NCBI GenBank assembly: GCA_015075625.1 | Contig: JABTTZ010000001.1 | Span: 1,798,001-1,862,000, forward strand | DNA from: Anaerolineales bacterium | GTDB lineage: Bacteria > Chloroflexota > Anaerolineae > Aggregatilineales > UBA2796 | DNA length: 64,000 nucleotides | Direction: 5' to 3' | Shown here: in pieces, positions 1 through 64,000 of the stretch | How the letters are laid out: the number at the start of each line of letters is the position of its first letter | Position numbering within the stretch: position 1 is the first letter of the stretch | The notes under the pieces: model-generated | Databases searched by the model: none | Told to the model about the DNA's origin: nothing | Seen by the model: only the letters and a program-made list of their open reading frames with translations | Program-made: the position numbers and the translations under genes

Positions 1-1071
1 GCCGTTGAACTGGTCACTTACCACATCGGGCGGGATATGCCGGGCATTCCCACCTACCGTATTCGGCGCATCCCCTGGTACACCAAACTCGATGCCGGTC
101 CCAGCTACCACAAGCTCTACCTCATGCTGCTGCTCTTTGAGCGCTCTCTCCGGCGCGTCCGCCGTTTTCAGCCGGATGTCCTTCATGGGCATGGGTGGGA
201 TGGCTGTTGGATTGCCTACGCGCTCTCTGCGCTGACAGGCGTCCCCTTCGTCTTTGATATGCAGGGGAGTTTCACGGGCGAGATCGTCGCTCACGGCTAC
301 GCCAAAACCGAGAGCCGCTTTTTTCAATTCCTTCGTTGGATCGAGCGCCGCACGCTCCATTTGGGGACGGTGGTCACCCAATCCGAGCAGATGGTGAAGG
401 ACGCCATCCGCGATTTTGGCGTGCGCCCAGAGCGCATTTACCACACCTTTGATGGGGTAGATACCGATGAGTTCCGCCCCGGACTTGAGGCAACCGATCT
501 CCGCGCCGCGCTCAAGCTGCCCGCCGCGAAGAAAATCGTCGTGTTTGTTGGCTTGCTCAAACCATATCAGGGGGTCGATTGCCTTTTAGAGGCGATTCAC
601 CATCTCGTCACCGCTTTGGGGGATACATCGGGGCATTTTCTGATCATGGGGTTTCCCGATGAAGACCGTTACGCAGCGCGGGCGGCGGCGATGGGCATTA
701 GCGCCTACACCACCTTCACGGGCAAGATCAATTACAAGGAACTCCCCCGTTATCTGGCGTTGGGGGATGTCGCTGTTGCGCCGAAACTTTCCCCCACCGA
801 AGGCGACGGAAAAATCTACAATTACCTTGCGCAAGGGCTGCCCATTGTCGCCTTTACCCGTCCGGCAAGCGTCGAAATTTTGGGCGATGCGGCGTTTTAT
901 GCCACCTTAGGCGACGCCCACTCGCTGGCGGAGGCGCTCCACACAGCGCTTACCGATAGCGCCCGCGCCGCCGAATTGGGGGCAAAAGGGCGGGCGTTGG
1001 CGCTAGAACGCTATTCGTGGGAGGCGGTGGCGCGGCGCTTGATGGGTGTCTATGCGGCAGTCATCGGCTGA
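1..1071 (+). CDS. Glycosyltransferase family 4, 5'-truncated
   Basis: The frame is open from base 1, so the gene begins upstream of the window and only its last ~356 codons are present. It is a GT-B fold (GT4) enzyme that would transfer a sugar from an activated donor in polysaccharide or glycolipid synthesis at the cytoplasmic membrane. The N-terminal lobe carries a PDVLHGHGWDG segment, the linker reads FDGVDTDEF, and the C-terminal lobe begins with VVFVGLLKPYQGV. The nucleotide-sugar loop is PTEGDGKIYNYLAQGLP, with Glu and Gly-Lys where GT4 enzymes bind the donor phosphates. The acceptor cannot be told. The family is clear; the specific role is open. Confidence 0.88.
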   Translation, partial: AVELVTYHIGRDMPGIPTYRIRRIPWYTKLDAGPSYHKLYLMLLLFERSLRRVRRFQPDVLHGHGWDGCWIAYALSALTGVPFVFDMQGSFTGEIVAHGYAKTESRFFQFLRWIERRTLHLGTVVTQSEQMVKDAIRDFGVRPERIYHTFDGVDTDEFRPGLEATDLRAALKLPAAKKIVVFVGLLKPYQGVDCLLEAIHHLVTALGDTSGHFLIMGFPDEDRYAARAAAMGISAYTTFTGKINYKELPRYLALGDVAVAPKLSPTEGDGKIYNYLAQGLPIVAFTRPASVEILGDAAFYATLGDAHSLAEALHTALTDSARAAELGAKGRALALERYSWEAVARRLMGVYAAVIG

Positions 1072-1173
1072 GCCAGCCCCGCATGGTGGGGGTAGGTAGG
1101 TCCCCTCCCACAAGGGTGAAACTATGTCAAGAGACCTTAGTCCCCTAAGTACAACCACATTGAACACGCGGGA

Positions 1174-1230
1174 TCAGGAGAAGACCCCCTCACCCCTAGC
1201 CCCCTCTCCCACGCAAGCGAGGAGAGAGTA
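1174..1230. repeat. Polypyrimidine/hairpin intergenic repeat
   Basis: This is a C-rich stretch (CCCCTCACCCCTAGCCCCC type) followed by a short hairpin around GCAAGCGAGGAGAG. Similar elements recur near 10228, 19459, 21108, 32086, 41999, 42943 and 59335, always between genes. Confidence 0.55.
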
Positions 1231-1236
1231 GGGTAT

Positions 1237-1290
1237 CCAAGCCCCGAAGGGGTGGTTACTCCTAGCCCGCTGCTTTAGCGGCGGGCGGCG
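1237..1290. repeat. Modular palindromic repeat, short copy
   Basis: It contains two small palindromic modules: AAGCCCCGAAGGGGTGGTTA, then GCCCGC-TGCTTTA-GCGGCGGGC. The same modules recur at 2468, 8050, 10079, 12375, 19813 and 42888. Confidence 0.6.
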
Positions 1291-1342
1291 ATGGGGGCGC
1301 AAGTCCTTGCGCCCCTACGGGGGTTGCACCCTCAACAGCCCC

Positions 1343-1501
1343 TACAGCATTTTTCAACGAGATTGACCCTCAGTGGTTGACAGCCCCGCTTATCACGATA
1401 TACGTGGTGATGGGCAGGCGGTGGCGATCAAGGGAAACGAACGACGCCCGTCCTTCTTGTAAGAAGGCTGGTTGCAGTCCAACCAGTGAGGGTACTGCAA
1501 T
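1343..1501 (+). repeat. MITE-like 159-bp dispersed repeat, copy A
   Basis: This full-length copy runs from TACAGCATTTTTCAACG to GGGTACTGCAAT. Near-terminal arms GACCCTCAGTGGTTG and CAACCAGTGAGGGTA are complementary with one mismatch. Internal hairpins include CCTTCTT-GT-AAGAAGG and GGTT-GCAGTCC-AACC. It lies in the roughly 500-bp gap between the glycosyltransferase and recO. The rest of that gap holds only the two repeats above and no gene I can support. Confidence 0.85.
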
Positions 1502-1572
1502 AGTTACCGGACATGCCTTTTAGTCCCATGCCTCCCCGCGCCCCTGTAGGGACGCCCTATCCCGCCCTATCC

Positions 1573-2367
1573 CTATGGAGATACGGGCGGGGGGGATGGT
1601 GACGTTTCGAGGCGCTGTAACAGGTGAAGAAAGTCTGCGCTTTTCAGGCGGCTTTCTAAGATATGGGCAATATAGGTGTGGGCAACCCGTTCCAGCGTGG
1701 CGTGCATTGCCGCGCTCAGGTCCCACCGGCTCACCGCCTCGAAATCATCCGTTTGCATATGGCGGAGCAGCTTCAGGGCGTTCAACGAGAGCGGGATCAA
1801 AGACCGCCCCCGCGCATGGTCAGGGCAAACCAGACCGCCATCGCCCACGCTGAAAAACTGATCTTGGGCGGTGATTTTTTCCCCGCCCACCGCACAGCGA
1901 AACAGAGAGGGTTCAAAGCCCGTCAGCCGCAAGAGGCGCGTTTCGTAAAAGCGGGTGATGAGGGCGAGATCGCTCGAAGGCTCTGCCAGCCACCCCAACG
2001 CCACATTAAGCAAGGCATAGAGCGGCGGATTGGGTTCGTCGTCCTCGCTGAAGCGGTCTAAGAGTTCGACAAGGTGAGAGGCATAGGCGTACCAGTGAAG
2101 GTGTTCGCGGGCGGCGCGGTAGGGTTCGGCGCACTCCGCTTGGGTCACCTGATGCAGATCGCGTCCGCGCCGCAGCAGAAGGTTTGCCCGCGTGTAGAGT
2201 TCCAAATGCCCGCCCATCTTCGCCGCTGGTTTGCGAACTCCCTTCGCAATGGCGCGTATCTTGCCGTGTGCGGGGGTCATCAGCGTGAGCAGCCGATCCG
2301 CCTCAAGGTAATCTTGGCGGCGGATGATCAGGGCATCGGTGCGAAAGGTCTGTTCAAGGCGGGGCAT
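1573..2367 (-). CDS. recO: DNA repair protein RecO
   Basis: RecO works with RecF and RecR to load RecA onto SSB-covered single-stranded DNA and to anneal strands. The N-terminal OB fold begins MPRLEQTFRTDALIIRR and continues DRLLTLMTPAHGKIRAIAKG, both typical of RecO. A helical C-terminal domain follows. I place the start at the ATG at 2367 because homologous sequence begins there; the frame stays open upstream to 2442. The zinc-finger region seen in many RecO proteins (two CxxC pairs) is degenerate: only Cys-x-x-Gly (RCAVGG) and Cys-x-x-His (VCPDH) remain. At about 264 aa the length is normal. It is a single gene, with repeat sequence upstream and cyanophycinase next in the same direction. 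Confidence 0.9.
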   Translation of the reverse strand: MPRLEQTFRTDALIIRRQDYLEADRLLTLMTPAHGKIRAIAKGVRKPAAKMGGHLELYTRANLLLRRGRDLHQVTQAECAEPYRAAREHLHWYAYASHLVELLDRFSEDDEPNPPLYALLNVALGWLAEPSSDLALITRFYETRLLRLTGFEPSLFRCAVGGEKITAQDQFFSVGDGGLVCPDHARGRSLIPLSLNALKLLRHMQTDDFEAVSRWDLSAAMHATLERVAHTYIAHILESRLKSADFLHLLQRLETSPSPPPVSP

Positions 2368-2467
2368 CACTGATCCATCCGATCCCACCGTTAATGGGGT
2401 TGACGAGCGCGTAACGTCCTCTATTTTACCCCTTTTTTGCACCCGCCGCGCCTCTAGCCCGCCGTGA

Positions 2468-2600
2468 TCGCCCGCCGCTAAAGCAGCGGGCTAAGGGCAA
2501 TCACCCTTACGGGGCTTGAAAGGCGAAAAGCCGCGCCGTGTATTCCGTTTTAAGCCCCAACGGGGCGATCATGCCTAGCGCGTGGGCTTTAGCCCCGCAC
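2468..2600. repeat. Modular palindromic repeat, long copy
   Basis: The modules occur in the order GCCCGCCGCTAAAGCAGCGGGC, a TTACGGGGCTTGAAAGG arm, then TTTAAGCCCCAACGGGGCGA and GTGGGCTTTAGCCCCGC. It lies between the recO start and the end of the cyanophycinase gene. An open frame through it (2538-3542, plus strand) is antisense to the cyanophycinase and is not real. Confidence 0.65.
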
Positions 2601-2606
2601 ACCCGT

Positions 2607-3461
2607 TTAATGCGGCGTTTCAGCCGTTGGGTGGGGGTGCTTAGGGGTGTGCGCGTGGAGGTCATAGCCGCACCCCTCGGTGAGGATATGGACGGTCATC
2701 CCAAACATGGCGATGGGTTCGTGCTGTTTGACGCGATAGACATCGGTGTAAGCCATATGGCGGGCGTCAACGATGGTGACGCTCCCCGTGCCGATCACCT
2801 CACAGTGGTTGTCGGGGTGAATGATGAAGGCGGTGTCCTCATCCACGCCCACCCCCACAAGGGAGGGGTTATAGGAAAGCGCCGTCATCAAGCGCCCGAT
2901 GCGGTCCCGTTCGCGGAAGTGCTGATCGATGATCACGCCGTCCATCATCCCCAACCCCGGCGCCAGATGCACCATCCGAAAGGAGGGGGCGCTTCCCCCC
3001 CGCCCAAAGGCGATCATGTGGGCGGAGAGCGCCGCCGCCCCCGCGCTTGTTCCAGCGACGCTGACCCCCCCCGAAAAGCGTGTGCGGATAAGCTGCCCCA
3101 AGCGCGTCCCACCCAAGAGCGTGACCAGTTTCACCTGATCGCCGCCGGAGAGGAAAATCCCCGTCGCGTCCTCCAACGGGGCGCACAGATCGGCATCATC
3201 GGCATCCGCCCGCCGCCAGACATTCAGGACATGGGTTTCGGCTGCCCCAAGCTCATCAAAGATGGTGTCGTAGATCGCCCCCAGTTCGTCGGGGAAGGTA
3301 GACGCCGCCGGAATCACGGCGATCCGCGCTTGGCTGCCGCCGCTGAGTTCCAGAAAGCGGGAGAGGATGCGTCGTCCGCCGCGCCGATCTTCAGCGCCGC
3401 CAATGGGCATCAGAATTCCGCGTGCGGGGGGTGGCAAGGGTGTGGGCGTCGGTGCGGTCAT
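2607..3461 (-). CDS. Cyanophycinase-like serine peptidase (S51)
   Basis: This is a peptidase S51 family protein, a relative of CphB, which hydrolyses the Asp-Arg polymer cyanophycin to dipeptides. Visible family features are MPIGGAEDR near the N-terminus, IFLSGGDQVKLV, the nucleophile elbow GTSAGA, and the downstream IIDQHFRERDRIGRL with the conserved His and Arg. GVGVDEDTAFI is also typical. I chose the ATG at 3461 because the frame upstream of it is not family-like; another ATG at 3410 begins directly at MPIGGAED. No cyanophycin synthetase is in the window, so the substrate could be cyanophycin stored by this cell, imported material, or another isoaspartyl peptide. The family call is firm; the substrate is inferred. 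Confidence 0.88.
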   Translation of the reverse strand: MTAPTPTPLPPPARGILMPIGGAEDRRGGRRILSRFLELSGGSQARIAVIPAASTFPDELGAIYDTIFDELGAAETHVLNVWRRADADDADLCAPLEDATGIFLSGGDQVKLVTLLGGTRLGQLIRTRFSGGVSVAGTSAGAAALSAHMIAFGRGGSAPSFRMVHLAPGLGMMDGVIIDQHFRERDRIGRLMTALSYNPSLVGVGVDEDTAFIIHPDNHCEVIGTGSVTIVDARHMAYTDVYRVKQHEPIAMFGMTVHILTEGCGYDLHAHTPKHPHPTAETPH

Positions 3462-3563
3462 CAAACTGCCGTTAGGTCTATGAAAAGGATGGTGAAAGGA
3501 ACACCTAAACCAAGCGGGCGCACCGAACGATGCGCCCCATAGGTGAACGCTTAGAGACAAGCG

Positions 3564-5912
3564 CTAAGACAAACGCCACAGGCTCAAATTAGAGAAGGTG
3601 CATTTCTCGCCGCTGCCCTGCACCCCGCGAATCATGAAGTAGCCGAGATAGCCGCCGTTGTAGACGGCATCCCCTTCGTTCAGGGTCTTTTCCGAAACAA
3701 GATTGCCATTGATGAAGAACTTGGCGTTCGTCCCCACCACCACCAGCGTCACACGGTTGATACCGCCGTCCAAGCGGCTGACTTCCGAGGAACTTTCGCT
3801 CATAATGGCGCGGCTGCTCCACGTGTTATTGGCGCGGGCGTCAAGACGATACGTCCCGCTGCGGTAGAGGTGGTAGACGAGAAAATCAATCGTATCAATG
3901 GTCTCATTTTCCAGCACCACGTCGTTTGCGCCGTTCAGGAGCATCCCGCAGGAGGTGGCGCCGGTGCTTTCCGTGCTGCTGTTCACCGCCACATCCACCG
4001 AGAGGGCGAAATCGTAGAACAGGGCGCGGCTGAGCAGGTCGAAATAGAAGGTTTTTTCCGCCGTCGTGCTGCCCGTCAGGATTTTTGTGGTGGGGATCGG
4101 CACGCGCACAGCCGTTTTACTGGACGGAATCACCCCTCGGCTGATCAGGGCATTGACAACGATCCCCGCGTCTTCAGAGAGCAAGAGGGGGTCAGCGCCG
4201 GTAAAGGCAACCGCTGTCGCCGTGACAATACGGGGGGTCGCCGTGACGACGAGTGGCGCCGGCGTTTTGGAGGGGTTCAGGGCGTTCATCGTCGCCGCCG
4301 CTGCGGTCAGGGTGGGAATCGGATCAAAGGTGGGAATTAAGGCGATGGCGGTATTCGTCGCATCGCGGATAATCCCCGTTGCCGTCGCGTTAAGAACAGC
4401 CGCCGTCCCTGTGGCATTGGCTGCTTCGGCAACTGCCGTTTGGTTGGCGCTGAAGGCACGCACCGTCGCAATTTGTTCGGCAAGCGAGGTGCTGGTCGCC
4501 GCAGCAGCGGCGCGTTCGGTGGCAGTGGCATTGATCATAACCGCTGTTTCCTGCGCATCGAGCGTCGCCAACCGCCCAGCAATCAGCGTTTGGGTGGCGT
4601 TGGGGGTTTCCGTCGGCTCTGGCGAGGGGGTGATCGTCGGCGTCGCCGTCACGGGGGCGGTGGCGGAGAGGATCATCATGACCGCCGTCCCCGTCTTGTT
4701 CAGGTTATCTTGATTGGCATTGTTGCTGCTCAGCGCCGCCAACCCCAACGCGCCACCGCCCAAGACAAGGGCGGCAATCACCCCGATGAGCAGCACCGGA
4801 GAGGATTTGGGCTTGGGTGTCTCGCCTATCGCGCCGCCCGCCATTGTGCCAGCGGGCATTCCGCCGCCATAATTGCCGCCGTAATCCTCGTTGCCATAGC
4901 GCGGCGCGGTGGCGGGTGCAGAATTAGCGGGGGTGTTGGGGCGCATCGTGGCGTTGTCGGGGACATTCCCGCCCCCCCCCTGCTGATAGGTGCCGGGGGG
5001 GGTTATCGGGCGCGGCGCGGCGGATGTGCCAGAGGGGGTGGGGACAAGGGTTGCCTGATTGCCCATCTGGGGGGAAAAGTTCCCCTGTGTGCCGCGCACG
5101 GCGTCCTCAAAGGCGTGGGCAAACTCAGACGCCGATCCATAGCGCATATCGGGGCTTTTTTGCAGCGCCCGTTCGATCACTTCCGAAACGCCAGCGGGTA
5201 AATCTGAGCGGATGGTGTGCGGCGGGGGCGGAAGTTCGTAGACGTGTTGGAAGATCAAGCCCGCGGGCGTATCGGCGCTGAAGGGGAGTTTGCCGCAGAC
5301 AAATTCGTAGAGCATGACGCCCAATGTGTAAATATCTGAACGGGCATCCACCGCCCGCCCCATCGCCTGTTCGGGCGACATATAGGCAGGCGTCCCCATG
5401 ACCGTCCCCGTCGCCGTCAGTTTTCGCTCGCTGCCCTCAATGCGGGCAATGCCGAAATCGGTCAGGTAGCAGTTATCGTCTTTATCCAGCAAGACGTTGT
5501 TTGGCTTCAAATCGCGGTGAACAACGCCGTGCCGGTGGGCATAATCGAGGGCAGACCCAATCTGCGTGATATAGGTGGCAACTTGGCGCAGCGCCATGCC
5601 CCCCTTCCGCAGTTTATCATCCAGCGATCCGCCTTCGATATAGCGCATGACAATATAGGGAATGCCATTGTCGCTGCCGTAGTCAATGACCGGTAGGATG
5701 TGCGGGTGTTCAAGCCCGGCGATGATCTTCGCTTCGCGTTCAAAGCGTTCGACAAAGCCGGGATCGCTGGCGATGTCCCGCGCCATGACTTTGATTGCCA
5801 CTTTGCGCCCAACGCTGCTTTGCACCGCTTGGTAAACCGCGGCCATGCCGCCCTTGCCAAGCGGCTTCTCAAGCGTATAGGGACCAAGCGTCTTGCCGGA
5901 AAGATCAGACAT
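3564..5912 (-). CDS. Membrane Ser/Thr protein kinase with extracellular C-terminal domain
   Basis: This is a PknB-type Hanks kinase. The kinase domain spans residues ~11-270: glycine loop GKGGMAAVY (19-27), VAIK with Lys41, HRDLKPNN (132-139), DFG (152-154) and SPE (179-181). A Pro/Asn-rich linker follows, then one membrane helix (VLLIGVIAALVLGGGALGL). The outer part is a long Thr/Ala-rich stalk and a C-terminal domain of ~190 residues resembling a LamG/concanavalin-like sandwich (KFFINGNLVSEKTL is typical of that fold). There are no PASTA domains. This suggests a receptor kinase sensing an external ligand through the C-terminal domain. AGGACTCCAGC precedes the ATG. The second kinase at 39847 shares the N-terminal design but has an unrelated tail. 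Confidence 0.92.
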   Translation of the reverse strand: MSDLSGKTLGPYTLEKPLGKGGMAAVYQAVQSSVGRKVAIKVMARDIASDPGFVERFEREAKIIAGLEHPHILPVIDYGSDNGIPYIVMRYIEGGSLDDKLRKGGMALRQVATYITQIGSALDYAHRHGVVHRDLKPNNVLLDKDDNCYLTDFGIARIEGSERKLTATGTVMGTPAYMSPEQAMGRAVDARSDIYTLGVMLYEFVCGKLPFSADTPAGLIFQHVYELPPPPHTIRSDLPAGVSEVIERALQKSPDMRYGSASEFAHAFEDAVRGTQGNFSPQMGNQATLVPTPSGTSAAPRPITPPGTYQQGGGGNVPDNATMRPNTPANSAPATAPRYGNEDYGGNYGGGMPAGTMAGGAIGETPKPKSSPVLLIGVIAALVLGGGALGLAALSSNNANQDNLNKTGTAVMMILSATAPVTATPTITPSPEPTETPNATQTLIAGRLATLDAQETAVMINATATERAAAAATSTSLAEQIATVRAFSANQTAVAEAANATGTAAVLNATATGIIRDATNTAIALIPTFDPIPTLTAAAATMNALNPSKTPAPLVVTATPRIVTATAVAFTGADPLLLSEDAGIVVNALISRGVIPSSKTAVRVPIPTTKILTGSTTAEKTFYFDLLSRALFYDFALSVDVAVNSSTESTGATSCGMLLNGANDVVLENETIDTIDFLVYHLYRSGTYRLDARANNTWSSRAIMSESSSEVSRLDGGINRVTLVVVGTNAKFFINGNLVSEKTLNEGDAVYNGGYLGYFMIRGVQGSGEKCTFSNLSLWRLS

Positions 5913-5963
5913 GCTGGAGTCCTCATTCAGAGCGAATCATCTGTAGCCTTTGCCGGAAAAGCA

Positions 5964-5979
5964 TACCACGTTTGTGGTA
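5964..5979 (-). terminator. Possible intrinsic terminator after RNase J gene
   Basis: Read on the minus strand, TACCAC-AAAC-GTGGTA forms a 6-bp hairpin just past the rnj stop and is followed by TGCTTTTCC. The stem and U-tract are short, so this is tentative. Confidence 0.4.
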
Positions 5980-5986
5980 CGGGTGG

Positions 5987-7666
5987 TTAAACCTCGTTCA
6001 CAAAAACAAAAACGAGTGGGCGACGCCCGGTCTCGCCAAAGAACAGCTTGCTCAGCGCGTCTTGGACAATGTTTTCAGTGTTCCCGTTGCGGCTTTGGGC
6101 AACCACCTCGCGCACGCGCTGGCGGGCGTTTTCCAAGATTTCATGCTCTCCATCGGGGCTAAAGACAAACCCCCGCGAGATGATCTCCGGCTCTTCGCGG
6201 AACTGCTTTCGCGCCCGGTCATAGAGGGCGTTCACCACAACGACGCCATCGCGGGAGAGTATCTCCCGATCCCGCATGACGGTGGGACCCACATCGCCTA
6301 CGGTTGCCCCATCGACAAAGACATAGCCGCCCGGCACGCGCTCACCGACGGTCATTTCACCCTGCGCCGAAAAACTAATCATCGTTCCATTTTCAACGAC
6401 AACGATATGATCGTGCGGGACTCCCACTTGTTCGGCAAGGCGAGCGTGCTGCATCAGTTGGCGCAGTTCGCCATGAACGGGGACGAAAAACTTTGGGCGG
6501 ACGAGGTTGATCAGCAGCTTTTGTTCCTCTTGGCTGGCGTGACCAGAGACATGGACTTGTTCAATCGGATCGTAGACGACCCGTGCGCCGCGCTGGATCA
6601 GGCGGTTGATTGTGCGGGCGACGAGTTCTTCGTTGCCCGGAATCGGGTGGGAGGACAACACCACCGTATCCGTTGGCTCAATGGCAAGCTGCGGGTGGCG
6701 TCCATTGGCAAGGCGGCTCAACACGGAGGACGGCTCACCCTGCGTTCCCGTCACCATGAGGACGACGCGCTCTGGAGGGAGAGTCTTTGCCTCGTCAAGC
6801 GGGATGATCATATCGGGGGATAGGTCAAGGTAGCCCATCTGCCGCGCCATACGGACGTTTTCCGCCATAGACGCGCCAGCAAAGGCGAGCTTTCGCCCGA
6901 AGCGCCCCGCCGCCCATGCCACCTGCTGCACCCGTGAGATGAGCGAGGCGAAGGTGGCGACGAGGATACGCCCTTTGGCATCCTTAAAGACGCGATCAAA
7001 GGCGGCATCAATGACGCTCTCCGAGGGTGTCCAACCCGGGCGTTCGGCGTTCGTGCTGTCGCTGAACAAGGCGAGGACGCCGCGCTGAGAAAATTCTGCC
7101 AGTTTGGCAAAATCCGTCGGCTTTTTGTCTACGGGGGTGTGGTCAAATTTGAAATCGCCAGAATGAACGACCAAGCCCACCGGTGTATCAATGCCCAACC
7201 CCACACAATCGGGGATGCTGTGGCAGACGTGGAAGGTCTCCACGCTGAACGGTCCCAGCTTGATCACATCGCCCGCCTCAAAGCGGATCAGCCGCTTGGG
7301 ATCGAGCATCTTGGCGTGTTTTAGCTTCACTTCCAGCAAGCCGCAGGTCAGCGGGGTGGCGTAAATGGGGGCGGGGAACGCCGCTGCCACATGCCCAATG
7401 GCGCCGGTGTGATCTTCATGCCCGTGCGTGATCACAATGCCATGCACTTTGAGATCGGTCTGCTGTTGCAGAAAGCGAAAATCGGGGATGATGTAATCAA
7501 TGCCGGGCATATCGTTTTCAGGGAACATCAAGCCGGCATCGACAATGATCATATCCTTGCCGTAGATGAAGGCGGTCATATTCTTGCCGACCTCGCCAAG
7601 CCCGCCAATGGGGATCACTTGGAGGGGCGGAAGCGTCTTGGGGGTTTTCGCTGTTTTGGTACTCAT
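5987..7666 (-). CDS. rnj: Ribonuclease J
   Basis: RNase J is a metallo-beta-lactamase/beta-CASP ribonuclease with endonuclease and 5'-3' exonuclease activity, central to RNA decay and maturation in bacteria that use it. The domain order is visible: IPIGGLGEVGKNM at residues 19-30, the zinc motif HGHEDH at 81-86, HSGDFKFD with the bridging Asp, the beta-CASP region (IPLDEAK, MVTGTQGEP), and SGHASQEEQKLLINL with PVHGELRQL. A C-terminal domain follows, giving 559 aa, the normal length. The upstream region on the minus strand is AT-rich and probably holds its promoter, but I cannot fix -10 and -35 boxes with confidence. Confidence 0.95.
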   Translation of the reverse strand: MSTKTAKTPKTLPPLQVIPIGGLGEVGKNMTAFIYGKDMIIVDAGLMFPENDMPGIDYIIPDFRFLQQQTDLKVHGIVITHGHEDHTGAIGHVAAAFPAPIYATPLTCGLLEVKLKHAKMLDPKRLIRFEAGDVIKLGPFSVETFHVCHSIPDCVGLGIDTPVGLVVHSGDFKFDHTPVDKKPTDFAKLAEFSQRGVLALFSDSTNAERPGWTPSESVIDAAFDRVFKDAKGRILVATFASLISRVQQVAWAAGRFGRKLAFAGASMAENVRMARQMGYLDLSPDMIIPLDEAKTLPPERVVLMVTGTQGEPSSVLSRLANGRHPQLAIEPTDTVVLSSHPIPGNEELVARTINRLIQRGARVVYDPIEQVHVSGHASQEEQKLLINLVRPKFFVPVHGELRQLMQHARLAEQVGVPHDHIVVVENGTMISFSAQGEMTVGERVPGGYVFVDGATVGDVGPTVMRDREILSRDGVVVVNALYDRARKQFREEPEIISRGFVFSPDGEHEILENARQRVREVVAQSRNGNTENIVQDALSKLFFGETGRRPLVFVFVNEV

Positions 7667-8049
7667 GGTGGTAGGCGGGGGAAAACATCACCGAAAGCGC
7701 GTGGTGCGGTGTCGGGGAACGTTAACGCATGGGGGACGCTTTCGCGCCCGCGCTGTGACTCCTTTTACTTTACTTCGTTTTTAACCTTAACGGTTTTGGC
7801 AAAAAAATTAACTTTGGTTTTGGTCAAAAAAGGCTTCAAGCCAAACAATCCATCATAATAGATTGGCGGAACAGCCGCCATAGGGGGATGGATGATGTGG
7901 GTAAATGGTGAGGAGAGCAATAAAACATATCACAAAAAATATTGTACAGGACTTTTCTTGACCACGCTAGTGGGATACATAGCTATCCCGTGCTTTAAGG
8001 CTTGTCCGCTAACGAAGTACAAACACAATGAAAAGGCGGGATCATGCGT
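7667..8049. other. Intergenic region upstream of RNase J, no gene seen
   Basis: It contains an AT-rich run (about 7770-7855) that may carry the rnj promoter and leader. At 8012-8045 is a short stretch (AAGTACAAACACAATGAAAA) that resembles one at 1148-1170. A 61-codon open frame at 7892 runs into the palindromic repeat and has no family features, so I do not call it. Confidence 0.4.
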
Positions 8050-8175
8050 TAGCCCGCCCCTAAAGGGGACGGGCTGAAAGTAACCACCCCTTCGGGGCTT
8101 GAAGGCAAAGAGGCTCTCCTGTTTTAAGCCCCAACGGGGTGATCAGCCTTAGCGCGGGCGTTTTAACCCCGCGCC
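8050..8175 (+). repeat. Modular palindromic repeat, long copy (inverted twin of 12375)
   Basis: Modules are GCCCGCCCCTAAAGGGGACG, ACCACCCCTTCGGGGCTTGA, a spacer AGGCAAAGAGGCTCTCCTG, TTTAAGCCCCAACGGGGTGA, and GCGCGGGCGTTTTAACCCC. It is almost identical in reverse complement to 12375-12501. Confidence 0.75.
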
Positions 8176-8215
8176 TGACCCCGCACCCGTAGGGACGCCC
8201 CTTGGGGCGTCCGCC

Positions 8216-9928
8216 CTATTGCCGCCGCGCCCACGATGCCCCCGGCGTCGTCGCCTCTAGGTAGGTGATTTGCCCGTTCACGCGGAGGATTGCCACCCGC
8301 AGCACACCATCATAGCCCCGCAGATTGACGAGGATCGCCGTCCGTCCGGGATTCCACTCCGCCGAAAGCACCTCCCCGGGCAGCGCATCGGAAACGGGCT
8401 GCGGGGCGCTTCCCACACGGTAAACGTAGAGTTGCAAGCCCACCGCCGCACCCTCCAAGCGCCCCGACGGGGAGGGCTTGCCGAGGAAGGCATAACGCCC
8501 ATCGCCAAGCAAGATCGGGTTTTGCATCCATATGCCATATTGCCCGCCGTTCAGCAGCGCGATCAGCGCCCCCGTGTCGCGGCTGACAAGCCCCAACTGA
8601 ACGGGCTGCGTTGGATCGCTCGTCGTCGCCAGCCATGCCTCACGGGTGAGCCACCACCCGCCCGCATAGAGGCGAATCTGGAACAATCCGGGCGCTCGCT
8701 CGTTTGCTTGCCGCCCCTTGCCCGTCAGAATTTGCCCCGGCACACCCCCTTGTGCGGTGATCTCCACCAGAATCGCATCGCTATCCGACGCCCACGAGAG
8801 GGAACGGGCGATCCGGTAGGGGTACTCGTTTGATCCCGGAACATAGAAATTACGCAGGACATGGCGCGGTTTGGCGGCGGCATTGTAGATGTCCAACACC
8901 CATACGCCATCATCAATGGTGTGCTGCGAATTGAACTGCCCACCCGCCGCGTCGGGCGTCTGGACGATATATGCCAGCCAATTGCCGTCGGGCGACCAGC
9001 GGGCAAAGATGAACTGCTGCTTCGTGTGTTTGTCGTCCCCTACGTAGATCGCCCCATCAATCGTCAAGCGCCCATCCAAAAGGACATCCGCCCGCCGCCC
9101 GCCGGAACTGACATCAAATGCTGAGACGCCGCTCCCCGCCGCCGGACGCTGGATCAAGCCATCGGGAATATTCACATAATCGGCGGCGCTGCCCACGATC
9201 AGACGGGCGGGCGGCGAACTGAGCGGCGGCAGCGCGGCGACCACCGCCGGAGTCGGCGTGCGGGTGGGGAGCGGCGCAATGAACACCGGCGTGCTGTCGG
9301 GAATCGCCGTCGGCTGGAAAGCGGGGGCGGGGGTGAAGGTCGTCAGCAGGACGATGCGCGTTGCCGGAACGGGGGTGATTGGCTGCGCGGTGGGCGGCGG
9401 GGGCTGCGGGGTGAAGGTTGGCTGCGGGGTTGCCGTCGGGAAAAAAATGAGGACGGTGGGCAGCGGTGAGGGCGAGGGCGGGCGAGTGGTGATTGGCGTT
9501 GCGGTGACGAACCCTTGTCCCGTTGGGGTGGCGGTCTGGGTGGGGAAGGGTGTTTCGGTGGGCGTATGGGTCGGCGGCTGTGGCGTCGGTGTGAAGGTCG
9601 GCGTTGGCGTGGGGGGGAGCGGCGTTGGGCTGAAGGTTGCCGTGAAGGGTATCGTTGCGCTTGGCGTAAAGGTCGGCGTGGGGCTTGGCGGGAGCGGCGT
9701 CACGCTTGGCGGGAGGGTTGGGGTGAAGGTGAGGGTATTCGTCGGGAGGGGCGTACTCGTCGGGAACGGCGACGGGGTGCTGGTCGGTTCGAGGGCAACT
9801 GCCGTATTTGTCGGACGGAAGGTTGGCACAAGAGTCGGCGTCACAGGGATGCCCGGGAATAAATTACAGGCGAGGAGCGCCCCCATGAGCGCTGCCCCGC
9901 TGAGCGTGATCTGCCACCGTGTACGCAT
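8216..9928 (-). CDS. Thr/Pro-rich lipoprotein with TolB-like propeller domain
   Basis: The product is a predicted secreted lipoprotein. From the ATG at 9928 the signal is MRTRWQITLSGAALMGALLAC, with lipobox LLAC. Residues ~25-240 are an extreme Thr/Pro linker (PTPTFTP-type repeats), a likely extended spacer on the cell surface. The remaining ~330 residues contain blades such as ARWSPDGNWLAYIV and SLSWASDSDAILVEI, typical of TolB/WD40-like beta-propellers. I moved the start from the upstream in-frame codon at 10030 because the signal peptide starts at 9928. The ligand is unknown. The gene stands alone between repeat clusters. Codon skew in the linker explains the long spurious antisense frame over 9258-10007. 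Confidence 0.75.
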   Translation of the reverse strand: MRTRWQITLSGAALMGALLACNLFPGIPVTPTLVPTFRPTNTAVALEPTSTPSPFPTSTPLPTNTLTFTPTLPPSVTPLPPSPTPTFTPSATIPFTATFSPTPLPPTPTPTFTPTPQPPTHTPTETPFPTQTATPTGQGFVTATPITTRPPSPSPLPTVLIFFPTATPQPTFTPQPPPPTAQPITPVPATRIVLLTTFTPAPAFQPTAIPDSTPVFIAPLPTRTPTPAVVAALPPLSSPPARLIVGSAADYVNIPDGLIQRPAAGSGVSAFDVSSGGRRADVLLDGRLTIDGAIYVGDDKHTKQQFIFARWSPDGNWLAYIVQTPDAAGGQFNSQHTIDDGVWVLDIYNAAAKPRHVLRNFYVPGSNEYPYRIARSLSWASDSDAILVEITAQGGVPGQILTGKGRQANERAPGLFQIRLYAGGWWLTREAWLATTSDPTQPVQLGLVSRDTGALIALLNGGQYGIWMQNPILLGDGRYAFLGKPSPSGRLEGAAVGLQLYVYRVGSAPQPVSDALPGEVLSAEWNPGRTAILVNLRGYDGVLRVAILRVNGQITYLEATTPGASWARRQ

Positions 9929-10078
9929 CCCCACCGCCCTTGTTGATCCTTTTCTGACCACCCTTCTGATTGTACACACTCTGGGAAGTCTTGTGCCTGA
10001 CGGCTGATCAACGGGATGGCGGCTGATCACCCCGACCTCTGCGAAGCCCTGTGGTTGATTTCGTGTTGAGGGCGCATT

Positions 10079-10215
10079 TCAAGCCCCGTAGGGGGTGGTT
10101 ACGCTTAGCCCGCTGCTTTAGCGGCGGGCGACCTGCGGCGGGGTCAGGCGCGGGGCTGAAGCCCACGCGCTAGGAATGACCACCCCGTTAGGGCTTAAAG
10201 ACGACATACGGGATG
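10079..10215. repeat. Modular palindromic repeat copy
   Basis: Contains AAGCCCCGTAGGGGGTGGTTA, GCCCGCTGCTTTAGCGGCGGGC, GCGCGGGGCTGAAGCCCACGC and CACCCCGTTAGGGCTTAAAG. This and the following C-rich element fill most of the 387-bp gap before the GCS2-like gene. Confidence 0.65.
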
Positions 10216-10227
10216 CGGATAAATAGA

Positions 10228-10275
10228 CGGATTCCCCCTCCCCTTGGGGGGGAGGGGGTAAGGGGGTGAGGGTAT
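10228..10275. repeat. Polypyrimidine/hairpin intergenic repeat
   Basis: ATTCCCCCTCCCCTTGGGG followed by GGGAGGGGGTAAGGGGGTG can fold on itself. It is the same class as the element at 1174. Confidence 0.5.
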
Positions 10276-10315
10276 TCCCGTGCTTTAGCGCGGGGATCAT
10301 CGGCGGGCGTCCCTA

Positions 10316-12094
10316 CTACATCTCGTAACGGTGCTGAAGCGCCTGATGAAGCTGCTGGACAACCTTTCCCACCGCGACGTTATCTTTTTTGCCCAACACG
10401 CCGCCCGCCTCGACATAAGCATCGCGCAGGATGCGCCCCCAATTGCCCGTCCCCCGACGGGTGGGATGGTTGATGAAGTCGTCAATCGTCGCCGCGCCGC
10501 CGTTGGGGGCAACCAAGAAGTGGAAAATGCGATCATAGAGGCTGTCCAGATCGCGGCTGTCGATCACGTTCAGCGGGGAAAGTTGGCGTTTTAGCAGACG
10601 GCGCTTTTTCTCGTAAAAATCGACCAGCGAGAGTTCATGCCCGCCGGCGGTGAGGATGCTTGAGTCTGTGCCAAGCCGATCCGTCCGTTCGATCATGGCG
10701 TGGAAGGTCGTCCTATCGAGGGTACCGAACACATCCAGAAAGTCAGGGTCGTCGTGGAGGGGGGCAAGGTTCGTCCCGTGACGGCGGAAATAATGTTCCA
10801 ACAGCAGCATACTGAATTGGTAATCCGTTGCCACTGCCGCCAAGCGCTCGGCGGAAGGATTGCTTGGCATTCCGGTGCTTTCGAGGGTGCAAACGCGCTT
10901 ACTCGATTCCAAATCGGGGCGGACGCGCCCCAACATGTTGTGCATCCCCGAAAAGGGAAGCTCATCTTCGACGCCATAGAGAAGCGCCCGCGCTGTTCCG
11001 TTGGCAAGGTTGGAGCGCAGCAGATGGGCGTGTTTTTCCATCCCGTCCGCTTGCAGATGGGGGCTAAGCGGGCTATCGACATAATGACCGGTGATGCTGA
11101 TCGAACGGACGTATTCCCGCACACAGAGGCGTTCGGTATCGCACGCCCCATCCATGAACGGACCGCCCTTCAGCAGCGCAGCGTTGGCAATTGCCGAGGC
11201 GCTCCCCAAATTGAGTTGGTAGGCAAGCATTCCCAACGCCTCGGAGCGTCCAGCAATATCGATATGCATGTGATACCCCTGAAAGCGCAGCAGGTTGGCG
11301 GGGCGGGCTGCCCCCCGTGTGATCTCATAGCGGCGGCGCAGCCCAGAGAGAATATCGCGCTGGCGCTCGCGGCTTTCGTTAATATCGTTCAAGAAGATCG
11401 CCACCGTCTCCACCTTATCCGAATGGGAGGTGGCAAATTCGGTCTCGGTGGGGTAGGTGGAAAGCACCGCCAGCCACAGCCCCGCCGCTTTGGTGGCATG
11501 TGCCAGCGCCGCAAGGTTTAGTTCGACGTTGCGCTGAATCTTAGCAAAGCCAATGGCGGGACCTTGCGTGATCTCCGCCTGATAGATGCACAGTTCAGGG
11601 GCAATATCAAGGGTTGCGCCGAGGCGTTGGGCGTTGGTGAGGTAGGCGTCATGGAACATATCCAAATCTGCCTCGGTGGGGTCTTCCAGATCGGGGCGGA
11701 CGACGCCCACTTCCAATTCCGTCCCCACCGGACGAATTTGGAGCATCCCGCCCGCCTCGTGAATGTTTTCATGGATCACGGCGGGGTTCAGGTTATAGGG
11801 CTTGATGTAATCCAGCCATGGTCCTTGCTGAAAGCGCCGCCCTAAAAGGGTGGCAAGGACAATCGGTTCGTCACGGGCAAGCAGGACGTTGCCATCGGGG
11901 TTTTCCTCGTCCATCTCGGCATAGCCGCGCACAAGGTGACGGATCATCCGGCTGGTGACGGGATGTGAGCCGCGCTTGTTGCGGATGCTGCTGACGAATT
12001 CCTGAAACTGTTCGCGCAGTTCGTTCACGCGCTCCCACGAGATGCTGGAGGCGAAGTGTTGAAGCTGTACGTTATCAGGAAGTCCGTTATCCAT
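10316..12094 (-). CDS. GCS2-like carboxylate-amine ligase (glutamate-cysteine ligase family)
   Basis: This probably belongs to the ATP-dependent GCS2 group of carboxylate-amine ligases, which join an amino acid to glutamate through the side-chain carboxylate, as in gamma-glutamylcysteine synthesis. Supporting segments are PVGTELEVGVVRPD, which matches the family's G-x-E-x-E strand; RFQGYHMHIDI, like the His-rich strand of YbdK-type ligases; and KRVCTLESTGMPSNPS, like the late Arg-Glu strand. At 592 aa it is longer than the usual 370-450. An extra N-terminal ~100 residues and a C-terminal ~120 residues fall outside the recognisable core. No glutathione synthetase lies nearby, so the true product is unknown. 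The ATG at 12094 has AAGGTC upstream. The family assignment is moderately sure. Confidence 0.6.
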   Translation of the reverse strand: MDNGLPDNVQLQHFASSISWERVNELREQFQEFVSSIRNKRGSHPVTSRMIRHLVRGYAEMDEENPDGNVLLARDEPIVLATLLGRRFQQGPWLDYIKPYNLNPAVIHENIHEAGGMLQIRPVGTELEVGVVRPDLEDPTEADLDMFHDAYLTNAQRLGATLDIAPELCIYQAEITQGPAIGFAKIQRNVELNLAALAHATKAAGLWLAVLSTYPTETEFATSHSDKVETVAIFLNDINESRERQRDILSGLRRRYEITRGAARPANLLRFQGYHMHIDIAGRSEALGMLAYQLNLGSASAIANAALLKGGPFMDGACDTERLCVREYVRSISITGHYVDSPLSPHLQADGMEKHAHLLRSNLANGTARALLYGVEDELPFSGMHNMLGRVRPDLESSKRVCTLESTGMPSNPSAERLAAVATDYQFSMLLLEHYFRRHGTNLAPLHDDPDFLDVFGTLDRTTFHAMIERTDRLGTDSSILTAGGHELSLVDFYEKKRRLLKRQLSPLNVIDSRDLDSLYDRIFHFLVAPNGGAATIDDFINHPTRRGTGNWGRILRDAYVEAGGVLGKKDNVAVGKVVQQLHQALQHRYEM

Positions 12095-12374
12095 AAGAAA
12101 AGACCTTGTGTGCCACGCTATCTTGATTTGTGAGGGAGTATTCTAGAGGGTCTGTCAAGACACGTCAAAACGCGCTCAACTGCCCTGTCCCTTACGAAAA
12201 AGGGGGAAATCTACCCCGTTCCCGCCTGTTTTTGCCCTTTTGTCGGCGTTTAGAATGGAGGAAGGGTCAATTCTTGGGAGGGGAATTAGGCGGTCTTGTG
12301 CAGAATGACGATCTGCGAGCGGGGAAGGTGCGGGCGCGGGGTATCTCTCGGCGGGCGTCCCAGGGGGCGGGGCA

Positions 12375-12501
12375 ATAGCGCGGGGTTAAAACGCCCGCGC
12401 TAGGACTAATCACCCCGTTGGGGCTTAAAACAGGAGAGCCTCTTTGCCTTCAAGCCCCGAAGGGGTGGTTACTTTCAGCCCGTCCCCTTTAGGGGCGGGC
12501 G
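12375..12501 (-). repeat. Modular palindromic repeat, long copy (inverted twin of 8050)
   Basis: Reverse-complement near-identity to 8050-8175 includes the unique spacer CAGGAGAGCCTCTTTGCCTT, so the two copies are recent relatives rather than just similar hairpins. The 522-bp gap 12095-12616 holds this repeat and the next, and no gene I can support. Confidence 0.75.
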
Positions 12502-12522
12502 CTCTTGGCTGTGGTGACGGGT

Positions 12523-12568
12523 TTGGGTCACAGAACCCCTATCCCCCCGGTTACTGCGCAGCAGTCGC
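12523..12568. repeat. About 42-bp palindromic repeat, paired with 43008
   Basis: The segment ATCCCCCCGGTTACTGCGCA with its flanks recurs inverted at 43008-43050 (CTGCTGCGCAGTAACCGGGG). Both lie beside other repeats. Confidence 0.6.
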
Positions 12569-12616
12569 CTTTCCCTGTTTTCAGCCCCGTGCTTTAGCGC
12601 GGGCGTCCCTCCGCGC

Positions 12617-13498
12617 CTACCCGACCTTATTCACCTTGATCTGAACTTTCTTCACCGCACGGGGGTACTCGCCCTTCAAGATTGTTTGGTATTCTTCCCC
12701 GCCAAACCACGCATCGACCTCGTGGACGCGCTCCACCGCAAAAGGGTGATTGCCCTGCATGAATTCTGCCAGCGAGCGGTAAAGAATGGTCATCATGTCG
12801 TCCGTCTCCCCCTCGGCACGGTAGCGCCGCGCTTGGTCAAGGAACGCCTCTGTACTCAGTTCATTGGCAAAGCGGCGCGTTCCGCCGGCAAGTTTCGTCA
12901 GCCCGCTGATCACAACGGAGGCATCTTGAGTGGCGAGGAGCGCCGCCCGGTCTGCGGAAAGCTCCGCCCGCCGCCGCCATTCCATGAGGGTTGCCTCGAT
13001 GGTTGCCCCAATCAGACGCCCAACGCCAAGCGTAAGCTGCCCGGCAATGCTGATCACATCGCGGATCATCCCCGTCATGGTGTTGTAGAGGACATGCCCA
13101 CATTTGATATGCCCCAACTCATGCCCGATCACGGCGTAGAGTTCATCATCGCTGAGCAGATCGATCAATCCGGTAAAAATCATCACATAGGGCGTGGTAT
13201 GCCCAAAGGTGAAGGCGTTCACCAGCGGCGATTGCGTCACGTAAAGCTCTGGTTCGGAAATATCCAGCACCGCCGACGCCTCGCGGAGCATGGCGTTTAG
13301 ACGGGGAAACTGGCGCTCGCCCACGCGGACGCTGCTGCCGATGTTGTAGACGTACATCAAGCGTTCGTAACGCAGTTCAAGGAACTTTGCCACAAGGCGG
13401 TCAAAGCCGAATAAGCGTTTCAGGTTTTCGGTGGCGTCGCGGTCAGCGGGATGCTGAAATGCCGTCCCATCAATGCCAGTTAAGATCACGCGGGTCAT
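12617..13498 (-). CDS. M48 family metallopeptidase
   Basis: This zinc protease of the M48 (HtpX/Ste24-like) family is recognised from HELGHIKCGH (zinc motif HELGH at residues 126-130) and the downstream Glu region RRRAELSADRAALLA, which supplies the third ligand. LYVTQSPLVNAFTFG before the active site is typical of M48 proteins. Unlike HtpX it has no clear membrane helices, so it is more like the soluble M48 proteins of Chloroflexi and actinobacteria. GGAG lies 8-9 bases before the ATG at 13498. The C-terminal ~90 residues carry no domain I recognise. Substrates are unknown. Confidence 0.88.
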   Translation of the reverse strand: MTRVILTGIDGTAFQHPADRDATENLKRLFGFDRLVAKFLELRYERLMYVYNIGSSVRVGERQFPRLNAMLREASAVLDISEPELYVTQSPLVNAFTFGHTTPYVMIFTGLIDLLSDDELYAVIGHELGHIKCGHVLYNTMTGMIRDVISIAGQLTLGVGRLIGATIEATLMEWRRRAELSADRAALLATQDASVVISGLTKLAGGTRRFANELSTEAFLDQARRYRAEGETDDMMTILYRSLAEFMQGNHPFAVERVHEVDAWFGGEEYQTILKGEYPRAVKKVQIKVNKVG

Positions 13499-13612
13499 GG
13501 TGATTCTCCGTAACGGGTTGTTATTCTCCCTTTACGCAAGGGGGGATGAGAAGTCGCGGGGAGGGGGGACACCACATGGTCGCCCTCCCGCTCATTCATT
13601 GCGCAGTGCGCC

Positions 13613-13773
13613 TACAGCATTTTTCAACGAGATTGACCCCTCAGTGGTTGACAGTCCCGCTTATCACGATATGCTTACCGATGGGCAGGCGGTGGTGATC
13701 AAGGGAAAACGAACGACGCCCGTCCTTCTTGTCAGAAGGCTGGTTGCCGTCCAACCAGTGAGGGTACTGCAAT
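13613..13773 (+). repeat. MITE-like dispersed repeat, copy B (overlaps the SGNH gene end)
   Basis: Full-length copy, slightly diverged (ATATGCTTACCGATGG in the middle). Both terminal arms and the CCTTCTT/AGAAGG hairpin are conserved. The loop changes relative to copy A fall mainly outside stems. It supplies the stop codon and the last ~43 codons of the neighbouring minus-strand gene. Confidence 0.88.
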
Positions 13774-14933
13774 AAGGTAGGGTTTGCCGCCTCTAAAATG
13801 GCGATTCCCACCCGTACCGCCGCCATCCGCACCCCCTCCGGCGTCAGGTGAACGGCGCTATCGGTGAACTGTGCCGAGGGGACAGCGTTCCACAGATCGA
13901 GGTACAGCCACAAGCGTGCCTGACTTTCCGCCGCCATAACCGCCCGAAAGCGATCTACCACCCAACGCGGGTAAAAAAAATTGTAGCGAAGGGTGCTGTT
14001 GATTCCCTCGGAACGGAACATCGGCTCGTTCACAAAGAGAATGGGGACGTTCCCCATGAGGGCGCTCCCCGCCGCCAGCATCTCAAAGGCGAGGGTATCC
14101 GCCATTGCCGACTCGGGGAGAGTTTCCGGGGTGAAGCCGTGCCAGTCCACATCCTCGCCAAAATCTTCCATGCGGGGGAGGTAAAAGCGGGGGTAGGTTT
14201 GATCATGTTCGGTGACGCCCCACGCCAGACCATAAAGTTGCAGGCGCAGCCAATCTGCCAGCGCCCGACGCTGCCCAATGATCGTCTGTTCCCAGAGCGT
14301 CGGGCGGATGAATTTGGGGTCGTCCGTCCGTATGGGAAGGCTGAACTGCCGGATCAAGCTTTCAACGAGATCGGGGTTTTCCTGAACCAACCGCGTCGCA
14401 AGCTGTTGATCGGGGGCAAAGGCTTCCGGGGTGAACAACCAGACAATCAGATCGGGGTCATAGCGCCGCACCGCTGAGAGAATCAGGAGGTCTTTCAGGA
14501 GCGATTGCACCGGATAGCCGAGGTTGTAGGCGCGTACACGGCGTCCGTCGGCGGTGGTCAGCGCGGCGGCGGTGATCTGGGCAGAGAGCGTCTCTGTGTT
14601 TGATAGCAGAACGCCCCACACCGCCGAATCCCCGATGAGGATCACGCGGTACTCGTCCGCCGCTTTGGGCGTCCCGTGCAGGGCATGGCTGGCAAGCATG
14701 GCGGGCAGGTTTTGCAGGCTGAGGTTATAGGATTGATCGGGGTTTTCCCCAAAGGGAAGGCGCAAGCGCCCGGGCACCAGCAGATTGTACAGGCTTGGTT
14801 GATTCCACCCCGCCAGCGGGCGAAGGGCAATGAAGGCGAGATTGGCGGCGACAAAAAGGAACACCGTCTTGAGGGCGACATTGCGGACGAACCGCCCTGT
14901 GCGCCAGTCTGTGTTTGGGTTAGCCGTCGTCAT
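13641..14933 (-). CDS. Membrane-anchored SGNH hydrolase-like protein with repeat-derived C-terminus
   Basis: One N-terminal membrane helix (TVFLFVAANLAFIALRPLAG) is followed by an SGNH/GDSL-like core: IGDSAVWGVLL holds the candidate nucleophile Ser, and DSAVHLTPEGVRMAA holds a late His typical of block V. Proteins of this type often edit cell-surface glycans by de-esterification or acyl transfer; that role is inferred. The gene follows a methyltransferase by 11 bases, so the two are likely co-transcribed. The native protein appears to end near ILEAANPTL. The remaining ~43 residues (from LQYPHWLDGN) are translated from repeat copy B. The original stop codon was therefore lost or displaced by the insertion, and a few native residues may be missing. 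Confidence 0.7.
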   Translation of the reverse strand: MTTANPNTDWRTGRFVRNVALKTVFLFVAANLAFIALRPLAGWNQPSLYNLLVPGRLRLPFGENPDQSYNLSLQNLPAMLASHALHGTPKAADEYRVILIGDSAVWGVLLSNTETLSAQITAAALTTADGRRVRAYNLGYPVQSLLKDLLILSAVRRYDPDLIVWLFTPEAFAPDQQLATRLVQENPDLVESLIRQFSLPIRTDDPKFIRPTLWEQTIIGQRRALADWLRLQLYGLAWGVTEHDQTYPRFYLPRMEDFGEDVDWHGFTPETLPESAMADTLAFEMLAAGSALMGNVPILFVNEPMFRSEGINSTLRYNFFYPRWVVDRFRAVMAAESQARLWLYLDLWNAVPSAQFTDSAVHLTPEGVRMAAVRVGIAILEAANPTLLQYPHWLDGNQPSDKKDGRRSFSLDHHRLPIGKHIVISGTVNH

Positions 14934-14944
14934 CGTGCGGCGGC

Positions 14945-15871
14945 TCAGAGCGGCTCTTTGAAGTCATAAATGCCATCGCGCACCGCCCAACGGTAGCCAC
15001 CCGATGGGCTGATCATCACGTCCCCCTCGCGCTGCAAGGGTTGGCGGCTGATCGGGCAGACGAACAGCGATTCCGTTGGGGTGAGGTCGGCAGGTGACCC
15101 CGCCACATGGGTTTCCAGCCATAGGCTTGGCGAAAGCGGCGCAACCCCGCCCAGATGCTGCAACAGCGCATCGATTCCAGCCATCATTTTCAGGGGGAGC
15201 AGGCGCTTAAACAGCCCCAAGCGCAGCCAGCTAACCGCCAAGCGCCGCCCGCTGCGGAAGCCCGCCGCTACCAGCGCCTCACCGATGTAAGCGGGGTGAA
15301 AGTCAAAATTGAGTTTGACAAACTCCACCGGATCGCGGCTGTAGGGACTCCATGCCTGAAGGCGCAAGGCGTAGCGGACAATCGCCTTCAGGTTCAGCTT
15401 GTTGGCAAATTCAAGGACAAACGTCCCCCCTGGCGCAAAACAGGCCTGGATGTTCTTCAGCGCGGCGGGGGCATCGGCAAGATGGTGAATCACGCGGCAC
15501 ATGATTCCGGCATCAAAGCTGTTGGCGGCGAAGGGCAAGCGGTAGAGGTCGGCGGCGACGTAGATCAGCCGAGGGGAACGCCCCAAGCGCGACTGCGCAT
15601 CTTGGAGCATCGTCCGCGAGTAATCCATGAGGACGACCTGATCGTAGGCGTCTGCCTCGTTGATCAGCCGCCCAAAGCCGACGCCAAAATCGACGTAGCG
15701 GCGGGCGCGGGCGGGCAGCAAACGGCGCAGGGCGATCCGCTCTACGGCATCTTCATAGCCGCGCCCTTTGCCTTCCCAGAAGTCTACGCGGTAGGTTGAC
15801 CCTTCGTAATCGCAGACATCGGGCGCTGTTTGGGGCGCTGTGTTCGGGGCTGTCTTAGGCAAATCGGTCAT
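14945..15871 (-). CDS. SAM-dependent methyltransferase with C-terminal Trm112-like segment
   Basis: A class I methyltransferase of about 308 aa. The SAM motif is YVDFGVGFGRL, with VVLMDYSRTML as the acidic second strand and LPFAANSFDAGIMCRVIHH as motif IV/post-IV. GTFVLEFANKLNL follows as the later strand. The last ~45 residues (FVCPISRQPL to DGIYDF) resemble Trm112/YcaR domains, found fused to methyltransferases of unknown substrate. I chose the ATG at 15871 because the upstream 27 codons have no family character. Transcription continues into the SGNH-like gene. The substrate may be a lipid or glycan given that neighbour, but this is inference. Confidence 0.8.
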   Translation of the reverse strand: MTDLPKTAPNTAPQTAPDVCDYEGSTYRVDFWEGKGRGYEDAVERIALRRLLPARARRYVDFGVGFGRLINEADAYDQVVLMDYSRTMLQDAQSRLGRSPRLIYVAADLYRLPFAANSFDAGIMCRVIHHLADAPAALKNIQACFAPGGTFVLEFANKLNLKAIVRYALRLQAWSPYSRDPVEFVKLNFDFHPAYIGEALVAAGFRSGRRLAVSWLRLGLFKRLLPLKMMAGIDALLQHLGGVAPLSPSLWLETHVAGSPADLTPTESLFVCPISRQPLQREGDVMISPSGGYRWAVRDGIYDFKEPL

Positions 15872-15967
15872 GGGCGTTCGGTACTCGGTGGTTGGGCAAG
15901 ACTCATCAGCGTTTATCGGGAAAGGCGTGTCCGGCGTTATGACACCGGACACACACCAAAGGGATGG

Positions 15968-16939
15968 TTAATTTCCCACCGTCGGCACCGGAGTTGGAAT
16001 CGACAAGGTGGGGGTGGGCGTTGCCCCGCCGGGCTGATCGGGGGCGGGGGTTGGCGGTTGGCTAGTAACCTGTGGGATGCTCGTCGGCGGGGAGACGAAG
16101 GGCGTCAGCATGGATGCTGGCGTGGGCGTGAACAGCGTAGAGCCGTTCCCTGTCTCGTAGCCGGGCCATGGATCCTCAATGAAGGGGTTGCTATCCAACA
16201 AGTTGCCGCCTTGCCCACGTGCGGCACGGAAGAACCAGGGCCAAAACTCGCGCCAACTGCTTGGAAGGTTGGTCAGGATGCGGGCAAAAGGATCGACCAC
16301 ATTTTTTAGGCTGAGCGCGACATCGTTCAACTGCGTCTCGTTCAGCGGGATATTGACAGGGACGTTCAGCACCACCGGAACATCAATATTCACCGGCACT
16401 TTCAGGTTGATCGGCACTTTCAAATCGACAGGGACGCGCAGCGTGATGGGCAGCGGCTGGTCAACTGGGACGTTCAAATTGAGCGCAACGGGAAGCTGCA
16501 AGCCCGTAGGGAGGGTGATCGCCACCGAGCCGCGAATACTGCCCCCACCGCCGGGGAGGGTGAACTGCGCGTTTGCCGTCAGGTCTACATTTTGGGTCAG
16601 GACAACCGTCGTGTTTTGCTGAAGGGGGATGTTCAGGCGGACGGGGATGGTGTCTTGGACAACAATGGTGTCTTTGACGTTGATCGTATCCGCCACCGTG
16701 ATCGAATCACGGACGGGGATCACATCTTCGACCTTGATGTTCGTCTTGATCGTTGCGTCGTTCAGCCCGACAAAGCTGCTGTACAAGCCAGTGACCAGCG
16801 GCTCGGCAATGCCCGCTTTGATCTGGAACAAGAGCGTGAGCAAGATAAAGAGCGTGACGAGAAAGACAAAATTCATCACGAACGAGAAAATGATCGCAAT
16901 GTTTTTGAAAACGTTCCAAAACCGTTTGATCCCTACCAC
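15968..16939 (-). CDS. Membrane protein with two hexapeptide-repeat beta tracts, function unknown
   Basis: I recognise no family. The GTG start at 16939 is supported by AGGAGG seven bases upstream. Residues ~12-40 form one long hydrophobic helix. The exterior part contains two runs of six-residue periodicity. Tract 1 (residues ~64-108) repeats I-x-V-x-D-T, as in ITVADTINVKDT. Tract 2 (~143-200) repeats V-P-V-x-[IL]-x, as in VPVDLKVPINLKVPVNID. Such alternation suggests a long beta-rich rod or solenoid outside the cell. A Thr/Pro-rich tail of ~80 residues ends the protein. It lies 96 bp upstream of the methyltransferase gene, in the same direction, so all three may form one surface-related operon. 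Confidence 0.7.
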   Translation of the reverse strand: MVGIKRFWNVFKNIAIIFSFVMNFVFLVTLFILLTLLFQIKAGIAEPLVTGLYSSFVGLNDATIKTNIKVEDVIPVRDSITVADTINVKDTIVVQDTIPVRLNIPLQQNTTVVLTQNVDLTANAQFTLPGGGGSIRGSVAITLPTGLQLPVALNLNVPVDQPLPITLRVPVDLKVPINLKVPVNIDVPVVLNVPVNIPLNETQLNDVALSLKNVVDPFARILTNLPSSWREFWPWFFRAARGQGGNLLDSNPFIEDPWPGYETGNGSTLFTPTPASMLTPFVSPPTSIPQVTSQPPTPAPDQPGGATPTPTLSIPTPVPTVGN

Positions 16940-17088
16940 GATGAGCCTCCTGTGCCGGGGCGCGCCCTGCCCGACGGGGATACCGATTAAAGGGCGATTT
17001 TACCACATCCTAACCTAGCACAAAGAAAAGAGTGGGAAAATGATCGGCAGGGAGAGGGGGGTCGGTTGGCAGCGGGAGATAGGAGGTC

Positions 17089-17115
17089 TTGAAATAGGGT
17101 CTAATCGTTTATGCT
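17089..17115 (+). promoter_or_regulatory. Weak candidate promoter for degV
   Basis: TTGAAA and TATGCT are separated by 15 bases, about 35 bases before the degV ATG. The spacing is short, so this is only a candidate. Confidence 0.3.
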
Positions 17116-17150
17116 TTAAAAGACGCCAATGAAAAAAAGGATGGTGATCA

Positions 17151-18134
17151 ATGACTCGTCGTGTTCGGATTGTTGTAGACAGCACCGCCGACGTGCCGCC
17201 AGAGTATCTCGCCCGCTATGACATGCGGATGATCCCCGCCTTTGTCAATTTTGGGGCGGAAAGCTACCCCGACGATGGAATCGCCCTCCCCCGCGCGGAG
17301 TTTTACCGCCGTCTTGTCGCCTCAAGCGTCCTCGCCACGACCTCTGCCCCCTCCTTGGGCGTGGCGGTGGATGGCTTGCGGGCGGCGCTGGAAGGGGTCG
17401 ATCACGTCGTCGCCCTGACGCTCTCGACAAACTTCAGCGGGATTCACAATGTTTTTCAACTGGCGGCAAAGGAGATCGATCCAGCGCGGATCACCGTCTA
17501 TGACAGCGGATCGTTGAGCATGGGCGTGGGCTGGCAGGCGCTTGCCGCCGCCGAAGCCGCCGAACAGGGAGCGCCGCCCGATGCCGTGCTGATGGCGATC
17601 CGTGAGGCACGCGCCCGGGTGGAGGTCTGGGCAGCCCCAGACACCCTCGATTATCTGCGGCGGGGCGGGCGGGTGAATGCGCTGGTGGCAGGCGTTGATT
17701 GCAGTACCCTCACTGGTTGGACGGCAACCAGCCTTCTTACAAGAAGGACGGGCGTCGTTCGTTTCCCTTGATCGCCACCGCCTGCCCATCACCACGTATA
17801 TCGTCATAAGCGGGGCTGTTAACCACTGAGGGTCAATCTCGTTGAAAAATGCTGTAAGCCAATAATTCAACTAAAAGACGGTCACCCCGAAACCATCGCC
17901 CGCGCCCGGACGATGCGCAAGGCGACAGAGAAGATTATCGATCTCGCCCGCAGCGCCGCGCCAATCGCCCGCCTTGCCGTAATGCACACCCATTTTCCAG
18001 AGGGCGCAGAGGGCATTCGGGCAGCATTGGGCGATCTTGCGCCGGCGGAGACGATCCTCATTGATGTTGGGGCGGCGACGGGCGTCCAGGTTGGTCCCGG
18101 CGCGTTAGGCGTGGCGCTCTTGCGGGAGCGTTGA
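17151..18134 (+). pseudogene. degV: degV-family fatty-acid-binding protein, split by a repeat insertion
   Basis: DegV proteins bind fatty acids and present them to the fatty acid kinase FakA. The first part (17151-17697) encodes a typical N-terminal domain: VVDSTADVPPEY, then ATTSAPSLG, LSTNFSGIHN and DSGSLSMGVGWQ, up to YLRRGGRVNALVAGV. Repeat copy C then interrupts the frame and brings a stop at 17769-17771. After the repeat the degV frame resumes as PIIQLKDGHPETIARARTM and ends at 18134 with IDVGAATGVQVGPGALGVALL, the normal C-terminus. About seven codons of the expected GSLLQIK-type segment are missing at the junction. A 206-aa truncated product could be made, but it lacks half of the lipid-binding fold, so I call it broken. 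Confidence 0.9.
17698..17856 (-). repeat. MITE-like dispersed repeat, copy C (inside degV)
   Basis: Full-length copy in the opposite orientation to A, B, D and E, from ATTGCAGTACCCTCACTGG to AACGAGATTGACCC (complement) and GCTGTA. There is no obvious target duplication. About 20 bp of degV appear to be lost. Confidence 0.92.
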
Positions 18135-18170
18135 GTAGGTGGGGGCGCATTATATGCGCCCGCCTTCCGT

Positions 18171-19421
18171 TCAGGGCTTAAGTCCAATCGGTGTAAGCTG
18201 ACCCTGCCAAAGTTTGTAACTCAGATAGCGATAGATCTCCCCTTGCAGATTCATTTTCCCTGTCTGTGAATTGAGGACGTCCGCCGGCAGGGGATAGTGC
18301 ACCCCGACAATGGCGGCTGACCAACCATCTTTGGCGGTGTAAACAAGTGGTTCGGTAAATTCGACCTGATGTTCGGTTATCAGCGCCTCAGGCAAAAAGG
18401 TGCGCAGCCGTCCTAGCAGAATATCGCTGGCGCGTAAGGCAAAATCGCGAGAGGGGTAGATCAGCACAATCTGGTGAAATTGCTGTGAACCTTTCTGGCG
18501 GTCAGCCATCGCCATGAGCATATAGGGTGGTAGTGGATCGCCCGCCGAGGAAGGTGTTGATTCGCCCTGAATAGGGGGGATAATGTAGACTTGTAAGAGA
18601 TCAGATAGCTGCTCTCCCGTATCTTTTGGGTAGTAGGCTGGATCAGTCAGTGCTTGAGCAAGGACGGCGTAGTCGGGAGAATCGAGCAAATCAGCCCCCG
18701 TCTCCTTGACCGCTCCGATCATCGCCTTTGCGAGCGTCCAATTACGTCCATTTCCCACCAATCCGGCGAATTCTCCGTTATAGAGTTGAATCCGCTCAGG
18801 CAAACCTATATCGGCTCCGAATGGATCGCCCCTAAATCTATCCGGGGTACCCATTTTGCCATCGTCAAAGCGATGCCAAACAGGGACACTTTCTACATCT
18901 TGTACAGCGAAGCCGCGTTTGGTGAGCGCTTTTGTCACCATATCCAAATCTAAGCCGCTAGAATCATCCCCCAACCGAAAATCAATGAACACGCCGTTCC
19001 GGGGCGAAACACCAAACTCCAAGGCAGCGTTTATGGCGAACCAATTCATGCCAACCACCTCCGGCATGGTGGGCATTAACGCTCGTTCATACGCGACAAA
19101 CTCAGGCGGAGTGGTAATGCGGGACATTGCCCATCGCCATGCTATCTGAATATCTTCATCTTTTTCAAAGGTTTCGAGATCGCTGACTGTCACATTGCCA
19201 ATTCGGGCGATTTCATGAAGATTGACATAGCTAATCACACCAGCCAGGGGATAGTCATCTGAACGCATATCGGGAGTATATGCCAGCAGATGAAGAAATG
19301 GACTGCGGCTGATTGGCGGCTCTCCCTGCGCCATTACTGAAGGAGCAAATACCACCGCCCCGCTTAGGAAAGTAGCCAGCAAGATACTAACCACGATACA
19401 AGTCACTAGGCGTGTACGCAT
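18171..19421 (-). CDS. Exported protein of unknown function
   Basis: I do not recognise the family. The 416-aa product has a clear signal peptide (VTCIVVSILLATFLSGAVVFA, cleavage near VMAQG) and no further membrane helix, so it is probably released or held at the surface. The mature part has recurring short segments such as SYVNLHEIARIGNV and LIYPSRDFALRASDILLGRL, which look like repeated alpha/beta units. AAAGGAT precedes the ATG at 19421. Base composition is slightly more AT-rich than its neighbours. It converges on the broken degV, with a GGGCGCAT-TAT-ATGCGCCC palindrome between them. Confidence 0.7.
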   Translation of the reverse strand: MRTRLVTCIVVSILLATFLSGAVVFAPSVMAQGEPPISRSPFLHLLAYTPDMRSDDYPLAGVISYVNLHEIARIGNVTVSDLETFEKDEDIQIAWRWAMSRITTPPEFVAYERALMPTMPEVVGMNWFAINAALEFGVSPRNGVFIDFRLGDDSSGLDLDMVTKALTKRGFAVQDVESVPVWHRFDDGKMGTPDRFRGDPFGADIGLPERIQLYNGEFAGLVGNGRNWTLAKAMIGAVKETGADLLDSPDYAVLAQALTDPAYYPKDTGEQLSDLLQVYIIPPIQGESTPSSAGDPLPPYMLMAMADRQKGSQQFHQIVLIYPSRDFALRASDILLGRLRTFLPEALITEHQVEFTEPLVYTAKDGWSAAIVGVHYPLPADVLNSQTGKMNLQGEIYRYLSYKLWQGQLTPIGLKP

Positions 19422-19556
19422 GAGCTTTATCCTTTAACTATAGACGTTATACCTTTGCCTCACCCCTTGTCCCCCTTTTCCCACAAGGGGAGAGGGGAAA
19501 ACACGTTCAATTGCATAAGTTCTAAATCTATATGATACAGGACATTCACATGGTCA

Positions 19557-19716
19557 GCTAGTTATTCACCTTACGCAGTTGGGTGTGTTTACCCCGTATT
19601 CATCGAAAGGGGCAGTTTGAGGGGGAAGCCCCCTCAAAAAAGTGCATTCCCTCTCTCCCGCATAGCGGGAGAGAGGGTTAGGGGGTGAGGGTCTGTGCGT
19701 AAGGTGAGTTAGTTAC
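19557..19716 (-). repeat. TIR-bearing repeat II, copy 1
   Basis: The ends are inverted repeats: TTATTCACCTTACGC at the left and GCGTAAGGTGAGTTAGTTAC at the right. The interior holds ACCCCGTATTCATCGAAAGG and GAGGGGGAAGCCCCCTC. Copy 2 at 26157 is the same element in the opposite orientation. With a C-rich repeat at 19459-19499 and a palindromic module at 19813, it fills the 490-bp gap 19422-19911. I see no gene there. Confidence 0.8.
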
Positions 19717-19812
19717 TCTCAAAACAACCCTCTTTACTACCCACTCTTATGGTCAAAAAGAGTGCTATGAATCAAGTCATTATTGATGTTGGCGCGGCGA
19801 CGGGGCGGGTCA

Positions 19813-19850
19813 GGGATGGTTCTCTTAGCCCGCTGCTTTAGCGGCGGGCG
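19813..19850. repeat. Modular palindromic repeat, single module
   Basis: GCCCGCTGCTTTAGCGGCGGGC with TGGTTCTCTTA on its left. It lies between repeat II and the end of the M24-fold gene. Confidence 0.55.
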
Positions 19851-19911
19851 CACGCCATATTCCTTGTGACGCCAGTTATCTCGCCTTTTCAACATGGTTG
19901 TACGTGGCGCG

Positions 19912-21018
19912 TCACATCTGCAAAATGTCGGGACGCTCTAATGTTCCCTCCGGTATGGTGACTTTGATCGTCGGAAAACCGGGCATTGCGGTGAGGATTT
20001 CCACCCCCTCCGACGTGAGCAGGATCGTATCCTCGGATTTCACCCCGCGAATGGAGGGATTCCAGGCGAACGCCTGATTCGGCTGGATGATCGTCGTCAA
20101 GCCCGGGCGAGCCACCACCTCGCGGGGGGCATAACCCGCCGAACCACCCTGATGGTGTTCCTCAATTGCCTCTGGAAAGCCCTCTGCGGCATAGCCCGCT
20201 TTGGCAATCTCAAACATCTCCCCAAGTGTGCGCCCGGCGTGTGTCCCCAAGATCAACTTGGTATCGACACGAGCGCAAGCATCCCGCCGCGCTTTGAGTT
20301 CGCTAGGGATTGCCCCAAAAAAGACAAAGCGCGTTAGGGAAATGACCAAACCTTCGTAGCGAAAGCACATGACGAGCATGGCGTATTTATCGACGGATTT
20401 TCGGGCGGGGAGGGGGTGACGGTATTGGGCAACCCGTTCGTCGCTGGCGACGAGGTTTACGACGCTGATCCCGCCCCGCGCCCGCGCCGCCGAGGTCATA
20501 CGTCCGGCGAGGAGCAGTTCTGAGTCTCCCACTTGGGTGGCGCGAATGGCTTCATCCATCGCATCAGCGGCAAGATGCCCGGCATAGCGGAAACGATCCA
20601 CTTCATCGGGCGATAGCACGCTCCGTAACTCTTGGACAATCGCTGCCCCACCGCCAGAATCCCCAACGGCGCGTTTCCCTTCGGTCAGGGTAATCAGTGC
20701 CTGCCCTTTGTCGTACCATTTTTCAACGACGAACTCGAAGCCCAACGCCTCTAAGCCCTGTTCATCACGAAGGCGCGGCATCTCAATTGTATCGGTGAGG
20801 GCATAGGCATGATCCATCGTCACAAGAAGGGAAACTGGGCTGGTATCTGTCGCCTCATGGATGTAGGTGAGCGCCCCCGCTGTCAGCCAGGCAATGGTGG
20901 CGTTTTGGGTGATGTGCAGCGCATCGATATTGGCAGCAACCATCCGCGCCCGCAGACGGTCAAGTTTGGAATCGACTTCGGGTTTGCGAGCAGCCCGATC
21001 CGTGAGAAAGTCAATCAT
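19912..21018 (-). CDS. M24-fold (creatinase/aminopeptidase-like) protein lacking the usual metal ligands
   Basis: The protein has the two-domain plan of Xaa-Pro peptidases and creatinases: an N-terminal creatinase-like domain (residues ~1-135) and a pita-bread C-terminal domain. The canonical Asp-Asp-His-Glu-Glu ligand set is mostly absent. The first Asp strand reads AMLVMCFRYEG, the strand with the second Asp reads LTRFVFFG, and the usual FTxEPG strand reads FAWNPSIRG. The HHQGGSAGYAPRE region keeps a His, as in creatinase. This suggests either metal-independent hydrolysis like creatinase or a non-peptidase role. It lies 193 bp downstream of lpdA in the same direction, so it may be read from the glycine operon. 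Confidence 0.75.
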   Translation of the reverse strand: MIDFLTDRAARKPEVDSKLDRLRARMVAANIDALHITQNATIAWLTAGALTYIHEATDTSPVSLLVTMDHAYALTDTIEMPRLRDEQGLEALGFEFVVEKWYDKGQALITLTEGKRAVGDSGGGAAIVQELRSVLSPDEVDRFRYAGHLAADAMDEAIRATQVGDSELLLAGRMTSAARARGGISVVNLVASDERVAQYRHPLPARKSVDKYAMLVMCFRYEGLVISLTRFVFFGAIPSELKARRDACARVDTKLILGTHAGRTLGEMFEIAKAGYAAEGFPEAIEEHHQGGSAGYAPREVVARPGLTTIIQPNQAFAWNPSIRGVKSEDTILLTSEGVEILTAMPGFPTIKVTIPEGTLERPDILQM

Positions 21019-21107
21019 GGCTGAGCAGCATCCTTATTTTTTGAGATTCTTAGATGTGTATCTGACGCCATCCTCTCCTAAAGGAGGGCGAAGAAGATTT
21101 TAGAAAT

Positions 21108-21185
21108 TTACCCCGTTCCGCGTGGATAGGGAAAGGGGTAACTTCCTTCCCCCTCTCCGTTTAGGGAAAGGGGCATGGGGGGGAT
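21108..21185. repeat. Polypyrimidine/hairpin intergenic repeat
   Basis: TAGGGAAAGGGGTAACTTCC and CCCCCTCTCCGTTTAGGGAA form a foldback between lpdA and the M24-fold gene. It is the same class as the element at 1174. Confidence 0.45.
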
Positions 21186-21210
21186 GTGAAATGACGTGTA
21201 GTTATCGCCC

Positions 21211-22611
21211 TTACAGGTTGATCATATGCCCTTCGAGTCCGTGCGCCACTTCCATAAGCGCTTCGCTTAGCGTGGGGTGAGCATGGACATTGCGGGCAAG
21301 CTCTGCGGGAGTCAGTTCCCACATTTGGGCAAGGGTTAACTCTGGGAGCAGTTCGGTGACGCTGGGTCCAATCAGGTGTCCGCCGAGAAACTCGCCATAC
21401 TTGGCATCGCTGATCAGCTTGACAAAGCCGGCTGTTTCGCCCATGCCCAACGCCTTGCCGTTCGCCTGCCAGGGGAATTTGGCGACCTTGATCTCGTAGC
21501 CTTTTTCCCTCGCCTGCTTTTCCGTATAGCCAAAACTGGCAACCTGTGGCTGACAGTAGGTGCAGCGCGGCATCATGATGTAATTGAGCGGCATCGTTTC
21601 GACGCCAGCAATCGTCTCGGCGGCAATGATTCCCTGCGCACTAGCAACATGTGCCAGCGCCAACTTCGCCGTAATATCGCCAATGGCGTAGACGCCGGGG
21701 ACATTGGTACGGAGGTGATCATCGACATCGATCCACCCGCGTTCGGTCAGTTTGACGCCCGTTTTTTCCAGCCCATAGCCTTCCGTGCGCGGACGCCAGC
21801 CTAATGCTTGTAAGACCCATTCAGCGCGGAGCGTCTCCACCTTGCCATCACGGGTGACGGTGACAGTCACGCCGTCTTTGTCCTCGTCAATCTTATCCAC
21901 CCGCGTTCCGGTGAGCAGGCTGACGCCCATCTTCTTGTATTGGCGCTCCATCTCTTTGGAGACTTCCTCATCCTCTAAGGGGAGAACGTTGGGCATGAAC
22001 TCCACGACGGTGACCTGAACGCCGTAATTGTGCATGACATAGGCGAACTCCATGCCAATTGCACCCGCGCCGGCAATGATGATGCTCTTGGGGAGCGTCT
22101 CGGAGAGAATCACCTCAAGGTAGGTTTTGACCCGTTCGGTTACTTTGGTGTTGGGGAGCATCCGCACTTCGCTGCCGGTGGCGAGAATGACATTTTTTGC
22201 GTTCAGCGTTTCCCTCTTGCCACCACCTAAATCAACCTCCAGCGTCGTTGCCGAAGTGAACGATCCCCACCCTTCATAGGTATCGATTTTATTCTTCTTC
22301 ATCAGGGATTTGACGCCCTTCACCAAGCGATCCGATGTGCTGCGGCTGCGCTTGTGGGCAACGCTGTAATCAAACTGAACCTCACCACTGATGGTGAAGC
22401 CAAATTCAGCGGCGCGGTGTTTGACAATGTGCGCCAGTTCCGCATTGTGGAGCAGCGCCTTGGAGGGGATGCAGCCAACATTCAGGCAGATTCCCCCCCA
22501 CCATTGCTTTTCAATAATCGCTGTCTTTAGCCCTAATTGTGCGGCGCGAATGGCGGCAACATAGCCACCGGGACCCGCCCCTAAGACAACGACATCGTAG
22601 TTTTGTGCCAT
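21211..22611 (-). CDS. lpdA: Dihydrolipoyl dehydrogenase (E3 / glycine-cleavage L protein)
   Basis: This FAD flavoprotein reoxidises dihydrolipoamide with NAD+, serving the glycine cleavage system and possibly 2-oxoacid dehydrogenases. FAD binding is by [19 protein letters not shown]. The redox-active pair is in [16 protein letters not shown] (CLNVGC). The NAD domain contains [13 protein letters not shown], the second FAD motif is GVYAIGDIT, and the catalytic His-Glu pair lies in [14 protein letters not shown]. At 466 aa the length is normal. The ATG follows the gcvPB stop by two bases, so it is the fourth gene of the gcv operon and is most likely dedicated to glycine cleavage. Confidence 0.96.
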
Positions 22612-22613
22612 CG

Positions 22614-24116
22614 TTATGCATCCTCTTTATCTAGGTAGGCGGGGCGGCAGCACAAGACAAGCTGTTTCGCCGCCAAAACTTCGTCCACGCGGCTGACGGG
22701 CGTCCCGTGCGGCGCACTATGCAAGAGATCGGGGTTTTCCCGCGCCTCGTTTGCAATACGCTTCATCACACCGATGAAGTTATCGAGCGTCTCTTTCGTC
22801 TCGCTCTCCGTCGGCTCAATGAGCAGCGCTTCGGGGACGATGAGCGGGAAGTAGTTTGTTGGCGGGTGAATCCCATAATCCATCAGCCGCTTGGAAATAT
22901 CGAGGGCGTGAATGTCTGGCGCATCTTTAAAGCGCCCTTCAATGACGACCTCATGCCCACACATCCGATTGTAGGGGACGGTATATGTCTCTGCCAGTTC
23001 AACACGTACATAGTTCGCATTGAGGACGGCATGGCGGCTGATCGCTTCCAAGCCCTCTGCCCCGTGCAGCATGATGTAGGTGTAAGCGCGGATGTGCATC
23101 CCAAAGTTGCCGTGAAATGCCTTCAAACGCCCGATGCTTTTTTCCGGCATGTGCCAGCCATACAACGGCGCTTCCCCGCCTTTGCCTTCCTCACGGATTG
23201 CCACAATCGGACCCGGCAGGTAAGGCAGCAGCCTTTCGCTGACGGCAACAGGACCCGAACCGGGACCGCCGCCGCCGTGCGGGGTGCTGAATGTTTTATG
23301 CAGGTTGTAGTGCATCACATCAAAGCCGAGCGTGCCGGGCTTTAAGACCCCAAGCAAGGCGTTCATGTTTGCGCCGTCCATGTAGAGCAGCCCGCCGCAG
23401 GCATGGACGATCTGGATGATTTCCTCGACATTTTTATCGATCAAGCCGAGCGTGCTAGGGACGGTGATCATCATGCCCGCCACTGTGTCATCGGCTGCTT
23501 TACGGAGCGCTTCCAGATCAACATCGCCATTGGCATCGGAAGGCAGTTCAACAACGGTATACCCTGCCATCGTGGAGGTTGCTGGATTTGTTCCGTGAGC
23601 GCTGTTGGGGACGAGGATTTTCGTCCGCTTTGTATCGCCCCGCTCAAGGTGATAAGCGCGGATCATCAGGATTCCGGCAAATTCGCCATGCGCTCCTGCC
23701 GCGGGCTGAAGGCTGACTCCGGCAAAGCCGACGATCTCTGCCAACCACTGTTGAAGGGTGTACATAAGCGCCAAATTGCCTTGCGTCGTCGCCTCGTCTT
23801 GGAGCGGGTGGGAGAGGGCGAAGCCGGGCAAACGGGCGGTATCTTCGTCAATCTTCGGGTTGTATTTCATCGTACAGCTGCCGAGTGGGTAAAACCCTTT
23901 GTCGATGCTGTGATTTAACCCGCTCAGTTTGACAAAATGGCGCACCACATCCAGTTCGGAAACCTCTGGAAGGTCAAGGTCATGGCGCAGAAGATGGGCG
24001 GGAAGGGCTGTTTGTGGCACATCGCATTGGGTCAGAAGGGTGGAAACATTCCGCCCGGGTGAGCCAAGATCATAAATCAGTGGCTCAAGGATGATCAGTT
24101 CTTTTGTCGCGTCCAT
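22614..24116 (-). CDS. gcvPB: Glycine dehydrogenase (decarboxylating) subunit 2
   Basis: This is the PLP-carrying half of the two-subunit P protein, which decarboxylates glycine and passes the aminomethyl group to lipoyl-GcvH. The PLP lysine lies in [20 protein letters not shown], and the glycine-rich loop after it is intact. Other family segments are [15 protein letters not shown] near the N-terminus and [14 protein letters not shown]. At 500 aa it has the usual length for the split form. It lies 15 bases after gcvPA and 2 before lpdA, so it is translated from the riboswitch-controlled mRNA. Confidence 0.96.
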
Positions 24117-24131
24117 GGTGTTTTTCTACCT

Positions 24132-25484
24132 TTACACCTTTGCCGACTCCGCCACACGGCGTAAGCCTTCGATCAGGTCGTCAATTTCAGCCTTTGTGTT
24201 TGTCTCTGTCACCGCGATGAGCATTTGTCCGGCACGGTCAGGGTATTCCGCCCCCAAATCATAGCCGCCGAGGATGGCGTACTCGTCATAGAGAAACTGG
24301 TTCACATGGCTGATGGGTTTCGGGCAGGTGACAACGAATTCGTTGAAGAAGGGGTAGCGCATGTTCACGTTGTACCCTTCCAGAGCGGCAATCCGTTCGG
24401 CGGCGTAATGCGCCTTGTGGTAGCACAGTTCTGCCACACGGCGGACACCGTGCTTGCCCATAAGAGCAAGGTAAATACAGCCCGCCAGCGCCATCAACCC
24501 CTGATTGGTGCAAATATTGCTCGTCGCCTTTTCACGACGAATGTCTTGTTCGCGGGGGCGGAGCGTCATGACGTATGCCTTGCGCCCGTCGCCATCCACC
24601 GTCTCGCCAACGATCCGTCCGGCAATTTTGCGGACATATTCGGTGCGGGTGGCGAAGAAGCCCACATAGGGACCGCCAAAGCTGAGCGGGATACCCAAAC
24701 TTTGCCCCTCGCCCACAACAATATCTGCCCCGAATGCCCCAGGGGGGGTGAGCAAGCCGAGGGCGATAGGGTAGGTGACGATGCACAGCAGCGCCCCGAC
24801 CTTGTGAACTTTCTCTGCCAAGCCCTTGAAATCTTCGATCTGACCCAAGAAGTTGGGGTATTGGACAACAAAGAGCGCGGTTGAATCGTCAATCATGTCT
24901 TCAAGGTCTTCAAGGGTTGCCAAGCCCTTATCCCCCACAAAGCGAACGCCTGTCCCTTGATGATAGGTACGGGCGACGGCGCGGTATTGGGGGTGAACGT
25001 TCGGGCTGAGGATGACCTTGTGGCGTTTGCCTTTGCCGTGCTGGATCGCCATAGTCACTGCCTCCGCCAGCGCCGTTGCGCCGTCGTAGTGGCTGGCGTT
25101 TGCCACATCCATGCCGGTGAGCGCGGCAATCATGCTCTGCCATTCAAAGATCGCTTGGAGAGTTCCTTGCGAAACCTCTGGTTGGTAGGGCGTGTATGCC
25201 GTATAGAACTCGCCACGTAACAGCATGTGGTTCACCGCGCTTGGCGAGTAATGGTTATACGCGCCAGCACCCAAGAACATGGCATGGGAGGCGGCAGAGG
25301 CGTTCGCTCCGGCTAAGCCTTGCAGTTCCCAGAGGGTTTCCATCTCGCTTTTGGGGTGGGGGATGTCCAGCGCCGGAAAACGCTGACCTTCCGGCACGGC
25401 GTCAAATAAATCTTCGAGGCGGGTAATGCCGATCCGTGCCAGCATTGCCGCACGGTCTGCCTCGGTGTGGGGAATGTATGCCAT
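24132..25484 (-). CDS. gcvPA: Glycine dehydrogenase (decarboxylating) subunit 1
   Basis: This is the partner half of the split P protein and completes the glycine decarboxylase active site with GcvPB. It begins MAYIPHTEADRAAMLARIG, typical of GcvPA, and contains FLGAGAYNHYSPSAVNHML, YTPYQPEVSQGTLQAIFEWQ, and EGQSLGIPLSFGGPYVGFFA. The 450-aa length matches the family. The split form is common in Chloroflexota, Firmicutes and archaea. It is the second gene of the operon, 54 bases after gcvH. Confidence 0.96.
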   Translation of the reverse strand: MAYIPHTEADRAAMLARIGITRLEDLFDAVPEGQRFPALDIPHPKSEMETLWELQGLAGANASAASHAMFLGAGAYNHYSPSAVNHMLLRGEFYTAYTPYQPEVSQGTLQAIFEWQSMIAALTGMDVANASHYDGATALAEAVTMAIQHGKGKRHKVILSPNVHPQYRAVARTYHQGTGVRFVGDKGLATLEDLEDMIDDSTALFVVQYPNFLGQIEDFKGLAEKVHKVGALLCIVTYPIALGLLTPPGAFGADIVVGEGQSLGIPLSFGGPYVGFFATRTEYVRKIAGRIVGETVDGDGRKAYVMTLRPREQDIRREKATSNICTNQGLMALAGCIYLALMGKHGVRRVAELCYHKAHYAAERIAALEGYNVNMRYPFFNEFVVTCPKPISHVNQFLYDEYAILGGYDLGAEYPDRAGQMLIAVTETNTKAEIDDLIEGLRRVAESAKV

Positions 25485-25538
25485 CGTTGAAGCTCTTTTA
25501 CTGCTTATTCACGTATATAGGTGGTTCGTACAGTGTGT

Positions 25539-25934
25539 TTAGCCGCGCTCGTCGCAATAGGCGGCGTAGGCGTCAGCGCTCATTAAAGCATCTAATTCGG
25601 AAAGATTATTGGGCTTGATGCGGACGAGCCATGCCTCGCCAAAGGGATCACTATTCACCTTTTCCGGGGCATCTTCAAGGCTGCTGTTGACGGCGGTGAC
25701 AACGCCGCTGATCGGCGCATTTAGGTCGGAAGCTGCTTTCACGCTTTCAATCGTGCCGAAACTCTCACCCGCCTTCAGAACTGCCCCAACAGCAGGGAGT
25801 TCGACAAAGACAATATCGGAGAGGGCGTCTTGGGCGTAATCGCTGACGCCAAAAACTGCCTCCTCACCATCAAGGCGTACCCACTCATCAGATTTAGCGT
25901 ACTTACATTCGGCGGGCGTTTTGAACGTACTCAT
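25539..25934 (-). CDS. gcvH: Glycine cleavage system H protein
   Basis: The lipoyl carrier of the glycine cleavage system shuttles the aminomethyl group between the P, T and L proteins. The lipoylated Lys is in FGTIESVKAASDLNAPISG, at the usual hairpin. It begins STFKTPAECKYAKSDEWV after the ATG at 25934, with AGGAG ten bases upstream. A TTG six bases further upstream is in frame but sits too close to AGGAG. It is the first gene behind the glycine riboswitch. No gcvT is found in the operon or in the window, so the T protein must be encoded elsewhere. Confidence 0.95.
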   Translation of the reverse strand: MSTFKTPAECKYAKSDEWVRLDGEEAVFGVSDYAQDALSDIVFVELPAVGAVLKAGESFGTIESVKAASDLNAPISGVVTAVNSSLEDAPEKVNSDPFGEAWLVRIKPNNLSELDALMSADAYAAYCDERG

Positions 25935-25971
25935 AAACAATCATCTCCTAAATGTGTGCATCACCATAAAC

Positions 25972-26003
25972 AAAAAAGGGACACACTGCCTGCGGTGTGT
26001 CCC
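25972..26003 (-). terminator. Intrinsic terminator of the glycine riboswitch
   Basis: On the minus strand GGGACACAC and GTGTGTCCC form a perfect 9-bp stem with an 8-base loop, followed directly by TTTTTTG. It sits between the aptamer and gcvH, as expected for an expression platform that aborts transcription when glycine is low. Confidence 0.92.
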
Positions 26004-26136
26004 TGTCTGACCAGAGAAACGAACACGGCGAGTCCCTGTACCTGAGAGTTTCACCCCCCACATTGGCGTGGTAGAGGGTTTGCCCCTTCGGTGCTTATCA
26101 TGCTTGTTGCAGAGCATGGTAAGGCTCTCCTCAGCG
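26004..26136 (-). promoter_or_regulatory. Glycine riboswitch (single aptamer)
   Basis: The minus-strand transcript contains the class hallmarks in order: GGAGAGCC, GCACCGAAGGGGCAAACCC, a short hairpin arm with TACCACGCCAATGTGGGGG, then AAACTCTCAGGTACAGGGAC. The span allows only one complete glycine aptamer, with a short extra stem (TTTCTCTGGTCAGA) next to the terminator. By analogy with gcv riboswitches it should act as an ON switch: glycine binding prevents terminator formation and lets gcvH-gcvPA-gcvPB-lpdA be transcribed. Confidence 0.93.
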
Positions 26137-26156
26137 TGCGTTGGGTTATCCCAAAT

Positions 26157-26307
26157 TATCTAACTCACCTTACGCACAGACCCTTACCCCCTCTCCCGCG
26201 TAGCGGGAGGGGGAATCCCTTTTTCTGAGGGGGCTTCCCCCTCAACCTACCCCATTCGATGAATACGGGGTAAACAACCTCAACCGCGTAAGGTGCGTTA
26301 TCTTAAG
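26157..26307 (+). repeat. TIR-bearing repeat II, copy 2
   Basis: Begins TCTAACTCACCTTACGCAC and ends CGCGTAAGGTGCGTTATCT. These ends are inverted repeats of each other and match copy 1 at 19557 in reverse orientation. It inserts just upstream of the riboswitch, where the gcv promoter would be expected. I cannot identify a gcv promoter with confidence. Confidence 0.8.
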
Positions 26308-26348
26308 AAAGATTGTAGCGTGGAGGGAAAGGGGGTGTCAACTGTCGT

Positions 26349-26377
26349 AAAGAACAACACCCGCTTTCGAGCGGGTG
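26349..26377 (-). terminator. Intrinsic terminator after the pilin gene
   Basis: On the minus strand CACCCGCT-CGAA-AGCGGGTG is a perfect 8-bp stem with a tetraloop, followed by TTGTTCTTT. It lies ~36 bases past the pilin stop. Confidence 0.65.
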
Positions 26378-26413
26378 CTGCCTGACAAGAACCAGATGAT
26401 GCAGAGATACGGT

Positions 26414-26560
26414 TTAGAGAACGCGCACGATGTTGGAGAAGACGTTGGCAATCGCCGGTCCCAACAACGCCAAGATGATGATCACAACGATGGCGACCAA
26501 CACCAAGATAAGAGCGTATTCAACCAAACCCTGACCTTCTTCACGCGGTAGATACAACAT
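26414..26560 (-). CDS. Flp/Fap-type pilin, very short
   Basis: The predicted 48-aa product reads LPREEGQGLVEYALILVLVA followed by a hydrophobic helix. This matches Flp prepilins of tight-adherence pili: prepilin peptidase would cut after EEG, leaving QGLVEYAL as the mature start with Glu at position 5. The ATG at 26560 has AGGAG close upstream; longer in-frame starts lack pilin character. No tad assembly genes are nearby, so the pilus machinery must be encoded elsewhere. It is an isolated monocistronic gene with its own terminator. Confidence 0.82.
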   Translation of the reverse strand: MLYLPREEGQGLVEYALILVLVAIVVIIILALLGPAIANVFSNIVRVL

Positions 26561-26642
26561 TGGAGAACTCCTTTTGACCAGGATGAATGAAATGGTCAAA
26601 AGAGAGCATACCACAAGACTGAGCCGCAAAACAACCCAAACC

Positions 26643-26801
26643 TACAGCATTTTTCAACGAGATTGACCCTCAGTGGTTGACAGCCCTGCTTATCACGATA
26701 TACTCGGTGATGGGCAGGCGGTGGCGATCAAGGGAAACGAACGACGCCCGTCCTTCTTGTAAGAAGGCTGGTTGCAGTCCAACCAGTGAGGGTACTGCAA
26801 T
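26643..26801 (+). repeat. MITE-like dispersed repeat, copy D
   Basis: Full-length copy nearly identical to copy A (main differences CAGCCCTGC and TACTCGGTG). It fills most of the 319-bp gap between the pilin and the prfA stop, which otherwise shows no gene. Confidence 0.88.
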
Positions 26802-26879
26802 AAGCCCCTGAATCTCAGAACTATAACAAAACAGGACTTGAAGGCTAAGTCCCCCTCAACCACCGCTCTATGGCACAGC

Positions 26880-27974
26880 CTAATCGTCGTCGGCGGTTGT
26901 GGGGAGGGCTGCCCCCGCCCCTAATTTCTCCGATTGCGCACGGGTGGCAAGTTCATCAATGAAGCCATCCAAATCACCTTCCATCACGGCGGGAAGGTTG
27001 TAGACGGTCATCCCGATACGGTGATCGGTAATGCGGTTTTGCGGGTAGTTGTAGGTGCGAATTTTCTCGCTCCGATCTCCGCTGCCGATCTGGTTGCGGC
27101 GGGTCGAATCCTCCTCCATCTTGCGCCGTTCAATCTCCATCTCATAGAGACGGGCGCGAAGAATGCTCATGGCGCGAAGGCGGTTTTGGAGTTGGCTGCG
27201 CTCATCTTGACAGGTGACGATCAAGCCCGTTGGCTTGTGAAAAATACGGATTGCCGTCTCGTTTTTCTGAACGTTCTGCCCGCCAGCGCCACTGGATTTG
27301 TAGGTTTCTACTTCAATCTCGGTGGGGTTGATCTGAATATCGACCTCGCCCACTTCGGCCATGACCGCCACCGTCGCCGTAGAGGTATGGATGCGTCCCT
27401 GGCTTTCCGTCTGGGGGACGCGCTGAACGCGATGGACACCGCTCTCATATTTAAAACGAGAATACGCCCCTTTGCCGGAAATGGAGGCAACCACATTGCT
27501 ATAGCCGCCAATGCCCGATTCGCTCTCGCTGAGAATTTCGACCTTCCAGCGCCGCCCATCGGCATAGCGGGTGTACATCCGAAAGAGATCGGCGGCAAAC
27601 AAGCCCGCCTCGTCACCACCTGTACCGGCGCGAACTTCGAGGATCACGTTTTTGTCGTCGCGGGGGTCTTTGGGAAGAAGAAGTGCCTTAAGCTGTGCCT
27701 CTAAATCGGCAATGGTCGGCTCTAAGTCCTTAATTTCCTGCTCTGCCATAAGGCGTAGTTCGGGGTCGGTTTCCCCTTCAAGGAGGGCGTGGGCGTCATC
27801 ATGTTGATGCATGACCTGTTGATAGGCGCGGTAGACGGTGATAATGGGGTCAAGCTCAGCGCGTTCTTGGGCAAGGGCAACCACTTTGCTGTAATCACCA
27901 TCAGGAGCGCCCGCCGCCAAAAGCCGCTCAAGTTCCTCAAAGCGGGCGGCTATTCCGCGCAATTTATCGAACAT
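26880..27974 (-). CDS. prfA: Peptide chain release factor 1
   Basis: RF1 ends translation at UAA and UAG. The peptidyl-hydrolysis motif GGQ is in SSGAGGQNVQKNETAIR, and stop-codon recognition lies in VPQTESQGRIHTSTATVAVM (PxT type, here PQT). Domain 1 is the usual coiled helical part, beginning MFDKLRGIAARFEELERLLA. At 364 aa the length is normal, and there is no programmed frameshift site, consistent with RF1 rather than RF2. There is no prmC next to it. The ATG at 27974 is supported by homologous sequence starting there. Confidence 0.96.
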   Translation of the reverse strand: MFDKLRGIAARFEELERLLAAGAPDGDYSKVVALAQERAELDPIITVYRAYQQVMHQHDDAHALLEGETDPELRLMAEQEIKDLEPTIADLEAQLKALLLPKDPRDDKNVILEVRAGTGGDEAGLFAADLFRMYTRYADGRRWKVEILSESESGIGGYSNVVASISGKGAYSRFKYESGVHRVQRVPQTESQGRIHTSTATVAVMAEVGEVDIQINPTEIEVETYKSSGAGGQNVQKNETAIRIFHKPTGLIVTCQDERSQLQNRLRAMSILRARLYEMEIERRKMEEDSTRRNQIGSGDRSEKIRTYNYPQNRITDHRIGMTVYNLPAVMEGDLDGFIDELATRAQSEKLGAGAALPTTADDD

Positions 27975-28067
27975 ACAACCTCGGTTGTTTTGCTGTTTGA
28001 ATTTCTGGGTACAATTCTAGACGAGGAACGATAGAAATCCTACCCAGAGAAGGGGAGGGAGGATTGC

Positions 28068-28097
28068 TTGACAATAGTTGTCACGCTGTGCTACAGT
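28068..28097 (+). promoter_or_regulatory. Sigma-70-type promoter of the roadblock-V4R-REC unit
   Basis: TTGACA and TACAGT are separated by 18 bases, ~118 bases before the roadblock start. It is the best -35/-10 pair in the window and lies in the only intergenic space between divergent prfA and the roadblock gene. Confidence 0.65.
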
Positions 28098-28214
28098 ACG
28101 GCACAAGGTGAGGCTTTGTAAGAAAACTAGCGTTACACTAAAGAGATTGACTTCCGTCAGTACCGCACCCCAAAACGCGGACCTACGCGCATTTCGTTGA
28201 AGGAGAATAACGCC

Positions 28215-28586
28215 TTGACTAGGACACGAAACGATCAACTTGTTGAAAAGTTGCGCGATTTACAAGCGAGTTCGGCAGACGTAGAGGCAGCCGCTATCGT
28301 GAGTGTAGATGGCTTGAGTATAGCCTCTGTCATGCCTGCTGATTATGATGAAGACCGTGTGTCGGCAATGTCAGCGGCGATGCTCTCCCTCGGTGAACGG
28401 ATCACCGGCGAACTCGGACGCGGCAACCTTGACACGGTGTATGTGAAGGGGCAATATGGCTATGTCATCCTTATGTCGGTGGGGGACGAAGCCGTGTTGA
28501 CTGTTTTGGCGCGGGAACAGGCGAAACTGGGGTTAATTTTCCTTGATATGAGCCGCGCCGTAAAAGAATTGACGAAGCTGGTGTAG
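28215..28586 (+). CDS. Roadblock/LC7 domain protein
   Basis: Small roadblock proteins dimerise and often regulate small Ras-like GTPases (MglB is the known bacterial example) or act as adaptors. The whole 123-aa product is one domain: QASSADVEAAAIVSVDGLSI, then MSAAMLSLGERITGELGRGN, VYVKGQYGYVILMSVGDEAV and a C-terminal helix with FLDMSRAVKELTKL. I place the start at the TTG at 28215, with AGGAG nine bases upstream; an in-frame TTG at 28197 lies before the AGGAG. No GTPase gene is adjacent. The gene heads a three-gene unit with the V4R protein and a response regulator. Confidence 0.88.
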   Translation: MTRTRNDQLVEKLRDLQASSADVEAAAIVSVDGLSIASVMPADYDEDRVSAMSAAMLSLGERITGELGRGNLDTVYVKGQYGYVILMSVGDEAVLTVLAREQAKLGLIFLDMSRAVKELTKLV

Positions 28587-28656
28587 GCGCACTCGGCGCA
28601 TCGGAATTCTACGTCCTGGATGGTTCACTGAGAATGCCTAGCTAGGGAGGGACTTC

Positions 28657-29295
28657 GTGGCTGAAAAAGTGCGGGAACTGAGCGGGTTGTATTACCCCAA
28701 CAAAATCGCCCGTATCTTCCTTGCGGCGATGGAAGATGTGATGGGGAAAAACGGGCTAAATGCAATTCTGAACCTCGCCGGGTTACAGAAATACATTGAT
28801 AATTTCCCGCCAGATAATCTGGAGCGGGAGTTTGACTTCTCGGATTTCACCTCACTCCAAATTGCCCTGGAAGATATGTACGGTCCGCGTGGCGGGCGTG
28901 GCTTGGCACTGCGGGCGGGGCGGGCGTGTTTTGCCCAGGGGTTGAAAAACTTCGGCGCCTTGGCCGGCGCGGGCGACCTTGCCTTTAAGGTGCTGCCGCT
29001 CTCGGCAAAGCTGAAGATGGGCTTGCCAGCGATGGCATCAATCTTCACAAACTTCAGCGATCAAATTTCGGTGGTTGAAGAACACGACGATCATTTTGCC
29101 TACATCATCAAGAAATGCCCGCTGTGCTGGCAGCGCACCTCGGATAAGCCGGTGGGTCATGCGGCGGTGGGGCTGCTCCAAGAAGGCTTGCGGTGGGTGA
29201 GCGGTGGACTGGAATTCCGCGTCGTGGAAACCGATTGCAAAGCAAAGGGCGATGAAAACGGCGTCTTTGTTGTGTACAAAGAACCAATCGGGTAA
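28657..29295 (+). CDS. V4R-domain small-molecule-binding protein
   Basis: The 212-aa protein resembles the 4-vinyl-reductase (V4R) family, which binds hydrophobic small molecules and is related to BchJ and the heme-NO-binding fold. The N-terminal ~120 residues are helical (PNKIARIFLAAMEDVMG; RGLALRAGRACFAQGLKNFG). The V4R core at the C-terminus has KKCPLCWQRTSDKPVGHAAVG, a CPLC pair, and VVETDCKAKGDENGVFVV with a third conserved Cys. The last Cys often seen in this core is replaced here. GTG start at 28657 with AGGGAGGG upstream. Its position between a roadblock protein and a response regulator implies a sensory role. A pigment role is unlikely: no photosynthesis gene is in the window. Confidence 0.82.
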   Translation: MAEKVRELSGLYYPNKIARIFLAAMEDVMGKNGLNAILNLAGLQKYIDNFPPDNLEREFDFSDFTSLQIALEDMYGPRGGRGLALRAGRACFAQGLKNFGALAGAGDLAFKVLPLSAKLKMGLPAMASIFTNFSDQISVVEEHDDHFAYIIKKCPLCWQRTSDKPVGHAAVGLLQEGLRWVSGGLEFRVVETDCKAKGDENGVFVVYKEPIG

Positions 29296-29379
29296 AGCTC
29301 TCCATTGCGTTCTGTGTAAGGGCATGTTGGGTTCAAGCGATCATGCGGTACAGCAAAACAAACTTTTGGAAAGATCAAC

Positions 29380-30249
29380 GTGACGGACAAAGCGCAAATC
29401 ATCATCGTCGAAGATGATCCCGATCTCTCGGAGATGTTGAACAACTATTTCCGGGTACAGGGCTATGATGTCCTCACCGCAGCGTGGGGCGAAGACGCCG
29501 TGAGGTTAACCCGCGAAAACACACCAAGCCTTGTAATGCTTGATATTCGCCTGCCCGATATTGATGGTTACGAAGTCTGTCGGCGCATCCGCACCAACCG
29601 CCGAACGCAAGATGTCCCCGTTATTTTTCTGACCGAAAAGCGGGATCGCGTTGATAAACTGATGGGCTTGGAATTGGGCGTCGTTGATTACATCACGAAG
29701 CCCTTTGACATTCAGGAACTGCGCTTGCGCGTGCGTAATGTCCTTCGACGGGCAGAGCAATCAACCATGATCAATCCGGTGACGAACACCCCTGAAGGGT
29801 CGCTCGTCAGCGAACGGATCAACCAAGTGATTGCGGCTGGAACGCCCTGGGGGGCTTTGGCGCTTGGCATTGAGGGGTTAGATCAATTCCGCGAGATGTA
29901 CGGCTTTGTCAACTCCGATGATGTCTTGCGGGCAGTCACCCTGATGATGAACAACGCTATCCGTGAGATAGGCAGCGATACCGATTTCCTCGGACACCTT
30001 GCCCCAACAGAGTTCATCATCCTCACCGACCCCTCGAAAATCGCCCCCATCCGCGAACGGGTTGAAATGCGCATCAAGCAGTCGATGGAGTATTTTTATC
30101 CCTTGAAAGATCGCGAAAAGGCGCGTCAGGCGATGTCGCAGGGGCATTTGCGCTTGATCGTTTCCGAAGTGCGATCTACAGAAGACGACCTTGGCTCTCT
30201 GGAGGCGCTCAAAGAGGCACTCAAGAAAGGGCAGCGGACGGCAAACTGA
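29380..30249 (+). CDS. Response regulator: receiver plus degenerate GGDEF-like domain
   Basis: The receiver domain (residues ~5-122) is complete: acidic pair EDD at 11-13, phospho-acceptor Asp55 in VMLDIRLPD, Thr at IFLTEKRD, and Lys107 in YITKPFD. The C-terminal ~150 residues look like a diguanylate cyclase fold (ALGIEGLDQFREMYGFVNSD) without the active-site signature: the GGDEF position reads LAPTEFII. It is probably a binding or dimerisation domain, not an enzyme. GTG start at 29380 with GGAAAG before it. It is the third gene of the unit and is followed by a strong terminator. No histidine kinase is next to it. Confidence 0.88.
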   Translation: MTDKAQIIIVEDDPDLSEMLNNYFRVQGYDVLTAAWGEDAVRLTRENTPSLVMLDIRLPDIDGYEVCRRIRTNRRTQDVPVIFLTEKRDRVDKLMGLELGVVDYITKPFDIQELRLRVRNVLRRAEQSTMINPVTNTPEGSLVSERINQVIAAGTPWGALALGIEGLDQFREMYGFVNSDDVLRAVTLMMNNAIREIGSDTDFLGHLAPTEFIILTDPSKIAPIRERVEMRIKQSMEYFYPLKDREKARQAMSQGHLRLIVSEVRSTEDDLGSLEALKEALKKGQRTAN

Positions 30250-30284
30250 GGCACGCGGTAGCGCGAATGGTGTAAGATACTCAG

Positions 30285-30316
30285 TCCCCCCGACCTTTCT
30301 TGGCGGGGGGATTTTT
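30285..30316 (+). terminator. Intrinsic terminator after the response regulator
   Basis: TCCCCCCG and CGGGGGGA form an 8-bp stem followed by TTTTT. It closes the roadblock-V4R-REC unit 35 bases after the stop codon. Confidence 0.85.
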
Positions 30317-30364
30317 CATTCTTGATAGCGAATTTGCCGTACTGAAGGCAAAGGATAAGACCAC

Positions 30365-30610
30365 ATGCAAACCATCCCTCCTGTTTTTTTTGATCTCATC
30401 GTGATCGCCCTGATCGGTGTTGGGGCGTTTTTTGCCCTCCGCCGCCTCCGCACCGATTTCAAACGGGGGGCGCGCTTTCCCAACGATGGCGATCCCTGGT
30501 ATCGGCAGTCGCTCGACTCCTTTGCCAAGACCGCCAGCCCCACCACGACGGATGTTAGACCTGAGACAACCCCTAGCAAGACGAGCAAGACGGAGAAAAA
30601 ACACCAATGA
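30365..30610 (+). CDS. Small single-pass membrane protein upstream of serS
   Basis: This 81-aa product has one N-terminal membrane helix (PVFFDLIVIALIGVGAFFAL), then the charged RRLRTDFKRG and a Thr/Lys-rich tail. I do not recognise a family. Its stop overlaps the serS start as ATGA, so it is translationally coupled to seryl-tRNA synthetase. The positive-inside rule puts the tail in the cytoplasm. The function is unknown; the tight coupling argues that it is a real gene. Confidence 0.6.
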   Translation: MQTIPPVFFDLIVIALIGVGAFFALRRLRTDFKRGARFPNDGDPWYRQSLDSFAKTASPTTTDVRPETTPSKTSKTEKKHQ

Positions 30611-32022
30611 TAGACCTTGCCCTGATCCGCGAAAAACCTGATTGGGTGAAGGCGCACATCGCCCGCCGTCATGATGAGACGGCACTCGCCCGCATCGATC
30701 CCCTGCTTGAACTTGATAAACTCCGCCGGACGCTCATTCAGCAGGCGGAAGCCATGCAAGCAGAACGCAAAAAGCTGAATGCCGCGATTGGGCGGTTTCG
30801 AGGGAACAAAACCTTATTGCCGGGCGCAGCGGGGGCGGCTGCCAGCCGTGCAGCGATGCTCATTGCAGCGCGGGATTACAGCGCCGCCCTTGACCTGCTG
30901 AGCAACCCACCCACAACGGGCGAAGGCGACAAAGAAGGCGGGCTGAGCGCCCTCTCGGATGCGCTGCGCGTTATGGGAGAGGCGGTAGAGGGCTTGAACA
31001 GCCAATTGGAGAAGATCGACCACGATCTTCATGATCACCTCCAATGGCTGCCCAACTTTCTGGATGATGCTGTGCCAGAAGGGGTGACCAGTGATGATAA
31101 CGTGATTCACCCTGCGGAAGGGACACCTCGCACGTTCGATTTCACGCCGAAACCCCATTGGGAAATTGGTCCTGCCCTCGACATCATTGACTTTGAGCGG
31201 GGCGTCAAACTGAGCGGGACGCGCTTTTATATCCTAAAAGGGATGGGCGCCCGGCTGCAACGGGCGCTGTTGAACTACTTCCTTGATTTTCACGGAGGGC
31301 GGGGGTTCACCGAGTTTTACCTGCCCTACCTCGTCAAAGAAGACATGCTCTATGGGGCGGGGCAGTTCCCGAAGTTCAAAAACGAGGTCTATACCGATCA
31401 AGACGCCGGGTTGTACCTTCTGCCGACGGCAGAGATCGGTTTGACAAATGTCCACCGCGATGAGGTGTTGGAGGCGGCTCAACTCCCCCTGCGTTATATG
31501 GCGAACACTCCTTGTTGGCGACGAGAGGCGACCAGTGCTGGTCGTGACGTGCGCGGAATCAAGCGCGTCCACCAATTTCAAAAGGTGGAGATGTACACGC
31601 TCTGTACGCCAGAGGAAAGCGCCGCCGAACACGAACGAATCATCAATGCGGCAAGTGATTTGTGCCGCTCTTTGGGGATTCCCTTCCGCAAAGTGGAACT
31701 CTGCGGGGGCGATATGGGCTTTGCCATGTCGCGGACGATTGATCTTGAGATGTGGGCGCCTGGCTGCAATGAATGGCTAGAAGTAAGCTCGTGTTCCAAT
31801 GCGAAAGCCTATCAAGCGCGGCGCAGCGCCTTGAAATATCGCCCCACACCGGGGGGGAAGTCGGAATACCTCCATACCCTGAATGGGTCGGGGTTGGCTG
31901 CCCCCCGTGTGATCATCGCTATTTTGGAAAATTACCAACAGGCGGATGGTTCTGTCGTTGTGCCAGATGTGCTGCGCCCTTATCTCGGCGGTTTAGAGGT
32001 GATCCGTCCAGAGGGATCATAA
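30607..32022 (+). CDS. serS: Seryl-tRNA synthetase
   Basis: A class II aminoacyl-tRNA synthetase that charges tRNA-Ser (and tRNA-Sec where present). The N-terminal coiled-coil tRNA arm begins MIDLALIREKPDWVKAHIARR. The catalytic core has FYILKGMGARLQRALLNYFL, LLPTAEIGLTNVH, motif 2 in RDVRGIKRVHQFQKVEMYT, and motif 3 in GSGLAAPRVIIAILENYQ. At 471 aa it is ~45 residues longer than the standard bacterial enzyme. The excess sits in the coiled-coil arm (around LIAARDYSAALDLLSNPP, residues ~80-110) and replaces the usual short turn. Confidence 0.96.
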   Translation: MIDLALIREKPDWVKAHIARRHDETALARIDPLLELDKLRRTLIQQAEAMQAERKKLNAAIGRFRGNKTLLPGAAGAAASRAAMLIAARDYSAALDLLSNPPTTGEGDKEGGLSALSDALRVMGEAVEGLNSQLEKIDHDLHDHLQWLPNFLDDAVPEGVTSDDNVIHPAEGTPRTFDFTPKPHWEIGPALDIIDFERGVKLSGTRFYILKGMGARLQRALLNYFLDFHGGRGFTEFYLPYLVKEDMLYGAGQFPKFKNEVYTDQDAGLYLLPTAEIGLTNVHRDEVLEAAQLPLRYMANTPCWRREATSAGRDVRGIKRVHQFQKVEMYTLCTPEESAAEHERIINAASDLCRSLGIPFRKVELCGGDMGFAMSRTIDLEMWAPGCNEWLEVSSCSNAKAYQARRSALKYRPTPGGKSEYLHTLNGSGLAAPRVIIAILENYQQADGSVVVPDVLRPYLGGLEVIRPEGS

Positions 32023-32085
32023 ATATCTCGTTTAGACGCTCGCGTTGAGAATGGGGCGGTACGAACTGCAAGTCATTTCAAAGTG

Positions 32086-32140
32086 CCACCCCTTCTCCCT
32101 CCCTATAAACGGAAAGGGGGTAGGGGGATAGGGGTTTTTG
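32086..32140. repeat. Polypyrimidine/hairpin intergenic repeat
   Basis: CACCCCTTCTCCCTCCC with AGGGGGTAGGGGGATAGGGG, the same class as 1174, between serS and the ScyD-like gene. Confidence 0.45.
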
Positions 32141-32225
32141 AAATACGCTCTACTCAAGTGGCTTCATCCCCTAACCTACAGTAAAATGTCTCTTGGTAAT
32201 CTCCACATGGCAAAAAGGAACGACC

Positions 32226-33287
32226 ATGTACAGGAAACACCTCATTTCTTCCATGAAACTTAGCCTAATCCTTTTTCTTTTGGCAGCGGCACTCTCTAGC
32301 CCCCTTCGTCCCACCGCCGCACAAGACGCCCCCCCTCTCCCCGGCACCGTGGTACTCAGCGATCTTGTTTCTCCGCGTGGGCTTGCCTTTGCTGATGATG
32401 GGACGCTCGTTGTGACGGATGCCGGAAATGGTGGCGACACCGAAATTAGCGTTCCCAGTTTTGAAGACCCAACGGTGATGATGAGCATTGCTGCCGGATT
32501 GACCGGGCGCATCCTTGCCCTTAGCACAGCGGGCGAGGTTCTCCCTGTCTTATCCGCACTGCCTAGCTACGCCACACCGCAAGAAACGCTTGGAGTCTAT
32601 CGCGCCATCCCAAAGGGCGATTCAATGTGGATACTCTACAATTGGACGGGACCCGGCACGTATTGGGGCGCGTCTGTTGTAGAAATGGATATGAACACGC
32701 TTGAGCCAAAGCATGTGATTAACCTCTCTGCCTTTGAACAAGCAAACAACCCCGATGGGAATTTGCCGGAAAGCAATCCCAGTGACCTTGCTTGGGGTGC
32801 GGATGGAACGCTCTATATTACCGATGCGCGGGCGAATTCGCTTCTCTCGTGGACGGCAGAAAAAGGCTTGGCGGTGGTCGCTGCATGGGCCGATAACTCT
32901 GTCCCAACGGCTGTGGAAGTTGCGGCGAATGGCGATCTCTATGTTGGGTTCTTTGGATCGGGGCAAGCCCCGGGCGTCGCAAAGATCGAACGTTGGTCAG
33001 GTGGGAAACTAGCTGAGACGTTTGGCGGACTTGACGGTGTGACCGACATACTGCTTGATGGGGATACCCTTTATGCTGTTCAGTTGTTCACCATTGGCGC
33101 GGAAGGTCCCGGCGCGGGGAATGTGGTGAAAGTGGACGCCACAGGGGCTACGATTGTTGCCGATGGGCTGCCTGCACCGTTTGCTTTAGCGAAATCTCCC
33201 GATGGCGCCTTTTATGTCACATTTGGGGCAATCCCACTTGGACCGGGCATTGTTGGCGGTGTGCTAAAGCTGGACAATATGCCCTAG
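32226..33287 (+). CDS. ScyD/ScyE-family secreted beta-propeller protein
   Basis: The product has a signal peptide (LSLILFLLAAALSSPL, cleavage near PTAAQ) and a six-bladed NHL-like propeller of about 320 residues. It contains SPRGLAFADDGTLVVTDAGN near the start, NPSDLAWGADGTLYITDARAN in the middle and SPDGAFYVTFGAIPLGPG at the end. This arrangement matches the ScyD/ScyE family. The name comes from cyanobacterial scytonemin clusters, but the family is widespread and its function elsewhere is unknown. I chose the ATG at 32226, with AAGGAA seven bases before; an upstream TTG at 32193 is in frame. Confidence 0.82.
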   Translation: MYRKHLISSMKLSLILFLLAAALSSPLRPTAAQDAPPLPGTVVLSDLVSPRGLAFADDGTLVVTDAGNGGDTEISVPSFEDPTVMMSIAAGLTGRILALSTAGEVLPVLSALPSYATPQETLGVYRAIPKGDSMWILYNWTGPGTYWGASVVEMDMNTLEPKHVINLSAFEQANNPDGNLPESNPSDLAWGADGTLYITDARANSLLSWTAEKGLAVVAAWADNSVPTAVEVAANGDLYVGFFGSGQAPGVAKIERWSGGKLAETFGGLDGVTDILLDGDTLYAVQLFTIGAEGPGAGNVVKVDATGATIVADGLPAPFALAKSPDGAFYVTFGAIPLGPGIVGGVLKLDNMP

Positions 33288-33320
33288 GTAATCGCTGGTA
33301 TCTGGTCACAATTGCCGTTA

Positions 33321-33354
33321 ATCTCGCCCGGTGTTTTTCGCGCCGGGCTGAGAT
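33321..33354 (+). terminator. Hairpin after the ScyD-like gene, weak terminator
   Basis: ATCTC-GCCCGG ... CCGGGC-TGAGAT is a strong stem with a T-rich loop, but no U-tract follows. It may stop transcription or stabilise the 3' end. Confidence 0.35.
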
Positions 33355-33419
33355 CGCCAAGAGGACGATCACACCCCGATCTGCTCTCCCCACCTCGGAG
33401 AACCTGCCGCTGCTGTGCC

Positions 33420-33545
33420 TACAGCATTTTTCAAGGAGATTGACCCCTTAGTGGTTGATAGCCCCGCTTATCACAATATACTTACCGATGGGCTAGGCGG
33501 TGGTGATCTAAAGGGCAAACGAACGACGCCCGCCCTTCTTGTAAG
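33420..33545 (+). repeat. MITE-like dispersed repeat, copy E, 3'-truncated
   Basis: It starts like the others (TACAGCATTTTTCAAGGAGA) and is the most diverged copy. It breaks off in the CCTTCTTGTAAG hairpin and runs straight into the remnant of a hydrolase gene. Confidence 0.85.
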
Positions 33546-33547
33546 AG

Positions 33548-33703
33548 TTGCCGAACAGGAAGAATTTCGCCGCCTATAACGCCTCACCATCCGTCACAGC
33601 CTTCAAAGAATTTCCCAACCGCAATCATTACGGGATTGGGCAAGCGGGGTGGGAAGAACTTGCCGATTACGCCCTCAATTGGTTTGAACAGCAGCAAAGG
33701 TAG
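33548..33703 (+). pseudogene. 3' remnant of an alpha/beta-hydrolase gene
   Basis: Only the last ~51 codons survive, in a frame with no start codon of its own, ending in TAG at 33701. The peptide reads SVTAFKEFPNRNHYGIGQAG and then WEELADYALNWFEQQ. The FPNRNHYGIGQ-x-GWEE pattern is typical of the C-terminus of certain alpha/beta-hydrolases, where the His belongs to the catalytic triad. The rest of the gene is absent: the remnant begins two bases after the broken edge of repeat copy E. Deletion linked to the repeat is the simplest reading. With copy E it fills most of the 470-bp gap 33288-33758. Confidence 0.75.
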
Positions 33704-33758
33704 ATGGGAGGTAGGCAGACGTTGGGAGGTAGGGGCGCATGACATGCTGCGCCCCGCG

Positions 33759-35420
33759 TTATAGTCGCCGCCGCCGAAGGGCAAGGAACAACCCAACGAT
33801 GGTAATCACGACAATAGCCACTGGAACAAACCACGACAAGGCATTGAACGGCGCAGCCTCGCTTTGGCTTGAGGGGGGGAGAGGTGGAATATCCGCCGGT
33901 TCGGCAGTGACCGTCCGGCGCAGGCTTCCGGGCGGCAGCGGCGTGACTGTCGGCGTCAGGGTACGTGTGGGCAGCACCTGCGCGGGCGTGCGCGAGAGAA
34001 TGCGCGTTGGGGTGGCAGAGGGGACGCTAGAAGTTGGGGTGGTGCTAGGATAGAGCGTGAGTGTTGAGGTGGCTGTGGGAGTTGTCTGTAAGAAGGGCGA
34101 CCAGTTCACTGCTCGTTCCGCTGCGGCTGTGTTCACCCATGCTTGCGCCGCCTCATCAAGTGCGGCTGGCTCTGTGTTCAAAATCAGACGCAAAAAATCA
34201 TCATAGCTTCCCCCCGCTGCCAGCCACCGCACAAGATTAAGCGGAGTCCGCGCCCCATAACGATCTGCCAAATAAACTATCCCAATATAGGCTTGGGCGT
34301 TGTATTGAGCAAGCTGCACAGCGTTTTCAGGCGGTGGAGCATTCATCACCTCTGGCGAGAGCCAGCGCCCTTCCGCCAGCGCTGCACGAACGCTCTCTAG
34401 ATCGCGGGGGCGCGTCCGTGCGCCATAAAGGGCAACAACCCCCGCAGAGATTGAGTGGGGCAGCGGTACACCTGATACGTAATCGGCTAAAACGCGCTCA
34501 GCGATAATCTCCGCCACACGATCACGGGTGGCAGGAAGGCTGTTATCGGGACGGCGAATGACGGTATAACCACTTTGCCTGTAATACTGTAGGGCATCAT
34601 TGGGGGTACAGGCGAAACGCACCCCGCCAATGATCGTTGAGGCGAGAAACGCTTCTCCCGTCGCTGCATCGCGCTGGCAAAGCTGCGCCTCGGCGTCATA
34701 GAGGGCTATCTTGAGTGATGAGGGTATGCCCAAATCGGTGCTTAGGCGATAGAGTGTCCGGTTGGCTGCGATTTGAATGAATTCCAGCGAGAGTGTCGGG
34801 TTATGGCTAAAAATCTCCAATGGCGGCACGCCTATCCGCCGCCAGACGCCTCTGCCGCCTTCCGGCTGACGCTCATCTTGGATGGTCAGGCTGCGTGTCT
34901 CAACAAGGGATCGCCCATCCCGCGTTGTGATTGTCCAAGTGTAGTTGACAGTGGTAAAGACAGGTGGTGTGGTGGGATCAGCCAAATCAAGCGGCATGAT
35001 ACCCGTGATTAAGACCAGCCCTGAGGTTAGCTCTACAGGGTCTTTGTTCAGATCAAGCGGCACATCGCGGCTGTAGACATCGTTGTAAACGCGGAGGGCT
35101 ATCTTTGTTAGAGCGGGTGGCGTCGTCCTGAGAAAAATAGAAAAGCGCAGGGCATAGGGAAGAAGTGTCTCAGCGTTCAGACGATCCAAGAGAGGGGCGG
35201 GCGTTGGCGGCGTCCCCGAAAGGGTTGGTGAGGGGGTAGACGTTTCGGTGGGGACGATGGTTGGCGTAGGCGTGATCGTCGGGGTCAAGGTAGGGGCTGC
35301 CGTCCCCGTTCCTGTTGGTGTTCCCGTTGGCTCTTGGGCAAGGGAACGCCCTACCACACGAAGCACTGTAAACGTAACGACGAAGAAAACCATCCCGATC
35401 AGAAATTGCCGACGACGCAT
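33759..35420 (-). CDS. Membrane-anchored degenerate MA-type peptidase-like protein
   Basis: The 553-aa protein has an N-terminal signal or anchor (LIGMVFFVVTFTVLRVVG), a Thr/Pro linker, a body of ~380 residues, a second Thr/Pro linker and a C-terminal membrane helix (VPVAIVVITIVGLFLAL) followed by Arg-rich RRRRL. The body resembles the MA (gluzincin) peptidase-like proteins of Chloroflexi, with the helix AEIIAERVLADYV followed by LPHSISAGVVALYG and YIGIVYLADRYG. The zinc motif HExxH expected in the first of these helices is absent, so it is probably non-catalytic. Its gene follows the M23 peptidase gene by two bases, so the two are co-translated. Confidence 0.68.
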   Translation of the reverse strand: MRRRQFLIGMVFFVVTFTVLRVVGRSLAQEPTGTPTGTGTAAPTLTPTITPTPTIVPTETSTPSPTLSGTPPTPAPLLDRLNAETLLPYALRFSIFLRTTPPALTKIALRVYNDVYSRDVPLDLNKDPVELTSGLVLITGIMPLDLADPTTPPVFTTVNYTWTITTRDGRSLVETRSLTIQDERQPEGGRGVWRRIGVPPLEIFSHNPTLSLEFIQIAANRTLYRLSTDLGIPSSLKIALYDAEAQLCQRDAATGEAFLASTIIGGVRFACTPNDALQYYRQSGYTVIRRPDNSLPATRDRVAEIIAERVLADYVSGVPLPHSISAGVVALYGARTRPRDLESVRAALAEGRWLSPEVMNAPPPENAVQLAQYNAQAYIGIVYLADRYGARTPLNLVRWLAAGGSYDDFLRLILNTEPAALDEAAQAWVNTAAAERAVNWSPFLQTTPTATSTLTLYPSTTPTSSVPSATPTRILSRTPAQVLPTRTLTPTVTPLPPGSLRRTVTAEPADIPPLPPSSQSEAAPFNALSWFVPVAIVVITIVGLFLALRRRRL

Positions 35421-35422
35421 CG

Positions 35423-36250
35423 TTAGTTCAACACCGCCTCAACAAAGGTTGCCTCGCCTGCCTGAATACAGAACACAGCATCATAGCGCCCTCGGACACG
35501 AAGGCGATAACAACCCGCCGGAAGGTCGCTTAGGACAAGGTTTTCGTTATAGGCAGGATCGACCTGACTGAAGCCTTCAATATAGGTAAAGGTGGGGCGT
35601 ACACTGTCCTCTGTAGTGATTGTCACCCGTATGCCAGTGGCAAGGGTGCCATCGGCATTCACCATTCGGGCGATCAACGTCCCTGAACCTTGCAAGGGCT
35701 GTAGCCACAACATCGGGTTACGCACGGCATTGTAATCATCGGGGTTCCCCACGCGCACTTCAAGGTGAAGATGGCTGCCAAGCGCCACGCCTTTTGCGCC
35801 CACCGTCCCAATTTGCTGCCCCGCTGCCACCCGCGTGCCTCCCTCTACATCAATCGTGTTCAGGTGTCCATACAGGGTATAGACTTTGCCGCCCTCTGGC
35901 GCATCAAAATCATGCTCAATGACGATCACGTTCCCGTAAAAGTTGCCCTTTGTGCCGAAAATTCGCTCCGCGTCCCCGCCTGCATAGTAAACCGTCCCCT
36001 CCCCAACGGCGAGGACGGGTGTCCCACGCGGGTTGACAATATCGGCTCCGTGATGGGTTAGCAGCGTCCCGCCGCGATTCCATCCATAGGGGTAAAGGTA
36101 TTCGGGAATTTGTTTGGCAGAGGCGGGCAGGGGTCGGCTGAACGTGTAATGGGTGGCTACCGTCGCCCCTACAGGGTCTTCGGCTGCCGCTGGCACACTT
36201 CCGACATAGAAAATAAACAGTAGTGCAAACACAATCCAGCGTAAGCGCAT
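35423..36250 (-). CDS. Secreted M23 family metallopeptidase (LytM-type)
   Basis: M23 enzymes are zinc endopeptidases that cut peptidoglycan cross-bridges, or degenerate activators of amidases. All metal ligands are present: THHGADIVNPRGTPV has His and Asp, and GSHLHLEVRVG has the HxH pair. YTLYGHLNTI gives the conserved loop His, and VGTVGAKG-like turns surround it. A signal peptide begins at the ATG at 36250 (WIVFALLFIFYVGSVPAAA). The C-terminal ~90 residues form a carboxypeptidase-regulatory-like beta domain, perhaps for wall binding. It lies 16 bases after rimM. Confidence 0.88.
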   Translation of the reverse strand: MRLRWIVFALLFIFYVGSVPAAAEDPVGATVATHYTFSRPLPASAKQIPEYLYPYGWNRGGTLLTHHGADIVNPRGTPVLAVGEGTVYYAGGDAERIFGTKGNFYGNVIVIEHDFDAPEGGKVYTLYGHLNTIDVEGGTRVAAGQQIGTVGAKGVALGSHLHLEVRVGNPDDYNAVRNPMLWLQPLQGSGTLIARMVNADGTLATGIRVTITTEDSVRPTFTYIEGFSQVDPAYNENLVLSDLPAGCYRLRVRGRYDAVFCIQAGEATFVEAVLN

Positions 36251-36266
36251 GATGCCGTTAACCTCG

Positions 36267-36848
36267 TTAAGCTGTCTCGTCGGGATCATCAGGATCGGTG
36301 GGCAGCAGCCCGGGCAGCAAGCGCACAATCATGATTTTTTCGGTGGGGCGAATATCGCGGATAAACCCTTCCACATCGGGAATTAAGACCTCGCCGTAGC
36401 GCTCGCCACGCACGACGTAAATCCCGTGTGCGCCTGTTTCCATGTAATCGGCAAGATGTCCGATAACCTCGCCGGATTCGGTGCGCACCTCCGCCCCAAT
36501 GATTTGAAAGAGATAAACCTCATCCTCAGCTAAAGGGACTGCTTCGCTGAGGGGAAGGAAAAGGTAACACCCCCGAAAGCGTTCGGCATCATCGCGGGTG
36601 TCGATTCCGACAAGATGAAGCAGCCATTCGTTTTTTGTATCGGGGCGAGCGCGGGTGATCGTATAGGCGGTGAGCGCCGTCTGATTGTCAGGGTCACGCC
36701 CGACGAATACTGTTTCTATCTCGCGGAGGCGTTCTGGCTCCGGCGTGAGGGCAAGCACACGCAGATCGCCGCGCACACCATGCGGACGGGAGACCCGCCC
36801 AATGATGAGATAGGAAGGTGAGGGGGAATCGTTTGCTGGAGGAAGCAC
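36267..36848 (-). CDS. rimM: 16S rRNA processing protein RimM
   Basis: RimM binds ribosomal protein S19 and helps mature the 30S head domain. The N-terminal barrel reads YLIIGRVSRPHGVRGDLRVL, a standard RimM start. The PRC-barrel half contains LPLSEAVPLAEDEVYLFQIIG, GEVIGHLADYMETGAHGIYVV and VLIPDVEGFIRDI. The GTG start at 36848 lies three bases after the khpA stop. In many genomes khpA and rimM lie with rpsP, trmD and rplS; here those are missing and two surface peptidase-like genes follow instead. Confidence 0.94.
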   Translation of the reverse strand: MLPPANDSPSPSYLIIGRVSRPHGVRGDLRVLALTPEPERLREIETVFVGRDPDNQTALTAYTITRARPDTKNEWLLHLVGIDTRDDAERFRGCYLFLPLSEAVPLAEDEVYLFQIIGAEVRTESGEVIGHLADYMETGAHGIYVVRGERYGEVLIPDVEGFIRDIRPTEKIMIVRLLPGLLPTDPDDPDETA

Positions 36849-36851
36849 GGT

Positions 36852-37088
36852 TTAGGTGATATCCAAGACGTAGCGCATGCCGCTATCGGCAGTGGCAGTG
36901 CGAATGAGTGTGCGAATGGCGTTCGCCACCCGCCCCTCTTTGCCAATCACCCGCCCCATATCGTCGGGGGCAACACGCAGTTCGATCACCGTCAGGTGGC
37001 GCTTGGGAATCTCCACAACCTCCACCGCTTCGGGGTGGCTGACAAGGGTTTTGGCGATGTATTCAACGAGAGAGACAAGATCACGCAT
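36852..37088 (-). CDS. khpA: KH-domain RNA-binding protein KhpA
   Basis: A single type II KH domain of 78 aa, the usual KhpA size. The RNA-binding GxxG loop is in MGRVIGKEGRVANAIRTLI (IGKEG), preceded by IELRVAPDD. KhpA partners with KhpB in several bacteria to bind many RNAs and affect cell division and translation. I use the ATG at 37088 because it gives the family length; an upstream in-frame start at 37127 adds 13 non-conserved residues. Confidence 0.93.
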   Translation of the reverse strand: MRDLVSLVEYIAKTLVSHPEAVEVVEIPKRHLTVIELRVAPDDMGRVIGKEGRVANAIRTLIRTATADSGMRYVLDIT

Positions 37089-37250
37089 AGGACCCCAACT
37101 TTCTTCAAGTTGGAGAATGATACTCAATTCTGGTGCGTCCGGCTAGAGGGTGTTGCGGCAAATGGTGGGTTGTAAGGCTGTCCGCGATGTTTGCCCTCTC
37201 GGTAGGCTATGCCGAATATGCGGCAGCCTACCGAAGAATGGCGAAGTGTC

Positions 37251-37694
37251 CTATGCTTTCAACGTTGGTTTTGCCGGAGGCGTCTCTGCCGTCAGCTTGG
37301 CAAATGCCCCCTGCCATGAGGAGGCATCCCGTGTGAATTTGCTAATGCTGATGCTGGCGAAGCGGGGCAAAAGAGTCACCATCTGCGCGGGGAGTGCGTC
37401 CCATGCGCCGTTACGGATGAGTTCCGTCAGGCGGGCGCTGGCGCTCCCTACCCAAATCCACTCATTGCGAAACTGCTCCACCTTGTTCCAATAGTTCCGT
37501 TTTTCCCACGCCACCATGGAGGCTTCAATGCCATCCTCAATGCCCCGAAAACAATAGACAAGGGCGGCGACCATATCCTTCGCCTCGTCATCAATCTCCG
37601 TTTTTTGGCTCAGGCGCCGCAGCAGTTCGGCGGCGGTGCGCATGAGTTGGTTACGCTCTTTCCCGACACTATCGGGGTTGATCACACGACTCAT
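37251..37694 (-). CDS. Conserved hypothetical protein, helical
   Basis: A 147-aa, mostly helical protein starting MSRVINPDSVGKERNQLMR. I believe similar proteins with this start are common in Chloroflexota, but I know of no assigned function. VAWEKRNYWNKVEQFRNEW is the most distinctive segment and looks like a long amphipathic helix. There is no signal peptide or membrane segment. It lies 15 bases after the next gene upstream (37710), suggesting a two-gene operon. Confidence 0.7.
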   Translation of the reverse strand: MSRVINPDSVGKERNQLMRTAAELLRRLSQKTEIDDEAKDMVAALVYCFRGIEDGIEASMVAWEKRNYWNKVEQFRNEWIWVGSASARLTELIRNGAWDALPAQMVTLLPRFASISISKFTRDASSWQGAFAKLTAETPPAKPTLKA

Positions 37695-37709
37695 GGGTGG
37701 TGGCTCTCC

Positions 37710-38054
37710 TTAGCGCGGACGCCCCGCCGCGCTGCCCGCACGGAACGCGGGGGCGTTGGGGACATGGCTGGCAACGTCGCCCTCAATGTGAGGGGGAAGG
37801 TCTTGAATGGCTACGGCATCGTCCTCGCTGACCAAATGCCAGCCCATGTGGTAAAGGACGTTGTTAAAGGCATCGTATTTGTAAGCGCGGTTCATCCACC
37901 CATAGGATTGGTCGTTGTAGACAAGGTGGAAGATCAGGGCATCCTCACGAGGGCGAAACTCCTCCTTGACGAGCCAGATAGGGGCAAGAGCGCCCAACGC
38001 GCCGCGAAGTTTTGCATCGCGCATCTGTTGAACTTGTTCTAGGGTGTATGCCAT
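37710..38054 (-). CDS. Conserved hypothetical protein
   Basis: A 114-aa protein starting MAYTLEQVQQMRDAKLRGAL, with an aromatic-rich middle (HLVYNDQSYGWMNRAYKYD). It has no recognised domain, signal or membrane helix. The last ~30 residues (from ASHVPNAPAF) are low-complexity. It is transcribed with the 147-aa gene that follows it by 15 bases, and the two products may act together. The function is unknown. Confidence 0.68.
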   Translation of the reverse strand: MAYTLEQVQQMRDAKLRGALGALAPIWLVKEEFRPREDALIFHLVYNDQSYGWMNRAYKYDAFNNVLYHMGWHLVSEDDAVAIQDLPPHIEGDVASHVPNAPAFRAGSAAGRPR

Positions 38055-38158
38055 AAAGCGCCTCAGTAGGGGCGAAAAGCCCAGTATCGCTCAGTGTCTT
38101 TGCCAGTAGTTGCCCCATTGTACCACAGCGGGGGCGTCTGATCATCGCCTTTCGATGA

Positions 38159-39760
38159 TCATTCTGTTAAGAGCGGCAGCCAGAACCCAAAGGTGCTGCC
38201 CTCACCCTCTTTACTCACAAACCAAACCTGCCCACCATGCCGTTCGACCATCTCTTTGACGAGGCTTAAGCCAACGCCCGTGCCGGGAATATGTTCCGTT
38301 CCCGACTGAAGGGCGCGGAAGTGCGGGGTAAAGATGAACGCTTTTTTGTCTTCGGGGATGCCATACCCCGTATCGACAACGTGGAAGGCAAAGCGTCGCC
38401 CCTCGCTAAACACTTTGACCGTGATTGTGCCGCCCGGTGGGGTGTACTTGATTGCATTTTCGAGGAGGTTGTTCATCACCTCTCGAAGGCGGTCAAAATC
38501 ACCCGAAATGGGGTTTAAGTTCGCTTGAATATCGCGGACGATTGTCTGATTCATGTGATCGGCTGTTGGCGCCATATCATCGAGAACGACTTCTACAAGG
38601 TGCAGGGGATCAATCAATTCGCGCCGCAAGGGAGAACTGCTCTCTGCCCGCTGAATATCGAGCAGATTTGCCACCAGCCCTTCCATCCGGCTGATCGCCT
38701 TCTCCATGTTCTCTAAAAATGCTCCATCGGGGATAACGCCCGCCTCGGCATCTTCTTTAATCACGGTCAGATAGCCCTTCACCACGCCGATGGGGTTTTT
38801 TAGATCGTGTGTCGCCAGTTCAATCATGTGATTTTTAAGGCGGTTTAGGTCTTTTAGCGAGGAAATATCGTGGAGGGCAATGACATACCCATCCTGTTTA
38901 GGATCGGTCAGGTTCAGCGGGGCAGCGTGAATGGCGAAATCGCGCTTGCTCAGTTCGTCACGGGCTTCAAAGGTGATGCTTTCGCCGCGCCGCGCCTCGG
39001 CTGAGAGTTTGGCATAGATGTTCTCGAAAATGGGTTTGCCTAACCCGCTGATCTCGAACAGGCGGCGGTCTTGAATCAAGTCTGAGGGAGCGCCGATGAA
39101 CGCCAGCGCCTCAGGGTTGACCATCTTCAAACGCCAGTCGCCATCAATGACCAGAAGTATATCGGAGATGCTGTTAAGAACTGCCTCCAACTGCCGCTGC
39201 TGTTGGGTCACTTTGTCAAAGAGTTGGGCGTTGCGGAGGACATTTGCTGCTTGGTTTGCTGCCGCTTGCACAAGCTGCAAGTCATCCTCGGTAAAATGGG
39301 CGGGGTTGGGGTGTTCTAGGGTCACCACCCCGCGCAGCTGCCCTGCCACAAAAAACGGAACACATATAGCTGAGCGAACACGTTTTAATTCGGCTTCACG
39401 ATCTAAAATTTGCCAGCGCGGATCGTTTGCTGTGTCATCGATACGAGCAGAGACACGATTAGCAATGACCCAACTAGCAAGCCCACTCTCCAAAATCTTT
39501 CCCGACACCGCCTCCATTTTTTCCGGGTCAATAGGGCGTGCCGGGATGAACCGCTGCAAGCGTCGTCCCGTTTCATCAATCAGAAAAAAACTGCCTTGCG
39601 CTGCGTTGACTGTCTCTGTCGTCAATTCAATGATTGTTTTTAAAACCTGATCCAAATCAAGCGTCGAAAGCAGACGAGCAATCTCAACCAACATTTTCAG
39701 TTGGCGCGTTTGGTCGGTGGGGTTGGGCTGCTGCCCGGATACACCAGATACATGTGCCAT
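38159..39760 (-). CDS. Cytoplasmic sensor histidine kinase (GAF-PAS-HisKA-HATPase)
   Basis: The domains in order are: a GAF domain (residues ~25-185, with FFLIDETGRRLQRFIPA and SAICVPFFVAGQLRGVVTLE); a PAS domain (~200-310, with DILLVIDGDWRLKMVNPEAL); HisKA with the phospho-acceptor His in MIELATHDLKNPIGVVKGYL; and HATPase with N box MNNLLENAIKYTPPGG, G1 VVDTGYGIPE and G2 GTGVGLSLVKEM. There is no membrane helix, so it senses a cytoplasmic signal. Start is the ATG at 39760; a GTG at 39778 is also possible. A hairpin (GATCATCG/CGATGATC) overlaps the stop. No response regulator is adjacent. The unlinked regulator at 29380 is one possible partner. Confidence 0.92.
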   Translation of the reverse strand: MAHVSGVSGQQPNPTDQTRQLKMLVEIARLLSTLDLDQVLKTIIELTTETVNAAQGSFFLIDETGRRLQRFIPARPIDPEKMEAVSGKILESGLASWVIANRVSARIDDTANDPRWQILDREAELKRVRSAICVPFFVAGQLRGVVTLEHPNPAHFTEDDLQLVQAAANQAANVLRNAQLFDKVTQQQRQLEAVLNSISDILLVIDGDWRLKMVNPEALAFIGAPSDLIQDRRLFEISGLGKPIFENIYAKLSAEARRGESITFEARDELSKRDFAIHAAPLNLTDPKQDGYVIALHDISSLKDLNRLKNHMIELATHDLKNPIGVVKGYLTVIKEDAEAGVIPDGAFLENMEKAISRMEGLVANLLDIQRAESSSPLRRELIDPLHLVEVVLDDMAPTADHMNQTIVRDIQANLNPISGDFDRLREVMNNLLENAIKYTPPGGTITVKVFSEGRRFAFHVVDTGYGIPEDKKAFIFTPHFRALQSGTEHIPGTGVGLSLVKEMVERHGGQVWFVSKEGEGSTFGFWLPLLTE

Positions 39761-39846
39761 GATCGTCTGCTGTCTCACTTACTCATCATGATAGATTCAC
39801 CACCATCGCATGAAAGGACGCTTGCCAAACCCTCCGCACGGCGGCA

Positions 39847-41898
39847 TTAGGGAAGGGTAATCACACAGCGCCGAAGTGTATCGTCTGCTGTCGTGCCAAC
39901 CTCACAGGTCGCTACCTGAATGTCCCCCTGATAGACGGCGAAGGTTTCTATGGAGCGGTTTTCCCTCAGCCAGAACCACCCGGGATCTGAGGTCAGCCGA
40001 AACCCAGAAAGCCGTTCACACTCATCAAAGGGCAGCCCACGTGGACGATCCAAGCGCCCTACCTGAAAACACACCTTGTCGGGCAGGGCTTCGGGGGGAA
40101 ACTCGGCAAAGCGCCCCCAAACGCTTGCCTCAAACCCTCGCATACCTTGCCGGAAGACGAGTTTGGAAATATCGAGTGTTCGCCCACTGGTGTTGATCAC
40201 GTTTAATTGAAGGTAGTTGTAGATCAGGAGCAGATCGCCTTGCGCCGCCGTATTCACCGAAGGCGTTGGTCCTAAGGTGACCGTAGCGCTGGCAGTGGGG
40301 CTGGCGGTGGGTGTGGGCGTCCGGCGTGGCGTGTTTGTGGCGGGCGGCGGGCGTGTCTGGGTAATCGTTTGGGTGGCGGTGGGCGATGCGCGGTTGGTGG
40401 GTACATTCGTCACTACTGTAACCAGTGCCGTATCCACCGTTGGGGCGCTCCCTGTGACGACCTCTGTTGCCTGATTCGTCGACTCTTGTGTCGGTTTGGT
40501 AGTGGCGGCTGCCGTCCCTGTCGCTTCGCCCGTTGCTTGGGTAGAAATTTCGGTTGCCACATCGGCGGTAGCAGAGGTCGGCGGCGTTTCCACGATCACA
40601 GCGATTGTCCCCTCGCCCGTCGGGTTGGGGGTTGATTCTGCTGTTCCTTCAGGCGTGGTGGGCGTTCCCGTTCCCCCAAGTCCGGCAACTGCCGTTGGGA
40701 TAGGGCTGTCTGTGCCGCCGCGATTGAGGAAGACAAACAACCCGCCAGCCAAAAGACCGACAAGGAGCAAAGCAGCAAGGATCAACGGACGGCGGCTTCG
40801 TTTGGCACCAGCACTGGCAACCGGTAGAGTCTCGCGGCGCAGAGAGGGCGCGTCTGTTTTTGCTGCCTTCACCTCACTGGTAGGGGCGTTGGACGAATAC
40901 CCTTCCATAGGGATGGGTGGGCGTGGCGCACTAGCGCCGGAGGTGGGCGCATTGCTCGCACTTGTTGGGGACAGAATCCCCAAACGGCGCATTTGCGACT
41001 CGCTTAGTTTCAAATCATTAAAGAGAACAGAGCGCCGTGATGGGCGACTATCGGTAATGTGATGCGCCATAGCGACGGCGAGGGCGTCTGCCATCTCCAC
41101 CCCATTGGCAAAGCGGCGGGCTGCGTCTTTTTCAATCGCCTTGAGGATCACCCCTTCCACCGCCGGAGGAATATCGGGGACATAGGTACGCAGGGGCGGC
41201 GGGGCGTCGTTCAGGTGTTTGAGCGCGACACTCATTGCCGAGGGGTCGTCAAAGGGAACTTTTCCAGTAAGCATCTCGTAGGTGCAAATGCCGAGCGAGT
41301 ACAGATCACTCTGGGGGACAGCTTTTGCTGAGGAAACCGCCTGTTCTGGGGCAATATAATGCGCCGTACCAAAGGTATCCCCAAGTGTCCCTTCCCATTG
41401 TGCCAACGCCAAACCAAAATCCGTTAGGACGGGACGGTTGTCGGCATCAAGCATGATATTCGAGGGCTTGATGTCGCGGTGGATTACCCCCCGACTGTGT
41501 GCGTAATCAAGGGCTGCTCCAATACCCTGAACGATATTGAGAATATCGCGGTAAGGCATTCGTGTTCCCCTATCGCTGTTCTCGCGCAGGATTTGACGCA
41601 GATCACGCCCTTCGATAAACGCCATTGCCATGTAGTAGAGCGTCTCGTAATCGCCAAATTGGTAGACGCCAACAATGTTAGGATGGTTTAGGCGGGCAAT
41701 GGCACGCGCCTCCCGCCGGAAGCGTTCGGCATATTCGCCTTTGTCGGCAACCATCAGATCGCTGTTGATCACCTTGACCGCAGCGTGACGTTGAAGGCGC
41801 TCATCAAAGCCAACGTACACCCGCGCCATACCGCCCTTGCCGAGCAGCCGCTGAATTTGATAATCGCCTAGTTTTTTTCCGAGAAGCAGGTCGGACAT
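39847..41898 (-). CDS. Membrane Ser/Thr protein kinase with Thr/Pro stalk
   Basis: The Hanks-type kinase domain spans residues ~12-275: GKGGMARVY (20-28), AVKV with Lys42, HRDIKPSN (140-147), DFG (160-162) and APEQ (183-186). A Ser/Pro linker leads to one membrane helix (PLILAALLLVGLLAGGLFVF), then a Thr-rich stalk of ~180 residues, then a C-terminal domain of ~130 residues with four Cys (VCFQVGRL, DECERLSG, ATCEVG, LRRCVI) that may form two disulfides outside the cell. The ATG at 41898 is preferred: a -10 box at 41933-41938 would give a leader of only ~7 bases for the upstream ATG at 41919. Confidence 0.92.
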   Translation of the reverse strand: MSDLLLGKKLGDYQIQRLLGKGGMARVYVGFDERLQRHAAVKVINSDLMVADKGEYAERFRREARAIARLNHPNIVGVYQFGDYETLYYMAMAFIEGRDLRQILRENSDRGTRMPYRDILNIVQGIGAALDYAHSRGVIHRDIKPSNIMLDADNRPVLTDFGLALAQWEGTLGDTFGTAHYIAPEQAVSSAKAVPQSDLYSLGICTYEMLTGKVPFDDPSAMSVALKHLNDAPPPLRTYVPDIPPAVEGVILKAIEKDAARRFANGVEMADALAVAMAHHITDSRPSRRSVLFNDLKLSESQMRRLGILSPTSASNAPTSGASAPRPPIPMEGYSSNAPTSEVKAAKTDAPSLRRETLPVASAGAKRSRRPLILAALLLVGLLAGGLFVFLNRGGTDSPIPTAVAGLGGTGTPTTPEGTAESTPNPTGEGTIAVIVETPPTSATADVATEISTQATGEATGTAAATTKPTQESTNQATEVVTGSAPTVDTALVTVVTNVPTNRASPTATQTITQTRPPPATNTPRRTPTPTASPTASATVTLGPTPSVNTAAQGDLLLIYNYLQLNVINTSGRTLDISKLVFRQGMRGFEASVWGRFAEFPPEALPDKVCFQVGRLDRPRGLPFDECERLSGFRLTSDPGWFWLRENRSIETFAVYQGDIQVATCEVGTTADDTLRRCVITLP

Positions 41899-41932
41899 GG
41901 ATGTTTCCGCTTTGCGCATGGATCAAGGTTTG

Positions 41933-41963
41933 ATTATAGCGCGGTGGTCGGCAGTGATCACAA
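41933..41963 (-). promoter_or_regulatory. Candidate promoter of the second Ser/Thr kinase
   Basis: On the minus strand a perfect TATAAT lies 19 bases after TTGTGA. The -10 box is strong and the spacing long. The predicted start site favours the kinase ATG at 41898. Confidence 0.45.
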
Positions 41964-41998
41964 TCTGCCTCATTACAAGATGATCGCGGGTAACGGGA

Positions 41999-42075
41999 GA
42001 ACCTTTCCCCCTTCATTGTTCCCTTCAGACAGGGAAAGGAAATACCCCCTTTCTCTGCCTGTAAACAGCGCGGAG
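41999..42075. repeat. Polypyrimidine/hairpin intergenic repeat
   Basis: CTTTCCCCCTTCATTGTTCC and CAGACAGGGAAAGGAAATAC form a foldback, the same class as 1174. The rest of the gap up to phoU holds only the regulatory palindrome listed next. Confidence 0.45.
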
Positions 42076-42123
42076 AGGATGCTTTATGACCACTTTTTAA
42101 TTGAACGGTCACATAATTGAATC

Positions 42124-42151
42124 TTCTCTTAAGTTTAAGAGAATGTAAAAT
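42124..42151 (+). promoter_or_regulatory. Perfect palindrome and -10 box upstream of phoU
   Basis: TTCTCTTAA-GT-TTAAGAGAA is a 20-base palindrome with no mismatches, two bases before a TAAAAT -10 box (42146-42151). The position is right for an operator covering the -35 region. The regulator is unknown; a link to phosphate control is only suggested by the downstream gene. Confidence 0.45.
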
Positions 42152-42207
42152 ACAGGTTAAATCATTTAATGCAACCACTGCGAAAGCAGCCACGAGGAGG
42201 ACACGCC

Positions 42208-42882
42208 ATGACAACCGTTCGTACTGCTTTTGACCGTCAACTGAAGATGTTGGAAACCGACCTGCTGCGCCTTGCGGAATTGGTAGAGACACAACTTGTA
42301 GAGGCGATCAAAGCCCTTTACACGATGGACATGATCATCGCCCAGCGCGTTCATGAATTTGACGCCGCCTTGAACACCCTTCGCTATGAGATAGAGGAGC
42401 GTTCCTACACGCTGCTCGCTTTGCAGCAGCCAAACTCCGGCGACATGCGGCGGATTGTTGGGGCGGTGAGCATTGCCACCAATCTAGAGCGGATGGGTGA
42501 CCATGCGGCTGGAATCGCCCGCCTCGTTTTGCGGATGAACCCTGAGGCAGTGGTGATCAACATTCCAGAATTCAAAGACATGACAACCCTTGCAACGACA
42601 AACCTGCGCAGCGCGATGTTGGCATTGGGCAACCACGATGCGCCCCTTGCGCGGCAGATCGTCCGCAGCGATAACGCCATTGACGCCCTCCACGAGCATG
42701 TCTACGCGATGTTGATCAAGACGATGATCGATAACCCAACAACAGTGGAGATGGCGACGATGCTTCTATGGGTGTCGCACAATGTGGAGCGTTTTGCCGA
42801 TCGTGTCTGTAACATCTGCGAGCGGATCATCTATGTTGTCACGGGCAATCTCTTTGAACCGCGCACGGACGACATGCCGTAA
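42208..42882 (+). CDS. phoU: Phosphate-signalling regulator PhoU
   Basis: PhoU is a cytoplasmic regulator that lowers phosphate uptake by the Pst transporter and represses the Pho regulon. The 224-aa product has the two three-helix PhoU repeats: LETDLLRLAELVETQLVEAI with RVHEFDAALNTLRYEIEE, and RSAMLALGNHDAPLARQIV with HNVERFADRVCNICERI. Metal-binding acidic clusters (NLERMGDHAAGIA; NVERFADRV) are intact. GAGGAGG lies seven bases before the ATG at 42208. No pst genes are nearby, so it is a stand-alone copy. Confidence 0.93.
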   Translation: MTTVRTAFDRQLKMLETDLLRLAELVETQLVEAIKALYTMDMIIAQRVHEFDAALNTLRYEIEERSYTLLALQQPNSGDMRRIVGAVSIATNLERMGDHAAGIARLVLRMNPEAVVINIPEFKDMTTLATTNLRSAMLALGNHDAPLARQIVRSDNAIDALHEHVYAMLIKTMIDNPTTVEMATMLLWVSHNVERFADRVCNICERIIYVVTGNLFEPRTDDMP

Positions 42883-42887
42883 GTATC

Positions 42888-42941
42888 TCTACCGCTCAAG
42901 CGGCGGGCTATGAATAGCCACCCCTTCGGGGCTTGGAAACC
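42888..42941. repeat. Modular palindromic repeat copy
   Basis: CCGCTCAAGCGGCGGGC and ATAGCCACCCCTTCGGGGCTT, in the order of the 8050 copy. Confidence 0.55.
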
Positions 42942-42942
42942 C

Positions 42943-43005
42943 TAACCTCCACCCTATAAACAAAGAGAGGGAATCTCTCCCCCTTTCCCCGTAGACAGGA
43001 AAAGG
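42943..43005. repeat. Polypyrimidine/hairpin intergenic repeat
   Basis: CTCCACCCTATAAACAAAGAG and CTCCCCCTTTCCCCGTAGAC with an imperfect foldback, the same class as 1174. Confidence 0.45.
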
Positions 43006-43007
43006 CT

Positions 43008-43050
43008 GCTGCTGCGCAGTAACCGGGGGGATAGCGGTTCTGAACCAAAA
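43008..43050. repeat. About 42-bp palindromic repeat, paired with 12523
   Basis: CTGCTGCGCAGTAACCGGGG and flanks are the reverse complement of the element at 12523-12568, with a few mismatches. Confidence 0.6.
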
Positions 43051-43064
43051 CGTCAGCACAGCCT

Positions 43065-43102
43065 AAAAAACAGCGAACGATCCCAATTGGGATCGTTCGC
43101 TG
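43065..43102 (-). terminator. Strong intrinsic terminator of the binding-protein/receptor operon
   Basis: On the minus strand a perfect 16-bp inverted repeat, CAGCGAACGATCCCAA and its complement, is followed by TTTTTTAG. It lies 26 bases past the receptor stop codon and is the strongest terminator in the window. Confidence 0.93.
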
Positions 43103-43128
43103 AAACAGGCTTGAGGCAATCTGGAAGA

Positions 43129-44469
43129 TTACTCTTTTTTTTCTGTTGTCTGTTCGCCTGTGGCGGGTGTGGCGGGTGTATCGGTAGCAAGGCTGCTGGT
43201 ACGGTTTTTCCGTGCCGCCCGGATGCTGGCGGCTTTGCTTTCCAAATCCTTGAAATATTCCGTATCGACAATTTCCTTGATGCTCGCCTGCTTCTTTTGC
43301 TCGTCAATCTCAATTTTGAGCGCCATGACCTGTTTCTTCAGGGTCGTCTCACGGATCACCACTTGCTGCCCCATTGTCTGGAACACGCGGGCAAACTGCC
43401 CGATTTCATCGGTGCGTTCAGCCGCCTCGTGAAGGCGCTTGGGGTCAAAGGATTCCGATTTTTCGGTGAGTTCCTGCGCCACTTGGGCAAGGTCTTGGAT
43501 TGGCTGCGTGATACGCCGCGCCGCAAGAATACCTTGTGTGGTGGCGATGAGAAGGGCGACGATCAAAAGGATACCGGTGATAATCGCCGTTTGGATCAAC
43601 AGATCAAGGGCGTTGGCGGAATTACGCTCGGCAATCACATTGAAAATCTGAACGCCACTAGGGATAGCAGGCTTGCCATTGCCTGTGTCTGGGTTTTCTC
43701 CCTCTGCTAAAGAGGCATCGCCAAAGCGAATTGTATTTGTGGCAAGAACCACGTTGAGGTTATCCAACCCTCGTGTAATGCCCGTTGCGCTAGGGATGGG
43801 AAACAGCGGACGGCGCAGCGCCACAGAAGGGTTGCGATGAGCAATCACGCGGTCTGTCGAATCGGTGATGTAGACGCTCTCTCCCGTGTTGAGCGAGATA
43901 TTCCCCAACAAGTCCCAAATCGGCTTGAAGCGAATCCGCCCGATCAAGACCTGATCCACAATGCCGCTGCGCACATTCGGAATCGGCACGCTGATAAGCA
44001 TCGATGGCTCGCCACTGAGGGGATCCGTTTCAACCGTCCCGTAGTAGGTTTGTTTGAGCGTTTTCGGGATGGTGAAAGCATCGTTATCCGCCCAATTTTT
44101 CAAATCGGAGGGGGCAACCACATCCAAGCGCGTCAGGCGGAGTTGTTCAACCCCTTCCCGATCTAGGAGGGCAATTTCCTCAAAGGTTTCGGGAAACGAA
44201 GGCAGCAGCGAGAGCATATCGCGCTGGCGAGATAAGGAATTGCCGGGGAGCGTGTTTGCCACCGTTTTCAACTCCCCTTCCATGCGCTTGATGAAGGCGG
44301 TTACTTCGGTAGACACACGCTGTGCAACGGTGGTCTCAAAAAATGTGGCTTGCTCAAGAAGAACATTGAAGCTGCGCAAGGTCAACACGACGCCGACCAA
44401 AAGGAGCGGCACAGCAGCCACAAGGATGAAAGCAAGCGTTAGACGGCGGCGGATACTGCTGGTTCGCAC
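43129..44469 (-). CDS. Transmembrane Cache-HAMP receptor without an output domain
   Basis: The plan is TM1 (LAFILVAAVPLLLVGVVLTL), an extracellular double-Cache-like domain of ~250 residues (IALLDREGVEQLRLTRLDVV; GESVYITDSTDRVIAHRNP), TM2 (TAIITGILLIVALLIATTQG), then a HAMP domain (ARRITQPIQDLAQVAQELTE; ERTDEIGQFARVFQTM). After HAMP comes a coiled coil of ~50 residues and a polar tail. There is no HisKA/HATPase, methyl-accepting or cyclase domain, so it must signal through a partner or only modulate one. It follows the periplasmic-type binding protein by 15 bases, and the pair ends in a strong terminator. Confidence 0.88.
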   Translation of the reverse strand: MRTSSIRRRLTLAFILVAAVPLLLVGVVLTLRSFNVLLEQATFFETTVAQRVSTEVTAFIKRMEGELKTVANTLPGNSLSRQRDMLSLLPSFPETFEEIALLDREGVEQLRLTRLDVVAPSDLKNWADNDAFTIPKTLKQTYYGTVETDPLSGEPSMLISVPIPNVRSGIVDQVLIGRIRFKPIWDLLGNISLNTGESVYITDSTDRVIAHRNPSVALRRPLFPIPSATGITRGLDNLNVVLATNTIRFGDASLAEGENPDTGNGKPAIPSGVQIFNVIAERNSANALDLLIQTAIITGILLIVALLIATTQGILAARRITQPIQDLAQVAQELTEKSESFDPKRLHEAAERTDEIGQFARVFQTMGQQVVIRETTLKKQVMALKIEIDEQKKQASIKEIVDTEYFKDLESKAASIRAARKNRTSSLATDTPATPATGEQTTEKKE

Positions 44470-44484
44470 GGGCGTTACCCTCCC

Positions 44485-45720
44485 TTAGAAACTCGCTGGT
44501 GTCGCCGTTGCAGGCGTTGTTGGCTCTGGTGTTGGCTCACTGGTGGGCAACTCCGTTGGAGGTATCTCCGTTGGGGGTGTGGTTGGCTCACCAGTGGGTA
44601 CCGTCGTCGGTGCGCTGATTGGTGCATTGGTCGGTTCGGCGGTGGCTTCGTTGGAGGGTGTTGGTGGGATAGGCGTTGCCGTTGGGGCTGGTGCGGTATA
44701 GATCACCCGATCTGCCTGGCGCAAAATGGCATCGGAAATAGGCAAGCCAATTTGGTTGGCAACCCATTGGTTAATCGTCAGGAAGAACTCCGCCGTTTCA
44801 ATGGGAAGGTCGCCCGGAGCAACGCCCTTCAAAACCTGATCGACCAAGCGTGCCGATTGTCGCCCAATCGCCGTAAAATCAAAACCATAGGCAAGCAGCC
44901 CTCCCGCCGGCACTTGGGGTCCGTTTGGCACAGAGAGCGGTAATTTTCGTTGGAGCGCCACTGCCGTGAAGTAATTCAACTGAGAGGCGACGACGTTATC
45001 TGCCAAAAGGACAAGCCCCAAGCCGGGAATATCGGTAGGAATTTCATCAATCGCCTGACGAACGGCAGCCGCATCAGGAGTCTCGCGTTCAATCACGCTG
45101 ACCCCAAACTTAGCGGCAATCTCTTTAACCACCTGCAAATTGATTACTGCTGCGGCATCATTGGGGTTAAAGGGGACATAAACGGTTTTGATCTCTGGGG
45201 CAAGGCGCAAGAACCATTCCATCCGTTTTGGCTCGTTCACACCATGCCGAATCCCCGTGAAGTTCCCCTCGCGGCGAACGATTTCTTCTTCGGTCACAAT
45301 CTTGGCAAAGATGGGGTCAAGGACGCTGGAAAAGACAAATTGGCGTTTTTTGTATTCGGATTTTTCAAAAAGTACTTTCGCGTCTTGGGCAACGGGTGTG
45401 CTGATAGCAAGGAGAAGATCAACGTTCTGGTCAAGGTAGGCTTGGATGGCGGGGGTCACTTTATCACGCACACCGCCCAAGTCACCTTCGTAAAGATAGC
45501 GGATGTTCACGCCTTCGCGCCAGCCGAGATCAGCCATGCCTTCTTTAAAGCCATTGACCACCGTATCGAGGACGGGCGCAAAGTTCACGATCCCAATCGT
45601 GATGATTTTTGAGGGTGTGGTGGAGCAAGCTGGCAAAACCATGAGCGCCATGAGCGCTATAACCAGCGTGAGAGCCAACGGACGGCGCGTGAAGCGTGGG
45701 TTACGAACAATCATGATCAT
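44485..45720 (-). CDS. ABC-type substrate-binding lipoprotein (TrpX-like family), orphan
   Basis: The protein belongs to the ABC_sub_bind family used by TrpX-type amino-acid importers. A lipoprotein signal (LALTLVIALMALMVLPAC, lipobox LPAC) leads into TIGIVNFAPVLDTVVNGFKE, then NVDLLLAISTPVAQDAKVLF, VYVPFNPNDAAAVINLQVVK and PAGGLLAYGFDFTAIGRQSA. The last ~65 residues are a Thr/Pro tail, unusual for this family. No permease or ATPase is adjacent; the next gene is a Cache-HAMP receptor. The likely job is ligand capture for signalling rather than uptake. The ATG at 45720 lies close to GGGG; the ATG at 45714 is also possible. Confidence 0.86.
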   Translation of the reverse strand: MIMIVRNPRFTRRPLALTLVIALMALMVLPACSTTPSKIITIGIVNFAPVLDTVVNGFKEGMADLGWREGVNIRYLYEGDLGGVRDKVTPAIQAYLDQNVDLLLAISTPVAQDAKVLFEKSEYKKRQFVFSSVLDPIFAKIVTEEEIVRREGNFTGIRHGVNEPKRMEWFLRLAPEIKTVYVPFNPNDAAAVINLQVVKEIAAKFGVSVIERETPDAAAVRQAIDEIPTDIPGLGLVLLADNVVASQLNYFTAVALQRKLPLSVPNGPQVPAGGLLAYGFDFTAIGRQSARLVDQVLKGVAPGDLPIETAEFFLTINQWVANQIGLPISDAILRQADRVIYTAPAPTATPIPPTPSNEATAEPTNAPISAPTTVPTGEPTTPPTEIPPTELPTSEPTPEPTTPATATPASF

Positions 45721-45872
45721 CCCCGAATGAGTTCCCCAACGATGCGCACAAGATTCACGAACAAGGTTGTGAGAGTTAAGTGTATATCAGAATTGGAGAA
45801 AAGCGAAAATCGGCAAGGGAATAAAAGCGAGGGGGCATTGTAACTACGGCATCCATCACTATTTTTCGAGAG

Positions 45873-45881
45873 TGGTAAAAT
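45873..45881 (+). promoter_or_regulatory. Candidate extended -10 promoter of the Fur-family gene
   Basis: TGGTAAAAT fits an extended -10 box (TGn then TAAAAT), 35 bases before the ATG at 45916. The flank GGTAAAATAGC is shared with the ftsH upstream region. Confidence 0.35.
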
Positions 45882-45915
45882 AGCATCATGAATGTGAATG
45901 GAATGGACGGCGCAC

Positions 45916-46371
45916 ATGGCTAGTTTTGAATCACCCGCTGTTGCCGCGCTACGCCGCGCTGGATATAAAATGACTATCCCTCGGCTGACGATTCTGGAGA
46001 TTTTAGAAGCATCCGAAGGCGATATTACGGCGGCTGAACTGCTCACCCGCGTCACCGAACGCGATCCGTCCATCGGGCGGGCGAGCGTCTTTCGCACGCT
46101 TGATTTGATGATTAAATTGGGCATCATTTGGACGACGGTGCAGGGCGGCAGCACTGTCCATTATATGCTCATGCCAAGCGGACACCACCATCACATCATC
46201 TGTACCAACTGCGGCGTCCGCATTGAGTTTGAGGACTGCGGGCTTATGTCGCTCATTGAAAACCTTGAGATGCGCTATGGCTGCCGCATTGATGGGCATT
46301 TGTTGGAGCTTTATGGTCGCTGCGAACGCTGCCGTGTTGTCATCCTTGCTCAAGAAACGGAGAACGTGTGA
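45916..46371 (+). CDS. Fur-family transcriptional regulator
   Basis: A metal-dependent winged-helix repressor of the Fur/Zur/PerR group. The HTH part reads LRRAGYKMTIPRLTILEILE and SIGRASVFRTLDLMIKLGI. The dimerisation part has the His-rich metal site SGHHHHIICTNCGVRIEF and two CxxC pairs (CTNC, CERC) for structural zinc. Sequence alone does not tell which metal it senses. At about 151 aa it is typical. Start is the ATG at 45916; an in-frame ATG at 45898 adds six residues. Its stop codon overlaps the start of the following nuclease gene (GTGA), so the two are co-translated. Confidence 0.9.
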   Translation: MASFESPAVAALRRAGYKMTIPRLTILEILEASEGDITAAELLTRVTERDPSIGRASVFRTLDLMIKLGIIWTTVQGGSTVHYMLMPSGHHHHIICTNCGVRIEFEDCGLMSLIENLEMRYGCRIDGHLLELYGRCERCRVVILAQETENV

Positions 46372-47309
46372 GCCCCCTTCGAGATTTCTTTCGCAGTCTT
46401 TTCGTCCGGGCGGGAAAAAACCTCTTTAAGCGGCGGCGAACCCCCTCGTGGACTCCGCCCCACCGTGAAGCCCCGCAAGGAACATCGACACCCAATACCA
46501 ATAACAGCGAACCGCCTCGAAAAAACGTGGAAACACGCTTAGGCGGCATCATTATTCTTTTGCTGATCGGTGTATTGGCGGGTTGTACATCTGCCACACC
46601 AACATCCCCCACGCCCCACGCCCCATCTCCCACATCGCCTTTGTCCGCTGCCAACACTGCCACAAACGTACCAGCCACGCGGATCGTCGCCTTGCCGCCA
46701 TCATGGACGCCCACCTATACCGCGACGCGACGCCCCGCCCAACCGACGAACACGCCCCGCCCAACCGCGACACAGCGCACTATCCCCCCAACAAACACGG
46801 TCAGTCCAAGAGCAGAAGCTGCTACCCCTGCCGATACCACGATTAACTACCCCACGATGCCTGCCAAAACAAAGTTGGTGAAGGGGACTCTTGTGCGCGT
46901 TGTCGATGGGGATACGATGGTTATCACCCTTAATGGGCGTGATGAGCGGGTGCGCGTGCTTGGGATCAACACGCCGGAATCGGTTGCCGAAAATCGTCCG
47001 GTGGAGTGTTTCGGCAAAGAGGCGGCGAATCGCGCCAAAGAACTTTTGCCAGCCCGACTGACCGTCTACCTTGAAACCGACCCCAAAGCAGACACGGTAG
47101 ATCAATATGGGCGGCTGCTGCGCTTCATCTGGTTGGAGGATGGCAGTCTGTTCAATCTGCAAATGATCGCTGAGGGGTACGCTTATGAATACACCTATGA
47201 TCGGAGCAACCCCTACCAATATCAGGCACAGTTCAAAGCTGCCCAAAGAACGGCACAGCGCGACGATCTGGGGTTATGGTCGCCCCAGACATGCAATGGG
47301 CAGCGCTGA
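46368..47309 (+). CDS. Surface-anchored thermonuclease-like (SNase) protein
   Basis: The C-terminal ~150 residues are a staphylococcal-nuclease domain: VVDGDTMVI (Asp), VRVLGINTPES (Arg and Glu) and DQYGRLLRFIWLEDG (Arg), so the catalytic set is complete and Ca2+-dependent hydrolysis of DNA/RNA is expected. The N-terminus is odd: ~60 polar residues (Arg/Lys-rich) precede a hydrophobic segment GGIIILLLIGVLAGCTSA that contains a lipobox. Either it is a membrane-anchored protein with a cytoplasmic head, or the true start is later (a GTG near 46528 would give a classic lipoprotein). A Thr/Pro linker follows. The upstream GTG at 46368 overlaps the Fur-family stop. Confidence 0.85.
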   Translation: MSPLRDFFRSLFVRAGKNLFKRRRTPSWTPPHREAPQGTSTPNTNNSEPPRKNVETRLGGIIILLLIGVLAGCTSATPTSPTPHAPSPTSPLSAANTATNVPATRIVALPPSWTPTYTATRRPAQPTNTPRPTATQRTIPPTNTVSPRAEAATPADTTINYPTMPAKTKLVKGTLVRVVDGDTMVITLNGRDERVRVLGINTPESVAENRPVECFGKEAANRAKELLPARLTVYLETDPKADTVDQYGRLLRFIWLEDGSLFNLQMIAEGYAYEYTYDRSNPYQYQAQFKAAQRTAQRDDLGLWSPQTCNGQR

Positions 47310-47424
47310 ATCTCAACAGGGTCGCCTATCCTGTCGCCCAATCTCCCCGTTCCCTGCCAGTGGGGAATGGGGGGCGGGAATAAAAACGTCAACACAACCG
47401 AACACAGTGCCAGTGAGCGGCTAT

Positions 47425-47433
47425 GGTAAAATA
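47425..47433 (+). promoter_or_regulatory. Candidate extended -10 promoter of ftsH
   Basis: TGGTAAAAT, 68 bases before the ftsH ATG, shares GGTAAAATAGC with the Fur-family promoter. I see no convincing -35 box. Confidence 0.35.
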
Positions 47434-47500
47434 GCGGAATAGAAACGATCTCCCCCTCAGGGTTGCCTTCATACATGGTAGGTGGATTGGAACGGACTTT

Positions 47501-49465
47501 ATGAATTCGGTGAACAACCCGCGTTTCCGTAATTTCATTCTCTACAGTGTTATTGCGGTTGCCGTGATCTTTTTGTTCTTAAGCTTGCGCAGCAGCAGCC
47601 AACCGACGACAGAACTGAAATTAAGCGAGTTGGCACTTCAGATACGGAATGGTACACCGCGCATCACCGCCATTGAGGTGAGTGAAAACAGCGTGCGCGT
47701 CACCTATGCCAATCAGACCATCGCTCTCAGCCGAAAAGAGAGCGGCTCCTCCCTTGTGGAGCAGTTGAAGACCTTAGGGGTTGCCCAACCGGAGCTAGAA
47801 ACACTCCCGCTATTCGTTTCTGCGCCAAGCGATCTCCTTCCCTTTTTCCAAATCGTCATGTCCATTTTGCCCTTTTTGCTGATCGCAGGCTTTTTCTTCT
47901 TCATGCTGCGGCAGGCACAGGGATCGAATAACCAAGCGATGTCCTTTGGGAAAAGCCGCGCTCGCCTGTTCACTGGAGATCGTCCCACCATCACCTTTGA
48001 TGATGTTGCCGGAGCAGACGAAGCAAAGGAAGAACTCCGTGAGGTTGTGGAGTTTCTCAGAGAGCCAGAAAAATTTATCCAGCTTGGCGCACGCATCCCC
48101 AAAGGCGTTCTGTTGAGTGGCAGCCCGGGCACGGGCAAGACACTCCTTGCCAAAGCGGTAGCTGGCGAAGCGGGTGTACCGTTTTTCAGCATCAGCGGCT
48201 CAGAGTTCGTTGAGATGTTTGTGGGGGTGGGTGCCTCTCGCGTCCGCGATCTCTTTGATCAGGCAAAGCGCCACAGCCCCTGTATTGTGTTTGTCGATGA
48301 AATTGACGCCGTAGGGCGGCATCGCGGGGCGGGCTTGGGCGGCAGCCACGATGAGCGCGAGCAGACGTTAAACCAAATTTTGGTGGAGATGGACGGCTTC
48401 GATACGGACACAAACGTAATCGTCGTCGCCGCCACAAACCGCCCAGATATTCTTGACCCCGCCCTCATGCGCCCCGGACGCTTTGACCGCCGCGTAATCC
48501 TAGATCGCCCCGATATGAAAGGGCGCGAAGCGATCCTGCGCGTCCACACACGGGGGAAACCGCTGGCGTCCGACGTTGATCTGAATGTCCTTGCGCGAAC
48601 GACGCCGGGTTTTGTTGGTGCTGACCTCGAAAACCTTGTCAATGAGGCGGCAATCCTTGCCGCCCGGAAGAACAAGAAATCCGTCGCCATGCGCGATTGT
48701 GAGGAGGCAATTTACCGCGTCATTTTGGGTCCTGAACGCAAAAGTCGGGTGATTACCGAAGAACAGCGGCGGCTGGTTGCCTACCACGAGGCGGGTCACG
48801 CCGTTGCCGGACATTTGCTGCCGAACTGCGATCCGGTGCGCAAAATCACGATTGTCCCACGCGGCATGTCGGGTGGATCGGTACTCTCGATGCCCGAAGA
48901 TGATTTTGGGCCCGAAAGCCGCTCGCGGATCAAGGATGCCATTGTGCAGGCGCTTGGCGGGCGGGCGGCGGAGGAAACCGTTTTTGGGGAGATTACCACT
49001 GGTGCGGGCGGGGGAAACGGCAGCGATCTTGCCACCGTCACCCGCTATGCACGGGCGATGGTCACCCGTTTCGGGATGAGCGAGCGCTTGGGTCCGATGA
49101 TTTTTGGGCAGAAAGAGGAAATGATCTTCCTCGGACGTGAAATTTCGGAACAGCGCGATTACAGCGAACAGGTTGCCCAAATCATTGACGAGGAAGTGAA
49201 ACTCATTGTCGATGAGGCGTACCGCCGCGCCCTGACGCTCCTGAGCGACCATCGGGAAAAACTGGAGATCGTCGCCCAACGCCTTTTGGAGGTGGAGACG
49301 ATTGATTATGATGCCTTCCTTGAACTAATGGGCGATACGGCGACAGCCCGCCGCAAACGCCCAGAGATCACTCCGAAACCCTACACCGGGCGCGATCCGC
49401 AAAACCTTAAAGAAGGGCGTGACGAGAAGCCGCCGAAATTGGGGGCAGCGCCAAGCCCGGCGTGA
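47501..49465 (+). CDS. ftsH: ATP-dependent zinc metalloprotease FtsH
   Basis: A membrane-anchored AAA+ protease that degrades misassembled membrane proteins and regulatory proteins. Two helices flank a small exterior domain ([38 protein letters not shown]). The AAA domain has Walker [15 protein letters not shown] (usually GPPGTGKT), Walker [12 protein letters not shown] and the [23 protein letters not shown]. The protease part has [12 protein letters not shown] and the third ligand region near [18 protein letters not shown]. The 654-aa length is typical. The C-terminal ~40 residues are Lys/Pro-rich. It is monocistronic as far as can be seen. Confidence 0.96.
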
Positions 49466-49511
49466 GCAGGCGGGCGACTACAGGGGGTCGCCCCGACAGT
49501 CTCAAAACGAT

Positions 49512-52268
49512 CTACTCGTAGCGCAGAACACGTAAGGGGTGTTCGCTCGATGCGCCCCAGGCAGTGAGCAGAGTTGCCCCTAAGGTGACCGCCACCGCCG
49601 TCAGAAACATGAGCGCGATCAATTCCCATGGGACAGGCAAACGCACCAGTCCGTTTGTCAGTGTGGGGACAACGGCTAAGATCAGCAGCGTTGGCAAGAG
49701 GCTGATGATACCACCCGCCGCCCCAACGATTCCATTTTCGATCAAAAGTTGCCCCAATGCCTGCTGGCGCTTGACCCCCACCGCTTTCAAAATCCCAATC
49801 TGCCGACGGCGCTCCATCGTGGCGAGGGAAACTGTGCTGGCGATGAGCGCTGCCGCTGCAAAAAGCGAGAGCAAGGCAACCAGAAGCGGAATCGCCGCCA
49901 TCGAATTCAAAATACGGCTGATGATCGAATCGAAAATCCCCACGTCAAAGACAAAAACCCCTGGCAGCACTGCACCGGCGAGAACATCGTTCACTTTATC
50001 CGGCTGGACATCGGCAACAATCAGATCAAAGGGGAGCGCTTTGGGCATCGATTCCAGCGGCATTTGTACGGCACTATCGCCTAAACTGAAGGGGATCAGG
50101 CTGTCCGCAGCGGTGGGTTGCAGAATCCCTACAATGGTGAAGTCGCGCCGAACCCCTTCTATGCGATAGGTGAAGGTAGAGCCAACCTTCACCCCCAAAA
50201 CATCCAGCGAGGGGGAATAAGGGACGACAATAACATCCTTACCGGCATCTTCGGGCATCAGGTAGCGCCCCTCCACCAAGCCGCTCCGTTTGGGGCTGCC
50301 ATAGACACGTACCCCGATGGGCAGTTCCCACCCAAGCGCAGCAAAGAACGCTTCAAAGGTTTGCGGATCGTCCTCGTTCGGAACGAGGGTGTTTTCCCAA
50401 TTGGTATTGCCGTTGATCGCGGCAAGGCGAACGGATGCCGGAAAGCGAATATTTCGATAGCCATTCACGCCCGCCAAGCTCTCTAGACGGGTGTTCACAA
50501 TGCCCTCGATGGGCAGCAAGGGGAGGATCACCACGTTGCCCCCAATCGGATCACTCAGACTGGTATAGAGCAGCACAGTAATGCTCCGCGCCATAATGAG
50601 TGTCCCGCTGAGCGCTGTCATGCCGATGACAAGGGCGGTTAGGCTGAGCGCCGTGCGTATGCGGTGCTGCGTTAAGCCGCGCAGGGCAATCCGCATATTG
50701 GGGTTGCGCAAACTCGGCAGCTTGCCAAGCAGCCAGACAAACAGCCACATAATGGCAACGACAATGCCGAGGATCAGAAAAATGATGAACGTCCCAAAGA
50801 CGCCGATACTCAAGGAGCGTTGCAGCGTTTCCAGAAACGAGCGTGAGCGCCCTCCTCCCCCAATGGTATCCGCGGCGAAATTGCCCCCACGCCAGAACAT
50901 GGCGCGTAAATCGGCGCCAAGAATGGCATCGACAAGCGCCCCCAAGCCGACGATGAGGATTACCACACTAAGCAGTGAGGGCAAACACCCCGCCCGCGCC
51001 ATGGGAATCGTCCCCTGACGCAGCACATAGGCAGGGCGAATACCCCCCGCCATGAGCGTGGGGAGGATGCTGAAAAAGAGGGTAATCGTGACCCCCAACA
51101 CCATGCCCATCAGTACTGGATCAAGGTAAAATCGCCAGGGGAGAGGGACGCCCACCGCCTGCTGACCAAAATCGCGGGCGAGGATACTGAGAAGATTCCC
51201 GATGATCACGCCCAGAAAACTCCCAACCACACCTAACAGAAGTGCCTCAACAAAAAAGATCAGAGTGACGCCTCGCCCCTTCAAGCCCAGTGTTTTGAGC
51301 GTGGCGATCTCCCCTGAACGGCGGTTTACTGAGACAAGCATCGTGTTGATGATGCCCACCCCACCAATAACCAGCCCAACAAGGCTGCACAGCAAGACAA
51401 AGCGCGAGATCAGATCGGCGGCAAGAGCATTGTTGCGCAAGACCTCCTCGGCGGTGACGATGTTCCAATTGCGCCGATTGGCGGCGGCGGGGATGTCCTG
51501 CCGCATTTGGGCGGCAAAGCGAGAAATATTCGTCCCGGCGGGGACTTTCAGGTAGGCATAATCTGCCCAACCCGGCTGAGTCTCATAAGCCGCCATGTGG
51601 GATCGGTTGATGAAGATAAAACTGAAGAAAAAGGTGTTGGGGTTGTTGAAAAGGCTTTCCGCCGAGTCGGGCAAAATGCCGGTGATGGTATGAAGCGCAT
51701 CGTTCAGGCTAAGACGCACCTGGTCCCCCACCTTTGCCCCCAACTGCGACGCCAAGCGCTGCCCAATAACCAGCGTATTTGGTGCGGCAAGAAGGGAATC
51801 TAAGCTCGCTCCGGCGGGCGCATCAGGACGAATCACATCGTAAAAGGGGTATTTTGTCGGATCGAGAAACGTCCCCATCGCAAAGGCGGGACGCCCGCCA
51901 TTCCCCTCGGCATCCATGACCGATAGTTGAAGCAGTTCGCTGCTGAGGGTATAAGTGATCTCGACGCTATGCTGTGCTGCCCACCGATCCATTTGGCGGA
52001 TCACCTCTGGGCTAAAGGCGGGGTCGCGCTGCCCACCCAAAAGCGTGATGCGAACCTCGTTCCCTCGTGTGTTCAGCCGAATATCCCCGCGTAAAAAGCT
52101 CTGAGCATTGGCGGTGAGCGCATCGGTGAGCATCAACCCAAGCGCCCGAAGGGCGACGACGGTAGCAACCCCGGCGGCAATGCTCATCAGGGCGAACAGG
52201 GTTCGCTGGCGGTTGCGCACCAGATTGCGAGCCGCATAGGTGAAGGCGAAGCGTAAGCGTCGAAACAT
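49512..52268 (-). CDS. Large FtsX/MacB-type ABC transporter permease
   Basis: The 918-aa product is a type VII ABC permease with two FtsX modules. The first helix and an exterior MacB-like domain (VGDQVRLSLNDALHTITGIL) are followed by three helices (LVGLVIGGVGIINTMLVS; ALLLGVVGSFLGVIIGNLLS; then MGMVLGVTITLFFSILP). A central membrane block follows, then a second exterior domain (VGSTFTYRIEGVRRDFTIVG) and three more helices ending in the TVSLATMERRRQIGILKAVG coupling region. Such proteins move lipids or lipoproteins or transmit force; they need a MacB/LolD-type ATPase. None lies on this strand. The neighbouring ATPase at 52468 is divergent and belongs to the next system. The ATG at 52268 follows AAAGGACAG. 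Confidence 0.9.
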   Translation of the reverse strand: MFRRLRFAFTYAARNLVRNRQRTLFALMSIAAGVATVVALRALGLMLTDALTANAQSFLRGDIRLNTRGNEVRITLLGGQRDPAFSPEVIRQMDRWAAQHSVEITYTLSSELLQLSVMDAEGNGGRPAFAMGTFLDPTKYPFYDVIRPDAPAGASLDSLLAAPNTLVIGQRLASQLGAKVGDQVRLSLNDALHTITGILPDSAESLFNNPNTFFFSFIFINRSHMAAYETQPGWADYAYLKVPAGTNISRFAAQMRQDIPAAANRRNWNIVTAEEVLRNNALAADLISRFVLLCSLVGLVIGGVGIINTMLVSVNRRSGEIATLKTLGLKGRGVTLIFFVEALLLGVVGSFLGVIIGNLLSILARDFGQQAVGVPLPWRFYLDPVLMGMVLGVTITLFFSILPTLMAGGIRPAYVLRQGTIPMARAGCLPSLLSVVILIVGLGALVDAILGADLRAMFWRGGNFAADTIGGGGRSRSFLETLQRSLSIGVFGTFIIFLILGIVVAIMWLFVWLLGKLPSLRNPNMRIALRGLTQHRIRTALSLTALVIGMTALSGTLIMARSITVLLYTSLSDPIGGNVVILPLLPIEGIVNTRLESLAGVNGYRNIRFPASVRLAAINGNTNWENTLVPNEDDPQTFEAFFAALGWELPIGVRVYGSPKRSGLVEGRYLMPEDAGKDVIVVPYSPSLDVLGVKVGSTFTYRIEGVRRDFTIVGILQPTAADSLIPFSLGDSAVQMPLESMPKALPFDLIVADVQPDKVNDVLAGAVLPGVFVFDVGIFDSIISRILNSMAAIPLLVALLSLFAAAALIASTVSLATMERRRQIGILKAVGVKRQQALGQLLIENGIVGAAGGIISLLPTLLILAVVPTLTNGLVRLPVPWELIALMFLTAVAVTLGATLLTAWGASSEHPLRVLRYE

Positions 52269-52467
52269 GAGTAGGGCTGTCCTTTGGGGTTCTATACGGA
52301 AAGCATATCGCATCAGTTGCGCTCTTGGCTAACGAACGCCTTCCCGTAAAGGGCTACCTTAACCCTCCCTAAATAGCCCTTGCCAAGTGCCTCTCTCTCC
52401 GCTATGGTTAACGATTCGTGCCTCAGCAAAAGCACCGCTGATTAAAAAGGACGAATGTTCACCACCT

Positions 52468-53379
52468 ATGATCACCGTTGACCATGTGACGAAAGCCTAC
52501 GGCGCGATTCAAGCGCTACGCGGCGTCAGTTTCCACGTCGGGGCAGGGGAGATCGTGGGCTTGCTCGGACCCAACGGGGCGGGGAAGTCCACCACGATCA
52601 AAATCCTGACCGGCTGTTTGCACCCGGATGATGGCACGGTTGCCATTGATGGGTTGGACGTGCTGACAGAGGGAATCGCTGTCCAAGCACGGCTTGGCTA
52701 CCTCTCCGAAAACACGCCGCTTTACCCAAACCTCTCTGTTCAGATGTACCTCAAACTCATGGCAGATTTGCGCCAACTTCCCGACGCAGAGCAGCCCCAA
52801 CTCATTGGGGATGCCATTCTTGCCACCGGGCTGACGGATTACCGCACGCGGCGGATTGGGCAGTTGAGCAAAGGGCTGCGGCAGCGTGTCGGTCTGGCGC
52901 AGGCGATCCTCCATAAGCCGCGCCTGCTCATTTTGGATGAACCCACTGTTGGGCTTGACCCCACCCAAATTGTCGAAATTCGCGGGCTGATCAAAAGCCT
53001 AGCGCGGCAAAGTACCGTCCTGTTTTCCTCCCATATTCTCTCTGAGGTAGAGGCGCTTTGTGACCGCGTGATCATCATCATCAACGGGGAAGTTCGTGCC
53101 GACGCCCGCTTGGACGACCTAGAGACGACGAACAACACAATTCTTGTCCTCTCTGAACAAGCAGAGGCAGAGCCAGCGCTCCGTCAGATCGCGGGGGTGT
53201 CTGCCGTTGAATCCTTCACCACCCGTGAGGGATTCCCTGCCTACCGGCTGACCAGCGACGCGGATATTGCCCCGCATGTTTACGCTGTCGCACGGGCGCA
53301 TAACCTGCCCCTGCGTGAACTGCGGCGGGATACCCTTACCCTAGAGACGGTCTTCAATCGCCTCGCCACCAGCGCGTAA
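52468..53379 (+). CDS. ABC transporter ATPase of the Gld-like system
   Basis: The 303-aa nucleotide-binding subunit carries Walker A GLLGPNGAGKSTTIKIL, the signature region QLSKGLRQRVGLAQA, Walker B LLILDEPTVGLDP and the switch His in FSSHIL. The sequence after residue ~220 is the CcmA/GldA-type C-terminal extension. The order ATPase, permease fused to a GldG-like domain, then a DUF4340 protein marks a conserved ABC-2 system related to the gliding-motility exporter GldAFG; its role outside Bacteroidetes is not settled. I start at the ATG at 52468, just before ITVDHVTKAYGAI. Confidence 0.93.
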   Translation: MITVDHVTKAYGAIQALRGVSFHVGAGEIVGLLGPNGAGKSTTIKILTGCLHPDDGTVAIDGLDVLTEGIAVQARLGYLSENTPLYPNLSVQMYLKLMADLRQLPDAEQPQLIGDAILATGLTDYRTRRIGQLSKGLRQRVGLAQAILHKPRLLILDEPTVGLDPTQIVEIRGLIKSLARQSTVLFSSHILSEVEALCDRVIIIINGEVRADARLDDLETTNNTILVLSEQAEAEPALRQIAGVSAVESFTTREGFPAYRLTSDADIAPHVYAVARAHNLPLRELRRDTLTLETVFNRLATSA

Positions 53380-53415
53380 TACCCTGTTGAGGATAGTCAC
53401 AACGGATACCAAACG

Positions 53416-56352
53416 ATGAAACAAGCGTTAGCAATCGCACGCAAAGAACTGGATAGCTATTTCGGCTCACCTATGGCGCTGATCTTCATCGGCGTCTTTC
53501 TCTTGGTGACCCATTACACCTTTTTCTGGGTGGGCGGATTCTTCTCACGAGGGATCGCTGATGTTCGCCCTCTGTTTCAGGCAATGCCCGTCCTCTTGAT
53601 CTTCCTCATTGCCGCGCTGACCATGCGCCAATGGAGCGAAGAACAACAAACCGGCACGCTCGATATGCTCCTGACGATGCCGATCAAACTTTCGGCATTG
53701 GTGGTGGGAAAATTTCTGGCGGTTATGGCGTTGGTGGCGGTGGCGTTAGCGCTCACGCTGACCATCCCGCTTACCACGGCCTCGCTTGGCAACCTTGATT
53801 GGGGTCCGGTCATCGGCGGCTACCTTGCGGCAATGCTGCTGGCGGCGGCATATGCGGCGGTAGGGTTGTTCCTTTCCTCCCAAACGGATAACCAGATCGT
53901 CGCCCTCATTTTGACGGTGATCGTCGGTGGGGCATTCTATTTGATCGGATCGCCCACCCTGACGGGCTTGGTCAGCACGGGGACAGCCGAAGCGCTGCGG
54001 GCAATTGGCACAGGCAGCCGCTTTGAGAGCATCGAACGGGGCGTGATTGACGCCCGCGATGTGATCTACTACCTCTCGCTCACCGCCCTGTTTCTGATTC
54101 TGAACAGCCTGAGTTTGGATAGTAAGCGGTGGAGCAAAGGGGCAGCCCTGCGCAGTTACCGCGAGAACCGCCGTGTGGGGGTTGTCCTCATCGCCGTCAA
54201 CCTGATTCTGTTCAATGTGGTGATGTTCCGTGCGGGCGCTGTCCGTGCCGATTTGACCCAAAATGGGGAATACACCCTTTCCAGCGTCACGCGGGAGGTG
54301 TTGGGCAACCTGAGCGAGCCGCTCTTGCTGCGCGGCTACTTCAGCCAACGCAATCACCCGCTGCTCTCCCCGCTGATCCCCCGTATCCGCGACATGATGA
54401 AGGAATATGAGTCGGCAAGCGGCGGGCGCGTTCGGGTGGAATTCCTCGACCCGATCTCGAACCCTGACCTTGAGGCAGAGGCGAACCAAACCTATGGTAT
54501 TCGCCCGACGCCCCTGCAAGTTCAGGAACGCGGCGGTACATCGCTGGTGAACGCCTACTTTGATATTTTGCTCCGCTATGGCGACCAAAATGTGACGCTC
54601 AATCTGCTTGATATGATCGAGGTGAACGAGGTTGGCGGGGCGTTGGATGTCCGCTTGCGCAATTTGGAATACGACCTCACCAGCAGTATCCAGCGCGTTG
54701 CCTATGGCTTTCAGAACATTGATGCGGTGTTGGCATCCTTAAGCGCCCCCGCCGAACTGACGGTTTATGTGACGCCAGACACGCTGCCAGAATCGTTGAA
54801 GGCTGCCCCAGAGACGATTCAAGCCGTGGCAGAAAGCCTAAAAACCCGCGCCGGGAAAAATTTCACCTACCGCGTCGTAAATATGTCTGCCCCCGATGCG
54901 GGCGTCACCCCTCGCCAACTCTTTGACCAATACCAGATTCAACCCGTCGCGGCGGATTTCCTTGCCACCCAGACGTTTTATCTGCACATGGTCTTGAAGG
55001 TTGGCGATAAAACGCAAGTCATTTTCCCCTCCGGCGGCTTCAGCGAGAATGAGACGCGGACGAGTGTCGAATCTGCCCTGAAACGGCTTGCTCCGGGCTT
55101 TTTGAAGGTGATTGGCGTGTGGACACCCCCTGATCCGGCGGCGAATCCTTTCGGCGGCGGCGGTGGGCAGCAGTTGCAAGTGTTCCAACAATCGCTTGCC
55201 GCGCTGGGCAAGAACTACGAAATTCGCCAAGTAGACCTGATCAGCGGGCAAGTCCCCAACGATGTGAATGCCCTCTTTATCTTTGCCCCGCAAGCGCTCA
55301 CCGATATGGATCGCTATGCGGTGGATCAGTTCCTCATGCGCGGTGGATCCATCTTCATCGCCGGAGGGAACTACCAAATCACGACGACGCAGCAAGGCGG
55401 GATCGGTTTGGTGAAGGTCAATTCCGGTCTGCAAACGATGTTGGCGGAGTATGGCATCACCCTTGAACCAACGCTGGTGCTGGATAGCCAAAATGCACCG
55501 TTCCCTGTCCCGGTGACACGCAATGTCGGTGGCATCGCTGTGCAGGAAATTCAGGCACTTGCCTATCCGCACTTTGTCGATGTTCGCCCCGACGCGATGG
55601 ATCGGGACAACCCCGCCCTTCGTAACCTCCCTTCGGTGACGATCAATTGGGGATCACCGATCACGCTGGACCCAGAGAAAAACGCCGGACGCACCGTCGT
55701 GACTCTGTTCACCTCCAGCGCGGAATCGTGGACAACCTCGGATAGCAACACGCAGCCGGACTTCCAGTTCTACCCAGAAACGGGCTTTCCCATTGGGGCG
55801 ACACAGGGAAAACAAATCCTCGCCGTTTCGGTGACGGGGACGTTCACCAGCTATTTCAAAGGCAAACCCTCGCCCTTCACCGAGTCCACCGATCCGACGA
55901 ATCCGGCGGCAACCCCCCCAGCCGCGCCGGTGGGGTTGATTGAACAATCGCCCGCGAATGCTCGCATCGTCGTCATTGGCAGTGCCGAGACATTCAACGA
56001 TAACGTTCTCTCCCTGCAAAACCGCTTGGGGGATAACCGCGCCGCGAACAACATTCAACTCGTCCAGAATCTGGCGGATTGGTTTGTCGAAGATACGGCG
56101 CTCTCCAGCATCCGGGCGCGGGGATCGGCGTCGCGCCTGCTGCGCCCCCTTGCCGAAGGGGAACAAGGGCGTTGGGAGGGCTTTAACTACCTCTTTGCCG
56201 TGGTTGCCCTTGTTGGTTTAGGATTCCTCTGGCAAGTGCGCCGTCGGACGGAAAAACCGATGCCCCTTCCGGGCATTCCAGAGCGTGCCGCCGCCCCACC
56301 ACCAACCCCTGAGCCACCTGCCGAAAATGCCCAGACTGAGGGAGAAAACTAG
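53416..56352 (+). CDS. ABC-2 permease fused to a GldG-like auxiliary domain
   Basis: The 978-aa product joins two parts that are separate genes (gldF, gldG) in the classical system. Residues ~1-235 are a six-helix ABC-2 permease (RKELDSYFGSPMALIFIGVF; MLLTMPIKLSALVVGKFLAV; NQIVALILTVIVGGAFYLIG). From ~250 on come one helix (VLIAVNLILFNVVMF) and the exterior GldG-like ABC-auxiliary domain (YTLSSVTREVLGNLSEPLLL; RGGSIFIAGGNYQI). A final helix (NYLFAVVALVGLGFLWQV) returns to the membrane before a short Pro-rich tail. It lies 36 bases after the ATPase and two before the DUF4340 gene. Confidence 0.9.
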   Translation: MKQALAIARKELDSYFGSPMALIFIGVFLLVTHYTFFWVGGFFSRGIADVRPLFQAMPVLLIFLIAALTMRQWSEEQQTGTLDMLLTMPIKLSALVVGKFLAVMALVAVALALTLTIPLTTASLGNLDWGPVIGGYLAAMLLAAAYAAVGLFLSSQTDNQIVALILTVIVGGAFYLIGSPTLTGLVSTGTAEALRAIGTGSRFESIERGVIDARDVIYYLSLTALFLILNSLSLDSKRWSKGAALRSYRENRRVGVVLIAVNLILFNVVMFRAGAVRADLTQNGEYTLSSVTREVLGNLSEPLLLRGYFSQRNHPLLSPLIPRIRDMMKEYESASGGRVRVEFLDPISNPDLEAEANQTYGIRPTPLQVQERGGTSLVNAYFDILLRYGDQNVTLNLLDMIEVNEVGGALDVRLRNLEYDLTSSIQRVAYGFQNIDAVLASLSAPAELTVYVTPDTLPESLKAAPETIQAVAESLKTRAGKNFTYRVVNMSAPDAGVTPRQLFDQYQIQPVAADFLATQTFYLHMVLKVGDKTQVIFPSGGFSENETRTSVESALKRLAPGFLKVIGVWTPPDPAANPFGGGGGQQLQVFQQSLAALGKNYEIRQVDLISGQVPNDVNALFIFAPQALTDMDRYAVDQFLMRGGSIFIAGGNYQITTTQQGGIGLVKVNSGLQTMLAEYGITLEPTLVLDSQNAPFPVPVTRNVGGIAVQEIQALAYPHFVDVRPDAMDRDNPALRNLPSVTINWGSPITLDPEKNAGRTVVTLFTSSAESWTTSDSNTQPDFQFYPETGFPIGATQGKQILAVSVTGTFTSYFKGKPSPFTESTDPTNPAATPPAAPVGLIEQSPANARIVVIGSAETFNDNVLSLQNRLGDNRAANNIQLVQNLADWFVEDTALSSIRARGSASRLLRPLAEGEQGRWEGFNYLFAVVALVGLGFLWQVRRRTEKPMPLPGIPERAAAPPPTPEPPAENAQTEGEN

Positions 56353-56354
56353 CC

Positions 56355-57572
56355 ATGAAACTGACACGCACAAACACGCTGCTCATCGGGCTGGCGATCT
56401 TCCAACTGGTTGCCGTGATCGCCCTCTTTGCTTCAGGGGCAGGGGCGGGCGCACCGCCCACAAACACCGCCGCTATTCTTCCCAACCTAATCCCCGATGA
56501 TGTGACGGGAATCACGGTGAAGGATGGTGCGGGTGCGGCGGTAACGATGCTGAAGGACTCTGAAGGCGCTTGGTCGCTCCCCAATGCCGGAAACTATCCG
56601 GTGGAAGCGTTCCGCGTTGAATCCCTTCTGAACGCCATGAAAGGGTTAGACACCAGCCGTCTGATCGCCCAGAACAAGGCGAATCATGCGCGGCTGAAGG
56701 TGGCAGATGAAGACTATGAGCGCCTCATTGAGATCACGACGCGGCAAGGCGAGACACAGCGGCTCTACCTCGGCACGTCCAGTGGGGCAAACAGTACCCA
56801 CGTCCGGCGCGGCGGGCGTGATAATGTCTACCTTGTGGGCGGTTTGAATACATGGGAAATTTCGACCCGTGCGGCACAGTGGGTGAACGCCGTGTATCTT
56901 GCCATCCCCCAACCAGAGGTGGCGACGATCACCGTGACGAACGGGAATGGGACATTCACCTTTGACAAAGCGGGCGAGGCGTGGACGTTTGCCGGATTGA
57001 ACGCCGGAGAGGTGTTCAACACGGCGCAAATCGAGGCGATCCTCAGCCGCGTGGCAACCATCCGCTTGGATGACCCGCTAGGGACGACAAACGAGGCAGT
57101 CTACGGAATGGACGCGCCGTTGGCGGTGATCACCATCCAAACACGGAAGGAAATCACCCCCACCCCCGACCCAAGTGCAACGCCTGTTGGGGTGGATGTG
57201 CCGCTTCCCTTGACGCCCAATGCATCCTCGGTGAACGCCACCGTAGAGGAAAAAACATATACGCTGACGATTGGGGCGAAAACAGAGGCGGGAACGGGCT
57301 ACTATGTGAAGTCATCCGAGTCCGATCACTATGTGATCCTTGCCGCAGCCACCACGGAAACCTTCACCAACCTGACTCGTGACTCGCTGATTCTTCCGCC
57401 CACGCCGACGCCCACACCGACGGCAACAGCGATCCCCTCAGCGACGCCGGCAGTAACAGCCACCTCTGAGGCAACGGCGACGCCAACGGTCACAGCGACA
57501 GCGACGATCACCAGCACAACCCAACCCTCGCTTACGGCGACGCCCACCCCAACGGCAACACCTAATCAATAG
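56355..57572 (+). CDS. DUF4340 protein of the Gld-like ABC system
   Basis: A membrane-anchored exterior protein: one N-terminal helix (LLIGLAIFQLVAVIALFA), then the DUF4340 body with ITVKDGAGAAVTMLKDSEGAW, FRVESLLNAMKGLDTSRLI and YLVGGLNTWEISTRAAQWVN, then a second related half, ending in a Thr-rich tail of ~60 residues. DUF4340 proteins commonly follow GldG-like genes. Their role is unknown; they may complete the exterior part of the transporter. The ATG at 56355 lies two bases after the permease stop, so translation is coupled. Confidence 0.87.
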   Translation: MKLTRTNTLLIGLAIFQLVAVIALFASGAGAGAPPTNTAAILPNLIPDDVTGITVKDGAGAAVTMLKDSEGAWSLPNAGNYPVEAFRVESLLNAMKGLDTSRLIAQNKANHARLKVADEDYERLIEITTRQGETQRLYLGTSSGANSTHVRRGGRDNVYLVGGLNTWEISTRAAQWVNAVYLAIPQPEVATITVTNGNGTFTFDKAGEAWTFAGLNAGEVFNTAQIEAILSRVATIRLDDPLGTTNEAVYGMDAPLAVITIQTRKEITPTPDPSATPVGVDVPLPLTPNASSVNATVEEKTYTLTIGAKTEAGTGYYVKSSESDHYVILAAATTETFTNLTRDSLILPPTPTPTPTATAIPSATPAVTATSEATATPTVTATATITSTTQPSLTATPTPTATPNQ

Positions 57573-57666
57573 ATAACCAGAAGGGCAGCGCCTAGCCTTC
57601 TCGCGTTGGGCGAGAGGGAAACATGGTCTGGAAGGCACAGCCTCCCAGACCCATCCTATGTGGGGA

Positions 57667-58200
57667 TCAATTCGTATCGTCTGCTTTTTGCAGCGCCGCC
57701 AAGAGCGTCGCCCCCTCTAGATCATCCCGAAACGCTCCTGGTTCAGGGTGCGCCGCGATCAGGGCAACTAACAGCGGATCGCCGCCCGCCTCGCGCACCA
57801 TATCCGCCCCCCATTGGGCGTGCTGCACATTGATCACGAATGGGCGCCGCCAGCCAGTGGGGGTATGGTACGTTCCCCAACGGTGTGCTGCCACCGGAAA
57901 TGCCTTGTTCGCCAAGACAACAATGACGCGCTCCCAAAGGTAAAAAGGGGTGCGGCTTTTGCCCACATCATGCAAGAGTGCCGCTTGGAGTAAGGCGGGA
58001 TGTGCCTCGCCGCTAGTTTGCAGTGAACGCAGCACGTTTAGGCTGTGCTGGCGCTCCCCCCGCCGCAGCTCTCGATAGAGCGTATAGAGCGGCGGCGGAA
58101 GGTGAGTTTGGGCAAGGGTATCCTCCACAGGGCGCAGTCCGGCGGAAAGCGCCCGAATCCCTTGCCGCCAGCGGCGACGTTCGGCGTTCCAAGCACCCAT
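57667..58200 (-). CDS. HD-domain phosphohydrolase-like protein
   Basis: The 177-aa protein has HSLNVLRSLQ, the metal-binding HD pair in LLQAALLHDVGKSRT and a later His in NVQHAQWGADMVREAG, the pattern of small HD hydrolases acting on nucleotides or phosphoesters. The substrate is unknown. I place the start at the ATG at 58200, which shares one base with the stop of the site-2 protease gene (TGATG); the longer upstream frame to 58443 overlaps that gene and shows no domain. It is the third gene of a glutaredoxin, site-2 protease, HD unit. Confidence 0.82.
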   Translation of the reverse strand: MGAWNAERRRWRQGIRALSAGLRPVEDTLAQTHLPPPLYTLYRELRRGERQHSLNVLRSLQTSGEAHPALLQAALLHDVGKSRTPFYLWERVIVVLANKAFPVAAHRWGTYHTPTGWRRPFVINVQHAQWGADMVREAGGDPLLVALIAAHPEPGAFRDDLEGATLLAALQKADDTN

Positions 58201-58856
58201 CACAACCCTAGCAAAAGACGCGCCATAAATTGGAAGGGCGGATTGATCGCGTAACCTAAAATGGGCAGCCCAATGAAGGATAACAAGATGAGTCCAATGA
58301 GGACGTAATAACTCTCGCGCTCGTAGCGCTGAAGTTGGCGTGATTCCTTTGGCGGCAAGAGCATCAACAACACGCGCCAACCATCCAGCGGAAAGAGCGG
58401 GATCAGGTTGAACAGGAACAAGAGCATGTTCAGGTTGAACCACACCGTCATAAACTGATCAAAATTGGGGATGATGTCCCGCCGCCCAAAAATCGGTTGA
58501 TACTCCCACACATTGAAGCGGTAAAGCAGGGCGGCGAATGCCGCTAACAGCAAGTTAGCGAAGGGTCCCGCTGCCACCGCGAGAAGGTAGCCCCAACGCG
58601 GGTTGCGCATCCGTTCGGGGCGAATAATGGCATAGCCAAGCGCCCCAAAGCCAACGATCACCCACATGGCGTACCCAAACCAATCAATATGGACAAAAGG
58701 GTTTAGCGTCAGCCGCCCCATTTGGCGGGGGGTGGGGTCGCCCATCCGATCCGCAACATAATTGTGGGCATATTCATGGACAGCCATTGCGATTAGGACG
58801 ACAATCGCAGCAGATAAAAGCCGCGCCAGATTGAATTGATCGCCAGAAAAAATCAC
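58200..58856 (-). CDS. Site-2 protease family (M50) membrane metallopeptidase
   Basis: A compact M50 protease that would cut substrates inside the membrane. The zinc motif is in MAVHEYAHNYVADRMGDPTP (HEYAH), and the second metal region is LFNLIPLFPLDGWRVL. Several hydrophobic segments follow the family order (LLSAAIVVLIA before HEYAH; AVAAGPFANLLLAAFAALL; ESYYVLIGLILLSFIGLPIL near the end). GTG start at 58856 with AGGAG eight bases upstream. There is no PDZ domain, so it belongs to the small RseP-unlike group. It is coupled to the downstream HD gene. Confidence 0.92.
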   Translation of the reverse strand: MIFSGDQFNLARLLSAAIVVLIAMAVHEYAHNYVADRMGDPTPRQMGRLTLNPFVHIDWFGYAMWVIVGFGALGYAIIRPERMRNPRWGYLLAVAAGPFANLLLAAFAALLYRFNVWEYQPIFGRRDIIPNFDQFMTVWFNLNMLLFLFNLIPLFPLDGWRVLLMLLPPKESRQLQRYERESYYVLIGLILLSFIGLPILGYAINPPFQFMARLLLGL

Positions 58857-58897
58857 GTCATCTACTCCTGCGCTCAGTGGTTGCGTTCGCTAGGGCT

Positions 58898-59233
58898 TTA
58901 AGGCAATAAGCCATGTTGAGTCAACCATGCTACAAGTTCGGGTTCGGTTGCCTCGGTAATCATCGACCCACGATTTACCCCGCGTGGGGAAGCCCCCTTG
59001 GGAAGCAGGGTGGGCGGTTCGACAGGGAGTTCCCCCCCTGGCTCAACAACGATGAGCGTTGGCACAGATAGAAACCCCGTCCAATCCAAAACGCGCTGGC
59101 GATAGGTGTCCTGTTCATCGATGAACAGTTCGCGGTAGGGGACGCCGCGTTTAGTCAAAACGCCTCGTGCAATGGTCACATAGGCGCAGGGCGTTGTTCG
59201 GCTGTACATGACGAGTTCATAAGGTCGGCTCAT
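58898..59233 (-). CDS. Glutaredoxin-like protein with a single active-site Cys
   Basis: A 111-aa thioredoxin-fold protein. MYSRTTPCAYVTIARGVLTK is the glutaredoxin active-site helix, but the second Cys is replaced (CAYV), so it is a monothiol form. GVPYRELFIDE and FLSVPTLIVVEPGG (cis-Pro) complete the fold. Between the cis-Pro strand and the last helix sits an insert of ~25 residues, which is unusual. Monothiol proteins may bind an Fe-S cluster or act as reductases with thiols; no cluster partner is seen here. It lies 41 bases before the site-2 protease gene. Confidence 0.82.
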   Translation of the reverse strand: MSRPYELVMYSRTTPCAYVTIARGVLTKRGVPYRELFIDEQDTYRQRVLDWTGFLSVPTLIVVEPGGELPVEPPTLLPKGASPRGVNRGSMITEATEPELVAWLTQHGLLP

Positions 59234-59334
59234 ACGGGGGTTTCCCTATTTTTTCCCTTTCGCTCAGATTGCATGGCTTTCATGATGACCTATCGATATG
59301 GCAGCGAATAGTCCGTCAAGAAAATTCTAAAAGA

Positions 59335-59480
59335 ACCCTTATCCCCCTGCCCCCTTTCCCTGTAGACAGGTAAAGGAGAGAAATTCTCCGGGCGAGGGGG
59401 TGAGGGGGAAACCCCCTCAAAGACGTGATTCCCCCTCCTCCTTGCGGAAGAAGGGGGGTAGGAGGATGAGGGTTATCTCA
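59335..59480. repeat. Long polypyrimidine/hairpin intergenic repeat
   Basis: It has two blocks, CCCCCTGCCCCCTTTCCC... and GATTCCCCCTCCTCCTTGCG..., joined by GAGGGGGTGAGGGGGAAACC. The interior GGGGGAAACCCCCTCAA resembles repeat II, but the GCGTAAGGTGAGTTA ends are absent. It occupies the 274-bp gap between the amidase stop and the glutaredoxin start. Confidence 0.5.
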
Positions 59481-59507
59481 TTCTATGGCGACCTTCCTGA
59501 TGAACTA

Positions 59508-60644
59508 CTAACTAATGGGTGTCAGAAAGCAAATCAAGCCATTCATAATCCCCAATGCCACCTTGTCTTGTTGGTTTTGCAGCAGACTTCGATCATAGCT
59601 CAGAAACCCTAATTCGAGGATGATCGCTGGCGTTGTAGGGGCGATCTCTTTCCAATGATGGTATTCCAACATGTTCGCGGTGATATTTCCGGGCTGGAAC
59701 TCTAAGCCGGTGACGGCAGCATAGTTTTGGCGGACACATTCATTCAAGCGTTCGTCTGCCTCGCGGCTGGTCTGGCGGCTGCCCGGATAGGTTGATTTGA
59801 ACCCGCCGTAGCCAAAATCGCCACAGGAATCGGCGTGCAGCGAGATATAAGCGGCGGCTTCATACCCCATTCGGCGGGTATCAAACTCGCCTAAAATATC
59901 CACCGTAAAGCCCTTGCCGCGCAGCATTGCCGCCAAGCGTTCGGCAGTGCCTGTCGTCACGGTCAGTTCGTTGAAGCCATCGGCGCAAACGGCGCCGGGG
60001 TCAGGGTTGCCCAAACGGTTTGGGCCACTGTGTCCGGCGACGATGCCAATGCGGTTGAACCACTGCGGTGTAGGAAGTGCCGTCGGCTGGCTAACAACAC
60101 GCTGTGCTGTGGCTTGGATGGGGGCAAGTTCGCGCCGTGCTTGCGTGGGCAGAAAGTCTGGCGATGTCCACCACATGAAAATCGTGGCGATAATGACCGC
60201 CGCGGCGAAGGCGACGACAAACGAACGCAAAGCGCTCACGGCGGTGACAAGGGGGAAGTTTCCCACCTTTGGGGCGGTGGGCGTCACCGGCGCTTTCACC
60301 CGTCCGGCAGATGCTTTGCGTCCGCGCACCAACTGGCGGATCGCCCCTGTGTGCTGAACGGGAGGTTCGCCCTTTGGTGGGCGTTTTTCCTCGCGCCGTG
60401 CCTTGCCCGCGGGGGCGGCTCTCGTCCGCTCCATAAAGGTAGGTTGTTCGATGGCGGGGCGGGCTTTGCCCCTCTTTGGGGGTTGTTCCGCTGGCGAGGG
60501 TGCCCCTTCGGGAAACTCCGGGGCGATATGCCGCTCTGGAATCACCTCTGGAATGTTCGTCAGTTCGGGGGAAGGGGTGGGCTGCTCAGTCACAGGTAGG
60601 TTGCTCTTGTTCTCGGTTAGCGGGTAGTTTAACTCACTTTCCAA
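59508..60644 (-). CDS. Membrane-anchored N-acetylmuramoyl-L-alanine amidase
   Basis: Residues ~1-140 are a Pro/Arg-rich cytoplasmic region, then one membrane helix (RSFVVAFAAAVIIATIFMWW), a short spacer and an Amidase_3 domain. Zinc ligands are visible: IVAGHSGPNR (His), DGFNELTVT (Glu) and AYISLHADSCG (His), with catalytic Glu in PAIILELGFLSYD. It would cleave the stem peptide from peptidoglycan outside the cell. The start is uncertain: a TTG at 60644 overlaps the upstream glycosyltransferase by 11 bases and has GGGAG before it; a GTG at 60593 is also possible. It is the last gene of the polysaccharide operon, which could link glycan export to wall remodelling. Confidence 0.82.
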   Translation of the reverse strand: MESELNYPLTENKSNLPVTEQPTPSPELTNIPEVIPERHIAPEFPEGAPSPAEQPPKRGKARPAIEQPTFMERTRAAPAGKARREEKRPPKGEPPVQHTGAIRQLVRGRKASAGRVKAPVTPTAPKVGNFPLVTAVSALRSFVVAFAAAVIIATIFMWWTSPDFLPTQARRELAPIQATAQRVVSQPTALPTPQWFNRIGIVAGHSGPNRLGNPDPGAVCADGFNELTVTTGTAERLAAMLRGKGFTVDILGEFDTRRMGYEAAAYISLHADSCGDFGYGGFKSTYPGSRQTSREADERLNECVRQNYAAVTGLEFQPGNITANMLEYHHWKEIAPTTPAIILELGFLSYDRSLLQNQQDKVALGIMNGLICFLTPIS

Positions 60645-61782
60645 GCCACTCCCGGTAAAATGCTGCCACACGTTCCGCACTTGGGCGCATGTCATAGAGG
60701 GCAAAGGCGCTCCCCCGCCGTGTAACAGCCCCATCCTTCACCGTTGGATTGCGGAGGGCATCAATCACCCCCGCCGCCAATGCCTGAGCATCGCCAGCGG
60801 GAATAAGCTCCCCGCGCCCTTTGGCAAGAAGGTCAACAACGCCTCCAACCGCAGTTGCCACGACGGGAACGCCCGTCACCAACGCCTCAATGATTGAACT
60901 CGGCAAGCCCTCGTTGTGGGAACATAAGACTAGGCAGTCCAAGTCGCTGTAGATGGGGGGGAGGTCTGTCTGCCAGCCCGTGAACCGGACGTGTTCCCTT
61001 AGTCCAAACGCATCCACCTGCGCTTCGATCTCGGCGCGGCGTTCGCCATCCCCAACAATAGCAAAAACGGTATTGGGCATCCCCGCGCTTACCTTTACCG
61101 CCGCCTGAAGAAAGAGATCGTGGTTTTTGATCGGCACAAGCCTTCCGACAATGCCCACCAATGGCGCATCAAGAGGGATCGCATGGGCATCTCGAAAGGC
61201 AGATAATCCGCGCTGTAGGGCATACAGATCACCCAATTCATAGCCCGGGATGAGGACGCTCACCTTGTGCGGCGCGGCAATATGATGCACCTCGGTGAGG
61301 TCGCGGCGGAGGTAGTTGGCAACGGTGATCACGTGTGTGGAAAGCGCCGCCGTGAAGCGATCCAGCGCCTTGTAAAATGCTGTTTTGCGCGGGCTGAAAT
61401 AGCCACTGAAAACATGCCCATGATAGGTATGGAAAATGTAGGGGACACCCGCCATCTTTGCCGCTACACGTCCGGCGAACCCTGCCTTTGCCGTGTGGGT
61501 ATGAACAATATCGGGGCGCTCCCGCCGAAACAGGCGGAACAAATCACGCACAGTTGCCAGATCGCGCAGCGGGGAAATATCCCGCCCTAAACGCGGCACG
61601 CTGATCACCTCGATTCCCGCTTTCGCCGTGAGATACGCCATATCCCCTTCGTTTTTGCCGACATTTCCGGCAACAAGCTGCGCGTCGAAGCCAAGAGAAC
61701 GTAAATGAGTGGTGAGAGGGATTAGGTAAGGGGCTATCCCGCCAATATTCAGACGGGAAATGACGTTGAGGACTTTTGTCAT
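60634..61782 (-). CDS. Glycosyltransferase family 4
   Basis: A GT-B enzyme of 382 aa. It begins MTKVLNVISRLNIGGIAPYL with the N-terminal glycine-rich turn, has RPDIVHTHTAKAGFAGRVAA as the acceptor-side strand and LVGIVGRLVPIKNHDLFLQA at the start of the donor lobe. The donor site has CSHNEGLPSSIIEALVTGVP, with Glu-Gly-Leu-Pro where the EX7E motif lies. Such proteins extend cell-surface polysaccharide. The ATG overlaps the stop of the preceding glycosyltransferase as ATGA. Confidence 0.93.
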   Translation of the reverse strand: MTKVLNVISRLNIGGIAPYLIPLTTHLRSLGFDAQLVAGNVGKNEGDMAYLTAKAGIEVISVPRLGRDISPLRDLATVRDLFRLFRRERPDIVHTHTAKAGFAGRVAAKMAGVPYIFHTYHGHVFSGYFSPRKTAFYKALDRFTAALSTHVITVANYLRRDLTEVHHIAAPHKVSVLIPGYELGDLYALQRGLSAFRDAHAIPLDAPLVGIVGRLVPIKNHDLFLQAAVKVSAGMPNTVFAIVGDGERRAEIEAQVDAFGLREHVRFTGWQTDLPPIYSDLDCLVLCSHNEGLPSSIIEALVTGVPVVATAVGGVVDLLAKGRGELIPAGDAQALAAGVIDALRNPTVKDGAVTRRGSAFALYDMRPSAERVAAFYREWLGK

Positions 61783-62885
61783 GGCGCGAGATTGTAGACC
61801 TTGAGCGTCTTTTCGACCATCTCCGCCACACTGAAGTGCGCCTCCAGGCGCTGCCTACCTGCCTCGCCCATCAGCCGTGCCGCCTCTGGGTCACGGAGAA
61901 GTGCCAACATCCCCGTGCGGATCACCTGAAAATCGCCCGGCGGAACAAGGTAGCCCGTCTCTCCGGGGGCGACGATCTCTGGCAAGGCGCTCACCCGCGA
62001 GGCAAGGATAGGCAGCCGCGCCGCCATCGCCTCCAACAGAACTAGCCCGAATCCTTCCCACCGCGAGGGCATTACAAAGGCATCGAAGGCGGGCATCAGT
62101 GCGGCGGCGTTCGCCCGCCAGCCCGCAAGGTGAACACGCTCCCTTAAACCGAGGGTGTCGATCTGCGTTTGCAGTTCATCGCGGAGTATCCCATCGCCTA
62201 TGATTACATAATGGGCGAGTGGGTTTTCCCCGACCAGCGATCCAAAGGCAGTAACCGCATGGTCAAGCCCCTTTTGTTCAATCAGACGGCAGACCGAACC
62301 AAAGACGAACGCTTCCGGGGGAATTCCCAATTCGCGGCGGAAAATTCCCCGTATACGGGGGGATTCATCGGTGGGATCAAAGCCATAGTGAATCGTGTGT
62401 GTTTTGCGTGGCGGGGCAAACTCAACCTTCACCATAAACTGCCGCACCGCTTCGCTAATGGCAATGCCCGCCGTCACCCGCTGCCAAAGGTACGCCTGAA
62501 TCAGGCGTATCGCCAGACGGCGACGGAATGGATCGTCGTTATGCCCCGACCAATAAATCCGTTTCACCTTCGCCCGCCGTGCCGCAATCACCCCGTGCCA
62601 ATCGGCGTGAATCAGATGGGTGTGAACAGCACTCGGCTGTATATCACGGATCAACGCCGTCAAATCACGGATCAGCGGGAAATCAACATCCTTCTGAATC
62701 ACGCGCTGGATGGTAGGGACGCCGCGCCCGGTCATCTCCTCCACATAAGCATCCATTGGCTTATCTGGCTCAACAAGGATCACCAAGTGCGGGTCAACCC
62801 CCGCCTGCCTGAGCGCTGGAAGAAGCGTCAGAAGGTGGTTTTCCGTGCCAGCAACCCCGGTCATTTTCGCAATATGGAGAATCAT
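61779..62885 (-). CDS. Glycosyltransferase family 4
   Basis: A second GT-B enzyme of ~368 aa, only distantly similar to the next one. It begins MILHIAKMTGVAGTENHLLT, has SAVHTHLIHADWHGVIAARR and a donor lobe with VFGSVCRLIEQKGLDHAV and PSRWEGFGLVLLEAMAARLP (the EX7E region). I place the start at the ATG at 62885, which overlaps the epimerase stop as ATGA; an in-frame start at 62912 would sit inside the epimerase. The chain of four-base overlaps shows one polycistronic mRNA. Confidence 0.93.
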   Translation of the reverse strand: MILHIAKMTGVAGTENHLLTLLPALRQAGVDPHLVILVEPDKPMDAYVEEMTGRGVPTIQRVIQKDVDFPLIRDLTALIRDIQPSAVHTHLIHADWHGVIAARRAKVKRIYWSGHNDDPFRRRLAIRLIQAYLWQRVTAGIAISEAVRQFMVKVEFAPPRKTHTIHYGFDPTDESPRIRGIFRRELGIPPEAFVFGSVCRLIEQKGLDHAVTAFGSLVGENPLAHYVIIGDGILRDELQTQIDTLGLRERVHLAGWRANAAALMPAFDAFVMPSRWEGFGLVLLEAMAARLPILASRVSALPEIVAPGETGYLVPPGDFQVIRTGMLALLRDPEAARLMGEAGRQRLEAHFSVAEMVEKTLKVYNLAP

Positions 62886-63838
62886 GCCAGTGTCAGCCGC
62901 TGCTGAAACCATGCCAATGTCCGTCCTAACCCCTCTGCCAACCCAACCTGTGGTTCATAGCCAAGCCGATCCCCGGCACGGCGAATATCAGCACAGGAAT
63001 GTTTGATGTCGCCGGGGCGCTCTGCGGCAAAAATAGGCGTGATCGCCGTCCCCAACAAGCCGTTCAGGTGGGCAATCAGATCAAGCAGGCTGATCGGTGA
63101 TCCGCCAGCAAGGTTATACGCCGCGCCCGCCGCGCTTGGCTCGGCATGGCACGCTCGCAGGTTGCCCGCCACAATATCAGCAACATGAACAAAATCGCGG
63201 GTTTGTGTCCCATCCCCATAGATCGTCGGGCGTTCGCCACGCAGCATAGCGCGGATAAAAAGCGGGATCACCGCCGCATACGGGGAATCGGGGTCTTGCC
63301 GTTCGCCAAAGACATTGAAATAGCGTAAGGCGACGGTTTCTAAGCCATAGACGGCGGTGAACGTCCGACAATAGTATTCGCCCGCCAGTTTTGCCGCCGC
63401 GTAAGGGGAGAGCGTCTGAGGAAGCATCGTCTCCATCTTGTAGTCGCCCGGGAGATCGCCGTACACCGCAGAAGACGAGGCATAGATAAGCCGCTTGACG
63501 CCGGCATCCCGTGCGGCAATCAGGATATTCAAGGTACCAGTGGCGCACACCTCATGCGTTTCGAGCGGGTCCGCCACAGAACGGGGAACGGAAGGGAGCG
63601 CTGCCTGATGAAGGACGTAATCAACGCCCGCCATCACCTCGCGCACCAGCGCCGCATCGGTGATGCTCCCCTCGTGAATGGTCAGATCGCCCCCAATCTC
63701 CCGCAGCAGTGCCAAATGATCGCGCTTGCCCGTGCTGAAGTTATCGAGGATGCGCACGCGCTCCCCCCGCCGAAGCAGCGTTTCGGCAAGGTGCGAGCCA
63801 ATGAACCCCGCCCCACCCGTGATCAGGTAAACAGTCAC
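62882..63838 (-). CDS. NAD-dependent nucleotide-sugar epimerase/dehydratase
   Basis: An extended SDR enzyme of 318 aa, closest in pattern to UDP-sugar 4-epimerases. NAD binding: ITGGAGFIGSHLAETLLRRG and the strand VRILDNFSTGKRDHL. The catalytic set is Ser in YASSSAVYG and Tyr-x-x-x-Lys in SPYAAAKLAGE. YFNVFGERQDPDSPYAAVIP and DFVHVADIVAGNLRAC are typical of GalE/WbpP-like proteins. It would supply the donor sugar for the glycosyltransferases encoded after it. GTG start, overlapping the stop of the upstream gene by GTGA. Confidence 0.93.
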   Translation of the reverse strand: MTVYLITGGAGFIGSHLAETLLRRGERVRILDNFSTGKRDHLALLREIGGDLTIHEGSITDAALVREVMAGVDYVLHQAALPSVPRSVADPLETHEVCATGTLNILIAARDAGVKRLIYASSSAVYGDLPGDYKMETMLPQTLSPYAAAKLAGEYYCRTFTAVYGLETVALRYFNVFGERQDPDSPYAAVIPLFIRAMLRGERPTIYGDGTQTRDFVHVADIVAGNLRACHAEPSAAGAAYNLAGGSPISLLDLIAHLNGLLGTAITPIFAAERPGDIKHSCADIRRAGDRLGYEPQVGLAEGLGRTLAWFQQRLTLA

Positions 63839-64000
63839 ACGCCCCCCTTCTCATGATGTTGCGCCGCGAATTCCTTTCGCCGCTGCTGAACGCGGACGTA
63901 TTCCAAAATGAGGAAACACCCCCCCGCCGCGATCACGATTCCCGCTCCAACAATCAGGGCAGGTTCTAAGGGTACCTGGCTGATGATCAATGCTCCACAG
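63835..64000 (-). CDS. Partial membrane protein, C-terminal end only
   Basis: Only the last ~54 codons are in the window; the gene continues beyond base 64000. They contain one hydrophobic helix (ALIVGAGIVIAAGGCFLILE) followed by the basic tail YVRVQQRRKEF. The stop overlaps the epimerase GTG, so it heads the same operon. A polysaccharide polymerase, flippase or chain-length protein is plausible by context, but the fragment is too short to tell. Confidence 0.6.
   Translation of the reverse strand, partial: CGALIISQVPLEPALIVGAGIVIAAGGCFLILEYVRVQQRRKEFAAQHHEKGGV

Follow-up and report, generated by a model that had tools for sequence, protein, structure and literature searches.

A single copy of a short, highly repeated element splits a DegV gene in the genome of an Anaerolineales bacterium. 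The analysis covers a window of 64,000 nucleotides (contig JABTTZ010000001.1, positions 1,798,001 to 1,862,000), and positions below are those of the window unless they carry a genome handle. The explanation that we favour, and that we consider likely, is that the insert is a non-autonomous TA-targeting MITE that entered degV, leaving a normal right junction, while its left side was cut and rejoined with loss of gene sequence.

A repeat copy interrupts degV

Positions 17151-17696 and 17856-18134, both on the + strand, together make up one DegV gene, with one repeat copy between them, as the first-pass annotation had proposed. The N-terminal part comprises 182 codons up to NALVAGV, matches Pfam DegV at 1e-47 over profile positions 2-177, and is 63% identical to the same-genus orthologue. 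The C-terminal part runs from the conserved K-P of LLQVKPII to a normal stop and matches the same profile at 9.5e-13 over positions 186-279. A whole-genome DegV search recovers both parts, and also an intact paralogue at G000:C1:2056344-2057177.

The spacing between the anchors NAL and PII is 14 residues in all 14 intact relatives aligned at the junction and 8 in the window, so exactly six codons are missing, where the first-pass annotation had correctly seen a loss and put it at about seven. The missing segment is G-T-L-L-Q-V in the homologues, and reads GTLLQV in the same-genus orthologue. When the frame is read through, a stop is reached 24 residues past the junction. The interrupted degV, a fatty-acid-binding-type gene, is a pseudogene, and the intact paralogue remains in the genome.

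The repeat family

A search of the 4.68-Mb genome with the 159 nt at 17698-17856 gave at least 40 matches with 88-100% identity. With patterns for the left and right ends and a profile built from full copies, we count about 99 copies, 90 of them full-length. Full copies span 157-163 nt between TGCAG and GTA, contain no ORF and have no room for a transposase. The median pairwise identity is 88.5% and the maximum 99.4%, so the repeat has spread in several bursts; for 36 copies a partner exists at 97% identity or more. The repeat is missing from every other genome searched in the order (154), among them the sole other genome of the genus, and is therefore recent and mobile. One genome of another family among those searched holds a 33-nt low-scoring match, and a search of phage records and viral contigs gave no match.

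The copy in degV (+ strand, TTGCAG...GCTGTA) is young and full-length, with its nearest relative 98.1% identical. The first-pass annotation had placed this repeat at 17698-17856; the repeat is real, and the core common to clean copies is 17699-17856. Four further copies lie in the window, all on the - strand: 1343-1501, cleanly inside a second repeat family (R2); 13613-13773; 26643-26801; and 33420-33560, which lacks the left end (profile 25-165) and has an approximate outer limit.

The terminal inverted repeats are imperfect. The left arm, TTGCAGT-ACCCTCACTGGTT at 17699-17718, pairs in the predicted fold with the right arm, which consists of AACCACTGAGGGT, 17 nt and GCTGTA at 17822-17856, with the terminal TA at 17855-17856; read inwards from the right end it is TTACAGC-17 nt-ACCCTCAGTGGTT. 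Two small subterminal hairpins near the left end, CTGGTTG(5)CAACCAG and CCTTCT(4)AGAAGG (17713-17747), are kept in the consensus structure of 34 copies, where covariation is near nil (one double-change pair) as the copies are too alike.

Most copies lie outside genes, with gene context taken from ORFs and not from gene calls. This bears on the idea that intron-like removal takes the repeat out of the degV mRNA, so that the gene is not broken. Excision of exactly 17698-17856 leaves an open frame, 159 nt being 53 codons, but the product would still be without the six residues found in every intact relative aligned, splicing would be useless to the copies outside genes, and the repeat has no Rfam match in the window. 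We regard such removal as very improbable. The only Rfam match in the window lies elsewhere, a glycine riboswitch at 26020-26142 on the - strand.

The left flanks of the copies at G000:C1:119082 and C3:822710 are 98.5% identical over 200 nt, and they therefore mark a segmental duplication in which one of the two element copies is truncated. The right flank of the copy at C4:241506, GGTTCGAATCC, suggested an interrupted tRNA, a reading that we reject as ARAGORN gives no tRNA there.

Target site and clean insertions

The element inserts at the TA of a YTA|RG motif. Copies with a clean left TA have Y at position -3 in 82%, and after the right TA the first base is G (88%) or A (12%) and the second is G (94%). 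The motif is asymmetric, with no matching C at -4.

Several insertions can be compared with an empty or restored site. When the flanks of the copy in a GNAT-like gene (G000:C1:1984654) are rejoined at TA, they give CGC-TTA-GGG (R-L-G) with every codon kept, matching CGG-CTA-GGG of the intact same-genus orthologue codon for codon. The first-pass claim that the element can enter genes thus holds for two genes, this one and degV. The copy at 1343-1501 in R2 has the flanks GGTAAC-TA and TA-GGGGCTGTTGAGG, which match the unfilled paralogue GGTAACCAGGGTCTGTTGAGG; that paralogue has CA for TA and is therefore a near-empty site. In this pair GGTAAC-TA|GGG corresponds to GGTAACCAGGG of the paralogue, and the flanks rejoin without loss of target. 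Two further copies split TAG stop codons, and their flanks also rejoin exactly. Because both gene cases need the RG of the motif for their codons, RG is target sequence.

Clean copies have TA on both sides. A 2-bp TA duplication and a terminal TA carried by the element predict identical sequence, so the contrast with duplication drawn in the first-pass annotation would not be settled by such sites.

The degV junctions

The right junction in degV is regular and reads GCTG-TA-AGCC, with the boundary between TA (17855-17856) and AGCC. The AAG lysine codon at 17856-17858 is conserved in DegV, and the AG after the right-end TA is therefore gene sequence. The left junction, at 17697-17698, is abnormal: GA stands in place of the TA of clean copies, with the A at 17698 as the sole base of the left flank that agrees with the usual TA, and the six codons are lost at this side. 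It reads GTTGA|TTGCAG against an expected GTT-GGN-ACN-YTN-YTN-CAR-GTTA|TTGCAG, a sequence derived from the homologues and the target rule, as is the GTT codon before the lysine. The insertion itself follows the normal type, its abnormality being confined to the left side. The loss is on that side only and amounts to a minimum of 17 nt, or to about 21 nt if the TTGA beside the element arose as a duplication during repair, which several other copies also show.

We considered whether the assembly had misplaced a repeat copy into an intact degV. High-copy repeats are prone to misassembly, but the two halves of the gene are in order and orientation, the right junction fits the TA|AG target rule, a six-codon loss is not predicted by misassembly, and the assembly consists of five contigs and is 98.5% complete. 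We regard such an artefact as very improbable.

Another alternative is that the insertion chemistry itself deletes about 17-21 nt of target as a rule. The six codons missing at the degV junction agree with this, as does hemD at C1:1019230, which lies beside an irregular left end and begins directly at GKRILI, lacking the start codon and a few preceding codons that its relatives have. Nothing is lost, however, in the GNAT-like gene or at the R2 site, and the TA is intact at 55 of 97 left ends. Such a rule is already largely refuted and we hold it to be improbable. The first-pass view that target is deleted or replaced and not duplicated is right in that degV has lost target; it does not extend to a general rule, since the GNAT-like gene, R2 and the two TAG stops are clean.

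In the favoured explanation, a transposase acting in trans (IS630/Tc1-like at best) would move the MITE to a TA within YTA|RG. In degV it would have entered at the TA where the codons GTT and AAG (V-K) of LLQVKP meet, and the right junction would have kept its normal form. The left junction would have been cut and rejoined, during insertion or later, with at least 17 nt of degV lost, and the probable cause of this deletion is imprecise one-ended cleavage followed by repair.

Left ends are remodelled across the family

The asymmetry of the degV junctions is family-wide: right ends are near-invariant and left ends are often remodelled. TA, followed by RG, is found at 87 of 92 right ends, and TA before TTGCAG at 55 of 97 left ends, with 42 deviating. 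Copies do not inherit irregular left ends, as the nearest relatives have different or regular ones; older copies have them only slightly more often (P = 0.04). About 14 irregular left ends carry an exact tandem duplication of 4 nt at the left boundary, against 1.7% expected. The duplicated letters are mostly ATTG, TTGC and TGCA, and in two copies (TACA, TTCA) they repeat the copy's own mutated terminal letters. In the copies at G000:C1:1074693 and C1:1736005, a partial left-end copy of 14-16 nt stands directly before the full element.

We infer that the left end is cut and then repaired, giving fill-in duplications or deletions. In vitro, the ISY100 transposase, of the IS630 family, inserts at TA, and when the DNA is linear its cuts also fall 1-8 nt beyond the ends (PMC2170065). 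This stray cutting is a precedent for the remodelling of the left end, though no proof of it.

A further alternative is a directional, template-copying or site-specific movement, by target-primed reverse transcription, a Y1 single-strand transposase or an IS110/IS607-type recombinase. The orientation-specific YTA|RG target, the fixed right and variable left end, and the precise right junction beside a sloppy left one with filler and partial left-end copies would all suit such a route, and reverse transcriptases and Y1 transposases are encoded in the genome. Yet left-end truncation affects few copies, the Y1 loci lack the element's ends, and the two reverse transcriptases look, judged by eye from their sequences, like retron- or defence-type enzymes. 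We consider this route unlikely.

Search for a mobilising enzyme

The search for an autonomous long copy in the genome, using patterns for the left end (at most 2 mismatches) and the right end (at most 3), gave only short or truncated copies. The DDE_3 matches are three fragments whose flanks are without the element's ends. At the four Y1 transposase loci examined we found no ends matching the element, either as expected for an IS200/IS605 PATE or for a RAYT-REP pair, and the element's ends do not occur around the RVT_1 genes. Nothing ties the reverse transcriptases or the Y1 transposases of the genome to the element.

The locus G000:C1:342158 (L180) encodes a protein of about 1020 residues that includes a reverse transcriptase domain and is probably of defence type. 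The R2 family (L110, L099), which contains GCCGCTAAAGCAGCGGGC, forms arrays around an intact gene for a Y1 transposase of 142 aa at G000:C1:1725926 (L181), and these arrays together with the Y1 gene look like a RAYT-REP system. A third repeat family, with the ends TAGAC-TTACGCA...TGCGTAACGTC-TA and apparently TA-flanked too, adjoins several copies of the element (L018:2038-2195, L158:642-805 and the left flank of L003).

Left ends and start codons

In 15 of the 90 copies, a gene that reads away from the element has its start codon at most 7 nt from the left end, for example at G000:C2:567771, C4:292076 and C2:839374. Randomly chosen positions in those flanks give 2.9% (P = 6e-8) and other YTARG sites 1.3%, and the right end is near a start codon in two copies only. 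Irregular left ends cluster close to gene starts (25/39 against 12/51, P = 2e-4). These figures are indicative, as they refer to ORFs and not to curated genes and several tests were made. The outward sequence of the element, GAGGGTACTGCA, places GAGGG at a Shine-Dalgarno-like distance.

Selection could be the cause of this enrichment: deletions that reach up to a start codon could be tolerated, and those that run into a gene, as in degV, could survive only when the gene is dispensable. More speculatively, and with rather little confidence, we suggest that the element inserts in one orientation at YTA|RG and that its left end undergoes repeated rounds of 4-nt staggered cutting and rejoining. 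It would thereby be fused before start codons with its own GAGGG and act as a mobile 5' leader, and degV would be a case where this remodelling has run into the gene.

Comparison with known repeats

In its length, number of copies, inverted ends and TA target, the element works like RUP, Correia/NEMIS and ERIC. It is short, non-coding and present in many copies in one genome, as bacterial MITEs are in general, and the two filled/empty pairs place it at TA as for MITEs derived from IS630/Tc1. Ends in common with an IS630-family element, the other mark of that group, were not found in the genome. Since the searches recovered no IS630 element that shares its ends, and its target lacks symmetry, the element cannot be filed as an IS630-derived MITE.

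RUP, the repeat unit of pneumococcus, is 107 bp long, has about 108-110 copies with TIR and TA ends, and is mostly intergenic while also disrupting genes (PMC2229807, PMC3049150). The element resembles it in copy number, TIR, TA ends, mostly intergenic location and gene disruption. It is larger, with asymmetric arms, an asymmetric target and a remodelled left end; and whereas RUP is tied to IS630-Spn1 by a common TIR, we found no autonomous partner here.

The Correia/NEMIS repeats (107-155 bp) have TIR, TA termini and stable stem-loops, with a proposed action on neighbouring transcripts, and ERIC/IRU has short TIR, TA ends, hairpin-forming sequence and an orientation-dependent transcript effect (PMC2229807). 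Correia/NEMIS differs in its longer TIR (24 bp) and its hosts, and is set beside the element by description and not by sequence; ERIC/IRU differs in its hosts too. We know of no one-ended 4-nt duplications in ERIC/IRU.

The likeness to IS630/Tc1/mariner elements lies in the TA target, with ISY100 adding a TA duplication and stray in-vitro cleavage outside its ends (PMC2170065). In contrast, the YTA|RG asymmetry and the 4-nt duplications are left unexplained by that group, and no transposase is linked to the element. An asymmetric target is unusual for a Tc1/IS630-like enzyme. The stagger of IS630/Tc1 is 2-3 nt, which the size of the 4-nt duplications does not fit.

The element represents a MITE family that is specific to one species and recent enough to have broken a gene, and it offers a worked example of insertion chemistry. 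Its one-sided remodelling, across about 100 natural junctions, could reveal how such an element is cut in the cell and how it enters the leaders of genes.

What the first reader, a model, noticed from the sequence alone, without database searches (positions are those of the whole stretch)
43065..45720. Orphan TrpX-like binding lipoprotein paired with a Cache-HAMP receptor that has no output domain
The binding protein has no permease or ATPase beside it and ends in a Thr/Pro tail. The next gene, 15 bases on, encodes Cache-TM-HAMP-coiled coil with nothing after it. A perfect 16-bp terminator closes the unit. The pair looks like a sensing module in which an importer-type binding protein presents its ligand to a receptor that must recruit a separate output partner.
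Basis: partly seen in the sequence, partly recalled or inferred. Interest (0 to 1): 0.62.

Follow-up and report, generated by a model that had tools for sequence, protein, structure and literature searches.

The report
Sensor pair with a docking-type tail
A surface binding protein and a membrane receptor form a sensing pair whose receptor has swapped its usual kinase for a short tail that many other bacterial sensors share and that goes hand in hand with one particular MinD-like ATPase, which suggests an undescribed way of passing signals into the cell.

Summary
In detail: a PF04392 binding lipoprotein, 15 nt, then a Cache-TM-HAMP receptor with no catalytic domain, closed by a perfect 32-nt palindrome plus T-run. 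The pair is conserved. In most relatives the receptor is a histidine kinase; in four genomes of two genera it ends after HAMP in a ~50-residue tail. That tail is not mere coiled coil: it recurs at the C-terminus of otherwise output-less sensors (Cache, GAF, Tll0287, cNMP, REC, CHASE types) in Chloroflexota, Cyanobacteria, Deinococcota and others. Genomes with the tail almost always encode one MinD/ParA-type ATPase subfamily (HSFRGGTGKSN, Arg for the signature Lys): in an independent 301-genome sample 42 have the tail, 41 the ATPase, 40 both; and 31 of 31 tail-bearing genomes tested outside Chloroflexota have it. The genes are often neighbours. The window's genome has this ATPase 1.8 Mb away, beside a Ser/Thr kinase and a small winged-helix-like protein. 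Best reading: the lipoprotein presents a ligand to the Cache domain and the tail acts on this ATPase. Physical contact, direction of signalling and ligand are inferred, not shown.

The parts
44485..45720 (-). binding lipoprotein (PF04392 ABC_sub_bind), 411 aa
   Evidence: Pfam E 9.3e-40; nearest solved chains 3lkv, 6hni, 3lft
45625..45720 (-). signal peptide and lipobox (LPAC, Cys32) of the binding protein
   Evidence: read from the translation; Cys conserved in 4 orthologues
44488..44682 (-). Thr/Pro-rich C-terminal extension of the binding protein, variable in length among orthologues
   Evidence: translation and alignment
43129..44469 (-). receptor: TM1 - Cache - TM2 - HAMP - tail, 446 aa, GTG start
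   Evidence: dCache_1 43 bits, HAMP 25.1 bits; hydrophobic stretches from residues 6 and 285
43363..43524 (-). HAMP domain (residues 316-369)
   Evidence: Pfam
43201..43353 (-). conserved C-terminal tail module (residues 373-423), shared with other sensors
   Evidence: profile A1, E 3.6e-27; 54.6 bits with a profile built only from the tails of the own genome's GAF and Tll0287 sensors
43071..43102 (-). intrinsic terminator, perfect 32-nt palindrome followed by T6

Best explanation
The pair is the input end of a signalling pathway. The lipoprotein catches a small ligand outside the cell and, like LuxP on LuxQ, acts on the Cache domain of the receptor encoded next to it. The change passes through TM2 and HAMP into a ~50-residue C-terminal tail, which has replaced the histidine kinase of the ancestral receptor. 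The tail acts on a dedicated MinD/ParA-type ATPase (HSFRGGTGKSN subfamily), here encoded at G000:C1:24706-25452 in an apparent operon with a Ser/Thr kinase and a winged-helix-like protein, probably by binding its ATP dimer and changing its ATPase cycle. Shown here: the pair, its conservation, the swap of kinase for tail, the recurrence of the tail on other sensors, and the co-occurrence and linkage with the ATPase. Inferred: every physical contact, the direction of signalling, the ligand, and what the ATPase controls.
For: Homologous SBP-receptor loci encode Cache-HAMP-HisKA-HATPase receptors with receiver genes behind them. The four tail receptors form one clade (100/100) whose sister is the kinase form of the same family (97/90); the tail profile finds those 4 and none of the other 20 of 24 receptors. 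The tail ends 0-72 residues from the C-terminus (median 10) in 58 of 58 sensor proteins examined; HAMP in 41, dCache_1 in 24, GAF in 11, HisKA in only 1 of the 58. Independent phylum sample: tail in 42, ATPase in 41, both in 40 of 301 genomes; by genus 20 both, 2 tail only, 1 ATPase only of 179. 45 of 84 tail genes lie within 10 kb of an ATPase gene, where about 1% is expected. 31 of 31 genomes outside Chloroflexota reached through the tail have the ATPase, against 30 of 194 cyanobacterial genomes. Starting from the ATPase, 18 of 28 cyanobacterial stretches hold a tail, 17 of the 18 on the same strand.
Against: In the window's genome the ATPase is not linked to any of its three tail genes. In the nearest 121 genomes, 8 of 46 tail-bearing genomes had no ATPase match at E 1e-30, among them G007, which carries this very SBP-receptor pair (93% complete, 340 contigs), and G009 of the same genus; 3 of 41 ATPase genomes had no tail. 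Co-occurrence and linkage do not prove contact. 10 of 28 cyanobacterial ATPase stretches had no tail. Fisher values ignore relatedness. The structure models were poor (pLDDT 57 and 54) and no complex could be modelled.
Confidence: 0.6

Rival explanations
1. The tail is a localisation handle: the MinD/ParA-type ATPase positions or clusters the sensors (as PpfA does with TlpT), and the signal leaves through another partner.
For: Precedent: PpfA positions the cytoplasmic chemoreceptor cluster through the N-terminus of TlpT (PMC3964821, passages). The same linkage and co-occurrence data fit.
Against: The tail replaces an enzymatic output and also sits on soluble GAF, REC and cNMP sensors; almost none of the sensors has another recognisable output domain.
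Confidence: 0.22
2. The receptor recruits a separate histidine kinase, or the Ser/Thr kinase encoded nearby, through HAMP or coiled coil.
For: A GAF-PAS-HisKA-HATPase kinase (38159-39778) and a Ser/Thr kinase (39847-41919) are encoded 1-5 kb away on the same strand.
Against: A PhoU gene on the other strand lies between; no relative of either kinase was found in the stretches around the pair in the other three tail-receptor genomes, where only the SBP and the receptor are shared; the conserved tail tracks the ATPase instead.
Confidence: 0.08
3. The binding protein serves an importer encoded elsewhere and its place beside the receptor is incidental.
For: The genome has 10 PF02653 permeases in five clusters, and a binding-protein gene was not assigned to each of them here.
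Against: All five are double-permease clusters, unlike the single-permease TrpXYZ layout (recalled); adjacency to the receptor is kept in 14 of 17 relative loci.
Confidence: 0.08
4. The receptor is a decaying histidine kinase that lost its catalytic part.
For: Homologues are full kinases.
Against: The same ending is kept in three other genomes whose receptors are 44-59% identical, with 14 invariant tail columns among six sensors, and the tail occurs on unrelated sensors.
Confidence: 0.02

Closest known systems
LuxP-LuxQ, TorT-TorS, XylFII-LytS (binding protein acting on a sensor kinase)
   Same: A binding protein works with a membrane receptor (PMC6321045, passages); that LuxQ's sensor is Cache-like is recalled.
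   Different: Those receptors are sensor kinases; this one has a ~50-residue tail instead.
TlpT-PpfA (chemoreceptor and ParA-like ATPase)
   Same: A signalling protein encoded next to a ParA-like ATPase and interacting with it (PMC3964821, passages).
   Different: The contact is the N-terminus of a chemoreceptor, used for cluster positioning; here a conserved C-terminal tail occurs on many sensor types.
[quoted passage not shown]
   Same: A short charged peptide, modular, paired with one cognate ATPase (PMC7993993, passages).
   Different: Their peptide is N-terminal and they are not described there as sensors; the present tail is C-terminal, about 50 residues, and activity is untested.
McdA and other MinD/ParA proteins
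   Same: Deviant Walker A ATPase; McdA too lacks the signature lysine (PMC6328274, passages).
   Different: Own subfamily; the closest solved chain is archaeal MinD 1hyq at only 71 bits; no NCBIfam model reaches its cut-off.

Membership tests
PF04392 ABC_sub_bind | score above Pfam gathering cut-off | tested here: met
   137 bits against 25.9
TrpX (NF041285) | score above the equivalog cut-off | tested here: not met
   100 bits against 390
TrpXYZ importer | adjacent permease and ATPase genes | tested here: not met
   none adjacent; genome permeases in five double-permease clusters
Two-component sensor kinase | HisKA and HATPase_c domains | tested here: not met
   absent in the window receptor, present in 6 of 8 homologous receptors scanned from SBP loci
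LuxPQ-type binding-protein receptor | binding protein contacts the receptor's sensor domain | not testable with these tools
   only gene adjacency, kept in relatives
Tail-module sensors (defined here) | C-terminal match to profile A1 | tested here: met
   96.4 bits; 54.6 bits with a two-sequence profile that leaves out this receptor family
ParA/MinD ATPase (candidate partner) | signature lysine of the deviant Walker A box | tested here: not met
   RGGTGKS, Arg in its place, in 26 of 27 neighbour genes
ParA/MinD ATPase-activating protein | peptide stimulates the cognate ATPase | not testable with these tools
   needs biochemistry

The most novel reading that the evidence does not exclude
Bacteria of at least five phyla have an undescribed signal-transduction system: many kinds of membrane and soluble sensors share one C-terminal tail that feeds into a dedicated MinD-like ATPase (HSFRGGTGKSN) and, in many Chloroflexota, a small winged-helix-like protein, with class III cyclases, cNMP-binding proteins, Ser/Thr kinases or NHLP-type exporters as neighbours. 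The window's binding protein and receptor are one input, made by swapping the kinase of an ordinary sensor kinase for this tail.
Probability: 0.5. Interest if true: 0.88.

Novelty: new variant of a known kind. Interest (0 to 1): 0.72.

Why it matters
If the tail acts on the ATPase, many sensor proteins that now have no recognisable output gain one, and a P-loop ATPase of the MinD/ParA kind becomes a hub for sensory input rather than for DNA, organelle or division-site positioning. The kinase-to-tail swap on a conserved sensor gives a natural experiment: the same input wired to two outputs.

Tried and rejected
Considered and rejected: a SiaA-like PP2C output (suggested by a sub-cut-off NCBIfam hit; relatives turned out to be kinases); a partner-switching STAS/RsbW operon downstream (the small genes behind the relatives' receptors read as receivers, by eye); a frameshifted kinase (same ending in three genomes); generic coiled coil (tail found without HAMP and at the ends of proteins; absent from 259 of 301 genomes). 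The profile search of solved structures gave no true relative of the tail, and the receptor none by sequence. The AlphaFold2 models were too weak to use, so no fold search was run. The winged-helix-like family A6 has a loose profile: hits under 35 bits were not used; of 28 genomes at 35 bits or more, 27 have the ATPase. Literature searches (held open-access library only) listed no paper on the tail or on this ATPase-sensor pairing; subscription papers were not searchable.

Rows dropped: the 58-protein census left out near-copies by hand from the loci (L156, L168, L173, L175, L178, L179, L183, L186-L189, L191, L193, L195) and loci without a called tail gene, and added own-genome and Chloroflexota cases. 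One search was given 31 of the 32 loci outside Chloroflexota (L183 left out); one of the 31 (L173) has the ATPase only in two pieces. One search used 28 stretches from 26 of the 30 genomes (left out: G446 and G450, already known to have tails, and G536 and G576, weak matches). Genes were called with a simple longest-ORF script, so small genes can be wrong or missed.

Full report
What is there. On the minus strand the window encodes a binding lipoprotein (44485-45720, PF04392, E 9e-40) and, 15 nt on, a receptor (43129-44469) with two membrane spans, a Cache domain just under Pfam's cut-off, a HAMP domain just over it, and no catalytic domain. A perfect 32-nt palindrome followed by T6 lies 26 nt after the receptor's stop. 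The lipoprotein is the only PF04392 protein of the genome. It is not a TrpX by NCBI's own cut-off; its nearest solved relatives are 3lkv, 6hni and 3lft.

The pair is conserved and looks like a sensor. In 17 loci of relatives taken around SBP homologues, 14 have the SBP gene next to a homologous receptor and one more (L089) has it in the same run of genes with two receivers between. Of eight homologous receptors scanned from these loci, six are Cache-HAMP-HisKA-HATPase kinases and two are Cache-HAMP-GAF; the small genes next to the kinases read as single-domain receivers (by eye). The window's genome keeps a kinase-type paralogue elsewhere (L101). All ten PF02653 permeases of the genome lie in five double-permease clusters, so no single-permease TrpYZ-like partner was seen; a cryptic importer partner cannot be excluded.

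The kinase was exchanged for a tail. In the window's genome and in G001, G007 and G010 the receptor stops after HAMP with about 50 conserved residues. In these four genomes only the SBP and the receptor are shared with the window's neighbourhood. On a tree of the sensor-HAMP part of 24 receptors the four are one clade (100/100) and their sister is the kinase receptor of G004, from the same family (97/90), followed by the kinase receptor of G025 (the root is a midpoint). The tail profile finds those four and none of the other 20.

The tail is a shared module. It also ends a Tll0287-HAMP sensor and a GAF sensor of the same genome; a profile made from these two alone finds the window receptor at 54.6 bits. 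It was found in 46 of 121 relatives, in 42 of 301 genomes of the phylum, in 5 plasmid records of Nostoc, Pseudanabaena, Kovacikia and Deinococcus, and in 63 loci of named genomes: 28 cyanobacterial, two titled Bacillota or Clostridiales, one Desulfobacteraceae, one Patulibacter, the rest Chloroflexota-type. In 58 tail proteins chosen from these it ends 0-72 residues before the C-terminus, median 10; Pfam finds HAMP in 41, dCache_1 in 24, GAF in 11, cNMP_binding in 4, Response_reg in 4, Tll0287-like in 3, single cases of CHASE2, CHASE3 and CHASE4, and HisKA in one. It thus stands where an output domain would be.

The tail tracks one ATPase. A MinD/ParA-type ATPase of one subfamily was encoded in 26 of 67 tail loci, often directly next to the tail gene, in Cyanobacteria, Chloroflexota, Bacillota, Desulfobacteraceae and Deinococcus. 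Its Walker A box reads HSFRGGTGKSN, with Arg for the signature Lys, in 26 of 27 copies, and five copies from four phyla are 50-62% identical to a sixth. In the 121 relatives, 46 have the tail, 41 the ATPase, 38 both; 8 have the tail only (G007, G009, G012, G035, G052, G073, G088, G110) and 3 the ATPase only. In an independent sample of 301 genomes the figures are 42, 41 and 40, with 2 and 1 exceptions, and at genus level 20 both, 2 and 1 of 179. In that sample 45 of 84 tail genes lie within 10 kb of an ATPase gene, and 33 of 40 genomes with both have a linked pair; about 1% would be expected for a random gene (rough estimate). All 31 genomes tested outside Chloroflexota that were reached through the tail have the ATPase, whereas 30 of 194 cyanobacterial genomes have it. 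Going the other way, 18 of 28 stretches around cyanobacterial ATPase genes hold a tail, 17 of the 18 on the same strand.

A third component. A small winged-helix-like protein (my reading of the sequence; no Pfam or NCBIfam match) recurs beside the ATPase; of 28 genomes in the phylum sample with a match of 35 bits or more, 27 have the ATPase. In L289 (genome G067) an ATPase gene, a gene with a weak match to this family (14 bits), a tail gene, a clear member (76 bits) and a gene that reads like a class III cyclase follow one another on one strand. In the window's genome the ATPase (G000:C1:24706-25452, 427 bits) is followed on the same strand by a Ser/Thr kinase and this protein. It is not linked to the window pair, which is the main gap in the argument for this genome.

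Mechanism. Binding proteins that act on sensor domains are well known: LuxP-LuxQ, TorT-TorS, XylFII-LytS (PMC6321045, passages). [quoted passage not shown] PMC3964821, passages); McdA shows that the signature lysine can be missing (PMC6328274, passages). I propose that the tail plays such a part from the C-terminus, with HAMP setting its strength. The tail is mixed in charge (13 Lys/Arg, 9 Asp/Glu) with a basic end. This step is inference. The alternative that the ATPase merely places the sensors in the cell is the strongest rival.

Limits. All evidence for the partner is from gene content, neighbourhood and conservation. Related genomes are not independent, though the genus-level counts and the second phylum argue the same way. 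Models of the receptor and the SBP were poor. The literature was searched only in the held open-access library.

Noticed in passing
L252:5614-5913 (-), about 5 kb before the window's first base: A 99-aa NHLP leader-peptide RiPP precursor (TIGR03793, 85.6 bits, cut-off 50.9) next to a double-permease ABC cluster.
   Followed up: partly
L249:7799-9268 (-), own genome: One protein joins the winged-helix-like domain to a cNMP-binding domain (PF00027) and ends in a stretch with a weak P-loop resemblance.
   Followed up: partly
window 44488-44520: The Thr/Pro-rich ends of the four SBP orthologues vary in length but all finish in Phe (PASF, ARTF, ERTF, ERTF).
   Followed up: no
L087, L088, L092, L093: In one family the receptor region after HAMP is GAF (or, by the tree and gene lengths, probably GAF) instead of a kinase; in L087, L088 and L093 genes of about 1090 and 710 aa follow: possibly a second change of output on the same sensor.
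   Followed up: no
L250:7460-8230 and L251:7989-8744, own genome: Two diverged paralogues of the ATPase with altered Walker A boxes (RRGAGKT, MRDNVGKT); the first lies beside a 1252-aa protein with a CRP-like end.
   Followed up: no
L191, L133 and other Nostoc-type loci: Tail sensor, an 864-aa protein, the ATPase, a DUF7005 protein and a TIGR03896 'bacteriocin-type transport-associated' double cNMP protein follow one another.
   Followed up: partly
L175 and L176 (Bacillota and Clostridiales MAGs): A CHASE4-HAMP-tail sensor and the ATPase stand beside NHLM-type export ABC transporter genes (TIGR03797) whose N-terminus resembles the winged-helix-like family.
   Followed up: no
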